DNA from: Lutraria lutraria | Lineage: Eukaryota; Mollusca; Bivalvia; Venerida; Mactridae | Direction: 5' to 3' | Assembly: GCA_964023205.1 (NCBI GenBank) | Contig: OZ026848.1 | Span: 33,095,912 to 33,159,911 of the forward strand | Length of the DNA: 64,000 nt | Shown: piece after piece, positions 1-64,000 of the stretch | Position numbering within the stretch: position 1 is the first letter of the stretch | Layout: each line of letters begins with the position of its first letter | The notes under the pieces: model-generated | Seen by the model: only the letters and a program-made list of their open reading frames with translations | The model's database searches: none | What the model was told of the DNA's origin: nothing | Made by a program: the position numbers and the translations under genes

Positions 1-486
1 TGTGACTGAGTTTTTGCTTGTTGTTGAGTGCAGTTTTGTTCGGTTGAGGATTGAATTTTTTCTGTCTATGATGAATTGCTTAATATATGATCGTATATAC
101 ATTCAGAATTAAGTATATTAAATCATTTGCTACCCTTGACAGTTTTAATAGAAAACAATATTTTGATGTCAGTGTAAGAATATTATAACTTTTTATATGG
201 CTACATGTCACTTGTTTGAAAGTTTGGTCATGAAATTGTCTCTTACTTTGACAAGAATCATTCATAGCTTTGTCATATTTCATGATTATAAATACTTTAT
301 CAGGCCCCATAAAACTATGAATTCTGTAATTGATTGGTTTTAATTGTGTAAAACTACTGCATTAAATAAACAGTTATTTGGCTTCATTCATTGTAATAAA
401 TCTCTCCCTGCTTGTTGTGTGCAATTGATTACCAGTATATGTGCATCGTTATTTTGTACTTTAGTTATGTGTTATTTTATTTTCAG
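1..486 (+). other. ARHGAP intron sequence
   Basis: AT-rich sequence before the first in-window exon; no coding exon or repeat family recognised. Confidence 0.5.
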
Positions 487-690
487 CAAACCAATATATT
501 TTCCTATGATGAGCAACCTATATCAATAAAGTCATGTATAGTGGATATAGCTCATAGTTATACTAAACGTAAGAACGTGTTTCGTGTGAAGACATACAAT
601 GGTTCCGAGTATCTGTTCCAAGCTGAAGATCAGATAGATATGTTATCTTGGATTGAAAAGATCAAAGCTAACAATGATCCTGATTCTGAT
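487..690 (+). CDS. ARHGAP21: ARHGAP exon: C-terminal part of the PH domain
   Basis: The exon follows TTTCAG and precedes GTGAGT, phase 0 at both ends, 68 codons. It carries the last strands and helix of a PH fold: [18 protein letters not shown], then MLSWIEKI with the conserved helix tryptophan. The preceding PH exon is not in the window; bases 1-486 read as intron. Confidence 0.9.
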
Positions 691-3600
691 GTGAGTATTC
701 TAACCAATGATAAATTTATGTGTGAACATTAGCATAGTTGAAATTGATTGTCTGAAAGTTTGACCTCAGTCTAGTGGTTAGTGTGCTGGACTACTAACCT
801 GAGGATCTGGGATCACAGTAGGAACTTAGGTCATACACTTCTATGAAATTTGAAATAAATGTTGATTTTCCTCAATTTATGGAAGTTACTGGTTCCTTGT
901 AGGAGAGTAAATTAGTACTGGTTAGATTACAGTCCAGGAAACCAGGTTAGGTGAACACAGCCACTGATATAACTTAAACATCGTTGAAAAGTGGCTTTAA
1001 ACTCACTGAAATAAAATGATTGAAGTATGTATTTAATGTGAATGTGGCTGTTTTGATAAACTGTACATTGGGCTAGTTGCTGACATGGCAGACCAGTGTT
1101 GTTATTGTTATTACAGATGTTCACTGTTATTATGTTATTATTATAGGCTTGTGGTGTAACCAGCAGTGAGTTGATACTACGGAAGAGTCAGGAAGCCGTG
1201 GAAACAGCAGCTCCTGTAACAAAAACTTCACCACCTCAGTCTCAGAAAATGAGTAAAAAATTATCAGTATTATCAATTAAACAGAAGATTCCTCATTCAC
1301 CGAGTCTTAAACGCAGGAAAACTACCTCAGGGGATAAAGGTCTGTGTTTAACATATCTATTACCTGATCTTATAACATTGACATTTGGTGTAAAATTAAT
1401 GACAGGCCTATATCAGTTGAAAAATTCAGTGTTTTGATGAATTTCATTTTCTGATGCCATAATGGACCAAGAACAATTAGCCATTCTTTCACAAGGCTCT
1501 AGTCCATAGTTACTGCCTCTTGACTGGGCTGAGTTTTTCAATTTTGTCGATGGCCTTGATGCATTGATCATAACTTTTTGTTGTCCTTAAATTTTGTTTT
1601 ATTAGTTGCAAAGATGAAAATTTGCTGCAAAAACTTTCAGTTGGGTCAATATATTGTTTAGCTACAACCAAACGTTAAAAGTTACGTTTAAGTATTAATC
1701 GAGCGGCAGTGTTTGTGACCAGTAGAATTGACGATAAAAGATGTTTGAATAAAACACTGTGTTATTTTCTGCTACAGATGAATCTGGTAAACCAAAAACA
1801 TGGAAGGGGAAATTAGGAAAGAGTATAAAGAAACAGTTTGGTTCTAGTCCATCACCAGCTGACAGGATCACACCTGTACCTGAATCCGCCGGTATGTTTG
1901 GTGTATCACTAGACGATTGTACCCCATCTCCAAATAATGAGGTATGTATGTCTACACACTTACACTCCTAGGTACTACTTATTGATACTCTCTGTAACCC
2001 TCACTTCTACACTGCTGGAGACTTTTTATTGCACACTGTTCATATAATGAGTGAAACCTAACATTTAATATTTCTGTAAATGATTTGAAAATTCTCTTGA
2101 TTTGTTAATAGCTGAAATATTTGTGTTATTGATTTCTGATTGGAATGATTTATCTCTCTAGTTTGTACCATTGGTTGTGGATCTATGTATACAAATTGTT
2201 GAAGCTAAAGGTTTAGAAATGACAGGAGTTTACCGTATCCCTGGTAACAAGGCAGCAGTTACTCTACTTCAAGAGGAATTCAATAAGGTAATTAATTAGT
2301 TTAACACCTTTAATGAATCTAATAGCAGTTCTTTAAAATTATAACATTACCATCCCTTGTCTCTAATGAAATGTTGTATTCTGGTGATTTCTCTGAGGTC
2401 ATTTTGCCAGTTACCGCATAAAATGTGTAAAATGTGTAAAATTTCATGACTTTGTGTTGTTGCTACTTAATAACTAAAGTCTGTTTTCACAGTGAAAACT
2501 CAAGTTCCATTATTTGAGAAAAAATCTTAAATGGATCATTTAGATCAAGAAACAGGCCATTTTTTAAGCACTGGCATCAAATCATTTGAGGGCATTTAGT
2601 GATTGTCTTGTCCATCTGCCCGTCCGAGATTAAGTCAAGCTGCCTCCCGGGACATAAGTGTTTATTGAATGTAACTTCTTGTTTTGTTCATTTTAATACT
2701 TTTTCATTTCATCCTAAGCTATGAAGTTCAGACTCGAAGCATATTGGTATATTTGTTGTTTATTATCCATGTGTTGTGAAATTACATTGTATTTATTTGT
2801 GTTAATTTCAGGGCATAGAAGCTATGAACTTAGAACATGAAAAATGGTCAGATGTTAATGTTATCAGTAGTTTACTAAAATCCTTCTTCAGGGAATTACC
2901 GGAGCCTTTGATTCCTGATGGTATGTAGCAGCATCATAAAACTACTTATTGTATAATTATGTATTGGCAAACCTGTGAACGAAGGCCACCCTAGGGACAT
3001 AATCTGCTCTTTATTAACAGGTTGCCTTTGTTTGAAGGTCATTTTGTTCTAAATAATCAATGATAGTTTTTAAAAGAATGGCCCTTATTCACTGGATCAA
3101 TTTCTGATGTCTGAAAAAAATGAAAATAAGAATCTAACCTTGATTCACTATGTTTGTTTTAATTTAAAAATTGAGTTAGTGCAGTTAATAATTTTTAACA
3201 GTGATTTGATTTCGGGTGCAAAATTTGGTGTTTTTAAGATGTTCTTGACTTGGCGGGTTCTATATTTGGCGGTTTCATAGCTGGTAACACATTTTGGATA
3301 GCTAGAGTTACATTTCCAAGACAAAATAATTGGCAGTGTATTTTATTGGTGATGTTTTATATGGCTTGATCTTGTTTTGGCAGTTCCGATGCCACCACCA
3401 AAATTGCCAAATTAAAACAAACGCCATTATTAAGTCGTATACAGTAAACAATGACCAATCTAGAAGATGTTATTTAATGACAAATACTGATGTTTTTATT
3501 TTAGAATTGTATCAACCATTTATTGATGCAAACAGAATCGATGATCCAGAGAAAAGAATGTTGAAGTTAAAACGTCTTATTCATGAACTACCTGAGCACC

Positions 3601-6600
3601 ATTTTGAAACTTTTAAACATCTTGCCAAACATTTGAACAAGGTGGCTTTGTATGGGGATATCAATAGAGTAAGTTCTTTCAATTGTTTAATTTCTTATGT
3701 TAAAATTATTCTTTCAAGATCAAGTACTTAAATTTTATATGTGTATAACGAAAAGTGAACTCATCCTATTTAAACAGAAAATATATGAACTTTTCATTCT
3801 TTATAATGCCCCTGGCATCTATGATGCGTGAGGCATATAGTGATTGTCTTATCCTTCCATACAAGTTTAAGTGTATATGGTTGTTGCCTATGACCATTCT
3901 CAATGCGCCCATGTCAACCAACCTCACAATGACTTTGACTTTATTTGAACTTAGAATGATTCTGATTGAGTTCAAGTAGATTTTACTGTTTCATCTAGCA
4001 CCAACATGGCTTCCTAGAATACTTGAATATTTACCCAGTTGTTGTCTATGACTATATTCAATCCACCTATAGATCTCTGTTCTATTCTGCTATGTTGATA
4101 TTATAGTACTTGAAGTGAACTTTGGATGTGGTCTGGTGTTAATTGATTGACAATTATTTATTTTCAGATGGAAGCCAAGAATTTAGCTATAGTTTTTGGT
4201 CCAACATTGATCAGAAAAGCAGACGACAGTATGGTTGCCATGTTTACTGATATGTCAGATCACTGTAAGATTATTGAGAGCATAGTTCTCCATGTAAGTA
4301 TTATCACCATACATTTATCTGCCATCTTGTATGTCATCATGATACATTTATCTGCCATCTTGTATGTCATCATGATACATTTATCTGCCATCTTGTATGT
4401 CATCATGATACATTTATCTGCCATCTTGTATGTCATCATGATACATTTATCTGCCATCTTGTATGTCATCATGATACATTTATCTGCCATCTTGTATGTC
4501 ATCATGATACATTTATCTGCCATCTTGTATGTTATCATGATACATTTATCTGCCATCTTGTATGTTATCATATCTGCCATTTTGTATGTTATCATATCTG
4601 CCATCTTGTATGTTATCATATCTGCCATCTTGTATGTCATCATGATACATTTATCTGCCATCTTGTATGTTATCATGATACATTTATCTGCCATCTTGTA
4701 TGTTATCATAATACATTTATCTGCCATCTTGTATGTTATCATATCTGCCATTTTGTATGTTATCATATCTGCCATCTAGTATGTCATCATGATACATTTA
4801 TCTGCCATCTTGTATGTCATCATGATACATTTATCTGCCATCTTGTATGTTATCATGATACATTTATCTGCCATCTTGTATGTTATCATATCTGCCATTT
4901 TGTATGTTATCATATCTGCCATCTTGTATGTCATCATGATACATTTATCTGCCATCTTGTATGTTATCATATCTGCCATCTTGTATGTTATCATAATACA
5001 TTTATCTGCCATCTTGTATGTTATCATATCTGCCATCTTGTATGTCATCATGATACATTTATCTGCCATCTTGTATGTTATCATGATACATTTATCTGCC
5101 ATCTTGTATGTTATCATATCTGCCATTTTGTATGTTATCATATCTGCCATCTTGTATGTTATCATGATACATTTATCTGCCATCTTGTATGTCATCATGA
5201 TACATTTATCTGCCATCTTGTATGTTATCATGATACATTTATCTGCCATCTTGTATGTTATCATGATACATTTATCTGCCATCTTGTATGTTAGCATGAT
5301 ACATTTATCTGCCATCTTGTATGTTATCATAATACATTTATCTGCCATTTTGTATGTTATCATATCTGCCATCTTGTATGTTATCATGATACATTTATCT
5401 AACCTTCCTCTACTTTCAATCTGATGAAGTCAATTTACATGTTTTATGTCACAAACCTTTGTTGTAATATGCTTACTTGGGATTAATCAGGGGTGCTGGA
5501 GGCAAAGTTGACATCAGGGGTGCTGGAGGCAAAGTTGACATCAGGGGTGCTGGAGGCAAAGTTGACATCAGGGGTGCTGGAGGCAAAGTTGACATCAGGG
5601 GTGCTGGAGGCAAAGTTGACATCAGGGGTGCTGGAGGCAAAGTTGACATCAGGGGTGCTGGAGGCAAAGTTGACATCAGGGGTGCTGGAGGCAAAGTTGA
5701 CATCAGGGGTGCTGGAGGCAAAGTTGACATCAGGGGTGCTGGAGGCAAAGTTGACAACAGGGGTGCTGGAGGCAAAGTTGACAACAGGGGTGCTGGAGGC
5801 AAAGTTGACAACAGGGGTGCTGGAGGCAAAGTTGACAACAGGGGTGCTGGAGGCAAAGTTGACAACAGGGGTGCTGGAGGCAAAGTTGACATCAGGGGTG
5901 CTGGAGGCAAAGTTGACATCAGGGGTGCTGGAGGCAAAGTTGACAACAGGGGTGCTGGAGGCAAAGTTGACAACAGGGGTGCTGGAGGCAAAGTTGACAT
6001 CAGGGAGGTGGAAGAGGTGGTGTCCTCCTGCCTCAAATTTTTTTTGTCGAAATATTGGGATGTGGTGATCACCAACCCTTCCACCCCAGCTTCGGCGTCA
6101 CTGTTAATACAGATGTATCATGTGACCTACAGATTGATACTGGTATATTATGTGACTTATTGTTATATTTCAGGTGGATTGGTTCTTTGGTTCCTGGGAA
6201 AATGATAATATTGTACCCACTGATGACGACGCTACAGAGTGTACCTCTATCATATCTGCGTTATCTAGTAACAGGGATGAGACAGGTAGTTATCATACAG
6301 TCAGTTATCTCACTCCAGTTATCATATGGTTAATTATCTCCCTCCAGTTATCATATGGTTAATTATCTCCCTCCAGTTATCATATATATATATAGCTTAT
6401 TATCTCTCTCCAGTTATCATATGGTTAATTATCTCCCTCCAGTTATCATATGGTTAATTATCTATCTCCAGTTATCATATATATATATAGCTTATTATCT
6501 CTCTCCAGTTATCATATGGTTAATTATCTCTCTCCAGTTATTTTCTCAAAATGGGAAAAATTGACATACGGGGTAGATATGAAAATTGTTAAGAGAATTT

Positions 6601-8859
6601 TTATTGTATTTTCATATTTCTCTTACAGAAATAAATCCTAAAGAAATTGTGAGCAGTATAGTTGAAGCCGCTAATAGGAAGTTAAGAGGTGAAAATGTTC
6701 CTCAGATAGAGAAACGAAGTGTATCTGTTTCTGAACAGGCAACTAGTTTTAACGAACGTAATATTGATCAGGAGATATATTTAAGGACGAGAAAGATTGA
6801 AAGTAACACATCACGTAGCAGTCCAAACCTGGCAGCCATGCAGCGATCGAATGATCTGCTCAAGGTGTCGGCACCAGAGATAGGTGGAGACAGACGGATG
6901 GCAAAGTCGCAGGAGTTTGGCGAGAGAGAGTTTTCTGATTTTGATTACATAGACTCAGACAAGGAGAATTCTAGTGCTTACTTAACACCGACAACACGTT
7001 ACTTCTCGGACGACTCTCTGCTCGACAAAAATGATGAGCTTGAATTGTCCCATAGTACTCAAAGTGGAAGTTTTAATCGTCTAAGTCGTGAGACGATAGA
7101 TAGTTTAAGACGTATTGAACTAGAAGCTAGGGCATTAAGAGAAAGAGAGGAACGTCGTCAGAGGGATTTAGAGAAAAGGAAATTAGAAAAACAACGAATA
7201 GAACAGGATATATTACAGACTCAACTTGAGATAGAGAACGAGGAGCGACACAGTGTAGAAGACTTGTTAAATGCTCCGGACTATTCTACATATGGGGTGG
7301 GTAAAGAATACCCAGGTAAGCGTAGAGTTGAATCTAGTAACTACAGAAGCTCACGTAGCAGTGATTCTAGGTACAGGAGAGATTCTCCAAACGGCGGGAA
7401 ATACTTCGTAGTAAAGGGAAATAACTCTCATTCTGGGTACTCTAGATCTTCACGTCCACCGAGACAGACTAGTGTTGAATCGTTAGTGATACAATCAAAA
7501 CGTACAAGTTCTTTAGAGAATATGGCTGATGGTCACCATAGTAATAGAGCTCATGGTAGAACATACGCTCATGTACGACCACGGAAAGGTGACGAAAGAT
7601 CAAAAAGGGATTCTGCTGAGATTAAACGTAGAAGTGTGAATGGTATCGCTAGAAGTAATTCTGTACGGCGGGGTTCTCTTGACTCCCTTATTGACTTGAT
7701 AGAAAAAAGGGACAATAGAATGTCGTGGGCGTCAACTGACTCTGATGAAGGATTAGATTTATTAACGACATTAACTTCCACATTTGATCAGAAATTGCAG
7801 ACACTGTCCAGCCCAAAGTTAACTCAATCCCCTGCCCCTTTACCACCCAGACGTATGCCTTACAATTCTAGCAGTTCAAGTTTAAATACAAACACGAGTG
7901 TAGTAGAATCAACAGACTCTCCAATTCTAACAGCACAACATCGATTACCACCTCAGGTCCCATTATCGTCGGTCATGAACCGTGGTAATAGCACGTCGGA
8001 TTTACCAGTTAAGCAATATCGTGACCCTAGTCTACATCGAACTCCTCCTAAATCAGATACTAAAATAGGGCTTGCTACCAGATTTGAACGGACATCAACC
8101 CATAATCCTATAGGTGAAGGTCATAGTGAACCAAATCTTAATAGTATTGCTAGAAATTACGGTATTAATCTTCAAAGTGATGTCACATATTCTGTAGATA
8201 GTGCTTTAATAAACACAAACAATGCTACCAGTAGACTGACAGATCGTCATGACAATGGTGATTCTCGTGTTTCATCTGTCATGGTGGTCATTTCGAGCCC
8301 ATCTGTGATGTCAGCAGACAGTCGGAAAAGTACTGGTTACTCCGCGTCTCACTATGTGTCCCCTGCTCCTGTAATGTCCGCTCAGTCCAGTCAGTCAAAT
8401 AGTCAACCTAAATTAGAGTCTTATCTCCCTAAGACTGCAACGAAAGTTGAGAATCGACGGATATCTAAGTCAGAAAAAACAGAAGTGAATGTAAAACTGT
8501 CTCGTAGTGTGGATAAAAATAAAGACAATGTAAATGTACCGGTAAGTGTTACTAGCTCAAAGTCGAGGTCAGCATCGCCTCCTCCTACAAATCGTAAAAA
8601 GGTGGAGAAAAAAAAGCGACGTCGACACACTGTCGGTGGAACTAGTGATAGTGAAAATATACGTGCCATGAACGAAGTGTTACAGAAAGATGGACCTCGA
8701 CTGTCAGCGTGGGAACAGTTACGTCCTGCTGTTGGACACCATAGTAATATAGGCCCACATAGCAGTATGCAGACTTGGTTACGTAATGAAAGGCTACGAG
8801 GGAGTTCACCCGATCTTTCCATGAACAGGAGAGAAAAATCGGGGGCAAAGAAAAATTAA
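487..8859 (+). CDS. ARHGAP21: ARHGAP21/23-type Rho GTPase-activating protein, 5'-partial, 9 exons in window
   Basis: Model: join 487-690, 1147-1339, 1778-1941, 2162-2287, 2812-2920, 3505-3668, 4168-4293, 6174-6285, 6629-8859. All introns are GT-AG, the phases agree throughout, and the sum is 3429 nt (1142 codons plus TAA). In-window residues 1-68 are the end of a PH domain, about 165-365 the RhoGAP domain, and 400-1142 a low-complexity tail. The segment [11 protein letters not shown] before the GAP core and the GVYRIPG arginine-finger motif are the pattern I know from vertebrate ARHGAP21/23. Family knowledge: these proteins stimulate GTP hydrolysis by Rho-family GTPases (Cdc42 and RhoA reported) at Golgi membranes and cell junctions, and carry an N-terminal PDZ domain and the PH domain; the PDZ part would lie upstream of this window. 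Invertebrates usually have one gene for the 21/23 pair, so the symbol is a family label. Three of its last introns hold minisatellites. Confidence 0.93.
757..1030 (+). mobile_element. SINE-like element in an ARHGAP intron
   Basis: A diverged tRNA-like head (CTCAGTCTAGTGGTTAGTGT) is followed by a body containing TTAGTACTGGTTAG and CAGGTTAGGTGAAC. The element at 12058-12355 shares the same body blocks. The conserved A box and the shared tail suggest a tRNA-derived SINE family. Confidence 0.6.
1147..1941 (+). CDS. ARHGAP21: ARHGAP exons: basic linker between PH and RhoGAP domains
   Basis: Two exons, 1147-1339 and 1778-1941, split by an intron that interrupts an Asp codon (phase 1). They encode a Ser/Lys/Pro-rich linker with basic stretches ([18 protein letters not shown]) and end with [16 protein letters not shown], the conserved lead-in to the GAP domain. 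The basic patches could bind membrane or act as nuclear localisation signals; that is inference. Confidence 0.88.
2162..2287 (+). CDS. ARHGAP21: ARHGAP exon: RhoGAP core with the catalytic arginine
   Basis: Phase 0 exon of 42 codons. GVYRIPGN holds the arginine finger, encoded by CGT at 2234-2236, which RhoGAPs insert into the GTPase active site. Because this residue is present, the domain is predicted to be catalytically active. Confidence 0.93.
2812..4293 (+). CDS. ARHGAP21: ARHGAP exons: remainder of the RhoGAP domain
   Basis: Exons 2812-2920, 3505-3668 and 4168-4293. They encode [20 protein letters not shown] (the KxFxRELPxPL signature), then [16 protein letters not shown], and [16 protein letters not shown] with the conserved Lys/Asn and FGPTL of RhoGAP domains. 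Phases 1 and 0 join correctly. The intron before 3505 contains two dispersed elements (2965-3096 and 3205-3446). The intron after 4293 starts with a 33-bp array five bases past the donor. Confidence 0.92.
2965..3096 (+). mobile_element. AAAGGCC family short element
   Basis: It contains AAACCTGTGAACGAAGGCCA and TTTTTAAAAGAATGGCC. Copies of the same family lie at 21539-21573 plus 22917-23047 (reverse), 26735-26905, 32620-32815, 44585-44645 and 61112-61243. The family is rich in internal inverted copies of AAAGGCC and looks like a non-autonomous, hairpin-forming element. Confidence 0.7.
3205..3446 (+). mobile_element. Short inverted-repeat element, TACTGTATAC family (deleted copy)
   Basis: It shares GGGTGCAAAATTTGG and TTTGGCGGTTTCATA at the left and AAGTCGTATACAGTA at the right with the 750-bp copy at 26949-27698. 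This copy lacks the central 0.5 kb. Confidence 0.65.
4299..5400 (+). repeat. 33-bp minisatellite in an ARHGAP intron
   Basis: The unit contains ATTTATCTGCCATCTTGTAT, with 33-bp and shortened 21-bp versions interspersed. It begins five bases after the 5' splice site of the exon ending at 4293. Both unit lengths are multiples of three, so long false reading frames appear on both strands. Each unit carries TTGTATGT, which resembles a weak 5' splice site. Confidence 0.97.
5488..6003 (+). repeat. 27-bp minisatellite, 19 copies, same ARHGAP intron
   Basis: The unit is GGGGTGCTGGAGGCAAAGTT plus seven bases, repeated 19 times and almost identical apart from one ATC/AAC position. It is GC-rich against an AT-rich background. 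The pattern of the variable base (9 T-type, 5 A-type, 2 T, 2 A, 1 T) records block duplication. It is open in several frames only because 27 is a multiple of three. Confidence 0.97.
6174..6285 (+). CDS. ARHGAP21: ARHGAP exon after the GAP domain
   Basis: Acceptor ATATTTCAG and donor ACAG/GTAGTT; 37 codons plus one base. [10 protein letters not shown] followed by an acidic run resembles the segment directly after the GAP fold in ARHGAP21/23. The exon is flanked on both sides by introns made almost wholly of tandem repeats. Confidence 0.85.
6288..6545 (+). repeat. 29-bp repeat filling the last ARHGAP intron
   Basis: Units of about 29 bp contain AATTATCTCCCTCCAG; some carry an extra TATATATATAG segment, giving a longer higher-order repeat. 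The array starts at the donor of the exon ending at 6285. Each unit looks like a polypyrimidine tract plus AG. The true acceptor is TTTCTCTTACAG at 6628. Confidence 0.92.
6629..8859 (+). CDS. ARHGAP21: ARHGAP terminal exon, long disordered tail
   Basis: A single 2.2-kb exon, 743 codons to TAA at 8857-8859, opening with [19 protein letters not shown]. About 7100-7260 encodes a highly charged helix (repeated [22 protein letters not shown]) likely to form a coiled coil. The rest is Ser/Arg/Pro-rich, with short proline patches such as PLPPRR that could bind SH3 domains. A lysine/arginine run ([10 protein letters not shown]) lies near 8600. The C-terminus is GAKKN. A long undivided final exon with Ser-rich disorder is usual for this family. 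Confidence 0.92.
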
Positions 8860-9635
8860 CCAATGGCATCACTGAATAGAACACACTTCGTATTTTCGTA
8901 CATATTTTAAGAAATTGTTATTTAATTGTATTTTTGTTTAAACTATTAAATTTAATCTAGCTGTAATTTTAAAACACCTTTTATTTTACTAATATGTCTT
9001 AAATCTGTTTAGAAATAAGTTTTTAACAAGCTAACTTTTTCATATTGTAATTAATACACTGTGATAAAGGTTTTAGTTCAATGACCTTTGTTATCTTTAT
9101 GTCCTCGCAGGTTTTATAATAGATTTATCACTTATTGCAGTTCTTACCAACGAACAATGTTTTTTTTTTCATTGTTTTATTTCATGGACATTTTATTTAT
9201 TAAGTCATTTTTTAAAGTTTTTAGTATCATGAAAGGTTCTGCTTTAATGAACTGTAGATAATTATAAACATTCTGGCCATTTTTAAAAGTCATCTTATTT
9301 GTTATTACCCGACTGCCTGACCTAACCAATATAATCCTACTTCCTCATTTAAGCTCAAGGTTTTAAGTAGACCAATCTATATTTTACTATAAAGTTATGA
9401 ACAAAATGCCTATATCTTAAGAAAATTTTAGTTGGCTACCTCAAATAAAATCATTTTAAATGATGGTCTAAGAAGAAAAAATCTAGTATTCCATGCATAT
9501 AACAGACAAGGGTATTTGATATCAATTTATGTATAACACACCTAATACTTGATATCTTGTGTATTGAGACTTAACCAACAACATACATTTCTACTTGGTA
9601 TGCTTAATTTGTAATTATCATATCAATTGATCCCC

Positions 9636-9776
9636 TGATATAAGCCCTTCCCCCTGATAACTGCCCCTCCCTTGATAACTGCCCCTCCCTTGATAACTGC
9701 CCTTCTCCCGATATAAGCCCCTTCCCTAATAAAAGCCACTCCCCTGCTATAAGCCCCTGCCCTAATAAAAATTCCC
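9636..9776 (+). repeat. Short degenerate tandem repeat in the ARHGAP 3' UTR
   Basis: Units of about 16-18 bp read TTGATAACTGCCCCTCCC, drifting into ATAAGCCCCTTCCC. The reverse strand reads as a spurious peptide. Confidence 0.8.
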
Positions 9777-10539
9777 AAACATTTTGTAGGTATACCAAAC
9801 AGTGCGGCTAACAATCATTTGTTGTCCCTCAAAAATACCTGATGCCTGAAAAAATATTTGAAGAGTGTCTTGAAAAAATGTGAATTATCTACTATATGTC
9901 ATTACCCTTTTTTTTAAATATTGTAAAACAATTAGACCTTAATTGATAAAGTTCTCAAGTCATCTGTTAAAAATCCTGTATTTATTTAGATCTTGCAGCA
10001 AACAGTGATGTCACTTTGGATCTAGTCTGTGTCAGCTTATAAAGAGCTGTGAATTTATACCTCTAAATTTCAGATTTTAACATGTTGAATATGTGACTAT
10101 TCTCAAATGAGATTGAAGCCAGTTATATGTATTACCATGTATCATAAAATATCACTAGTTACATTCAGTATTAGTTTATCACACATTGTGTTTGGTGAGT
10201 AGCAGCTTTTATATTGAAATAGTTTAGTGTCTAACTCACCAATCATTCAAGCCATTATTTCATCAGCTGGTTTGTTTTTCTCTTGTATATTGACTGCTGA
10301 GATCTTTGTTATCAGATTTATCTAACCTTTCTATTCTAAATCTTTCACTTTCGATTAATCTAGTATTTCGTGTAATAGTAAGGTTAGTAAACTATGACAT
10401 CTCGGGGATTTTTTCTGTGTTTTTGTGGTTCATTTTCTCATTCACTTTCATGTACATTGTAACAAGTGTCTTGGGAATTGCTGAACTTGATATTTTCAAT
10501 GGTCAATATCTGGGTTTAAGTTGTGAAACTTGTGTCTAC

Positions 10540-10985
10540 ATCATTTGACTGATATGTTGTGCAACCAATATATTTATGTCTTGTGACCTATATACATTGT
10601 ATTTGTGTCATGTGACTAATGTATTGATGTCTTAAGACTTATGTATTGATGTTGTGTGACCAATATATCATTGTCATATGACTTATATTTGTGTCATGTG
10701 ACATTATATTTGTGTCATGTGACATATTATATTTGTGTCATGTGACTAGTATGATGTCATGTGGCCAATATATCATTGTCATGTGACCTTCATATTTGTG
10801 TCATGTGACTTATGTATTGATGTCATGTGACCAATATATCATTGTATTGTGACCTTCATATTTGTGTCATGTGACTAATTTACTGTAGTCATATGACGGA
10901 AATATAATCATTGTCATATGATAAAGATATCAATGTCATATAACCAATGTGTTGATCATACATGTGATGTATCTTTTATATTGAT
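10540..10985 (+). repeat. Degenerate GTCATGTGAC repeat
   Basis: About 20 imperfect copies of a unit built on TTTGTGTCATGTGAC or ATTGATGTCATGTGACC. GTCATGTGAC is close to a CACGTG/TCATGTGA E-box-like palindrome, so the unit could also bind bHLH-ZIP factors; that is speculation. Confidence 0.8.
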
Positions 10986-11962
10986 GTAACATACAATTGA
11001 ATGACACATATTCTTACAAGGTTGTTCCTAGCTACAAGTATTGTGAAATCTTAACCTCCGTCACTCATGTACGCAGTACAATATTTAGTTCAGTTTGAAA
11101 AGAAAAAGCTTGTTCTTAATTGTCTATAAGCTGTGGACTGAAATGGTTATTTTATAAAAAAAACATGTAACTGATTTTATTTAAATCCTGGTATCGTGTA
11201 TATTGTATAAGAGCTGGTCATTACTTATGCCAAAATGTACATAAACTTTGTTTAATATATTGTTTTATCTGTGTATGATTTGTTGCATTTTATTCACATA
11301 AATTTGATGATGTAAAATGATTAAATCATTGATGATATATATATGTTAGTTCATTTGTGATCTTCAATGAAGATATAATTCTATCCAGTCAGATCTAACT
11401 ATTAACAGTGTCATGTTTGTTTGTGCTGAGCACTTCCTATTTGAAGATTTATGTTTACTGCACCATGAATACCCTCATTTTTAGTGCTTATATTTCGTCT
11501 GTTTTATAAAATATCTAAAAAAAAGATATACATATACTTTCCACCTCTGCATAAAAACGTTCCTTCAGGCATGTAGAACTAGGTCTATTCAACATAAGTA
11601 AAAATCATTTCCCTGAGTACTAACAGCAGGATGTGTTTATTGAGGAAAATCACAAATGATCTACATGTATTTGGTACTGGTTAGTTATGTTCATTTTTAT
11701 AATCATTGAAAACATTGACAAAAAATTGTATCCTGATCATTTTGCTGGAGGGTGCCTTTTACTGCACAAATCTCATGTATTTGCAATTTTAGTTTTTTAT
11801 TATTATTGAAATTGGGGTTTTATATTGCATGATGCTGTTGTTTTAAAACACTGACTTATTTACTTCATCAGATATGTTTTAACAGTACAAGGATATATTT
11901 ATGATTTAAATCAATGTTAACTGTTACCGTTAGTTAAGTACTGTTGTACTAACATCTGTGAA

Positions 11963-11968
11963 AATAAA
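11963..11968 (+). terminator. Candidate poly(A) signal of the ARHGAP gene
   Basis: AATAAA, with TTTTAATATTGTTCTTTTTT beginning about 12 bases downstream as a U/GU-rich element. This is the last good signal before a SINE at 12058. Confidence 0.45.
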
Positions 11969-12057
11969 CTTACAACTGTTTTAATATTGTTCTTTTTTAT
12001 GCTTTGGTTCGTATTACATAGCTAAAATTATAACATTATACTATTTCTATGTTCCTG

Positions 12058-12355
12058 CCCACCCGGTTAGCTCAGGCGTTAGAGCATTGGTCTACTGATC
12101 AAGAAGTTGTGAGTTTGAACCCCGAGCGAGGCTTACATTGTATCAAATTTGACTGAAGATATTACATTTGGCGTTAAATTGTTTGTGCTCCACTAAATCA
12201 TGTGGGATAGCTTGGTAGTAGCTTGTGGATAGAATGTGGTTAGTACTGGTTAAGGCCTAAATCAAGTCCAGCTGGTTAGGATAACTGCCTGCAGCAATAT
12301 AACTGAATTCATGTTGAAAATGGTGTCAAATATGATAAAAATAATAAATAAATGT
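12058..12355 (+). mobile_element. tRNA-derived SINE between converging genes
   Basis: The head CCCGGTTAGCTCAGGCGTTA has a good A box and TGAGTTTGAACCCC a good B box. The body includes TTAGTACTGGTTAAGG and CAGCTGGTTAGGATAACTGC, and the tail ends in AATAATAAATAAATG. The acceptor-stem halves do not pair, so it is not a functional tRNA gene. Confidence 0.75.
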
Positions 12356-12536
12356 TCCAGTGTTCCTCTGTCCACATCTCATACTCCCTACACACTGTCT
12401 TATTTTGCTTATGACTGCATGTTGTAGAATCTACAAATCTAGCATTTTAAGAATCCTTCAGAGGCACTTTTTGTAAAAATAATACAAAAAAATAATTTCA
12501 CAGATCAAATGATACATTGTGCTGTTGTTTAACTGT

Positions 12537-12715
12537 CTGTTCGGCAGCTATGGTCATTTCAGCTGTGAAACAGCCTCGCTCCTATCCACAGTACTTGGCT
12601 TGGTAGTTGGAATGGGGCACGTCCATGAATATCGGAAGGTATCGGGTAGCCTGAGATTCAAACTTGCAACCGTTTGATTAGTAGTCTAGCGCATTACTAC
12701 AAGATCACAAATAGA
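12537..12715 (+). mobile_element. Dispersed repeat 'GGTCATTTC' family
   Basis: It shares GCTATGGTCATTTCAG, then CACAGTACTTGGCTTGGTAG and a tRNA-like reverse B box with copies at 27943-28170, 38590-38842 and 46438-46760. This copy is shorter in the middle. Confidence 0.65.
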
Positions 12716-12934
12716 TTGCAAACTGAATCAATCACAGTATTCAGGTAAATTCATACTGAACAACTGACTGCAATAAACATAAAATAACCTTAGATTCTGA
12801 AGTAAAAAAACCTGCAAGTCTGTGAGTACGGCAGCAGAAGTTACCTGCCCTACTTGTACCATCTTGATTCTAGGCAAGTCATTGGTCACAGAAATGTGGA
12901 AGAATAAATAATTCTCTTATCCTGCATATACAAC

Positions 12935-12940
12935 TTTATT
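12935..12940 (-). terminator. Candidate poly(A) signal of the zinc-finger gene
   Basis: The reverse strand reads AATAAA about 170 bases past the stop codon at 13112. It is the nearest clear signal, implying a short 3' UTR. Confidence 0.5.
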
Positions 12941-13111
12941 ACAACACTAAATGATATCATATATAAAAGCACACAGCAGTAAAATTCTCATACTAAAAGA
13001 ATGATTATAATAAACTTCTGCTTAATTCATTAAATCATCACAGAATTAAAAACATGAATAAAACACAACACAGTATCATAAATATTTAACATTCACCAAT
13101 AAAACAGTTTT

Positions 13112-14509
13112 TTATCTCCTTCGTCTTAATGGAGGTAAATCATTAGTTTGATAGGTTTGTTGCTCACTAGGTAGTGGTGGCTGAGGAGGCAGGGCTTCAG
13201 GTAAGGGAGGGTTATAGGAGTGTGAATACGAACTTATGGGTGGGACATTAGGTAAAGGAGGGTTATGGGAGTGTGAATACGAACTTAGGGGCAGGGCATT
13301 AGGTAAAGGAGGGTTATGGGAGTGTGAATATGAACTTGGGGGCGGGGCATTAGGTAGAGGTTGGCCATGATATGGGTTATAATAAGGATTTTGGGAGGGT
13401 AGAGGGGATGGAACTGGTTGAGGGGCGGAGTTTGGGGGCGGGGCTTTATAATTCTGTTGATAATATTGAGAACTGTATTGACTTGGAGCTGATGTTGTAG
13501 CTGACTGGCTGGTGGATGAATGTAATGTTTTAGTTACAGGTACAGTATAAGGATCAGGATAAGATGTTACAGCTGTGTTTGATGAAACAACTTTGTTACT
13601 GAAAATTGTCGACTGAATTTTCTGTTTCAATAACTCAGTTTGTTGTCGAATCGAATCCAACAAGTTTTGCTTATTAGCAGCTCCAGGTTTAAGTGTAACT
13701 TGTGGCTCAGTCTGATTAGTTTGTTGTACAGTTGTTGATGACTGAGAGTTGTACGACTGTGAGACACGTGTCTGTGAATGTTGATATTGACTAACACTAG
13801 ATGGCGCTGCTGACAAATCTTGCTGAGATTTTGAACTGGTCTGTCTATGCTGAAACTGAGCAATCTTTGAAGTGGAACTGGTGGATCCAATCTGAGTGAC
13901 TGAAGTTTGTAAATGAGGAGAACCAGTCAGCTGTGCAGTTCTATCTGGTTGTGTTTCTAGTTGACCACCCTGATTATAGCTGGACACTGTGGTGGCTGAA
14001 TGAGTGATACTTGTCTGTTGTTGTAAGATTTGAGGATCATTACCAAACTCATACATGGTACCAGTCCATTGTTCAGATATGTATGGTTGAGTTGTAGGCT
14101 GTTCAGTATATGTGGTTCCACTCCACTGCTGTGAATATACAGGCTGACTCATTGCTGACTGATTGTAAGAGGTACCAGTCCATTGTTGAGAGGAAACAGG
14201 AGGCTGAGGCAAAGACGAGGAAGTTGGAGCCATGCCTATCTGTGCTAAAACACTCTGAATATCCTTCTTTTGTGTATCTGAAATACTAGTACTGACTGGT
14301 TCATGTAAAGGCATGGTTTCACTGTACGAATATTCTGCAGTTGTCACAGACTGATTCACTTGTGGACTACGAAGAAAAGCCGGCACATTACTGGACGTTG
14401 TTGCCCCAAAGCCAGGAATGTTTGCTTCTGGTACCGTCTGCTCCGTCATTGGTGGTAAAATGTTTTGGGGTTCTTCCATCACAGGAGGTACCGTAGTACT
14501 TGCAGAGGA
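13112..14509 (-). CDS. Zinc-finger gene exon 19, Gln/Ser/Pro-rich C-terminus
   Basis: 466 codons including the stop. It is low complexity, with SQQWTGT repeats, Ser/Gln/Thr-rich stretches, then about three 18-residue proline-rich repeats around SYSHSHNPPLPNA, and the ending LPPLRRRR. Acceptor CGTATTTCAG. A disordered, probably protein-interacting tail. Confidence 0.9.
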   Translation of the reverse strand, partial: SSASTTVPPVMEEPQNILPPMTEQTVPEANIPGFGATTSSNVPAFLRSPQVNQSVTTAEYSYSETMPLHEPVSTSISDTQKKDIQSVLAQIGMAPTSSSLPQPPVSSQQWTGTSYNQSAMSQPVYSQQWSGTTYTEQPTTQPYISEQWTGTMYEFGNDPQILQQQTSITHSATTVSSYNQGGQLETQPDRTAQLTGSPHLQTSVTQIGSTSSTSKIAQFQHRQTSSKSQQDLSAAPSSVSQYQHSQTRVSQSYNSQSSTTVQQTNQTEPQVTLKPGAANKQNLLDSIRQQTELLKQKIQSTIFSNKVVSSNTAVTSYPDPYTVPVTKTLHSSTSQSATTSAPSQYSSQYYQQNYKAPPPNSAPQPVPSPLPSQNPYYNPYHGQPLPNAPPPSSYSHSHNPPLPNALPLSSYSHSHNPPLPNVPPISSYSHSYNPPLPEALPPQPPLPSEQQTYQTNDLPPLRRRR

Positions 14510-17500
14510 CTGAAATACGAGCAAATAACACAAAGACTCGTTAGTTATAAAAGTGAATTCATGGACCAGTCCAAACAAGCAGCCTTATCATTGGTCAATT
14601 TTGAAAACAAGCAAATAATCAACCAATGAGAGTCAGACTCTAGATTTTACAAATAAGCAACAATCCTGACGAAATATCCAGGACAATAAGCAACAATCCT
14701 GATGAAATATCCAGAACAATAAGCAACAATCCTGATGAAATATCCAGGACAATAAGCAACAATCCTGATGAAATATCCAGAACAATAAGCAACAATCCTG
14801 ATGAAATATCCAGAACAATAAGCAACAATCCTGACGAAATATCCAGAACAATAAGCAACAATCCTGACAAAATATCCAGGACAATAAGCAACAATCCTGA
14901 TGAAATATTCAGGACAATAAGCAACAATCCTGACGAAATATCCAGGACAATAAGCAACAATTCTGATGAAATATACAGAACAATAAGCAACAATCCTGAT
15001 GAAATATTCAAGACAATAAGCAACAATCCTGATGAAATATTCAGGACAATAAGCAACAATCCTGATGAAATATTCAGGACAATAAGCAACAATCCTGATG
15101 AAATATCCAGGACAATAAGCAACAATCCTGATGAAATATACAGAACAATAAGCAACAATCCTGATGAAATATTCAAGACAATAAGCAACAATCCTGATGA
15201 AATATTCAAGACAATAAGCAACAATCCTGACGAAATATTCAGGACAATAAGCAACAATCCTGATGAAATATTCAGGACAATAAGCAACAATCCTGATGAA
15301 ATATACAGAACAATAAGCAACAATCCTGATGAAATATACAGAACAATAAGCAACAATCCTGATGAAATATACAGAACAATAAGCAACAATCCTGATGAAA
15401 TATTCAAGACAATAAGCAACAATTCTGTTGAAATATACAGAACAATAAGCAACAATCCTGATGAAATATTCAAGACAATAAGCAACAATCCTGATGAAAT
15501 ATTCAGGACAATAAGCAACAATCCTGATGAAATATTCAGGACAATAAGCAACAATCCTGATGAAATATCCAGGACAATAAGCAACAATCCTGATGAAATA
15601 TTCAGGACAATAAGCAACAATACTGATGAAATATTCAGGACAATAAGGACATCATGCAACATAAGTTTTAATATCAATAAGTTATGATAAAATTATTTTA
15701 AGACTTTTGTTTAATTTCTTTTTTTTTTCAACGTGTCTAAAGGTTTTCGAAACAGAACTTTGAATCTAATGCTTAGAATCTGGTCTCTATGAGAGTTCTT
15801 AAACCTTATCTTCCATCTTCATTTTAAAATCATGGAAGATTTAACTTGAAGTTCAATGTTTGAATCTTATTTACCATTTTAGGAGCATTTTGAGTCCCAT
15901 GTTGTATTATTGCCTGTGTCAGTGTGTCAGACATCTGTTTGGCCATTGCGGTGTCAGCTCCCAAAGCTAACATAGTAGATGACTGAAATATACATGGCAT
16001 ACAATATAAGTATCAGGCTCAAAAGTGGCACCGCGGTTTGAGCTAACACCTCCCGTTCAAAATTCCACAGTTTGAGACTCAACTGCAACATATCAAAGGG
16101 AATAAAATAAATGTCTCTGTCCTTGATTTTTTATTGTATTTTAAAGGCAACTGTCAGTGAATACTGTATTTTCATTGGGCTTAATTTTCATTGTTTTTAC
16201 TAAAATGGCTATTTCGTGGGGACATACATTCATGGATTTTGATGTTTGAAAAGAAATGCCTTACCTCTGCATTTAAATTCATAGGAATTTGATTTCGTGG
16301 ATGAGCCGACCCACGAAATCCACGAAATTAAATCCCCAATGAAAATAAATGATTCCGCAGTAAATATCTGAGAAAGTGTGGTATCTAGTCACGATTGAAG
16401 AGTAATATAGGTCAAAAGTGAGCTTAGACACCTTTGCAAATAAGGGTAAAATAAAAGTCCTGTTAAATACTATTGTTTACAGTTGTTCATCCCCTAAAAC
16501 AAATTTATTGTGCAATTAATTTACACTTACCAGTTTGGACATTATATCTTGAACATTCACACCTGGATGTTTTGAGAACTCCTGAAATACAATGATATGT
16601 TTATTATTATTATGATTATAATACTGATATATTAATTGTTTACAATTTCTTATAAGTATTTGTTTTTCTATGGCATATTTTTCCATTACCTCCTTATGTG
16701 TTATGAGAGTCCTCTGTGGCCTCATGGTTATGGTGTGAGAGTTATCACAAGCATCTCACAGCTGAAGAGTTCAAATCCCACCTAGGACCAAATCTCTCAT
16801 ATGAGGAAAGTCCAGCTAGCCGGGTACCAGCGGTTCTACCCAGCTGTAAACCTGGTGTCTTCCTGTTCCATTAAAGCAGGAAAGTCACCAAACAACCTTG
16901 TCTGTTGGTACAATGTTAAATCCCCAGGTAAAAAAATAAGTTCAATAATATGAAATGATGAGAACTACAGGAATGTTAAAACTTAACCACTAAATCCTGG
17001 TATACACCAAAATAGCAGCAAAAACTTAGAGTTCAATTTTACATTAACCAATGAAAAGTCTCTATTTATCTTATTTCTGGACTACTCAAGGAATTAAAAT
17101 AAAACTATGCGTCCATACAGTAACTGTACTTAACATGTGTGAAACATTAAGTCTTACCTCAAATAATGAGTGAAACATTAAGTCTTACCTCAAATAATGA
17201 GTGAAACATTAAGTCTTACCTCAAATAATGTGTGAAACATTAAGTCTTACCTCAAATAATGTGTGAAACATTAAGTCTTACCTCAAATAATGAGTGAAAC
17301 ATTAATTCTTACATCAAATAATGAGTGAAACATTAAGTCTTACCCCAAATAATGAGTGAAACATTAAGTCTTACCTCAAATAATGTGTGAAACATTAAGT
17401 CTTACATCAAATAATGAGTGAAACATTAAGTCTTACTTCAAATAATGTGTGAAACATTAAGTCTTACCTCAAATAATGAGTGAAACATTAATTCTTACAT

Positions 17501-20500
17501 CAAATAATGAGTGAAACATTAAGTCTTACCCCAAATAATGAGTGAAACATTAATTCTTACCTCAAATAATGAGTGAAACATTAAGTCTTACTTCAAATAA
17601 TGTGTGAAACATTATGTCTTACCTCAAATAATGTGTGAAACATTAAGTCTTACTTCAAATAATGAGTGAAACATTAAGTCTTACCTCAAATAATGAGTGA
17701 AACATTAAGTCTTACCTCAAATAATGAGTGAAACATTAAGTCTTACTTCAAATAATGTGTGAAACATTAAGTCTTACCTCAAATAATGTGTGAAACATTA
17801 AGTCTTACTTCAAATAATGAGTGAAACATTAAGTCTTACCTCAAATAATGTGTGAAACATTAAGTCTTACCTCAAATAATGTGTGAAACATTAAGTCTTA
17901 CTTCAAATAATGAGTGAAACATTAAGTCTTACCTCAAATAATGTGTGAAACATTAAGTCTTACCTCAAATAATGTGTGAAACATTAAGTCTTACTTCAAA
18001 TAATGAGTGAAACATTAAGTCTTACCTCAAATAATGTGTGAAACATTAAGTCTTACCTCAAATAATGTGTGAAACATTAAGTCTTACTTCAAATAATGAG
18101 TGAAACATTAAGTCTTACCTCAAATAATGTGTGAAACATTCAGTCTTACCTCAAATAATGTGTGAAACATTAAGTCTTACTTCAAATAATGAGTGAAACA
18201 TTAAGTCTTACCTCAAATAATGAGTGAAACATTAAGTCTTACCTCAAATAATGAGTGAAACATTAAGTCTTACTTCAAATAATGTGTGAAACATTAAGTC
18301 TTACCCCAAATAATGAGTGAAACATTAATTCTTACCCCAAATAATGAGTGAAACATTAAGTCTTACCCCAAATAATGAGTGAAACATTAAGTCTTACTTC
18401 AAATAATGTGTGAAACATTAAGTCTTACCCCAAATAATGAGTGAAACATTAAGTCTTACCTCAAATAATGTGTGAAACATTAAGTCTTACCTCAAATAAT
18501 GTGTGAAACATTAAGTCTTACCTCAAATAATGAGTGAAACATTAAGTCTTACTTCAAATAATGTGTGAAACATTAAGTCTTACCCCAAATAATGAGTGAA
18601 ACATTAATTCTTACCCCAAATAATGAGTGAAACATTAAGTCTTACCTCAAATAATGAGTGAAACATTAAGTCTTACTTCAAATAATGTGTGAAACATTAA
18701 GTCTTACCCCAAATAATGAGTGAAACATTAATTCTTACCCCAAATAATGAGTGAAACATTAAGTCTTACCCCAAATAATGAGTGAAACATTAAGTCTTAC
18801 CCCAAATAATGAGTGAAACATTAAGTCTTACCTCAAATAATGAGTGAAACATTAAGTCTTACCTCAAATAATGAGTGAAACATTAAGTCTTACCTCAAAT
18901 AATGAGTGAAACATTAAGTCTTACCCCAAATAATGAGTGAAACATTAAGTCTTACCTCAAATAATGAGTGAAACATTAAGTCTTACTTCAAATAATGAGT
19001 GAAACATTAAGTCTTACTTCAAATAATGAGTGAAACATTAAGTCTTACCTCAAATAATGAGTGAAACATTAAGTCTTACCCCAAATAATGAGTGAAACAT
19101 TAAGTCTTACCTCAAATAATGAGTGAAACATTAATTCTTACATCAAATAATGAGTGAAACATTAAGTCTTACTTCAAATAATGAGTGAAACATTAAGTCT
19201 TACCTCAAATAATGAGTGAAACATTAAGTCTTACTTCAAATAATGTGTGAAACATTAAGTCTTACCTCAAATAATGAGTGAAACATTAAGTCTTACTTCA
19301 AATAATGTGTGAAACATTAAGTCTTACCTCAAATAATGAGTGAAACATTAAGTCTTACCTCAAATAATGAGTGAAACATTAAGTCTTACCTCAAATAATG
19401 TGTGAAACATTAAGTCTTACTTCAAATAATGTGTGAAACATTAAGTCTTACTTCAAATAATGAGTGAAACATTAAGTCTTACTTCAAATAATGAGTGAAA
19501 CATTAAGTCTTACCTCAAATAATGAGTGAAACATTAAGTCTTACTTCAAATAATGAGTGAAACATTAAGTCTTACCTCAAATAATGAGTGAAACATTAAG
19601 TCTTACTTCAAATAATGAGTGAAACATTAAGTCTTACCTCAAATAATGAGTGAAACATTAAGTCTTACCCCAAATAATGAGTGAAACATTAATTCTTACT
19701 TCAAATAATGAGTGAAACATTAATTCTTACCTCAAATAATGAGTGAAACATTAAGTCTTACCCCAAATAATGAGTGAAACATTAAGTCTTACCTCAAATA
19801 ATGAGTGAAACATTAAGTCTTACTTCAAATAATGAGTGAAACATTAAGTCTTACCTCAAATAATGAGTGAAACATTAAGTCTTACTTCAAATAATGAGTG
19901 AAACATTAAGTCTTACCTCAAATAATGAGTGAAACATTATGTCTTACCTCAAATAATGAGTGAAACATTAATTCTTACTTCAAATAATGAGTGAAACATT
20001 AATTCTTACTTCAAATAATGAGTGAAACATTAAGTCTTACTTCAAATAATGAGTGAAACATTAAGTCTTACCTCAAATAATGAGTGAAACATTATGTCTT
20101 ACCTCAAATAATGAGTGAAACATTAATTCTTACTTCAAATAATGAGTGAAACATTAATTCTTACTTCAAATAATGAGTGAAACATTAAGTCTTACTTCAA
20201 ATAATGAGTGAAACATTAAGTCTTACCTCAAATAATGAATGAAACATTATGTCTTACCTCAAATAATGAGTGAAACATTAAGTCTTACCTCAAATAATGA
20301 GTGAAACATTAAGTCTTACCTCAAATAATGCTTTAACTATCAGCTCTTGTTTTGCAGATGCATCCAAATTATCAACAGATTGAGTTGTTTGTATATTAGA
20401 CACAGTCACATTTGAAGGTCTTACATCTGATTGTGGTCTGAAAATATTTGATTCATGGAACTTACAATACCATCATGTAGAATTCATGTCATGACAAACC

Positions 20501-23500
20501 AATATACAGATTTTTTATGAATTTTTTAGTCACTTTAAATAGATCTGAAAAAAGGGTCACACTAGCTATTTTTACCTTAAAGAAGGGTCCTGTGAGATGA
20601 CAGGGGTGGCAGGTTGTTTTGATATTTCCTCCAGGGCGTGTCTTCTTGCTAACACAGAATCCAGTCTTTGTTTCTCATCCGTACTTAAAGATGGACTTCT
20701 GGAAACATTGTCCCTACATTAGAAGAAAGCATTGTCAATACTATATCACTGAATAAATGGTCATACACATTAAAACAATCAAATTGTTAAAGAGGCATAC
20801 TACAACTGACAAAAAATATGTGAAAGTGTAAAATATATGCCAGATGTATACAGAATAATATATAATGGACAATTGCAAGAAGAACTTGGTTGTTTAGGTA
20901 CTAGCTGCCAAAATCAGCTATAAATAATAAATCGCTTTACTTTTACTGAAACTTACGGGCATGCACACTATAACAAAGACAACTAAAACCTAACATTTCC
21001 CTTAACATTCACATGTTACGGATATATATCTCTTTGTGATTTTTATTGTTAATTGAAGGAAATTTTGGCAGAAACTTTCTTTGTCGGCTTTACAAGCTTC
21101 TAATTTATAATCATTTTGCCTTGATTCTAGATGCTGCATGTTGTAGGGTTTGCCCCTTTAGAGATTTAAATTCCATGATTTCTAATTTTACAGACACATC
21201 ACAAAATGTCAACAGTTCTTTTCAAATAATTAATTATTTCATACTGTGATTTCAATATTGTAATAATTGCATTATAAAATCCACTGGTCGTACATATTAG
21301 ACAAATCAGAGCTTTAAAGATTAAACATTTCTAATTAACAGGGTTTATTCTCAAATAATTTCATGCAGAGTGCTAAAAACAAACGTGTGAGCTTCAGTCA
21401 CAATATTCAGATATTTTGTACCTGTATCAAACTCATACATTATGTATATGTTACAATATTTCATCAACAAGAAATCCTGTTGTAAACATGATGTAAATTT
21501 GCCTATAACTATCCTTAAATGACCAGTTAAACATGTGCACACGACCATCTCCGAATAAAGGCCACTCTGTAAACAAGAGGGCCACATTGGCCCTTTATCG
21601 CTCACCTGAGAACAAAGGCCAATAATCAATGACCAGGTAATATAGTTTCCATCTCGTAAAACTCATTTTTACGTAGATTTTGAGATCAAAACCAACAATG
21701 AAGGTATAATACTGTTAAACAAGCTAAAACGTAGCAAATTTTCTAATCCAAGGGTCCATAACTCTTGAAGTTGTGGTCTGATTCCACCCATAACTTAACT
21801 TGTCCAAAACCATAAAGTCATACACATTCATTGTAAATATGATTAAGATCGGTGAATAAATGAAGGCGCTAGAGTGTAAACAAGCTAAAATATAGCAAAT
21901 TTGCTAAGTCAAGGGCCCATAACTCTTGAAGATGTGGTCCGATTCCGCCCATAATCGAACTTGTTCAAGATCTTTTGGTTATACTCATTTACTGAAAATA
22001 GTATTAGGATCGGTGTATAAATGAAGGCGCTAGTGTGTAAACAAGCTAAAATATAGCAAATTTTCAAAATCAAGGGCCCATAACTCTTGAAGTTTGGGTC
22101 CGATTCCGTCCATAATCGAACTTGTCCAAGATCTTTTGGTTATACACATTTACTGAAAATATTATTAGGATCGGTGAATAAATGTAGGTGCTAGAGTGTA
22201 AACAAGCTAATATATAGCAAATTTTCAAAGTCAAGGGCCCATAACTCTTGAAGTTCTGGTCCGATTCCGCCCATAATCGAACTTATCCAAGATCTTTTGG
22301 TTATACACATTTACTGAAAATATGATTAGGATTGGTGAATAAATGAATGCGCTAGAGTGTAAACAAACTCAAATATAGCAAATTTTCAAAGTCAAGGGCC
22401 CATTACTCTTGAAGTTCTGGTCCGATTCCACCCATAATCGAACTTGTCCAAGATCTTTTGGTTATACACATTTACTGAAAATATGATTAGGATTGGTGAA
22501 TAAATGAATGCGCTAGAGTGTAAACAAACTCAAATATAGCAAATTTTCAAAGTCAAGGGCCCATAACTCTTGAAGCTCTGGTCCGATATTGCCCATAATC
22601 GAACTTGTCCAAGATCTTTTGGTTATACACATTTACTGAAAATATGATCAGGATTGGTGAATAAATGAAGGCGCTAGAGTGTAAACAAGCTAAATATAGC
22701 AAATTTTGTAATTCAAGGGCCCATAACTCTAGAAGTTATTATCAGATTTTGCCCATAATCGAACTTAGCCGAGACATTGCGGCCATATACATTGTGAGCA
22801 AGTTTAATCAAGATTCGTAAAGAGCTGCGGTTGCTAGAGTGTAAACAAACTAATTGTGGCCGGACGCCGGACATTCACCGATCCTAAAAGCTCACCTGAT
22901 GAATCAGATGAGCTAAAAAGGCCATTCTTTTAAAAACTGTAATTGATTATTTAGAACATTATGACCTAAAAATAAAGGCCACCTGTCAATAAAGGCCACA
23001 GTTTGTCTTTTCCAAAGATGGCCTTTGTTCACAAGTTTGACTGCATTTTACTTAATAAAGGAAAATCAGGAAAAAATCATTCCACAAACCGGTCAGCAAA
23101 TCTCTGTAAACGAAGATAATCTATATCTTGGGTTTGCAATTTTCGTCTACGATCCATAATATCATTAATCCTGTCATTCTCCAGCTCATTGAGGTATCGT
23201 CTACGTTCCATGATATCATCTACACGACGTCGCTCAGCATATGGATCCTCTAATCTGTGTTGTTCTAACATTAAATCATCCAGACGTCTTCTCTCATCAA
23301 ACAATCTCCTATAATATAACATAAAATATTTCACCCACATCAGTGATTATATCTCATTCAGTAATTACTGATATTTACAGTGGCTGATTTACGCCATGTC
23401 GTATTTTTGCTTCTTTGCTATGAAATGCAAAAACATGAAGGGACAACAAATTTACAGTTCAACAAAAGAAGTATTATGTGTCGTGTTTTCGCATTACATC

Positions 23501-26500
23501 TGTTGTGTCTTAGTTTTTTTCGCGGGGAAAATGCGAAAAACATGACATGGCATAAAACAGCCACCATATATATTATTTACGCCACTTATGTATACATAAG
23601 AAATGTTCAGTGCAGGACTTCACTCTATTGTTGATCTCTCCATGGTCTACTTTTTGCATAATTAAATCAATTTTATATTCACAACTTTGAATCTGGTGAT
23701 CTTAAAAGGTAAGAAATGATGTGATGACATAGATCAACAATATTTACAAAAAATGAACATTTTTACAGTAAATGTATTAAAGTATTTACCTTTCATAATA
23801 CGGGTCATCAACTCTGTAGGGATCAAAGTCTCGTCTGTAGGAAACTCGGAAATCATCGAAAGGATCAGGTGGATATCGGCCCCTAAAATGAGGGTCCCTA
23901 CCCTCTATAGGTCTGGGTCTAGCAGCAGGTGGTGGTCTGTAAGGGTCAGGGCCATACTGATCATAGGGATCTCTGATATAAGGGTCAGCATGATCTTTTT
24001 CATAGGATCTTCTTTCTGGTTCAGGATCTCTGTAGGTAAAACACAAAACATAGAGAGGTAAGTCTATAACGACAATACACCAGAAAGAAAGAAGTTTAAA
24101 ATGTTACAAAAATCTAATAAGGTAGCATTTTTATTTTGTCAATTACAAAACTTGTTACATCAAGTTTTTGCCATTTATTTCAAGTCATTTCATCTTACTT
24201 ATGATACACTAAAAATCATATGATTCAAATCTACACAGATATAACCTTCACTGCAAATCAATTTATCTAAACATTAACAACAGCTCCAACAAGAGAAGAA
24301 ATAGGGAGTTGATGCAGCTTGTCTTCATTCAGATATTTATCTTATTTCTAAATGTTAGCAATAGATCACATTGTGGCCTTATTTAACAGTTGGTCTTAGG
24401 TTTTATTGTATACAAAAAGATTACCTTCTACGCTGATGTTCAGGAGTTGGCCTGGATCTCTTTACTGGTGGTTCATGTTTGTCTATATCCCTAAACTGGC
24501 CATGTTCTGTAGGTATATACAAACATGGTACACTCAATGATACATGAACAACTGATACATCAGGAGAATAGATCAGAGTTCATTAATACACTCAATGAAA
24601 TGTATACATTGATACGTCCAGAGAGAGAAAATGTGTCTGTAGGGAGGGAGAGAGGGAAAGTTAGAGAGAAAGGAAGGGAGAAAGAGAGGAGGGAGATAGA
24701 GTTAGAGAGGGAAAGTTAGAGGGAAAGTTAGAGAGAAAGAAAGGGAGAAAGAGAGGAGGGAGATAGAGTTAGAGAGGGAAAGTTAGAGAGAAAGGAAGGG
24801 AGAAAGAGAGGAGGGAGATAGAGTTAGAGAGAGAAAGGGAGGGAGAAAGAGGGGAGATAGAGTTAGAGAGAGAAAGGGAGGGAGAAAGAGGGGAGATAGG
24901 GAAATAGAGTTAGAGGAGGGAGAAAGAGGAGGGGTGGAGATAGAGATAATGTATCTACAGAGAGAGGGAGAGTTAGAAAGCGAAAGACAAAAGAGGGGTA
25001 GAGTTAGAGAGGGAGGGAGAGTTAGAGAGGGAGGGAGATAGTGACTTAGAAAATGGGAGAGAGATAGAGAAAAAAGAGAAGGAGATAGTTAGAGAAGGGG
25101 AGACAGATAGAGAGAAAGAGAGTGCTGGATGTGATTGATCAAGTAATATCCAATAAATAGGTAAAAAAAAACTACATACTAATAAGAAATCAAATTCATC
25201 AATTAAGAGCATTGTATACAAATAGGTACTTATTTTGTTTCTGATATAAAATTGGTAAATGTGGTAATTACATTCAAATAAAATATGCAGATGGCTTCAA
25301 TCTATATCAATCAAAGATATCAGCAGCAGTTTCATTTTTTTTAAATATCATCATGTGAATCAACTATATGATATTTTGACTTAATGCACCCTCATTGGTT
25401 ACTAGTTGTTCCATTAATCACAAAATAGAATGGTACAATAAGGTGGTGGGGTAAACATACCTCTAACTTTAGCCTTATTTTGACTAATAACTGGTTTCAA
25501 ACCTTTATCAATATCATGCACAATCTTACTGATTTCATTTGAACATTTCACCATTTCTACCTGAAAAGAATAGTTTTAAAATCAGAAACACACCACAAAA
25601 TGGGATTCATATATTTTACATATCAATCAAACAATAGGTACTGATAATAACAAGAGGTCATTTTTTTATTTACTCCTAGGCTGGCCATTGTACACCGGGT
25701 GACATTTCTCCACACTGCAGCCTGGCTCAATAAGGACAATACTGCCAAAGTATTTTTTTTTATTTTCACATATACCGTAAACACTCGTGTATATGTCGTA
25801 CTTTTTTACTTCCAAAATCGGGACCAAAAAAGTAGTGCATGCTATACAAGGAGGTAGATTTCAATCCCATGTTTTCTACGACTCAAACAAAAAGTCAAAA
25901 TGGATTCTGAAGTATTTTTTTCACACTTACCTAATGTTGTAAAACATAAAATCCACAACAATCCTTATATAAACTATTATTGATCTATTGTTATTAGACA
26001 AAGCACTGAAGCACAGCTAAAATGTCAAACAGGTCAGAAACATGTGTGGTCACTAAACTGCTAGCCAACATCACACAAATATCAGACACAGACGGCGGCA
26101 GTATGTCTTTGATCTTTATAATTCACCGCTCTTTGATCCTGCCTCAGTGTTAGTAAATTTATGTGAGCTGATCGACTGTTTTATTTGAGGTACAATGTTT
26201 AAATGTCATCGTACGCAAAGGGGTGTCAATAATAATTCGGATTTTTTATGAAAATTTTCATGAAATGGCACGGTTATAATTATTTAATCTGCCCTGAAGG
26301 ATATTCTATAATGCAAACTGAATTAAATATGGAAACAATGTGGTTGAAGCAAAAAATGTCAGCCATGTATAATGTTCTTAATTTGGCTATACATGTATTG
26401 ACACCCTTGTGGGCCCTAAATTAACTCCAGAATCTTCGCAAAATTAGGTCTTCAAATCTGGCAGCTGAAGTATTGATTTTTTATTGTGTCACATGTTAGT

Positions 26501-29500
26501 TGTTAAGAAATGCAGGATTACTGGTAGCCTTGACACTTTGTTAATTGCATAAAATTGACACAATTTCGCAGGTAGGTATGTAATTTGATGTTATACGTTC
26601 TTACACAAATTTTTTTCCAGGATTTCAACTGTTTTTTTTTACCTGCGTCCTATACAAAAGTGCGACATATACATGAGTGTTTACAGTAAGAACTCCTCTC
26701 ACTCTTGTTATTCTATAATTTGAGTAATTTACATACAGTGAAACCTGTGAACAAAGGCCAACCTTGGGAAAGACATAATATGGCCTGTATTGACAGTAGG
26801 CCTGTATTGACAGTAGGCCTTTATTCAGAGTTCATTTTCTTCTAAATAAATCATTTTTAAAAAGAATGGTAGTATGGCCTTAGCGGGCCTATATTCAGAG
26901 GACGTCACTAACACAGATTTAACTGAATTTATTTGGTTTGTTTTCTGTTACTGTATACGTCTTTAATTCTGCGGGTGCAAAATTTGGGGTTTTTAAGATG
27001 TTCATGAATTGGCAGATTCTATATTTGGCGGTTTCATATCCAACTGCTAAAATAAAACCATGTCCTGTCTTCTTAAGGGCCAAAATTAAAACACTTGTCT
27101 TAAGAATATAAGTTTCCACCATTTTCAAGGGTAATAATTAGACTATTTTACTAAATATCTTCATAACTACTATCACATCAAGCGAGGAATGTATAAACAG
27201 CAAGAATAAGATACATGAAAGTGTTGGTAATTACTTGGGATCGAACATTAGTTAACACAATGGCTAAAAGTGTTTTGATAATTTATTTTAAATTGACACA
27301 TATTGTTATTATATCTGGTTAGTTAAGTCTTTCTCTACGTGCCGACGATATAAGTTTTATATGGTGTGACAAATAAGCTGTATTGTTTTAATCCATTAGA
27401 TTTTACCTTGTTTCAATTAAGATTTACCCTAAGGCAATAAACGTAATGCATGTACTTTAACTGATGAAAGTAAACAAGTAATAATACATGTACAAACATA
27501 CTAAACAAACAAAATAGTTACGTGAAAGTGTGACACCTTTTGATAACAAAAGTTACAATAATTTTCTTTGACAAAATAATTGGCGGTGTTCATTATTGGC
27601 ATGGTTTTATATCGGCGCGGTCTAGATTTGGCGGTTCCGATGCTGACCGCCAATATCGCAAAAAGAAAACGGGCGCCAATATTAAGATGTATACAGTATC
27701 TCAATTTTTGAGTTAAAAACTTACTTTAAGCTGACTTTCAACACCAGGTTCTTTCATTATTTTCACCTTGACCTTTGGACGACCTTTTTCGAGTTCTACC
27801 TTCTGAGCATACTCTTCAATATGTGTACTTATCTCCGATCTCTTCTTTCTAACGTTAAATGTTACGAGATATTCATGGGTTGAAGCATCATTTACTTCCT
27901 GTGGAGAATAATTTATTAGATTTATGTATGTGTTCCTTAACAGTCCATTCTACAGCTATGGTCATTTCAGAATCGCCCGAGAGACTGTAGATATAATAGG
28001 ACAGGGCATTTATCCATACACTTATTTCAAATACTTATTTCTGGTTCTTTATTATGCTCAGTGTATAGTAATCGATACATGCCTCACCCACTTCCTGTGA
28101 TTTCCTTGACATGGTACAGGGCTAGGTAGAGGGAATGGGAACAATGAATAAGTGTCACATTTCATTATAACTAAAGTTAAATCATTCCTGTGACGTCATC
28201 CTTTTGTTCTCACTGTCCAATAATTTTACGAATGGATCGCTCTCAATGGACAGCTGTCCGTTATTTTTTGTAATATTGGAGTGTAGTCGACATATTGGAC
28301 TGCAACTCAAATCTGGACACTAAAAACGACGCATGCGTAAGATTATCGAATGCTGTAATGATCTGAAAATAAACATATCTTACGAGTCTTTTCAAGGACT
28401 TGTATATATGTATAGAAGTCCATGGTCTTTTTTAAGATTTTAATGAAAATGCAGCAGTACTGTATCATAGTGTTCGTATTTATAAGCAGGTTGTACTATA
28501 AACTGCCCGAATAGCTCAGTTTGCAGAACATCTGATTGCAAGAAGTAGGTTGCGGATTCGAGCCCCGCATCGGGTACATTAATTTCCACTTCCTATTACC
28601 TTTGGTGCCATGAATGTGAGACAAACCATGGAATACTACACTGAGGGTGAAGCAAAGATTGGGTTAGTCAAAAACCTCTGATTGTCGTGATAAATTAATT
28701 TGAATAAAACAGTAGGATGAATGTAGCAGTACTGTACATTGTACTTGTATTTATGAATTGGCTGTAATATTGTTAACCCGATAAGCTCAGTTGGTAGAGC
28801 TTTCTGACTTGCAAGCAGGAGATCGCGGGTTAAGCCCAGCACCGGTTGCATTATATTCCGCCCATTGTGTACAACAAAAATATATATGAAGAATCAATTG
28901 ATCAAATTTCATAATACTCAATACAATTCATACCTTAAAATATTACAAATCAGATCAAACGAAAGTGTTACATAAATAATCCTACATAAACAGTTTTTTT
29001 CCTATTCACATCTTCCACATTGTTCCACGCTGTTTTACAAACCCATTCCTAACAAACGAATACATAGGAATGATACGGCTTGGGTCGATGGGAACAGGTT
29101 TGAATAAAATGTACATTCCCCGTGCTACCCGTGCAGTGTGATTGAAAGAGTTGATTTAAAGGTACCTACCGTAACGGCTTTTAAGCAGTTAAATTCACAC
29201 GCTATCTTGTCTATTTATCTGGTCATAATAATGCAAGAAAATGAATCCTAAAGTCAATATCCTTCTTTAGTGACTTTTAATGAGTAAAGTGTATTGACGA
29301 ATGCCTTTAAAAATAATAAATTGTCATGGTCAATGAATTGTGTAATCCTATCGAAATGATTTAAGTTACATATAAACCTCAAACTGCCCATTATGTAAAA
29401 TATTGGAGTGTATTCGGCGCTACGCGCCTCAAACACTCCAATATTTTACATAATGGACAGTTATCGGCTTATATCTATCACCTAATACCCTACTGACATG

Positions 29501-32500
29501 ATTTAAATATGGTTTTCATTGGGCTAAGGGCTAAAAAGAAGCAAGAAGGCCAAGATGGCTCACATGACAATCACTGTTCACTCATTAAAACATTGTTTTG
29601 AACCGGTGACCTAGTTTTTGACCCCAGATGACCCATGTTACAACTTGTCCTACATATAAATAACATTCTGACAAGGTTTTATGCTGATCCAATCAAAACA
29701 GTGACTTTTAGAGTATTCACAAAGTTTTCCAGCAAATTGCCCTAGTGACCTAGTTTTTTACCAGAAATTACCTTTTATCAAACTTGACCTAAATATCACT
29801 GAAATAAACATTCTGACAAAGTTTCATGAAGATCCAATCAAAACAGTGATTTCTAAAGTGTTCACAAGGTTTTCCCTTATTTGGCCCTGGTGACCTAGTT
29901 TTTTTTATCCCAAATGGCCCAATATCGAACTCATCCGAGATTTTGTCAATATTAACATTCTGACCCAGTTTTGCAATATTTGAGCTAAAAATGTGGCCCC
30001 TAGTGTGTTCACAAGGTAAAGTTTGACGACGCACAGACGCACAACGCCGGACAAAGACTGATCACAAAAGCTTACCCTGTCACTTTGTGACATGCAAGCT
30101 AAAAAACAAATAACAGAAAAAATACACATTTTTACAAAGACTTATATACATACATGGATTCGCAACTGCTAAAAATAGCTCAAACGATATTGTTCGGCGA
30201 TCCCACAATGCATTGCTATATACACGGCAATGTCCGACAGCTGTAACTGGGTGTTTACGAATTTGATTATACTAAAAAAAACTCTGGCAATTGGGCACGG
30301 GAAATTGGACTTTTATTGGTAAAGGATGCAACAAATTCCTTAAAGATATTAAGATACATTTATAATCCACAAAGTCTAAGCATTGAAAAAGGCATCAGTC
30401 GAACATTTTAAATTCCAAGACGGCGGACATCTATTATAATCCTTTCGTCTCCGAGATTAAACATTCGGAATACCACGGATATTTTCGATGTCATTATCAT
30501 TCGGATTATCACGGATATTTTCGTATTTTCGCTTTTGTAAATAATAGCTTGTATTCCCGTTGATTCACGTCTTATTATCGCGGGATTTGATTACTTTAAA
30601 CTGTTAATACGGAAGTTGCGAATCCATGTATGTATATAAGTCCTTGATTTTTACAAACAGAAGTATATCTCAGAAAAAAGCCAGAAAATCAGATTCTATT
30701 AAAAATAATAAATACTAAAACTTTTGACATAATTTTTGAAAGTAATAAAAACTGATAAAACGAGAAGTGTTTGTGAAACATGGATGCCCTCTAACAGTCA
30801 ATTGGATAGTAAAACCTTGCTTGACTTTGACCTACTGACCAATAAATAGGGGTCATTTCCATGTTACGACCAACCTCCAAACCAAATCTGAAGGACCTTA
30901 GGCCAAATCGTTCTCAAGTTATTGCCCGGACAAGATTTGGTTAGGGACGGACCAACCGACTGACATGTGCAAAGCAACCTCTTTCCTTCAAATGGGGATA
31001 TAAATGTGAATGTTGACAAACAGAAATCTACATACAAAGTATTTCATACGATGTTTCACTCCTATCAAATGTGGGACGATGGCTGACTCATCACACTTTG
31101 ACTCACACAGGTTACACACATATCTAGCTATACCATGAGGATCTTCTTTCTGAAATTCTGTGATATATTCCAAACCTGAAATACAAACATAGATACAGTA
31201 AAAACCTCGATCATCCAAAATCAGATTATCCGAAAATGTGGTATTATCTGAAAAGAACTTTCGGTACCCATTTCTGTCTATATATTTCAATATAAAATAC
31301 ATGAAACATGATAATCCGAAACCATGGATTATCCGAAATAATATTTCGGTCCCATCTATTTTTGATAATTATTGAGGTTTTACTGTAGTTTTAATTAATA
31401 CCAATTCATTGAAAGTACTTCAGACTGAAATAGATCATGTGACAAAGGCCAGAATTTCCCAGGCTATCAGCCAGAACTGATCTATCAAAGAGCAGTCCTC
31501 AATATCAGGCTTAACAAGAAACGTGGCACGAAACCAGGTTTTCCAAGGCTTCAATACCACAGTACTCTAGAATTCTGTGCTAAGACTTCATCAGTAGCTC
31601 AGTCTCCGCAGTGGCTAATAAGTTAACAGTGACCTTTACCCTATTGGCATAGAATGCAATCCCAAGCTTGGTTTCTATTTAAGCTACCTACACAAAAAAT
31701 TTCATCCCAATATCTTAATCCTTAATTAAGTTACTCACCAAAAACAGATTTTCTATTTTCAGTAACAGTGACCTTGACCAAACTGACCCCAAATACAACT
31801 CCAAGCTAAGCTTTCATGCAAGGTTGCTAAATACCCAGTTTAGTCAAGATTAATCATTCCAAACTGAGTAATTGACCGGAAAATTATTTCTATATTTAGT
31901 AACAGTGACCTTGACCCTACTGGCCCTTGATGCAATTCAAAAGCATGGACTGTATGTAAGCTACCTACACACAAAATGTCATAGCAATATCTCAATCCTT
32001 AAATAAGTTATTTACCGAAAACTTATTTTCTTTTTTTAGTAACAGTGACCTTGACCAAACTGACCCAAATACAATCCCAAGCAAAGATTTCATGCAAGGA
32101 TACTAAATATCCATTTAAGTCAACATTAGTCATTCCAAACTTAAGTTATTGACTGGACACTGATTTTCTAATTTTAGTATCAGTGGCCTTGACCTTGACC
32201 CCACAGATCTCAAATACAATCCCAAGTTAGGTTTTGATTCAAGAATCCTACATACCAAGTTTAGTCAAGATTGGTCAATCCAAACTTAAGTTATTGACCG
32301 GACACCGCCTGTTTTCACTTCACTTTGTGAAAACCTGGTTAATAAAGAAAATGGCCTGCATGTAAATTTCTTCATGAAGTTGAGGAATTTGCTCACTTCA
32401 ATACTTGTATGGTATAAACAGTTTATCAACATTACATTATGTAGGACCTAAGTACACCTGTTCCCAGACTTTCTATAAATAACCACAACTATATCATACA

Positions 32501-35500
32501 TGACATAGCTGCTTAACAATAAGCTTTCAAAAAAAAATGTTTCTAGTAAAAATGTCATAAAGGAACATAACTTACAACCAGATTATTCAACATACATTTC
32601 TAACTCAACTAATTAACTACCATCTAACCTGTAAACAAAGGCCACCATTGGGAAAGAAAAAATATTTACTCTGTTGACAGGTGGTCTTTAATTGGTCTTA
32701 TATCAGAGGTCATTATGCTCTCAATAATAAATGACATTTTAAAAAGAATGGCCTTTATTTACAGGGTGACTTTTTAATTTGGAGGTGGCTGCTTACACAT
32801 GTTGGACAGAACAACTAATAATACAAACAAAGAAACAAACTGACCAATTATTGGTGCCCTCACACGAGCAATTAATCTATTGACCTTGGACACACGATCT
32901 GTTGTTTCATGTACAACCAGCTCAGATGACTTCTTCTTAGTAACAACTGGAAATATTCAATATAGAATCCTAAGTTAGTGTGTTCATATTATTATCCATG
33001 TTTTGTATTGTATATGTACTTGTGTTTATGTGTTAAGTGAATGTGAAGTTTAGTTTACAGCCATGTATGGAACCATGAGATAATATCATACACCTCATGT
33101 GACTGGAGATATCACATTATATACTGTGACTGAACATATCGTATCATATACCTCATGCAACTAGATATATCACATAGTATATCTCATGTGACTACAGATA
33201 TCACATTACATAACTCAAGTAATCAGAGATATCATATCATACACCTAAAGTGACCACATGTATATCATACACGTCCTGTGATTAGAGATATCATATAATA
33301 TACCTCATGTGACTAGAGATATTTGTCATAAATCTCATATAACTAGAGATATCACAACATACACCTCATGCAACTGGGCATATCACAAAATACACCTCAA
33401 GTGACTAGAGATATCATATCATATACCTCAAGTGATAAGAGATATCACATCATATATCTCATATAACTAGAGATATCACAAGATATACCTCAAGAAACAA
33501 GAGATATCACACCATATACCTCATGCGACTAGAGATATCATTTCATATACCTAAAGTGACAGGAGATACCACATAATATATCACATGTGACTACAGATAT
33601 CACGTTATATAATTCAAGTGACCTGAGATATCATGTTATATACCTAAAGTGACCTCAGGTATATCATACACCTCATGTGATAAGAGATATCATATACTAT
33701 ACCTCATATTACTAGAGATATCTGTCAAAGATCTCATATAACTAGACATATCACAAAATACATCTCAAGTGATATCACTTTATATACATCAAGTGACTAG
33801 AGATATCACATCATATATCTCATATAACTAGATATATCACAAGATATACTTAAAGTAACTACAGACATCACATCATATATCTCATGTGGCTAGAGATATC
33901 ACATAATCTATCTCATATAACTAAAGATATCACACAATATACTACATATAACTAAGGATATCACACAATATACTACATATAACTAAAGATATCACACAAT
34001 ATACTACATATAACTAAGGATATCACACAATATACTACATATAACTAAAGATATCACACAATATACTACATATAACTAAGGATATCACACAATATACTAT
34101 GTATAACTAAAGATATCACACAATATACTACATATAACTAAGGATATCACACAATATACTACATATAACTAAGGATATCACACAATATACTACATATAAC
34201 TAAAGATATCACACAATATACAACATATAACTAAAGATATCACACAATATACAACATATAACTAAGGATATCACACAATATACTATGTATAACTAAAGAT
34301 ATCACACAATATACTACATATAACTAAGGATATCACACAATATACTACATATAACTAAGGATATCACACAATATACTACATATAACTAAAGATATCACAC
34401 AATATACAACATATAACTAAAGATATCACACAATATACAACATATAACTAAAGATATCACACAATATACTACATATAACTAAGGATATCACACAATATAC
34501 TACATATAACTAAAGATATCACACAATATACTACATATAACTAAAGATATCACACAATATACTACATATAACTAAGGATATCACACAATATACTACATAC
34601 AACTCAAGATATCACACAATATACTACATATAACTAAGGATATCACACAATATACCACATATAACTAAAGATATCACACAATATAATATGTATAACTAAA
34701 GATATCACACAATATACTACATATAACTAAAGATATCACACAATATACTACATATAACTAAGGATATCACACAATATACTACATATAACTAAAGATATCA
34801 CACAATATACTATGTATAACTAAGGATATCACACAACATACTACATATAACTAAGTATTTTACATCATTTACAGTTTAACACAATGTCATGGTCCATGAA
34901 ACATTCAACTGTTCATGCATATCAAATAAAACAGCATACAAGAGTAAGTATCTAAAACAAAAAGATTGACACAAACAACAATTGTCAATTAACATTGAGT
35001 CCTCTTTGAGCACTTGGAGCAAACAATACAAATTAAATCAACATTCTTTAAGCAGATTTTATTATCAGAATGTTTTTTTAGAAATACTGGCAGATAATTC
35101 ACAACAGATAATCCTTCTGCAAACTAAGGAATAACATGACACAGTTAAAACAACAATACATGAACAACAGAGTGACAGAAAGGCAAATATGCACTCATTT
35201 ATTTGACGACAGCAAAGCAGGTTTATCTTAAAATTCCATTTTCCAGCTTATAAACAGGTCTGGATATACATGATAAATCTCTCAATAATTAATTCTTTAA
35301 CTTCAATTAAATAACATACAACTACATCACATACTTCCTTACGCACATGAGAATAAAAGTAGACAATGAATAAACACATTTAGTAAGACTGTGTTTTTAT
35401 TTGCACACTAGTATTTCTTCATTTAAAACTTAAATAATAATAAAATCATTTTTGAGTTTAGACACCAAGCCTTTGGTAAAGCTAACACTCTCAGACATTT

Positions 35501-38500
35501 TTTTCACTCGTGATTAATGTCATACCAACTGCCAGGTTTATTTGGAAACAATTTCCAGCTTAAATGGTGGAGGAAGAGATTGGTAAAACCGTCTCCTCTT
35601 TTGTAAACTTGCTGGATAGCTTCCCCACATGTGAAATTTTGTCCCATGTGGATTTCCTTAATTTCCCTGCATCATTTGATGACAGGTTGGGATGAAAATG
35701 TAAAATTACACAACTCAGTGTTGTCTATCAAGGATTATATGGTACAATAAAGATGAATTGTTATTACAAAATAAAGATATGAATATGGTCAAAGTTCTAC
35801 TCCATTTCTGCAATGATCCTATTATGCAGTATACATTCAATTTCAAAACTGCAATCCTTTGCTCCAGAAGTGATAATGAAAAGTTGTATTCATTCATCAA
35901 TCCATCTTGAGACTCTGCTGACCATCAAGTTTCATAGATCACCATCTTTTAATACAATCTCTTTTAGATCAAGCTTCACTCCATAATAGTTCCACGATCT
36001 TGGTGTAGAATATTAACAGTTCTTGGATGTAAACAAAAGTTTCCATGTATGCACTATGTAATAAAACAGTAAGTTTTACTCCATCAGAGCACAAAACACT
36101 TCAGAATATTTCTTGTAGTCCGAAGAATCTTTCATGGAAGAACGATGGTATATCACTTCAGGAAAGACTTACCTTTGTTTGTTAATTCATTCCGTCATGT
36201 AATCTTTGTAATAATTGGATCAATAACTATAATATTGCTTACATTAAAATTTTATTTTTATTATATTATTCAGCCAATTTCACACGATCTGACTTCAGAA
36301 TAAAACAATGTAAGAAAAGTGTTTCTTAAATTCAGACAAATATTCTACCACAGCATTTAAATATCTTTTACCAAACATTATTTTATACCTGAATGTCCGA
36401 TAAGGTACAATACATCAATATAATAAATTGGTTCCCTAAATATGCACTGTCATCTTTGCAATTTATTTGCTACATTGATGACTAACTGAAGATAAGGCTT
36501 AACATCAAACAAAAGTTTTTACTTTTAAAATATGGAAATTTTCATGTACGCTTGTAAACAGGTCATAAATGGCAACCAAGAATCACTCACCATCTAAATT
36601 AAGAGATCCAACTGAAGCATATCTTTAAATTGACAATCTCACTTACCTTTGCAGCTAAACATTTCTCAGAAGAATTGATCAAAGAAAAATGATCTGTGAT
36701 AGTAGTATCAGCACAGAAGCCCAACATTGAAGTATGCTTACATACACAGTTTAATCTACTGGTATGTTGTATTTAATTTAAACTTATTTATTTTACATTG
36801 ATTGTACAGCAAGTTCTTACAATTTATATTAACTACTCTCACTGACTGCTTCCTGGATTCTTACCAGTATTTGCGCCGAATTATAGGATCATGAAGGTCA
36901 AATTCCACCGCAGACAGGTTTGAACCCACAACCTCTGGGTTAGGATTTCGACACGAACACCACTGCAGCTCCATTACATTGTATTCAATTTTATGTAACA
37001 TGTACACATTCATTACATACAGTAGAAATCTCATTCAGCAACAAATTCAATACAAAAAATATCTTGTTATAACAACCATCAATTAGACTTTTTCTCTACA
37101 TCAAAATTGTATAATGCAACAACCACAATAGTGAGATTCAGGGTTTTCATCAAGTTTTCCTGTAAGAGGCCAAACAGCTTTCCACGCTCATTTCAAACAT
37201 TGTAAATGATACATTTAGGATTTTTAGACGGCCCATTTTCGTTTCTAAGCAGTCAAATTGCCCTCAGGATGCCTCCATTGAAAACACTGGAGACTGGTAA
37301 TTTTAGTCCTGCACCATGAGACAACATTAGGCAGAGGTAGACAGTTGTTTATGTTGGTTATCTTGGGTAACTAACCAGAACTATCCCCCCTCCCAAACCA
37401 GGCAACTGGTAACCATAAAATGAGTGAGTTCAAGGACTGGTCAAAAGGATATAGCACTATCAGTCAGTCATGGAGAAATATTTAATTGGATCATATAAAG
37501 ATTAATTTCCACTAAATAATGAAAATAATGTTGCTGACTCACCACCAAGTTTTGCCATTTCAAGTTTCTGAAAAACAAAACAATATTACTAGTTACAGGA
37601 GTAAACACAAATAATTTGCGTGTCTTTTTTGCTTTAATTTTCCAAGTAAAATTTAATCCTAGAAGCTTAACTCTAGTAGATTCATCATTCTATTAACTGT
37701 ATTGTTTGTTTGTTTATTTGAGTTTTACGCCCCTTTTCAACAGTCAGAGTTATATGAGACGGAGACAGTTCACCTAACCATCACTCCTGGGAAGAACCAG
37801 TACTAGACTCCCATCCTCAGTAAGCAACTGTCTACTTTCTCACATAAAGAGACATGGTCGGTAGCTGGGCTAGAACCCATGATCCTTAATTATTGGGAGG
37901 TTGCAGTGATTAGAAGTCAGCTTAACCACTCGACCATGGAGACAAGTCAATTAACTGTAAAGAAACATATCGCTATCAATACATTAAAAAGAAATAAACA
38001 TGGTGAATGATTACTAAAATTGAAATAAGCTGATGCAGTAATTATTACTCAAAGTCACACTGAAATACCAAAGATTTAATTTACACAAATATACAAACCA
38101 TTCTGCAACCTTTAATTTATTTCTGTGAACAAATCATGTAGTTTCATAAATTGTTAATGTCTAGTAATATTTCATCCTAATTAACAAGAAATCAACAAAC
38201 CTTCTACATACATGTAACTTACAAACACAGACTTAGTGAAAGGCAAAAAAATCTGCCAGACATTCGGACTGACAAGCTTGAAAATTCTGTCAGACCAAAA
38301 GGAAATCTGCTTGTAATATATAGTATAAATGTGTATACATCAGGTACGTAAGTTGCTGGACAGCTGGACTGAGGTGATAAGATTCTTTATCGGACCAACA
38401 CACAAGCTATCGGACAAGTCTGCCTGTCCAATGCCTTTCGCGAAGTCTGCAAACATACTAATGTTCTCTACAGTGGTAAAAACATGATTTATATTCATTC

Positions 38501-41500
38501 CATTATCTTAAAAGTAAACTTGAGATGTTTTTTTCTGACAAAAATAAATCTACCATTAACTTCTCAGTTTAGTGTGGGTTGGTTGTTCCTTAATGACCCA
38601 TTTGATGGCCCTAGGCTTGTAATGGTCATTTCAGAGTCGCCCCAGGGAGAGGGGAAGGAAGATACAGAAGAACTGGGCATTTATTTCTCAACTGGTGTAA
38701 AGAACCCATACATGCCTCAGCCATTTCCTGAGATTTACAAAACAAAGTACATGGCTGGGTAGTTGAGATGACAGAGCCGAGATTTGAACCTTTTGTTCAG
38801 TAATCCAGCATGTTAAAACTAGACCACCAATCCAATATTACAGTCAAAATGTTGTGAAGAAATCAGTGTCTCAAGTATGTGGCTTTTTAATTTAAGAGTT
38901 CTGTGCTATACAGCCTGAGCTAACTGGATGAAAGCTAATTCAGTTTAGAAATACTGAGACAGGTGCAACTTAATACTACAGTCATAGGTCCTTATCCAAT
39001 ACAATTTATGGAAAAAAAACATATGAATGCACATACAAACGAACTTTGAGACATTCACCTAATTTGATTAAAATATATTATTTCTGACAGTTCAAAATTG
39101 AACTTCAGACACAATGTATAGTCTACACAGTGTTAGATTATTTAATACATAAATTTATTTCGAAAAATACAGATCTCCTTAACAGTAAATAACTCCTAAG
39201 TCAGGTTAGAAATGTGGCTATATGTTTGCACTTTTCTTTCAGAGGCTCTGAGTTCACCCTATGTTAAATATATGGTTTATCATATCAATACATCAGAACT
39301 TAATGTATTTAGTAAATACATTAAAATCTAGGAAATCGATATTCATTTGATACTCCTGTTAAATGGAGTTCGAAAAATAATATAAAATAGCATTTTTGTG
39401 TAATTTACATTACGCTGCTAACCCATTTTAATACACAATTATCATATTTTTTAGGCAAAAACATCACAATTGAAAATGTATTATCTCAATCCAATGTTCA
39501 CTTTACTGAACAATTAGTACTGAGTTCATTTGTTCACTTTACTGAACAATTAGTACTGAGTTCATTTGTTCACAATAAATACATTTTAAAACAACACAGT
39601 TGTAGAACTCATGTTGCCACAAAGCATCGATGGTGTAACACCAGATATCGGTCAACAATTACAGTCCATGCTTAAATGAAACTTTTAAAAACAATGAATT
39701 TTAAACTGTTTCATAAACATGGACTCTCGAACACGAATAAAAGTCTAACCCAAAGCACCTTTGGGCTAATAGGGAAATCGCTTGGAAAATAACTAGGATG
39801 GCAATGTATATGAATACTGATATTCAACATACTTAGTTTTTCAAGTCAGAAATTTTATATATCTACAGTGTAACTGCTGAAATCCGGACCCTCTGAAATC
39901 CGGAATCTTCCGAAATCCGGACAAGGCAGAAAGTGTCATCCTTAACCAGTCTGGCGATTATAAACCCTGAGGCAAAATGTCATTGTCCCCTCTTTCAATT
40001 GTTTACCAATCAGTGGTTTTAGTTTATTTTGACATGTGTTAGAATCACAATATATCAATTTGCATTTATAAAACGAACCACTTAAATTACAAAATTTATT
40101 CCGAAGTATTTAAACTCACTAACAATTTTGACTGGTTCGTTCTTGAAAGTAAAATTGTATTCAGTTGTTGTACATTCGAGAAAATATTAGATTTTGATTA
40201 ATAAATCTTATAAATGTTTATTTTTGCATCATGTCTCAGTAATAAAAACACCATATCGTATCATGCATAAATAATGATGTCCCTATTTTCACAATAATAA
40301 AACTCTGGTGTTTAACATCTGTACTTGTTCAGAAAATTTTAGACTTATCTTCCAGACATTTTGGCTGGTCCCATGGGTGTCCAGATTTCAGAAGTTACAC
40401 TGTATCAACTTTCATGTTTATGTCATGTTTGTACAGCTGTGAATCATATTACACAAAAATTAGTTGAAAAAATATTATGACAAATTTAGAGACTGTCACT
40501 TTTTAATCATTTAGTACATCTATTTTTTATTAACTAGAAATACAGCAGGTTTATCAAACTCTATACTAACTAGGACTGTTCTTGTTTATCTATTTATTGT
40601 GCTATGTTCCTGGGGTGGTACACTGAATCACAATGATCTGTGTTGGCAGTTCTTGATACAGTCTAACATTTTAAATTTATTTTACAAATACGCTTCCACT
40701 TGAATAAATGAACCACGTAATATGCAATGTTTACCAAATGTGCTTAAAACAGCAACACACATGTTGCTAAAATTCCAAAAATACGCTTCTGTACAGCTAT
40801 GTGAATTCAACTGCAAGAGGTATAGAAACTGGCTTGAAAAATCCAGACATAAAAAGAGAGGTAAACCCAGGATGGCTAGCAATAAGCCAGTAGCCAAACA
40901 AGAAACCAAAGGTGTTTTAGTGTGTAGTTGAGTAATTAATAAAAAGACTGCAAAAATACTCATTTGATTGTTTTGACTTTGCAGTTTTCCTCATTCATCT
41001 CAGTTTCAATGAGTGAAATACTAATGGCACATAAAAATTATCTGGAGCACTGACTCATCTATGATATAATGACATAAGTAAGACAAATTTATTGGGGGGG
41101 GGGGGGGGGGTATAGCCTATTAACAAAAGTTCAATTAATTGACTAATACTTCCTATATTCGTGTATGTATGTCAGGGCTTTTTTTTCCAGAAATTGGAAA
41201 GGGGCCTTAGCCTATCATTTTGAGAAATTCAAACCTGATGGTCGGCCAGATTGGGAAAGGGTTAGACTACAGAGTTAGAATATGTATTAGTGTTCGGATA
41301 AGAAAACTCAATAGTAAGTTTTTATATAAGAAATGATAATTTAACATTTCAATAAATAATGCTTTAATAATCTAAGTTTTATTCACAGAACATGAGAAAT
41401 AGGTTTAGGGTGAATCATATTCTATCAAATTGGTATTTTAAACATTGTATTTTTGGGAATTTCTTTCCTCAAATTGGGAAACAAGAGGGCCAACATGGCC

Positions 41501-44500
41501 CTATATCGCTCACATGACAATCACTGTTCACTCATTAAAACATTGTTTTGAACCGGTGACCTAGTTTTTGACCCCAGACGACCTATGTTCGAATTTGTCT
41601 TACAGATCATTAAGACAAACAGTCTGACTAGGTTTGGGGAAGATACGATCAAAATTTGACATCTACAGTGTTAATAAGGTTTTCCTAAGATTTGACCTTG
41701 TGACCTGGTTTTTTACCCTAGGTGACCCATATTTGAACTTGTCCTTAATACCATTAAGACAAACAATCTGACAATCTTGACCCACATATCATTGAGGCAA
41801 ACATTTTGACAAGGTTTGGTGAAGATCCAATTAAAACTGTGACATCTACAGTGTTAACAAAGTTTTCCTAAGATTTGACCTGGTGACCTAGTTATTGACC
41901 CCAGATGACCCATATTTATACTTGACCGTTATATCATTAAAACAAACGATTTGACAAAGTTTGGTGAAGATCCAATAATAACTGTGAAATCTACAGTGTT
42001 AACATGGTTTTTCATAAGATTTGACCTAGCGACCTAGTTTTTGACCCAAGATGACCCATGTTCGAACTCGTCCAAGATATTATGAAGACAAACATTCTGA
42101 CAAGGTTTCATGATCATCCAATCAAAACAGTGACTTCTAGAGTGTTCACAAGGTTTTCAAGCAATTTGCCCTAGTGACCTAATTTTACTACAGAAATTAC
42201 CCATTTTCAAACTTGACCTACATATTATTAAAATAAACATTCTGACAAAGTTTCATGAAGATAAATTCAAAACAGTGATTTCTACAGTGTTCACAAGGTT
42301 TTCCCTTATTTGGCCCTGGTGACCTAGTTTTTGACCCCAAATGGCCCAATATCGAACTCGTCCGAGATTTTGTTGATATTAACGTTCTGACCCAGTTTTG
42401 CTAAAATTGTGCCAAAAATGTGGCCCCTAGTGTGGTCACAACAAAAAGTTTGACGACGCACGACGCCGGACGGAGAGTGATCCTAATAGCTCACTTTGTC
42501 CCTTTGTGACATGTGAGCTAAAAAGGAGCCTTTTTGTAATTGGGAAGTCACTGAATTTCGGCCTCCTTTATAGAACAAAAAAAGGTGCTGCATGTACCAC
42601 AATATCTTTTTTTAAACCAAGTATTTCTGCAATATCAAACCTAACAAATAAATGTCAACCACATTATTTGATAATTTGAAGGTTAAATTGTTATAAGAAA
42701 TAGCTTGAATTACAGAATTATTTACTTAAATCTAGGAAGTATCTGCCAATTAATAGTATTTTGTCATCAATATTTCACTATTTTGTCTGTTTGAACTTGT
42801 TTAGTACATGTATAAGAACCTGTTGCTCAAAAAAGACTTTTCACCAAAATGTAACAAGTTTTGGGTCTATTTATTTCAAATCATTCTTAATAAAAATCTA
42901 CTTAAACAGAATTTCATATCAATAAAATCATTCACTTGCAAAATAATGTAAATGTTATTACATCACTAAAACATTCTTATAGACTAGTACATTTTTTGTA
43001 CTTACAGATAAGGCTGAAATAATTTAAAGTATACATTCATTTAACACTAGTCCATACTTAAAGGCGATTGTATCAATTAAACAATCTCCATTCACTGAGA
43101 TTACTCTATGATAAATGATGCAATCGCAGTTTTGAAAATATCCAGTTATCAAGCGAAAATGGTGAAAATCTCAGATAGAATATTTCAATTTTGTTTTCAG
43201 TTATCAAGAGACAGCTAAAGAAATATTTGCAACAGATTTATTTGTTTAGAAATCAATCTTCAAATTTTAGCCACGGACCTTGGACTGAGTCCACCAAAAC
43301 GGCTATCAGTCCAGTAAATATAAAAGGTCAGTGGTCCTATGGGTCCAGCAAATTTTCTGTGAAAACTCTATCATATTTCAGAACAAAAAATCCAATACTG
43401 GTTTTTTAATCCCTCACAGAAAAACAAGTTTTTTTAACCATATTAAGACATTTTGTGTGTAATCTTATTTTTCCACTAAAAATTTCTTTTTGGTTCACTA
43501 AAAGTTCATTTGGAACAGTTAAGTTTGCATTTTTACTGGACAGAATGTCCAGTGCTTAAAAACTTTTTTTGTGAAGATTGATAAATTTAATTGACCTGAA
43601 AAAATGAGTTAGGTTGCTACGTAGATATTTCGTACATAGTAAACAGATGTCACAATACAAGACTAGAGGTATATCAGTGTATTTCATATGTTTATTGCCA
43701 TCCCAGTATTAGAAATGCCGTTATTTATACATTTTTCAAACCACAGACTCACGATTGCGCAATTGTACTGAGTTTACAGGAAATTCAGTAGGAAAAGAGA
43801 ATCACTCTCACCAGTAAAATATAACATCCTTCATTTAAAAAATAACATATTTTCTAAATAAAACAAATGATATTTTTCTGTAAATGCCATCACATTCTTC
43901 AAAACACTTTTTATTAATTTCAAAAGCATTTTCAAAATCCTTGAAAAAAAAAAAAAAACACATTTCGTCACTCTATGATAAACATGAATTTCTCAAAATG
44001 GCAAACATTAAGTTTTGTTAAAATGTAAAACATTTTGATGATGTGACAATTTTTTTCAGTATGTATGTATCTAACATAAAAGATAAATAAATACAGAGTT
44101 ATAATATGTACAATCTCTAATCATTTAAAATTACCAATACATGTAAACATGTGAGCATTTAATCAACCTATAGGTGTAAGGGTATAATATTGCTAAAAAA
44201 TATCATACTATCATACAACCACACAAAAATCACATACCATTTTTTCCATATATTATCTAATGAATGTTTGTTTTCATTTTGACTTCAATCGTTAAATGCT
44301 TAAAACAGCCGACTATTTATTGTCTTCTGATGAAAATTCTGAATTTAAAGAGCTTAACTATAAGACTTGTTTTTACTAAATCCAGTAATTAGAATGACAT
44401 GTTAACAGTACTTACTAATTTATGTTGTTTGCCTTCAATGTGCATCTTGAATGTGGTCGCACTAGTACAATGAACGTGGCACAGCTGAAAACATCAACAT

Positions 44501-47500
44501 TTTCATTAATTAAGGGTTGGCAGAAAGACTTACTTATGAAACAATATAGTTATATTTTAACTTGCATTTAAATCATATGAATAATTTAATAAAGGCCATA
44601 TTTTGTCTTTCCCAAGAGTGGCCTTTTTTGTCAGGTTTGACTATGTGAAAATATAACAAAAATTTAGTTCCGACAACTAAATCGTTAACAAATTGACTTA
44701 ACATCACGCAATATACGAGTAAATTTTTCTAGTTACTACAGCAAAGGCATTTTCAGTACGACAGACATTTATAGTGATTCTTAAGGTAAATTAAGAGCCT
44801 AATTCGATTTAGCCAGGACTACATTCAAGAATTATTTATTGTTGAAATCTAATTAATATTTTTTTTATTTGGCTGTATTGACAAAAAGATTCAGGTGTAT
44901 CAAGGATGTAAATGGTGTGTTCATTTTCTACAACTCAAGGATTTGTCATACAGGAAAATGTTCAAATTAAGAAGAAATCATTTTTATTTTTATAAAAATA
45001 TTACAATAACTCTAAACCCAAAATATGACATTTTGTTAATTTCTGTAATGTTCATATTCTACTATCAACATTAGTGTGGAGACCCTCAGCAGGGATCTCC
45101 TTTGACCCTTAAAATGGCATTTTGAAATTAGTAAAATAAGGATTCTGACTCTTGAGAATTTGTACCAAAAGGTCAAATTTTCTATGACATTAGTAGGAAC
45201 ATTAATATTTTACCCTTAACTTTAGCTGTCAGGTGAGTACCCTGCTTTAAATAAGAAATTGTTCTAATCCTTACTGCACAGTGTAAGCTATCTTCAAAAG
45301 GATTTTTTCCAATATCGCTCGGATTCAAATCTTTGTTTTCGATGAGCTTCCTTTCTTCACTCTTTCCTTCTCCTTCTGTGTCTATCATGTCACTCACTGT
45401 AACATCAAATGTCTCACCAGCTGGTTTTGGTTTATTTACTACTGTAGATTAAACAAAAATAAAAAGTTTTCAGAAACATGGACTTACTGTAACAAAAAAT
45501 CTGTGTTGTAAAAAGGCTGGGAAATATCACAAGTTAAACCATATTCAATTTTTTTTTTCAAGTTTTGTGTTTAACTTGTAGCAATTTAAAAACAAGAACA
45601 AACTATTTTACATTATTTAAGGTACAATAAAAATATGGCATTTTTGAATAAATAAACAAGGGTATCAAAGAAAGAAAAATTAAAACAAGAAGTGAAACAA
45701 GGATGCCCTTACCGACCACAAAATCAATAGGGGTCATCTTCATGTGATGACCAATCTCCCAATCAAATCTGAAGAGCTTAGGCCAAATAGTTCTCTAGTT
45801 TTTGTTAGCATACCGGTACATTTAAGAAAATAGTAAAACTGTGGTGACGCCGGTGGACATGAGATACAAGCATTCACCTTACAAATTTATAGATCACCCA
45901 TATTTGTCGGTCAATTAAGTTTCACTACATGTACTGAACTTGTATAAAAAATGAATCTTTGCTATTTTGAACAGAATAATTATGAACATTCTTTAAAAAG
46001 CACACTACCAACTCAATTTAAAAATGCTTCAGTTAAAGCAAGAAAAACAACAACAGCTGAAAGATGTAAAGTCAATTAATACACACCATGTGAGGACTGG
46101 TCGACTTTCTCCTTCTTAATAGTTTTAGTTTCCTTCAAACCCTTAGCCTCCATCACTAGTGTTGTATGTCTCAATCCTTGAGTGTGATTCTGGTAGGTCT
46201 AAAATTTATACATGTAAATAGTTTGAACAATTAAATATTGGCATATGAATGCTACAGCCAGTAACAGGTTTTAAAAACATGGCTACAAAGTCAAACATTC
46301 AAAATGTCAATTACTGGCAGTTTTATCATAATAAAAACTCTGGCATTCTGATTATCACAAAAGCTTTTCTTCAATCCATGTATTTTATTTACTTCAGCTT
46401 TTATACTTAACAAAGGACTATTTATTTGTCTACTGTTTAACAGCCCATTTGACAACTATGATCATTTCGGAGCCACCCCAGGGAGAAGGGAGAGGAGACA
46501 GAGGAGAATCTGTCATTTATATCCTTACTCTTTATGATAGTTTTTCCTTGTTCTTTGTGCCCAATGTTAAGCTCGATAGACACATGATGTGTCACACATC
46601 AACCATTTCCTGTGATTTCTCAACACAGTACTTGGTTCAGTAGTTCAGATGGGGATATTGAAAAAGATTCCCTGAAATATTGAAAGGTTGGGCAGAGAAT
46701 TGTACCCAAATTTTTTTTATTAGTAATCCAGCAGATTACCACTCTACCACCAATCAGCCTTAACAATAGACTCAGTGGACAGGTCCTGAGATTAAAATAT
46801 CTCTAGGAGATAGACCAGTAATTTTTTTCCAAAATTTTCTCACTACCCATTCCCATCAAAAGGGGAAATTTAGCAAAACAAAATTCAAAATGGGAATACA
46901 TATGTATATAATAACATTTATTTCTATGGAATATATGATTATTTAGTTGTTTAAATCAAGAATATAAATATTACTACTCTGTAATTGGTGACAATGGTGA
47001 GAAAACTGTTGTAATTTTCTTCTTTTTACCTGATCATCTAAAACACTTCTTGTTAGGGGACAGGGATTTTTTGGGGGCGATTTTATATGCGAAATTTGGT
47101 CATATTCCGAATGTTAAATAGTATCTTTTTCCCCAATTCACAGACAAAAATTCCCAATCAAAAAAGAAAAAAAAAAAGTTTTTTAAATAATTTATAAGTT
47201 CATTAACATCACTACTGTTCTATGGGAGAACAAGTAGAATAAGTTGAACATTGCAAAAATTGTAGTTATACATTTTTCCAATTTCGATTAAAACACCGTG
47301 AAAATTCCCAATCCCAAGGGTATGGGTCATATTCCCAAAATATCGAGAAAAAACCCTGCGGGGACAATTCTGGCCATTTTAGGCGAAAAATTAAGGAAAT
47401 TTTACATATTCGGCAGTAAATACAGTGACAAAAAATCATTGTGGACTAATGTTCATGAAACTGCTATTATTTTGTGAATTCCTTTATATTTGAAGCATCA

Positions 47501-50500
47501 TTTTCTAAAATTGAAAGAATGGATAATTTTTTTATCATTCATAGATATTGATAATTTTGAAATTTAATAACTCTAAGGAACTACAAGCTGATAACTTAGC
47601 AGCGTAACTAAGGCTAGAAAGTATAAGTATTCATCAAAATTTGTTTTAGAAATACATAAATTCTTACTTTTGCAGAAGAGAAGCTGACTTTACAGTATTT
47701 ACAGTATCTGGTATCTTCACCCAGAGCATCAATGTCTAAATCTACTTCTAATTCTTCAGTCTTTACTTCACCTTCTTGTGGCATTTCATGTTGATTAGCA
47801 ACATTTGAACCAGAATTTAGAGCTAATCCAAACTGCCCTTTATCTGCTTCATATTCATAATCAATTACCATGTTAAATTGTCCACGACACTTCGAGCTGT
47901 CAGCTTTATTCTCTGTAATTACTCCAAATTGACCTCTAGACTTTTGACCTTCACTCTGTAAGCCTTGCTTATAGGGACTGACATCATCTTCTTCTTCCAT
48001 TACCAGTATCTCATCTTCTGTTTCACCAGCTATAACAAATTCATTGTCTGTCTCACCAACAATAACCATTTCTTCAGCTGTAACAGAATTTTTATCTTCT
48101 GAGGCTGGCTCTTGTCCGACATTATCTTCTTGTTTGAAATCATCAATTTGAGGACTACTTTTGCTGATTTCTAGCTTGTCATTACTAGATTCCTTATCCA
48201 ATGAAATATGAACTGAAGTGTTACTGCTTTTGCCTACACCATCTGTATCTCCACTTACATTTACATCATCAACTTTACTGACTGGATCTCTACCACTGCT
48301 TGGGTTACACATGACTTGGGTGTTGTTTGATGTTGTCCCATCTTTATCTAAAGTTGTTCCACCACTACCTCTTTCAGAAGTCATTTCATCTCTGCTTTGC
48401 TTTAAAGTCATTCCACCTCTACCTCTGTCTGATGTCATTCCACCTCTTCCTATGTCTAAACTCATTCCACCTCTACTTTGATTCAAAGTCATCCCACCTC
48501 TACCTCTATCTGAAGTCATCCCACCTCTACCTCTATCTGAAGTCATTCCACCTCTACCTCTATCTGAAGTCATCCCACCTCTACCTCTATCTGAAGTCAT
48601 CCCACCTCTACCTCTATCTGAAGTCATTCCACCTCTACCTCTATCTGAAGTCATCCCACCTCTACCTCTATCTGAAGTCATTCCACTTCTACCTCTGTCT
48701 GAAGTCACTCCACCTCTACCTCTTTCTGAGGTCACCCCACCTCTACCTCTATCTGAAGTCATTCCACCTCTACCTCTATCTGAGGTCATTCCACCTCTAC
48801 CTCTATCTGAAGTCATCCCACCTCTACCTCTATCTGAGGTCATTCCACCTCTACCTCTGTCTGATATCATCCCACCTCTACCTCTATCTGATGTCATCCC
48901 ACCTCTACCTCTATCTGAACTCATCCCACCTCTACCTCTATCTGATGTCATCCCACCTCTACCTCTATCTGAAGTCATTCCAACTCTACCTCTATCTGAA
49001 GTAATTCCACCTCTACCTCTGTCTGATGTTATCCTACCTCTACCTCTATCTGAAGTCATTCCACCTCTACCTCTGTCTGAACTCATCCCACCTCTACCTC
49101 TATCTGAAGTCATCCCACCTCTACCTCTATCTGAAGTCATCCCACCTCTACCTCTATCTGAAGTCATCCCACCTCTACCTCTATCTGAAGTCATCCCACC
49201 TCTACCTCTATCTGAAGTTATTCCACCTCTACCTCTATCTGAAGTCATTCCACCTCTACCTCTATCTGAAGTCATTCCACCTCTACCTCTATCTGAAGTA
49301 ATTCCACCTCTACCTCTATCTGTAGTTATTCCACCTCTACCTCTATATGAATTCATCCCCCCTCTGCCTATGTCTGAACTCATGCCCCCTCTACCCCTGT
49401 CTGAAGTCATCCCACCTCTACCTCTGCCTGAGGTCATCCCACCTCTACTTCTGCCTGAAGCAATGCCACCTCTATTTCTGTCTGACATCATTCCCCCTCT
49501 ACCTCCATCTCTAACATAAAAATCATTTCCTTCATTAAATCCACCAGTGTCCATGTATATTCTCCCTGAAATTCAAAGAGATTTAACTTGGAAAAAAAAA
49601 CAAGTAACAAAGTCATCTAACTGTTACTAGACAGGGCCAAAAGATAATAGATGTTCGATCAAGTTAGCTTTTCTTTTTTAAAATCAAAATAGTTTGAACT
49701 GAGGAGTTGATGCTAATGCTGGTATCAAATAATAAATTATTGATAGAAAAATGATGTATGAGCCCTAACTTAAAATTTGGTACATTTGATAAAATGAAGG
49801 CATAAAATCAATATATAAAAACCTTCATGTTGAGTCTGACCACCACCTGTTGTGTCATAATTCTGTGTTGGGTCAACAGGATACTGAGGTGTCCAAGTTT
49901 CTTCCTGAGTTTGTTCCATGTAATACTGAGAATCATCAGGCTGTTGCTCAGTCACCATTTGTTCTGCACCATAATTCAGATCTGTGTATTCATACTCGGC
50001 AGATGCTTGGTAACTTCCATCATCTTGATAAGCTTCATTAGCATTGTCAAAACCTGCAAACATTGTAATTAAAACCATGCAGCATTTAAAACACAACAGG
50101 ATCATGATGGCCCTATAATATCTAACCAGAAAAAATCAATTTTGAACCCTGGGGACAGAATTTGAACAAACTTGTGGTAGAGGTCTACTAGATAGACAAT
50201 GATGCACATTAAATATCACAAGAAAATTTTGAAAATTTTGCTACATATCAGACTATGCAAAACCCAAGGCCATAACATGAAAAAAAAATTGGCATAGGTC
50301 CACTCGACAGTGCTGAACACTAAATTTATAAGCTCTTTGCATTATCGTTTCTGACAAGAAGATTTTCAAATTTTCCTATGTAAGCCTATGTAAATGAAGT
50401 TATCCCCAGGGCAGAGTCAATTTTGATCCCAGGACCATAATTTGAATGAACTTGGTAGAGGTCCAAGTTAGCAGGTCATTGTGCTCAGTGTTAATTACCA

Positions 50501-51778
50501 TTACATGCCTCGCCCCTTTTCTTGTGAATCATTTGCTGACGAAAACCATCGCTTAAAATCACACAAAAAATCTGTTACATTCCCCAAAGTTTGAAAACGA
50601 TATTTAAGTAGGCCACTCCCTTGACTTCCCACCAAATCCGTTATTTTATTAAGAAATTCTGTTGTATCCCTTGTATGCCTATTACCGCGGTGACTTCAAA
50701 TTAACACTTCTATATAAATGTGTCGTATTTTAATGCATTATACATCTCTTAAAACACAGTTTTGATATTTCTGCAAATGATAGATGGTTCGCACATTGGT
50801 TGGAGTTAAGTACTGATCCAGGAATTTCCCGCGTTACTACGTATCTTGTATTTGACTGGTCGATAGGCGGTTATAAGGTCATCAAGCAAAAATAAATATG
50901 AATGTCAGTGTGTCAAGAAATACGATCAGTAGATGTATATATGTTATTGTTATTGAGAGTATTTTTATGTTTTTCGACAAGAAGAATTGCTTGTGATCAT
51001 TAAATGGTTGTAGACTTGCACTGTCATGCATTTTAACACTGGTAAAGCGTTACGTAGGCGGTAATACTAATTAATAGGGATGACCTGTAATATATATATA
51101 TATTATATAGCTGTATACTGAATATTTATGAAAACACTGGACTGTCAAGACACAGTACTTAGCAAAGTGTCCCTGGAAAACACATAAGGCGGATCTTTTG
51201 TTCAATAGCTTAGTAATATAGATAGGATAGATCTGACAAGTTAGTAAGCAGGTCATGAGTTGGAACTTGGAGCCCGGTATACACTGCTTCCCTCTTCCTA
51301 TTACAGTTTCAAGCAAATAACCTAGTGAATAAGCTCACAAGAGTTAACTTAATATTTTCAACCATGGTAGTATACTTAAGTGATTGAATAATCATGTTTC
51401 TAAATCTAATTTACCTTCCTCTGAGTAAACATAATCATTGGATTCTGTGAAGTTCTGGTCAAATGTTCCATCTTCATAATTCTCATATGATCCATTATCG
51501 TGATTCTGGTCAAATGTTCCATAATCGTAGTTCTGGTCAAATGTTTCATCATTGTAATTCTGCTCAAATGACTCTTCATACGCATTTTCAACTTTCACAG
51601 TGTTCGTCCAATTAGTTTCGTAAGAATTACCTCCCTTGAATTGAGTTCCCTGTCGATTTTGTGAATATGTTACTCTGTGTGAAAAATTAAAGCGAGGAGG
51701 CCTTTGATTGTTCTGTACAAAGTTCATTCGAGGGCGATGTGGCTGTCCCCACCCTGCATTGACGCCAAATCTACTCAT
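13112..51778 (-). CDS. Matrin-type zinc-finger, Arg-Gly-repeat protein, 19 coding exons
   Basis: Model (5' to 3'): 51778-51415, 50053-49823, 49565-47668, 46198-46087, 45441-45221, 44484-44416, 37567-37543, 32946-32845, 31175-31036, 27898-27725, 25560-25461, 24506-24425, 24029-23790, 23308-23090, 20713-20576, 20437-20320, 16581-16531, 15982-15875, 14509-13112. Phases agree at every junction and the total is 5790 nt, 1929 residues. Order: Gln/Asp/Tyr-rich N-terminus; 9-residue Arg-Gly repeats (about 217-600); acidic region; zinc fingers at C820/C823/H836/H842, C944/C948/H957/H963 and C1028/C1031/H1043/H1049; charged Arg/Asp-rich helices (1230-1330); short conserved-looking helical exons; Gln/Ser/Pro tail ending LPPLRRRR. 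Matrin/U1-like fingers and RG repeats usually mean RNA or double-stranded RNA binding in the nucleus; the role here is inference. I do not recognise a named orthologue. The weak link is the 23090 donor (see findings). Confidence 0.85.
14645..15650 (-). repeat. 33-bp minisatellite in the last intron of the zinc-finger gene
   Basis: On the plus strand the unit contains AATAAGCAACAATCCTGATG; about 30 copies. Variants are mostly TTC/TCC/TAC and GG/GA/AA at the unit boundary. It is open in several reverse frames because 33 is a multiple of three. On the transcribed strand each unit has ATTTCATCAGG, a weak acceptor-like sequence, and the array ends about 135 bp before the true acceptor. Confidence 0.97.
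15875..16581 (-). CDS. Zinc-finger gene exons 17 and 18
   Basis: Exon 17 is 16581-16531 (EFSKHPGVNVQDIMSKL, 51 nt); exon 18 is 15982-15875 (SSTMLALGADTAMAKQMSDT and on to NAPKM). Both are phase 0 on both sides, so either could be skipped without a frameshift. Together with the end of exon 16 they form what looks like a small helical domain; I do not recognise it. Confidence 0.85.
16162..16362. mobile_element. Small inverted-repeat element (MITE-like)
   Basis: It starts TACTGTATTTTCATTGGG and ends CCCAATGAAAATAAATG followed by ATTCCGCAGTA; the ends are imperfect inverted repeats. The internal segment is also palindromic (TTTCGTGG against CCACGAAA). TA at both ends fits a TA target duplication. 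Confidence 0.65.
16709..16940 (+). mobile_element. tRNA-derived SINE
   Basis: The head GTCCTCTGTGGCCTCATGGT and the B-box-like GAGTTCAAATCCCACC are followed by a body with CAGCTGTAAACCTGGTGTCT and a short A-rich tail. It lies in the intron between exons 16 and 17 of the zinc-finger gene. Confidence 0.6.
17134..20330 (-). repeat. 31-bp minisatellite made of a 5' splice junction, about 103 copies
   Basis: On the transcribed (minus) strand each unit includes CATTATTTGAGGTAAGACTT, that is, the last 11 bases of exon 16 plus the first bases of its intron. The final copy is the real junction: 20320-20330 is exon, and similarity stops at 20331. Variation falls mostly at GAG/GAA/GGG before GTAAG and at ACTC/ACAC, while GTAAG is present in every copy I read. 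31 is not a multiple of three, so no long frame forms. Confidence 0.97.
20320..20713 (-). CDS. Zinc-finger gene exons 15 and 16
   Basis: Exon 15 is 20713-20576 (DNVSRSPSLSTDEKQRLDSV onwards); exon 16 is 20437-20320, ending ASAKQELIVKALFE. Phases 2-2 and 2-0. Exon 16 ends CATTATTTGAG/GTAAGA, the junction multiplied in the adjacent 31-bp array. Confidence 0.86.
20714..21538. other. Intron sequence with no recognised feature
   Basis: AT-rich sequence between exon 15 and the nested repeat at 21539; I see no exon or repeat I can support. Confidence 0.5.
21539..23047 (-). mobile_element. AAAGGCC family element split by a later insertion
   Basis: The left part, 21539-21573 (CCATCTCCGAATAAAGGCCA), and the right part, 22917-23047 (GGCCATTCTTTTAAAAACTG onwards), are adjacent in the uninterrupted copies at 26735 and 32620. 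They are separated here by the element at 21574-22916. Confidence 0.75.
21574..22916 (-). mobile_element. AGGGCC-ended dispersed element, core of about 161-bp repeats
   Basis: It begins CAAGAGGGCCACATTGGCCC, followed by ATCGCTCACCTGA, and ends GCTCACCTGATGAATCAGAT followed by GAGCTAA. Between lie seven diverged tandem units of about 161 bp, each with GCAAATTTTCAAAGTCAAGG-like and CCATAACTCTTGAAG blocks. No coding capacity. Family ends are shared with 29541, 41482, 50093, 58534, 60293, 61630 and 62621. Confidence 0.75.
23077..23308 (-). CDS. Zinc-finger gene exon 14, Arg/Asp helical repeats; alternative end
   Basis: It encodes a strongly charged segment with imperfect repeats (ERRRLDDLM, ERRRVDDIM, DRRRKLQ), probably a long helix. 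If the donor CCG/GTTTGT at 23090/23089 is used, the exon joins 20713 in phase. If not, the frame runs eight bases on to TGA at 23079-23077, giving a 1329-residue protein ending ADRFVE. Confidence 0.78.
23790..24029 (-). CDS. Zinc-finger gene exon 13, Arg/Asp/Pro/Tyr-rich
   Basis: 80 codons with repeated RDPY, DPYR and PDPF motifs (for example DPYIRDPYDQYGPDPYRPPP), a low-complexity region typical of RNA-processing factors. Phase 2 in and out. Confidence 0.85.
24425..25560 (-). CDS. Zinc-finger gene exons 11 and 12
   Basis: Exon 11 is 25560-25461 (VEMVKCSNEISKIVHDIDKG and on to KAKVR); exon 12 is 24506-24425 (EHGQFRDIDKHEPPVKRSRP to PEHQRR). Phases 0-1 and 1-2. The second begins an Arg/Pro/Asp-rich region with a possible nuclear localisation signal (KRSRP). 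The intron between holds a 0.5-kb purine tract. Confidence 0.83.
24600..25130 (+). repeat. Purine-rich GA tract
   Basis: About 0.5 kb almost purely A and G on the plus strand (GAGAGAGAAAGGGAGGGAGA and variants), with local 40-60 bp higher-order duplications. In the intron between exons 12 and 11 of the zinc-finger gene it is pyrimidine-rich in the transcript. Such tracts can form triplex DNA. Confidence 0.9.
25773..26688. mobile_element. 916-bp element with about 33-bp terminal inverted repeats
   Basis: Left end TACCGTAAACACTCGTGTAT, continuing ATGTCGTACTTTT. The right end is its inverse, with ACATGAGTGTTTACAGTA last. No transposase is visible, so it is non-autonomous. A second, reverse-oriented copy of its interior lies at about 57628-58320. 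Confidence 0.8.
26735..26905 (+). mobile_element. AAAGGCC family element
   Basis: It begins ACAGTGAAACCTGTGAACAA and contains duplicated TATTGACAGTAGGCCTGTAT; same family as 2965-3096. Confidence 0.7.
26949..27698. mobile_element. TACTGTATAC inverted-repeat element, 750 bp
   Basis: Ends TACTGTATACGTCTTTAA and ATTAAGATGTATACAGTA are inverted repeats. The interior carries GGCGGTTTCATA and TTGGCGGTTCCGATGC, shared with 3205-3446. The central region from about 27040 to 27560 is absent from that shorter copy, so either it was inserted here or deleted there. Confidence 0.7.
27725..27898 (-). CDS. Zinc-finger gene exon 10
   Basis: 58 codons, phase 0 on both sides: EVNDASTHEYLVTFNVRKKR, then a charged helix ending ESQLK. 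An additional exon between 31036 and 27898 cannot be excluded because any phase-0 exon would fit; none was visible. Confidence 0.84.
27943..28170 (+). mobile_element. Dispersed repeat 'GGTCATTTC' family
   Basis: It contains AGCTATGGTCATTTCAGAAT, GATACATGCCTCACCCACTT and CTGTGATTTCCTTGACATGG, blocks shared with 12537, 38590 and 46438. Confidence 0.65.
28448..28930 (+). mobile_element. Two tandem copies of a tRNA-derived SINE unit
   Basis: Two units of about 272 bp start GCAGTACTGTA at about 28451 and 28723. Each carries a tRNA-like block: CCCGAATAGCTCAGTTTGCA at 28507 and CCCGATAAGCTCAGTTGGTA at 28778, both with B boxes. Anticodon-loop remnants read TTGCAAG, hinting at a tRNA-Ala ancestor. 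Stem mismatches argue against working tRNAs. Confidence 0.65.
29383..29461. repeat. Long perfect-stem inverted repeat
   Basis: Arms 29383-29411 and 29433-29461 are 29-base inverted repeats with one mismatch (CCCATTATGTAAAATATTGG in the left arm). The 21-base loop is GC-rich (CGGCGCTACGCGCC), unlike its surroundings. Confidence 0.9.
29541..30106 (-). mobile_element. AGGGCC-ended family, GACCTAGTTTTTGACC core
   Basis: A truncated copy: CAAGATGGCTCACATGACAA near the left end, units with GTGACCTAGTTTTTGACCCC, the pre-terminal segment GACGCACAGACGCACAACGC, and an end at ACATGCAAGCTAAAA. Closest relative in the window is 41482-42523. Confidence 0.7.
30139..30642. mobile_element. 504-bp element with perfect 29-bp terminal inverted repeats
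   Basis: Left end GACTTATATACATACATGGA, then TTCGCAACT; the right end at 30614-30642 is its exact inverse. Perfect arms suggest a recent insertion or gene conversion between the arms. No reading frame worth reporting. Confidence 0.85.
30756..31005 (+). mobile_element. Dispersed 'AATAGGGGTCAT' family, copy 1
   Basis: It shares ACCAATAAATAGGGGTCATT, CAAATCTGAAGGACCTTAGG and GCCAAATCGTTCTC-type blocks with 45686-45840. Confidence 0.6.
31036..31175 (-). CDS. Zinc-finger gene exon 9: zinc finger 3
   Basis: It encodes GLEYITEF, then RYVCNLCESKCDESAIVPHL and IGVKHRMKYF: C-x2-C-x11-H-x5-H, a third U1-like finger. GLEYI followed by a finger of this type is a pattern I associate with several animal nuclear zinc-finger proteins, but I cannot name the family. 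Donor TTT/GTATGT. Confidence 0.86.
31195..31387. mobile_element. Pogo/Tigger-like MITE
   Basis: Ends TACAGTAAAAACCTCGAT and ATTGAGGTTTTACTGTA are inverted repeats with TA at both edges. ATTATCCGAAA motifs lie inside. The CAGTAAAACCTCGATTATCC end resembles those of pogo-class elements. It overlaps the intron immediately upstream of exon 9. Confidence 0.75.
31532..32340. mobile_element. Inverted-repeat element with tandem core, AACCAGGTTTTC ends
   Basis: It starts AACCAGGTTTTCC and ends GAAAACCTGGTT. The core is about four diverged units of about 170 bp with AACAGTGACCTTGACC and AATACAATCCCAAGC blocks. No coding capacity. Confidence 0.75.
32620..32815 (+). mobile_element. AAAGGCC family element
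   Basis: It carries CCTGTAAACAAAGGCCACCA and AAAAAGAATGGCCTTTATTT. It ends about 30 bp from exon 8 of the zinc-finger gene and lies in the intron after it. Confidence 0.7.
32845..32946 (-). CDS. Zinc-finger gene exon 8
   Basis: Phase 1 in and out, 34 codons: VVTKKKSSELVVHETTDR, then KVNRLIARVRAPII. No domain named. It leads directly into the GLEYI motif of the next exon. Confidence 0.82.
33060..34850. repeat. Minisatellite: degenerate then homogeneous 31-bp units
   Basis: 33060-33900 is made of diverged copies around CTCATGTGACTAGAGATATC. From about 33900 the copies become nearly identical 31-bp units (ACATATAACTAAAGATATCA and ACATATAACTAAGGATATCA alternating). The shared core CTAGAGATATCAC/CTAAAGATATCAC suggests one part arose from the other. 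It lies just upstream of exon 8 in transcript order. Confidence 0.95.
34851..37542. other. Intron sequence without recognised features
   Basis: About 2.7 kb of AT-rich intron between the array and the microexon. A possible reversed tRNA-like B box lies at about 36928 (CAGGTTTGAACCCACAACCT), hinting at an old SINE. I see no exon. Confidence 0.5.
37543..37567 (-). CDS. Zinc-finger gene exon 7, 25-nt microexon
   Basis: Acceptor TTTTTCAG and donor GGTG/GTGAGT flank 25 nt that encode KLEMAKLG plus one base. Its phase (0 to 1) is exactly what the flanking exons need; without it the frame breaks. It lies alone between introns of 4.6 and 6.8 kb. Confidence 0.75.
37704..37955 (-). mobile_element. SINE-like dispersed element
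   Basis: It contains GAGTTTTACGCCCCTTTTCA followed by ACAGTCAGAG, a sequence I associate with abundant molluscan repeats. The reversed tRNA-like blocks GCTGGGCTAGAACCCATGAT and TTAACCACTCGACCATGGAG follow. Confidence 0.65.
38590..38842 (+). mobile_element. Dispersed repeat 'GGTCATTTC' family
   Basis: The longest clear copy: TGTAATGGTCATTTCAGAGT, CCCCAGGGAGAGGGGAAGGA, ACCCATACATGCCTCAGCCA and CCTGAGATTTACAAAACAAA. Confidence 0.7.
39496..39567. repeat. 36-bp tandem duplication
   Basis: GTTCACTTTACTGAACAATT and its continuation are repeated twice, head to tail and identical. Confidence 0.9.
39864..40404. mobile_element. 541-bp MITE with AAATCCGGAC ends
   Basis: Left TACAGTGTAACTGCTGAAAT, then CCGGAC; right GTCCAGATTTCAGAAGTTAC, then ACTGTA. 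TA at both edges and the TCCGGA repeats resemble pogo/Tigger-class elements. No transposase. Confidence 0.78.
40405..41172. other. Intron sequence; poly-G run
   Basis: AT-rich sequence with a run of 17 G at 41094-41110. Nothing coding is supported; the short open frames are random. Confidence 0.5.
41173..42590. mobile_element. CAGGGCTTTTTT element split by a later insertion
   Basis: It starts CAGGGCTTTTTTTTCCAGAA. It contains AAATTGGAAA/ATTGGGAAA blocks on both sides of the insertion at 41482-42523 and resumes at AGCCTTTTTGTAATTGGGAA. The element at 47057-47360 has similar ends. Confidence 0.65.
41482..42523 (-). mobile_element. AGGGCC-ended family, GACCTAGTTTTTGACC core
   Basis: Starts CAAGAGGGCCAACATGGCCC, then TATATCGCTCACATGACAA. 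Its six or so tandem units of about 150 bp contain GACCTAGTTTTTGACCC and CAAACATTCTGACAAGGTTT. It ends TGACATGTGAGCTA. Non-coding. Confidence 0.78.
42591..44415. other. Intron sequence without recognised features
   Basis: AT-rich intron between the nested element and exon 6. No exon or repeat family seen. Confidence 0.5.
44416..44484 (-). CDS. Zinc-finger gene exon 6: zinc finger 2
   Basis: A 23-codon exon that is almost only the finger: LCHVHCTSATTFKMH, then H after IEGKQ. Spacing is C-x3-C-x8-H-x5-H if the first and last listed cysteines are used, which is unusual at the cysteine end. Phase 0 on both sides, acceptor TTTTCAG, donor TTA/GTAAGT. Confidence 0.85.
44585..44645 (-). mobile_element. 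AAAGGCC family fragment
   Basis: AATAAAGGCCATATTTTGTC, then TTTCCCAAGAGTGGCC and GGTTTGACTATG; only one end of the element is present. Confidence 0.6.
45221..45441 (-). CDS. Zinc-finger gene exon 5
   Basis: It encodes VVNKPKPAGETFDVTVSD, then an acidic/basic mix and AVRIRTISYLKQGTHLTAK. The donor that keeps phase with the next exon is AAA/GTTAAG, a weaker site; the nearby G/GTAAAA would break the frame of zinc finger 2. Confidence 0.78.
45686..45840 (+). mobile_element. Dispersed 'AATAGGGGTCAT' family, copy 2
   Basis: ACAAGAAGTGAAACAAGGAT, AATCAATAGGGGTCATCTTC and GAGCTTAGGCCAAATAGTTC match 30756-31005. Confidence 0.6.
46087..46198 (-). CDS. Zinc-finger gene exon 4: second half of zinc finger 1
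   Basis: It starts TYQNHTQGLRHTTLV, supplying both histidines (H-x5-H) of the finger begun in exon 3. This gives C-x2-C-x12-H-x5-H, the matrin/U1-C-like pattern. A lysine-rich stretch follows (KETKTIKKEKVD). An intron inside the finger independently supports the splice model. Confidence 0.9.
46438..46760 (+). mobile_element. Dispersed repeat 'GGTCATTTC' family
   Basis: It contains ATGATCATTTCGGAGCCACC, CCAGGGAGAAGGGAGAGGAG, CAACCATTTCCTGTGATTTC and a tRNA-like 3' part. Confidence 0.65.
47057..47360. mobile_element. Short inverted-repeat element, CAGGG-TTTTTT ends
   Basis: Left GACAGGGATTTTTTGGG and right GAGAAAAAACCCTGCGG are imperfect inverted repeats, with several ATTCCCAA/TTCCCAAT blocks inside. 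Confidence 0.55.
47668..49565 (-). CDS. Zinc-finger gene exon 3: RG repeats and first half of zinc finger 1
   Basis: A 1.9-kb exon, phase 1 to 0. The first 1.2 kb is a coding minisatellite of about 40 copies of RGRGGMTSD (27 bp). Variants include GGITSD, GGMSSD and GGVTSE, and the last copies degenerate (NQSRGGM, KQSRDEM). Then follows an acidic Glu/Asp/Val stretch, and the exon ends with RYCKYCKVSFSSAK, whose two cysteines start a matrin-type finger completed in the next exon. Confidence 0.9.
48390..49500 (-). repeat. Coding 27-bp minisatellite (Arg-Gly-rich)
   Basis: On the plus strand the unit reads CCACCTCTACCTCTATCTGA plus seven bases. Most differences between copies are synonymous or swap Met/Ile/Val and Thr/Ser, while RGRGG is retained. 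The frame has been held across about 40 copies, which argues for selection on the peptide. Long plus-strand frames over it are shadows. Confidence 0.95.
49823..50053 (-). CDS. Zinc-finger gene exon 2, Gln/Tyr/Asp-rich
   Basis: 77 codons' worth, phase 1 in and out, acceptor TTTGCAG. Rich in Tyr, Gln, Glu and Asp (for example DDSQYYMEQTQEETW) and continues the prion-like N-terminus. No domain recognised. Confidence 0.85.
50093..50510 (-). mobile_element. AGGGCC-ended family, fragment
   Basis: ACAGGATCATGATGGCCCTA at the left end, then units with GGTAGAGGTCTACTAGATAG and AATTTTGATCCCAGGACC that are the reverse of the 58534 core. No right end is recognised. Confidence 0.65.
51415..51778 (-). CDS. 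Zinc-finger gene exon 1 with start codon
   Basis: It begins MSRFGVNAGWGQPHRPRMNF. The second half is an acidic, imperfect repeat around FDQNYDYGTFDQNHDNGSY, a low-complexity Asn/Asp/Tyr region of the type seen in condensate-forming RNA-binding proteins. ATG at 51778 is preferred because stops lie upstream and the next coding exon joins in phase (phase 1, donor GAAG/GTAAAT). Confidence 0.85.
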
Positions 51779-51895
51779 TTTTTACATTTATCTACTAAAA
51801 ACCTAATCAATTATTTTCGTCAGACATCATCATATCATCCGTGCATTCAAAGCGCTTGCTTTTCTTTCGTCTCGATCAGTTAAACGCTTGTCAAC
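51779..51895. promoter_or_regulatory. Probable bidirectional promoter
   Basis: Only 117 bp separate the two divergent start codons (zinc-finger gene and WDR12), so both transcription start sites must lie in or very near it unless there are extra non-coding first exons. No TATA box is seen. A pyrimidine-rich stretch, TTGCTTTTCTTTCGTCTCG, ends about 20 bases before the WDR12 ATG. It resembles the pyrimidine initiators of ribosome-related genes; that is inference. Confidence 0.6.
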
Positions 51896-51948
51896 ATGGA
51901 GTCGAATGTACCTCATGTCCAAGTAAAATTCTTTACAAAGCAGTCTAG
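51896..51948 (+). CDS. WDR12: WDR12 exon 1 with start codon
   Basis: [17 protein letters not shown] plus AG; donor AG/GTAATA. The length and hydrophobic pattern match the first strand of the family's N-terminal domain, so this ATG is chosen. Confidence 0.9.
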
Positions 51949-54900
51949 GTAATACCTCGATATATTTCAGTGAAGAAATTTATAGCACTGAATCAAAACT
52001 TGTGTTTGAGTTAAATTAATTATCTCTTAATTTCGAAGAATTGCAAGAGAACGTGCTATGGTTAATTACAGTTGATTCGTACCTAAACACTTTCGTACCT
52101 TAATATTGCTACTAGGCTAGGCTATAATGCTAACGGATAAATTTATCCATTCAGTTTTAATACAATGTTCTAATAACCTTTCTGACATGAATGTGATTTT
52201 TTACGACCCCTTCATTTGTCGGTACCTCATCAATTGGTATAAAATGCAGTATTTATTAAGGTAATTCGAAATTGTGACAAAATGGCCGTCTGACATTTTA
52301 GCTATGCATCCTAAAGAAGTGGCATTGTTCAATAATTACTGAAAGTACATAACTGAAATTAGTATTTATCAATAGCTAATGATTAAATGTACATTTCTGC
52401 ACCAGTAAAATAATATTTGATGACTAACAAGTATCAGTAATTCTCACCTGAACTTATGCTAATTCAATTTGCCAAAATAATGTATCATAATATCAAAATT
52501 AATTTAAACTACAATGTCCAACGATAACTTCAATATGTCATTGAGGGTTTCCATACTTTAAATTTTCATTATTAAATGTTTTTCAATGTTTATTTTCAAT
52601 TCTTAACACAGTCCTCAACTTTCAGTCACACAGTGAATTTTCTTCCATGTTTGTTTAGGTTACTGTGTACAGGGCTCACGCTGGCCAGCGCCAACCACGT
52701 CAAATGCGCAAAAAAAATAAATTTGGCTCATTTTTTTCCCATTTGGCACATACGTTTGGCGCATACAATTGTTCTTGGTATTTTTTTTTGATGAAAGCAT
52801 TGTTTTATGTTGTAAGCGGCTACGTGACCTCGGACATTTTGCCGATGGCGTGAAATCATTCAATAATCAGTTGTAAAGAACAACCGCCTGCGGAAGTCGC
52901 GCGTGTCAGATATGATTGTTAATCCTGATTGCAATTCGCATCACCGACTTCGCACCTCTAACGACGCCGCGAGGCATAGATTGTAGCTGGTCTTACCCTT
53001 ATTTTGCGCAATTAGTGCCTGATTGTGGTTGATCTGTTCAGTTTAGCACGTTAATGACGGATAAATGAAAATGTGTACGTGCGTGTTGTTATTTTGGATC
53101 GACATTTCCCAATCTACTTTCATTTTACTTATCGATGTATGGGGATAAAGTCAAAACATCGCTGAATGAAACTAATTATCATAATCATGAATAAACGCCC
53201 GCTGTACGGTCCGATTCCGGTATTTGATAGTCGTACGGAGACGTATCTTAGGGAAAAAACATAGAAATAAAACAAAACTGTTTTATGCTTTCGTGTGTCT
53301 AGTTTTTGAATTGGTTAGTGAATATTAAATAAAATTTAAAACATGAGACGTGTTACTCTAGAAGATGATTTACTTTTTGTGCTTCTATGTGTATTGAATG
53401 TGTGTATCTAAATCTTGGTACATCACATATACTAAAGAAAAAAAATATGTTTATTGTTACATGGTATTTATTAATCAAAATAGTTAAAATATATGAAAAT
53501 AATCAATATCATTATGACACACAGAAATTATCACAATACAGGCACCGGACCCACTTAAAATTGTGACTTTAACGATGATAAAATAAAAGAAATTCAGCCC
53601 TTCCCAAAAATGCGCTAACATTTTTCAAATGATCAGGTGGCTGAAAAATATTTTTAGTAATATTTTAAGAGATTATAAATATATAATTATAATGTGAATT
53701 TATAACCGTGATTATAAACATGTAAAATATAGCATCTGTAGTACCACTATGTAATATCAAAAGTTAGGCACTGATGTTATTTGTTTTTGTTCTATCTGTT
53801 AGTTTGGTAGTGTTGACTGTTTCACAACTGTGCCAAACAGCACATTTGGCTCAAGTTTTAAGAATTTGGCCCCAACTTTTTTCATTTGGCCCATACCTTG
53901 GCGCAAGCAAAAAAATAGCCAGGGTGAGCCAGCCCTGTGTGTAGTACATAGTGTAAACACGTGTGGAGGATTTTTGTAAAATGTGAATATTGAGGACTGT
54001 CTGGTGATGAGTCTGTTTTCTAATTTCTAGGTATTCAGTTCCTGATACTCCATTTTCTGTGCCAGCATCAATACAGACAAAAGATCTTAGTTCTTTGATT
54101 AATGGAATTATATCAGGTACGTTTTCATTCACACTGCTGCATAAATATTTATTTTTTGAACATCTTAGTATTCTGAGCAACAGGATTTCCTGCCTATAGC
54201 TTATGGATGGTCAATGGGGAGGGCAAAGGGTCTGCCTACACCAACTTGGAAAAATCCCTTAATGTCCCTGACTGTGACTGTTGGTGCGATGTTAAGCCCC
54301 AGAAGAAAAAAAACATATAATGTTTGTTTTGTATGTTGCTTGAGGATTGTGTATGATATTTTACCTATTATGAGTTCCTGAAAGAAACATGCACCATCAG
54401 GATTGGACATTCTTGTTATGATAAAGTGATGTAAAGTTTGCCTATTTCATTAAAACAAATTAAAGACAGCGCATGAACACAATTATTACCTGGTGGAATA
54501 CTAACTTTCTTGTGCTAACTAGGCTATTAAGCACATACATTTATAACAACTTTCAATAAATTATTGATCATTTTCTCTTGCAGACTCAAATGTTGACAAC
54601 AGTTGAGGCATTTCCATTTGCTTATCAATCCTGCTTTAAACAATTAAAATCTCACAGGCACCTGCTGTAAAAGGTGTAGAAATATGACTACTGGTATCAT
54701 TCTTGTCTTTGTTCAGAGTTAGTTTGGAACCATTGTCATAAGATAACATTTATATGTCCGTCATTATTCATAGTGCTGCCACAGTCTTAATTCCTAGTAT
54801 AGTACAACCTCTGTAGAGCAACACCCTGTGGGAGCTGCAAATATTGGCTGTTGTTTAGAGGTTGTTGCTCTACAGAGGTTAAATTTATAGTACATATAAG

Positions 54901-56500
54901 CTTAGGAAAATTTTGAAGGTGTTGTTATAGAGAGGTTGTTGCTCTACAGAGGGCTGCTCTGGAGAGGTTGTACTGTACTTACCTAGATTTACAGTATTAT
55001 TTGATATGTTTACAGTATTATTTGATATGTTTTCTGTATTATTTGATATGTTTACTGTATTTACATAGATTTACAGTATTATTTGATAGATTTACAGTAT
55101 TATTTGCTATGTTTTCTGTATTATTTGATATGTTTACAGTATTATTTGATATGTTTACTGTATTTACATAGATTTACAGTATTATTTGATAGATTTACAG
55201 TATTATTTGATATGTTTACAGTATTATTTGATAGATTTACAGTATTATTTGCTATGTTTTCTGTATTATTTGATATGTTTACAGTATTATTTGATATGTT
55301 TACAGTATTATTTGATATGTTTACTGTATTTACATAGATTTACAGTATTATTTGATAGATTTACAGTATTATTTGCTATGTTTTCTGTATTATTTGATAT
55401 GTTTACAGTATTATTTGATATGTTTACAGTATTATTTGATATGTTTACTGTATTTACATAGATTTACTGTATTATTTGATATGTTTACTGTATTTACATA
55501 GATTTACAGTATTATTTGATATGTTTACAGTATTATTTGATATGGTTACTGTATTATTTGATATGTTTACAGTATTATTTGATATGTTTACAGTATTATT
55601 TGATATGTTTACTGTATTTACCTAGATTTACAGTATTATTTGATATGTTTACTGTATTATTTGATATGTTTACTGTATTATTTGATATGTTTACAGTATT
55701 ATTTGATATGTTTACAGTATTATTTGATATGTTTACTGTATTTACCTAGATTTACAGTATTATTTGATATGTTTACTGTATTATTTGATATGTTTACAGC
55801 ATTATTTGATATGTTTTCTGTATTATTTGATATGTTTACAGTATTATTTGATATGTTTACTGTATTTTACAGAACCTCTTGAAGATGACACTGGTATTGA
55901 ATTTGATTTTCTTGTTGAGGGAGAATTTCTTAGAGTATCTCTAGATTCACATCTTGAACAAAAGGATATCTCAACAGTAAGTTATCTCAACTATAAGTAA
56001 TTAGTTATCTTAATAGTAAGTTATCTTTAAGTTAACTATGAGTTATCACAGCTATACGTTATTTTACTTATTAGTTATCTCAACAGTTGGTTATCTCAGC
56101 ATTAATTTATCTCAACTAGAAGTTAACCTTCTCAGTTCCTCTGTTTTATGATATACTTTATAATTTATATTATTATTATTATTCTCACATTGTTATTATT
56201 ATTATTGTATTGTTCATACATGAATCATTATCTAAACTGACTTGCCTATCTACCTTTCTTAAAACAATGTAATTACTAAAGCCTATTTTTGCCACTTGTC
56301 ACTGTCATATGAAAATTGTATTGTGTTATTTGTATGTTCACATGGGCCTATGGCTTACTGAAATTTGTAATAAACTATCTATCTATATTACAGGAAACAG
56401 TTGTAGAGATAGAGTACGTAGAGAGACATCCAGCACCGACTCCTGAAGATTCTCTCAATCATGATGACTGGGTTAGCTGTGTTCATGCTTCTAATAACTG
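51896..56500 (+). CDS. WDR12: WDR12, ribosome biogenesis protein, first four coding exons (3'-partial)
   Basis: Model: 51896-51948, 54031-54116, 55873-55976, 56394-56500; phases 2, 1, 0, 2 agree. It encodes the NLE-type ubiquitin-like N-terminal domain: [20 protein letters not shown], then [36 protein letters not shown] and DDWVSCVHA, which matches the arrangement of animal WDR12/yeast Ytm1. Family knowledge: WDR12 with PES1 and BOP1 forms the PeBoW complex in 60S ribosomal subunit maturation, and the N-terminal domain binds the AAA protein MDN1. The WD40 propeller exons should follow an intron that exceeds 7.5 kb, beyond the window. The next exon must begin with G to complete the Trp codon split at 56500. 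Confidence 0.93.
52000..52660. other. WDR12 intron 1, no recognised feature
   Basis: AT-rich sequence, no repeat or exon I can support. Confidence 0.4.
52666..53940. mobile_element. 1.27-kb inverted-repeat element in WDR12 intron 1
   Basis: Left ACAGGGCTCACGCTGGCCAG; right TAGCCAGGGTGAGCCAGCCC, then TGTG. CATTTGGC and TTTGGCGC blocks occur near both ends in inverted sense. No transposase seen. Confidence 0.7.
54031..54116 (+). CDS. WDR12: WDR12 exon 2
   Basis: [15 protein letters not shown] onwards to SLINGIIS, after acceptor TAATTTCTAG; donor TCAG/GTACGT. Confidence 0.9.
54800..54974. mobile_element. 175-bp MITE
   Basis: Left TAGTACAACCTCTGTAGAGC and right GCTCTGGAGAGGTTGTACT are inverted repeats; internal inverted copies of TTGCTCTACAGAGG make it strongly self-complementary. 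Confidence 0.8.
54985..55872 (+). repeat. 21-bp minisatellite ending in the WDR12 exon 3 acceptor
   Basis: About 42 units: GATATGTTTACAGTATTATT plus one base, with variants TTTCTG, TTTACTG and the 20-bp TTTACTGTATTTACATAGAT. Most copies include TTTACAG or a one-base variant of it. The last unit runs into GTATTTTACAG, the actual acceptor. Larger blocks of six to ten units are themselves duplicated. Confidence 0.95.
55873..55976 (+). CDS. WDR12: WDR12 exon 3
   Basis: [19 protein letters not shown] and on to EQKDIST. The acceptor GTATTTTACAG abuts the 21-bp array; donor ACA/GTAAGT. Confidence 0.92.
56168..56206 (+). repeat. ATT microsatellite
   Basis: Interrupted runs of ATT within WDR12 intron 3. 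Confidence 0.8.
56394..56500 (+). CDS. WDR12: WDR12 exon 4
   Basis: [20 protein letters not shown] then [12 protein letters not shown] and two bases of a Trp codon. It ends the N-terminal domain and starts the first WD blade. Confidence 0.92.
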
Positions 56501-56728
56501 GTAAACTATTAAACTTTCTTCATGTCTTTGATTGAAATGTTTGCAGTTTTACTACAGTGTGTATAATAGCCTTATATAAATTGTTGTTAGTTGATATAAC
56601 TGTTCATCCGATACCCCAATACTTACCAGTTAAGACCTTTTACGGCCTCTCCCTGCCAGTTATTGCATTACTTTCTGGATGTGTTTATTTGAATTGGTTG
56701 ATAAATCTTCAGTCAATTTGTTGTATAC

Positions 56729-56933
56729 AGATACTCTTGATCTTCAATCTAATTACAATAAAGTTCCGCTATTAAGACCACCAGGCCAACAATTACACAT
56801 TTTAGACCCTTCTCCACAACAAACAATAACAGCGTATCATGAAGTAGTCGCATGTCGTAAATACCGTAAATTAGTCTGTCAGTGTATGTCGTTAACAATA
56901 AACATACAACAACAACCAAACACCTGCGGCTAG
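56729..56933 (+). other. Open segment of unknown status after WDR12 exon 4
   Basis: Following TTGTATACAG, an open frame reads TLDLQSNYNKVPLLRPPGQQ and continues to VVACRKYRKLVCQCMSLT, ending at TAG. It is not WD40-like, and joining it to exon 4 makes TGA in place of the split Trp codon, so it is not the next constitutive WDR12 exon. It could be an unrelated gene fragment or chance. Confidence 0.25.
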
Positions 56934-56964
56934 GTGTGAAATGTATACAGCCAGATAATTATCC

Positions 56965-57163
56965 ACTTGTTCATGGTCGCTTTAGTGGAACTTAAAACTG
57001 TAGTAATTAAAAGATTGGGTCCAATCAAGTGGTCGTAATACGGAATACCAGACCGGTCGTATTTTCGGACCTTTTAATCATTGATATGAGAAAGGAAATT
57101 TTTGGTTCTTTAGAAAAGTGGTCGTATTAGAGGACCGGTTATTAGGTGGAACTTCACTGTATA
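56965..57163. mobile_element. Possible short inverted element
   Basis: AGTGGAACTTAAAACTGTAG near the left, and GGTGGAACTTCACTGTA at the right; GTGGTCGTAATACGG and GTGGTCGTATTAGAGG repeat inside. Boundaries are uncertain. Confidence 0.4.
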
Positions 57164-57627
57164 TTATGACTGAGGTAACTGTATCACAGTATGCCCTAAA
57201 CATTTCATCAAATTTTATAAACACTAGCTCTAAACTAGTCATTAAGTTATAAATGTAAACCTTGGACAGTCAAGTTGTCACTGAAATAAAACATCCCGAC
57301 CAGGATACAAATTTTCATAAACTTACAAATTACAATATAATACTTTGATACTATCACAGAGTTGAATCTAGGGTGCGGGATTGGTAATAATACGCTATGT
57401 ATCAGCAATTGGCGCAACTGAAAAGTTTGTGTGGGCCACATCTCTCGCATATTTTTTATTTTTGGCGCAAAACAAATATTCCCATGCGTAATATCTATAA
57501 TGATCACTGGATGGATAAACATATTATTTTGCCAACTGCGTGTCCTCAATTAAAATCAATTTTAGATCTACAAGCTAGTTTTACTGTCAATCGCGTGTTA
57601 ACCTACGTCATAGGATGACGTCACCTG

Positions 57628-58320
57628 CTTTTCAATCAGTACTTCAGCTGCCAAATATAAACTTAACACACTTTGACCTAATTTTGTGAAGATTCTGGAG
57701 TTAATTTAGTGTGCACAGGGGTGTCAATAGGACCAAATTTAAAACAACATATATGGCCGACTTTTTTGGCTTCAACCACATAGTTTCCATATTTAACTCG
57801 GTTTGCATTAAAGAATATCCTTCAGGGCAGATTAATTCATTATAACTGCCACTTCTTGAGATATTTTCATAAAAAATCGGCAATATTGTCACCCCTGTGC
57901 GTACCATAGACCTGAAAACTTTGTACCCCCAAACTAACGCTGTGGCAGGATTAAAGAGCGGTGAATTTTAAAGATCAAAGACAAGCAGCCGTCGGTGTCC
58001 CTCTGGTATTTGTGTGATGTTGGCTGGCTGTTTAAAGATCACACATGTTTATGACCTGTTTGACATTTTAGCTGTGATTCAATGCTTTGTATGTATTTAC
58101 AATAGATCAATAATAGATTCTAGTTTAGGATTGTTGTGGAATTTATGTTTTACGAACAGTAGGTAAGATAGTTCTGGGTCCCACAACTAAATTGGTCTTT
58201 TTTATTTTGTATTGTTGATGAACTGAAATGCAATGCATACGTACCATCGTTAAAGGCCCTTCGACTATAGATAAGTGTGAAAAACTGTAACTTCAGAATC
58301 CATTTTTTGTCGTTTTCAAT
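57628..58320 (-). mobile_element. Reverse, truncated copy of the 25773-26688 element
   Basis: It shares, in reverse, the GGGTGTCAATA block, the block around GTTTCCATATTTAA, GCTGTGATTCAATGCTTTGT and TTAGGATTGTTGTGGAATTT. The terminal inverted repeats are missing, and about 100 bp at 58168-58268 are absent from the other copy. Confidence 0.75.
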
Positions 58321-58533
58321 GGCCCACTTTGAAATTCAAATTGGCCCATTTTTTTGTTGGGGGTGGGGGAGTTGGCCCATTGTTTTATAATCCTAGATTC
58401 AACTCTGCTATCAAAATACACATAGAATGGGTAAAACAACTTCAAAACATGATTCAGATGTCATAACTTATTCATAGAAATCAAATTTGTGATTAACCCG
58501 AAATAATAATTATACACAATACACTATTTTTTT

Positions 58534-59893
58534 AGCTCATGGTGAGCTACTGTGATCGCGTGATGTCCGTCGTCTGTCTTGTGTGCGTCAACAATTGCTT
58601 TAAACAACATCTCCTTCTTAACCAGTTGGCCAATTTCGATGAAACTTTACATGGATGTTCCTTGCATAAGGCTCTACCAAATTTGTTAAAAAAGATTAAT
58701 TTCATTAAAAACTCTGGTTGCTATGGCAACCAATAGGAAAAACTTTAAAAATCTTCTTGTCCAAAACCACAGGGCCTAGAGCTTAGATATTTGGTGTGTA
58801 GCATTGTCTAGTGGACCTCTACCAAGTTTGTTCAAATTATTGTCCTAGGGTCAAAATTGGCTCTGCTCCAGGGGTCACTTGATTTTACATAGACTTATAT
58901 AGGGAAATTTTAAAAATCTTCTCTTCCGAAACTACATTGCCTAGAGCTTAGATATTTGGTGTGTAGTATTGTCTAGTGAACCTCTACCAAGTTTGTTCAA
59001 ATTATTGCCCTAGGGTCAAAATTGGCCCTACCCCAGGGGTCACATGATTTTATATAGACTTATAAAGGGAAATTTTAAAAATCTTCTTGTCAGAAACTAC
59101 AATGCATAGAGCTTAGATATTTGGTGTGTAGCATTGTCTAGTGGACCTCTACCAAGTTTGTTCAAATTATTGTTCTAGGGTCAAAATTGGCCCGCCCCAG
59201 TGGTCACTTGATTTTATATAGACTTGTTTAAGGAAATTTTAAAAAATTCTGGTCAGAAACTACAGTGCCTAGAGCTTAGATAGTTGGTATGTAGCATTGT
59301 CTAGTAGACCTCTGCCAAGTATGTTCAAATTATTGTCTTAGGGTCAAAATTGGCCCCGCCCCAGGGGTCACTTTATTTTATATATAGACTTGTATAGGGA
59401 AATTTTAAAAATCTTCTTGGCCGAAGCCACAATGCCTAGAGCCTAGATATTTTGTATGTAGCATTATCTAGTGGATCTTTAACAAGTTTGTTCATAATTA
59501 TTGCCCTGGCATCAAAATTGTCCCTGCCCTGGGGTTTGCGCTGACTTATTTAGGAAAATCTTTTAAAATCTTTATGTCCAAAACCACAAGACCTAGAGCT
59601 AAGATATTTAGTATGGAGCATTGTCTAGCGGCCTCTACCTAGTCCATTATAAGTATGGCCCTGGGGTTCACGTGATTTGTATAAGCTTATATAGGAAAAA
59701 AAAATTCTTGTCCAAAACCTCCAGGCCTAGAGGTTACATATTTTGTATGTAGTAACCAAGTTTGTTCAAATTATTGCCGTACGGGGAAAATTGGCCAAGC
59801 CCCTGGGTCTTTTAATTTTACAAAGGCTCATGATAATTTTCTCTAAGAGTCTTTTTATCTGGTGAGCAATATAGGGCCATCATGGCCCTCTTG
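58534..59893 (+). mobile_element. AGGGCC-ended family, full-length, CTAGAGCTTAGATATT core
   Basis: Begins AGCTCATGGTGAGCTACTGT and ends GTGAGCAATATAGGGCCATC, then ATGGCCCTCTTGT. The core is about seven tandem units of 160-178 bp with GGCCTAGAGCTTAGATATTT, ACCAAGTTTGTTCAAATTAT and GGGTCAAAATTGGCCC. The 3' end can fold (GGGCCATCATGGCCC). Confidence 0.8.
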
Positions 59894-60292
59894 TTTGCAT
59901 TTTAGTAGTGATTATTGTAGTAAAACAATGCAATCTGATCTCTTCTGAGTTTGACATTTTGACAATTTGAGGTTAAATATTTCTTGGAAGTTGGAAATAT
60001 ATGTGACTATGGTCTATTTTCCTTTAAGAGTAATTATTTGGCTAGCATTTGGTACATGGATTGTTAAGGTTGGTGAAAGATTGTTTGAGAAAAGAGAACA
60101 TGACCACTGTACACCTGTACTTAAAATAGGTACATTGATGTTGAAAAAGAACTTCTTTAAGATATAAACTGTACTTGTTCTTTAGTTTACCGGTACTCAG
60201 AAAGGTGTTAAACATCTCAGTTCTTGTGTATGATATTACTTTGACCACTCTTTTATTGAAAGTATGTACATATAGAAAACCTATTGTTTATT

Positions 60293-61022
60293 AGCTTACC
60301 AGAGCACAATGTGCTCAAGGTGAGCTTTGTGATCACTCAGCGTCCGTCGTTCGTCGTGAAGTGGCGTCCATATTTACTTAAAGAACAACATCTCCTCCTA
60401 GACCGCTGTGCCGATTGCAACCAAAGTTTGTTGGAATGATGCTTGGGTAGTCCCCTTTCAAAGTTATTAAAAAAATTAAATTTCATTAAAAACTGGTTGC
60501 TGTGGCAACAAATAGAAAAAACTGAAAAAAATCTTCTTGTCCAAAACCACAGGGCCTAGAGCTGAGATATTTGGTATGTAGCATTGTCTAATGGAACTCT
60601 ACAAAGTTTGTTCAAATTATTCCCTTGGGTCAAAATTAGCTCCGCCCCGGGGTAACTTAATTTTACATAAGACTTATATAGGAAATTTAAAAAATCTTCT
60701 TGTCAAAAACTGCAATGCCTAGAGCTTTGATATTTAGTGTGTAGCATTGTCTAGTGGACCTCTCCCAAGTTTGTTCAAATTATTGCCATAGGGTCAAAAT
60801 TGGCCCCGCCCCAGGGGTCACTTGATTTACATAGGCTTATATAGGAAAATTTCAAAAATCTTCTCCAAAACCACAGTATTATGGTCCTGGGGGTCAAAAT
60901 TGGCCCTGCCCCAGGGTTCACGTTATTTTACAATGGCTCATATAGGAAAAAAAGTGAAAAATGTTCTTCTCTGAAGATCTTTTTTTCTGATGAGCGGTTA
61001 TAGGGCCATATAGCTATCTTGT
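60293..61022 (+). mobile_element. AGGGCC-ended family, shorter copy
   Basis: Begins AGCTTACCAGAGCACAATGT, then GCTCAAGGTGAGC, and ends TGAGCGGTTATAGGGCCATA. Same core as 58534 with fewer units. Confidence 0.78.
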
Positions 61023-61111
61023 CTGTTTAAGATCATGATAGTCTGGTTCATCATGTTTCTGTACAGACCCAACCATAAATCCTTAATAATGACTGCAATG
61101 ATTGGAAAATA

Positions 61112-61243
61112 GTGTTTGCAGTCAAACCTTTGAACAAAGGCCAATTGTGAGAAAGAAAAATGTGGCCTTTATTGACAGGTGACCTTTATTCAGAGGGTGG
61201 CCTTTATTCGGAGATGGCTGCTTGCATAGGCTTGACTGTTCTT
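61112..61243 (+). mobile_element. AAAGGCC family element
   Basis: CAGTCAAACCTTTGAACAAA to GCATAGGCTTGACTG; near-complete with inverted ends (CAGTCAAACCT/AGGCTTGACTG). Confidence 0.72.
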
Positions 61244-61629
61244 GCAGTTTGTCTTAAGTCTTCATTTTCTGTATAAATCTCTACATTCTGTAATTTGATA
61301 GGGTATTTCAGTTTACTAAATCATAAGTTTTATTTAGCATATTATGTAATCAGTTAAATATGCAGATAAACCTGTACCTAATGTTTGCTATTTTATCTTT
61401 TAATCTGTTTATGTTTGTCCTTAAGGTATCGGTATTGGCTGACTGGTCATGTCAAGTTTCACCAATTTGTAGATTTAAATACTTAACCATAATTATATAC
61501 TTATATAAATCCACTGTATAAAGTCAATTCCAGTGCTCCAGGTAATTTTTGAGGGCCTTGAGTATTTCACTCATTGAAATTGAAATGGATGAGTAAAATA
61601 GCAAAATCAAACCAATAGAATGAGTTTTT

Positions 61630-62581
61630 AGGGTAAAAAATTGGCCCTGCTCCAGGGGTCACTTGATTTATATAGACTTATATAGGAAAATTTAAAAAAT
61701 CTTCTTCTCCGAAATCGCATGGCGTAGAGCAAAGATATTTGGCATATAGCATTGTCTAGTGGACCTCTACCAAGTCTGTTCAAATTATTGCCCTAGGGTC
61801 AAAATTGGCCCCGTCCCGGGGGTCACTTGATTTATATAGACTTATATATGACAATTCAAAAAATATTCTTCTCCAAAACCGCAAGGCCTAGAGCTTAGAT
61901 ATTTTGTATGTGGCATTGTCGAGTGGACCTCTACCAAGTTTGTTCAAATTATGGCCACGGGGTCGAAATTGGCCCTGCCCTGGGGTTTATTCTATTTTAT
62001 ATAGGAAAATTTGAAAAATCTTCTTCTCCTAAACCACAAGGCCTAGAGCTAAGATATTTGGTATGTTGCATTGTCTAATGGACCTCTCCCAAGTTTGTTC
62101 AAATTATTGCACTAGGGTCAAAATTGGCCCCGCCCCGGGGGTCACTTAATTTATATAGACTTATATAGGAAAATTTTTTAAATCTTCTTCTCCGAAACCG
62201 CAAGGCCTAGAGCTTAGATATTTTGTGTGTGGCATTGTCTAGTGGACCTCTACCAAGTTTGTTCAAATTATGGCCCCGGGGTCAAAATTGGCCCTGCCCT
62301 GAGGTTTATTCTATTTTACTTGATTTATATAGGCTTATATAGTAAAATTTAAAAAATCTTCTCCGAAACCACAAGGCCTAGAGTTAAGATATTTTGTATG
62401 TAGTATTGTCTAGCAGACCTCTTCCAAATTTGTTTATATTATGACCCTGGGGTAAAAATTGGCCCTGACCTTAGGGTCACTTGATTTTACTTGGACTCGT
62501 GTAGAAATATTTTAACAATGTTCGTCTCCAAATGACCTTTTTTCCTGGTGAGCATTTACAGGGCCATCATGGCCCTCTTGT
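61630..62581 (+). mobile_element. AGGGCC-ended family, 5'-truncated copy
   Basis: It starts inside a unit (GGGTAAAAAATTGGCCCTGC), has five or so core units, and ends GGGCCATCATGGCCCTCTTG. Confidence 0.76.
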
Positions 62582-62620
62582 ATTAATTACTCGAGTATAT
62601 ACCAAAACAGCTTTGGTTTT

Positions 62621-62765
62621 AGCTCACCAGAGCTATTGTGATCGTATGATGTCCGTCGTCCGTGAATGTTTGCGTGCATCAACAATTGCTTTAAACAACA
62701 TCTCCTTCTTAAGCAGTTGGCCAATTTCAACGAAACTTTACAGGAATGTTCCTTGCATGATGTAC
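62621..62765 (+). mobile_element. AGGGCC-ended family, 5' end only
   Basis: AGCTCACCAGAGCTATTGTG, then the head shared with 58534 (CAACAATTGCTTTAAACAAC), breaking off after TTCCTTGCATGATG. Confidence 0.7.
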
Positions 62766-62946
62766 GAGTCAAACATAAAAACATATTTTTTCCTATGTAA
62801 AATATAGCCCTCAAAGTAGACGTATGGCCTGGTATAGATATGGTAGTTGCAAATTTTAACATGGGCATGGGAAATTTTCTTTCTTTTTACTGAATGTTGG
62901 TCACTTTTCCAAAAGATTTTTGTTAACCAAATAAAGAAGTTGTGGC

Positions 62947-63870
62947 CTTAACGTATCTGGCTTGGTTAAAATCGCTAAAATAACATAAAATGATATTTTA
63001 CGTTATTTACAAAGATTAAATATCACACTTTAATACCAAGCAACAAAAAATTCTAACCGAACGCTCAAAAATTGTATTTTATTGCGATAAATACTGTGCC
63101 CCTTTATCAACTTTTCCTTATCAGCGTTAAACATCTCTAACATAATGTGCATTGTATTGGTACGATATGATACTATTAATTCATTAATGACAAAAATTTG
63201 TTATAAAAACTCTTACTACACATCAAATGGTTTCAATTATAGAACCGTAAACATAAGCGATTTTGATTGGCTATCAAAATTGAATGGGGTGCGTCAAATT
63301 AGTTGATTTCATGAGACGATAATGATCAACACTTCAATTGTTAATTGCTCAGCTTAAAAAAACACAGTAGGTGTCATTTTCGAATGAACATTGTCGTCTT
63401 ATTTGATGACGGATTTCAAAGTGGTTTTTGTAAATTTTGTAGCGGAAATGTTAATCTAGGGAACTGTGCCTCAGAATATTGATACTTGTTTTCATGTTTT
63501 ATCTATGAAGTATTACGTAATAAACAGCTGGGTTCTGGGTACGGAATTTCTTTAAAGTCAGATATCTAACGAACGGCGGACGTTATAAAAAAACTGAGGC
63601 ACGGTTCCCTGCTTTATACATTTATAGTCATTTTAAGGCTATTTGTTGTAATATATTCCTATATACAGAGTAGTTATTGTTGTTAAAAAAATTGTAAATT
63701 ACGTGCGATATTGGTTCATAGAAGACCAATCAAATGTAATATTTGTTTCAAATCACTTGCAATGCACTTTATACAGTGGGTTTATTTTAGTATATAATTA
63801 TGGTTTAGTTTTTAAATCTATAAATTGGTGAAACTTGATTTGACCTGACATCCAAGCCAGATACATTAAG
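62947..63870. mobile_element. 924-bp element with 19-bp inverted ends
   Basis: Left CTTAACGTATCTGGCTTGG and right CCAAGCCAGATACATTAAG differ at one base when inverted. No coding capacity. Confidence 0.65.
63458..63610. mobile_element. 153-bp inverted-repeat unit inside the 62947 element
   Basis: AGGGAACTGTGCCTCAG and CTGAGGCACGGTTCCCT are 17-base inverted repeats with one mismatch. Confidence 0.55.
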
Positions 63871-64000
63871 ACTTTGTGGATCACATGATTGTATGATTTG
63901 TCAATATTTTTAACATATTGTGTCTTATCAAACAAATATGTATAAAAATGTGGAGCATGTGGTGTTATCACTAACACTTCACGACGGGGATTGACTGAAC

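Follow-up and report, generated by a model that had tools for sequence, protein, structure and literature searches.

A 31-bp unit that carries a 5' splice site is repeated about a hundred times in an intron of a zinc-finger gene of the bivalve Lutraria lutraria, and the question raised by this locus is whether the copies serve splicing or are simply put up with. The stretch analysed here (the window) is 64,000 nucleotides long, and tandem repeats make up 23.6% of it. Tandem Repeats Finder (TRF) reported a 31-bp period at 17135-20330 with 103.1 copies, 95% matches and 0% indels, and sectioning at 31-bp steps from position 20330 kept the register in every one of the 103 units, in agreement with the original prediction of a 3.2-kb array of about 103 copies (Table 1). 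The unit table distinguishes 15 unit types, with 24 of the 31 columns invariant. Each unit consists of 11 exon bases and 20 intron bases; on the minus strand, the array begins 11 nt within the coding exon 20437-20320, so that unit 1, which opens with the final 11 exon bases CATTATTTGAG followed by GTAAGACTT, is itself the exon-intron junction. At the far flank the identical three bases, CAT, start again, which is a weak trace of slippage. An origin by duplication at the junction, as originally proposed, is thus supported. Higher-order structure was looked for and not found: identity by lag reached at most 0.23, against a shuffle 95% limit of 0.26, and the longest repeated run of the same unit types was 9.

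The true 5' splice site of the exon is GAG/GTAAGA at 20320/20319. The exon is in phase between those at 20713-20576 and 16581-16531, and all five orthologue proteins that were found (Mercenaria, Mya, two of Dreissena and one further record) align without a gap at the junction KALFE/EFSKHP, where residues derived from the array are absent from these five records; the nearest gap, in one of the alignments, is 7 residues upstream. The fit of the splice phases together with the gapless alignment of five orthologues indicates that the junction is the genuine end of a conserved coding exon. The phase-coherent model also bears out that the unit holds the last 11 bases of the exon and that the array is continuous with the junction; the exon numbered 16 earlier is real, although the present model puts it at about the 15th place. 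An alternative exon at 16862-16760, picked by a simple gene finder that skipped 20437-20320, was overruled by the orthologue alignment alone. A tRNA-derived repeat was suspected at the same place; ARAGORN detected no tRNA in 16400-17100. Pfam searches with nine pieces of the minus-strand gene gave no match above its own cut-off, and three matches lay far below it.

Table 1. Positions of the exons, intron and tandem arrays discussed in the text
Feature	Position	Strand	Description	Basis
Upstream exon	20576..20713	-	final two bases (AG) open a codon completed by the next exon	tblastn with protein P0001
Coding exon (exon 16 of the original prediction)	20320..20437	-	118 nt	phase-coherent model; five orthologue proteins
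Intron	16582..20319	-	3,738 nt, of which the array makes up 3,185	
31-bp minisatellite	17135..20330	-	103 units; commonest sense-strand unit CATTATTTGAG/GTAAGACTTAATGTTTCACT	TRF and unit table
Downstream exon	16531..16581	-	EFSKHPGVNVQDIMSKL	orthologue alignment
Next exon	15875..15982	-	SSTMLALGADTAMAKQMSDTLTQAIIQHGTQNAPKM	tblastn
Last coding exon	13112..14509	-		gene model and tblastn
33-bp array	4301..5400	+	starts 7 nt past donor CAT/GTAAGT of ARHGAP21/23-like exon 4168-4293	TRF
29-bp array	6288..6541	+	starts 2 nt past donor CAG/GTAGTT of exon 6174-6285	TRF
21-bp array	54988..55866	+	TTTACAG-type units; ends 6 nt ahead of acceptor at 55873, NLE-domain exon	

As donors, the units are far from uniform. 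Bases -3 to -1 are GAG in 51 units, GAA in 32, GGG in 16 and GAT in 4, and GTAAGA stands at +1 to +6 in all 103; the full GAG/GTAAGA, that is, the nine donor bases of the true site, is therefore kept in 51 of 103. With generic values for the splice-site matrices and the U1 5' end, the true site scored 10.5 and the array copies from 6.2 to 10.5, none higher than the true site and 52 of the 103 lower. The predicted duplex with the U1 5' end is strong in 67 units (-9.2 or -9.6 kcal/mol) and weak in 36 (-4.3 or -4.5 kcal/mol). Thus, the idea of about 100 equal donors is not supported. Donor position -1 varies more than any other column of the unit and -2 ranks third, and the share of GAG stays level from one quarter to the next (13/26, 12/26, 12/26 and 14/25); since, in addition, about half of the units score below the true site, the copies are not maintained as good donors. 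Selective constraint on GTAAGA was considered and rejected: 24 columns are invariant in any case, and the probability that six given columns escape the 7 variable ones is p=0.18, so the invariance of this motif is not evidence of selection. When each of the 102 downstream donors was joined to the next exon, all 102 gave one identical truncated end, ...KALFEVRLNVSLII stop, and at the protein level the suggested ladder of isoforms would accordingly collapse into a single product.

The explanation that we consider fairly probable, judging from sequence, is that the array is a tolerated product of slippage, of the kind called a mirage in amphioxus, which would be spliced mainly at its first donor. 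A 31-bp segment across the 5' splice site of the coding exon would have been tandemly duplicated, by slippage or unequal exchange, and would then have grown to 103 copies inside the intron. The spliceosome would take mainly the first donor, because this is the only one joined to a real exon with its acceptor (exon definition). Copies spliced by mistake would yield the one truncated product, for which degradation is expected, and the array, with the first donor dominating and mistaken products degraded, would last as nearly neutral intron filler. The array is probably tolerated and not used. Against predominant use of the first donor stand the 51 units with the nine bases of the true site and the 67 with about equal U1 binding in the duplex calculation, on account of which leakage to downstream donors could be large; human IFI6 is a case where repeat units further down do serve as donors (PMC4526556). 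Furthermore, exon definition may be weak at this exon, because its acceptor scores only 2.5, the lowest of ten in the gene model; the donor CTG/GTAAGT of exon 16531-16581 has the top score among the nine donors scored in the gene.

The locus is not alone. Four of the 16 non-coding arrays of the window end at most 12 bp from a splice site (null 0.37), a post hoc count, as the 12-bp limit was set after the distances were seen. The copies in the 33-bp array bear the lower-scoring CTT/GTATGT (4.0-4.1, against 8.7 for the true site). The 29-bp array follows the next exon of the same ARHGAP21/23-like gene. In the 21-bp array the true acceptor scores 8.2 and the copies at most 7.0; the NLE-domain gene there is presumably WDR12. 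Elsewhere in the genome, five of 14 donor-motif arrays, among the matches listed, begin at or 7 nt past the donor of an exon; these 14 stand at the head of a length-limited list of matches to a single pattern, a non-random sample obtained with a pattern that favours donor-like units. The five belong to genes for a lipoxygenase, a ZIP transporter, glutamyl-tRNA synthetase (GluRS, with an array spanning about 9.5 kb) and K2P, and to one unnamed open reading frame. For one of the 14 (C1:2341305) the start lies beyond the sequence read. Among the remaining eight, all scored as negative, C1:4887750 and C3:2877719 show short open frames close to where the array begins, which were judged unconvincing. 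Arrays at exon junctions are thus a general phenomenon, recurrent at several genes in this bivalve genome.

One alternative, which we regard as unlikely, is recursive splicing, in which the AG/GTAAGA units would serve as acceptors and donors alike, the intron would be removed stepwise in multiples of 31 nt, each step restoring an identical junction, and the array would be tolerated because it erases itself from the mRNA. Dual-specific splice sites are described for UBC, and human introns spliced through them (DSS-spliced) are given as 8.4-fold enriched in tandem repeats (PMC10809524); ratchet points are a related case (PMC8605326). As in the sites described there, the AG/GT core is tandemly repeated here, its copies lying whole numbers of units apart, with AG/GTAAG in 51 of 103 units. 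As acceptors, the 50 AG/GT units past the first score 3.8-6.2, with G at -3; the acceptors of the gene range from 2.5 to 9.6, that of the array's own exon being 2.5. The corresponding motif scores 6.3-8.6 in the array of the ZIP transporter and 4.7-6.6 in the pieces of the GluRS array that were read, but low values were obtained in the lipoxygenase (2.8-4.2), K2P (-1.0 to 2.7) and unnamed-frame (-1.8 to -0.5) arrays. Triple occurrences of AGGTAAG (1909, against 1083 for the reversed-pattern control) and AGGTGAG (1496 against 747) are in excess, and those of TGGTAAG are not (1798 against 2224); however, these counts are of triplets, not arrays, and are dominated by a few large arrays. Exons end far more often in AG than in TG. 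Unlike the dual-specific sites as described, the present array lacks AG/GT in 52 of its units, and its acceptor half is GAG. GAG is a rare 3' splice site.

Less likely still is a regulator specific to this gene, whereby the array would sequester U1 snRNP or slow the intron and so set how much full-length mRNA is made relative to the truncated, NMD-prone form. The 67 strong U1 duplexes would suit such a role, and the same early stop behind every downstream donor would make a clean off-switch; however, donor positions -1 and -2 vary without a gradient, and the recurrence of like arrays at functionally unrelated genes speaks against a role peculiar to this one. An assembly artefact or a wrong copy number is very improbable: minisatellites do vary in length and the copy number comes from one assembly, but no unit has an indel, the 15 unit types are interleaved, and a genome search that used the array's first 467 bp as query returned the present locus and one weak 67% match on C12. 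Hardly credible is U1 telescripting across a long intron, as first suggested from the many U1 sites within 3.2 kb, since the intron is only 3.7 kb, and short without the array, and has little to protect from premature cleavage and polyadenylation, with none of the five polyadenylation-signal hexamers tested in the array and a single AATAAA, at 16605, in the remaining 553 nt.

The slippage-born, tolerated array that we favour has known relatives. Amphioxus mirages, described for Adh3, the globins BflGb6 and BflGb9, PGBD5 and TnC, are minisatellite-like duplications across either the 5' or the 3' exon/intron boundary, with units of 10-160 bp in, where numbers are given, 2-7 copies, and RT-PCR suggested normal splicing (PMC3087553, PMC3902484). 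The present array resembles them, as there described, in its unit of exon and intron bases at the boundary of a conserved coding exon, in the authentic junction within the array and in the presence of AG/GT in many, but not all, units; it differs in its 103 copies of 31 bp, its bivalve host and its recurrence in the genome. The human CBS VNTR c.1444_1467+7(16_21) is also a 31-bp unit across a 5' splice site, reported with 16-21 units (PMC2630376). Its name reads as 24 exon and 7 intron bases per unit, whereas here there are 103 units with 11 exonic bases, in an unrelated gene and lineage. In human IFI6 (6-16), a minisatellite reportedly supplies more than one splice donor (Turri et al. 1995). 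Two downstream repeat units of IFI6 are described as used in real mRNAs (PMC4526556); there too, repeats at the exon end provide several donors, but predicted use of downstream units in the present gene would truncate the protein. Junction-spanning minisatellites are therefore known, if little studied, from amphioxus, human CBS and IFI6, and what is new is their recurrence in one bivalve genome; a full-text literature search found no bivalve case of a splice-site minisatellite.

A phenomenon described from amphioxus and a few human genes is now extended to several genes of a bivalve. A bolder possibility, which we offer only tentatively as rather improbable, is that throughout the genome of this bivalve's lineage minisatellites have arisen again and again from 5' splice sites, AG/GTRAG units persisting since splicing erases them and any step from the exon to an AG/GT copy restores the same junction, so that introns could gain tens to hundreds of units with the mRNA unchanged. 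If so, such arrays would form natural ladders in which as many as 50 or more identical splice sites compete and act recursively, and would give introns a route to lengthen. It has long been asked how the spliceosome decides between identical donors in competition. With dozens of such donors, evenly spaced and present in several genes of this genome, nature offers a test of exon definition, position and order, and splice-junction minisatellites may be a regular mode of intron growth.

The coding exon 20437-20320 (minus strand, 118 nt) terminates ...AAAGCATTATTTGAG|GTAAGACTT, and from 20330 down to about 17135 on the same strand the 31-bp unit CATTATTTGAGGTAAGACTTAATGTTTCACT is present in 103 copies, all of which are in register when the sequence is cut every 31 bp. 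The array comprises 15 unit types, with 24 of the 31 columns invariant. The flank past the last unit begins with CAT again, a slight hint that a 3-bp repeat may have been used in the first duplication. In the gene model the exon is phase-compatible, following 20713-20576 and preceding 16581-16531, 15982-15875 and 14509-13112. A protein search found the orthologues Mercenaria LOC123532981 and Mya LOC128244855, and a longer query added two Dreissena records and one record of 2,058 aa; none of the five orthologue alignments has a gap at the junction (...KALFE|EFSKHPGVNVQDIM...). A separate alignment of the Mercenaria and Mya records was also gapless there, the closest gap lying 7 residues upstream. 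Although the acceptor of this exon has the lowest score (2.5) among the ten in the gene model, and a simple gene finder left the exon out, the phase fit and the five gapless alignments establish that the donor junction is real. Together with the register of the units, this confirms the original prediction of an array at a real exon end. The name "zinc-finger gene" is fair, since precomputed Pfam domains PF12171 and PF12874, which we take to be zinc-finger families, are on all five orthologue records; the number 16 for this exon is provisional.

Two other arrays were noted in this gene (see the table). The exonic one encodes GRGGMTSDR-like repeats in frame, and similar RGG-type repeats with an equal 9-residue period occur in a related protein record (P0123). 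The intronic one has 30 acceptor-like sites scoring above 4 on the sense strand, mostly TTTCATCAG|G, and 29 of these sites, at 7.2-9.6, outscore the true acceptor, which lies 142 nt farther downstream and scores 6.8.

Tandem arrays beside splice sites, and other arrays noted (window coordinates unless preceded by C1, C3 or C17, sequences of the L. lutraria assembly)
Array	Position	Relation to exon or splice site	Support or detail
Lipoxygenase		repeat starts within exon	solved-structure match 1.1e-6
ZIP transporter		repeat starts within exon	Pfam 9.3e-5, below Pfam's own cut-off
Glutamyl-tRNA synthetase	C3:2972592-2982075	repeat starts within exon	3.1e-12
Open frame without known family		repeat starts within exon	
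Two-pore potassium channel		TRF start 7 nt past donor	7e-8
ARHGAP21/23-like gene	4301-5400	just past donor	end 2-7 bp from splice site
ARHGAP21/23-like gene	6288-6541	just past another donor	end 2-7 bp from splice site
NLE-domain gene	54988-55866	just ahead of acceptor	end 2-7 bp from splice site
ARHGAP21/23-like gene, upstream of window	C17:33065349	11 bp past donor	40-bp unit
Zinc-finger gene	48345-49510 (minus)	in exon	27 bp, ~43 copies
Zinc-finger gene	14652-15647 (minus)	intron preceding last exon	33 bp, ~30 copies
TGGTAAG repeat	C1:45677682-45680188 (minus)		20 bp, ~2.5 kb

GTAAGA follows the exon-end triplet in all 103 units. Positions -3 to -1 are GAG in 51 units, GAA in 32, GGG in 16 and GAT in 4, with donor scores (generic matrix) of 10.5, 6.4, 9.2 and 6.2 and predicted U1 5'-end duplex energies, calculated unit by unit, of -9.6, -4.5, -9.2 and -4.3 kcal/mol, respectively. 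Thus, 51 of the units match the true site and strong U1 pairing is predicted for 67, which does not support the suggestion of about 100 equal donors. The score of GAG|GTAAGA is reached by 11 of 3,506 other GT on the same strand, where donors scoring at least 6 number 32 per kb in the array versus 2.5 outside arrays. From the exon outward the GAG share is 13/26, 12/26, 12/26 and 14/25, with weak units evenly spread; along the array this share gave no sign of copies being kept as donors.

Searched with its first 467 bp against the 728.5-Mb assembly, the array matched its own locus and, weakly (67%), one place on C12. A genome search for three AGGTAAG at 10-40 nt spacing gave 1,909 matches versus 1,083 for the reversed control. 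The matches listed, which lie on C1 and at the beginning of C3, comprised at least 14 arrays, and the stretches around them were read. Among these listed matches an exon donor is the array start in five of 14 arrays, the repeat beginning within the exon in four of the five. In eight of the 14, no exon was convincing where the array begins, although two of them (C1:4887750 and C3:2877719) carry short open frames of doubtful meaning there; the start of the array at C1:2341305 lay beyond the stretch read, and it was counted among the nine not starting at a donor. Roughly extrapolated from eight arrays on C1 (49.2 Mb), there may be about a hundred donor-motif arrays genome-wide. In the glutamyl-tRNA synthetase array, 38-bp repeat matches extend about 9.5 kb from the exon donor, many units in the parts read being CAG|GTGAGA; if this array is continuous, that of the zinc-finger gene is not the largest. 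Many units of the 20-bp repeat on C1 contain TGGTAAG.

Tandem repeats (TRF score at least 150) occupy 23.6% of the window. Of its 16 non-coding arrays, four have one end no more than 12 bp from a splice site among the 30 modelled exons, versus a mean of 0.37 under random placement (four reached in 0.045% of 20,000 trials), the 12-bp limit having been set after the data were seen; at 5 bp there is one array versus 0.17 expected (P 0.15). Besides the zinc-finger gene's junction array, the four comprise those at 4301-5400, 6288-6541 and 54988-55866, whose neighbouring exons are backed by tblastn or Pfam. In the first and last of these three the copies resemble the true site and score below it (4.0-4.1 versus 8.7, and at most 7.0 versus 8.2). 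In six exon blocks of the ARHGAP21/23-like gene upstream of the window, not inspected earlier, one of 15 arrays starts 11 bp past a donor (P 0.04), and no array occurs within 1.8 kb of the remaining five blocks. The unit of that array is junction-like but reads AAG|GTTAGA.

Splicing most likely favours the first donor, since no other donor in the array is paired through a real exon with an acceptor upstream; the array would then be carried along, lengthening and shortening. A bold alternative is that the AG|GT copies act as dual-specific or recursive sites, in which case splicing from the exon to any such copy would restore the junction and removal would be silent. The acceptor scores of 50 downstream AG|GT copies (3.8-6.2) do exceed that of the exon's own acceptor, although these copies carry G at -3. 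Scores are 6.3-8.6 in the ZIP array and 4.7-6.6 in the glutamyl-tRNA synthetase pieces, but poor in the lipoxygenase (2.8-4.2), potassium channel (-1.0 to 2.7) and family-less (-1.8 to -0.5) arrays. AGGTGAG triplets are above control (1,496 versus 747) and TGGTAAG triplets are not (1,798 versus 2,224), as the alternative would lead one to expect; however, exon ends are mostly AG, which explains this contrast equally well.

The intron is 3,738 nt, of which 3,185 nt is array; AATAAA, ATTAAA, AGTAAA, TATAAA and CATAAA are absent from the array, and among these five hexamers the rest of the intron has one AATAAA (16605). U1 telescripting would therefore have little to protect and is unsupported. 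A ladder of protein isoforms is not supported either, since all 102 downstream donors, joined to the next exon, give one shared end, ...KALFEVRLNVSLII and a stop, because the exonic end of that array's unit 2 holds a TGA; misused array donors would yield one truncated protein and an mRNA open, by the usual rule, to nonsense-mediated decay.

Two reports on amphioxus describe "mirages", tandem duplications across exon/intron boundaries with AG/GT in many units and lengths differing among haplotypes, and RT-PCR suggested undisturbed splicing (PMC3087553; PMC3902484). The human CBS VNTR also lies over an exon end and has a unit equal in length to ours (PMC2630376), and in IFI6 downstream repeat units serve as donors (PMC4526556). 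Judged by sequence, the present array has the defining features of a mirage. It is a known kind of repeat, and its recurrence in one genome adds interest.
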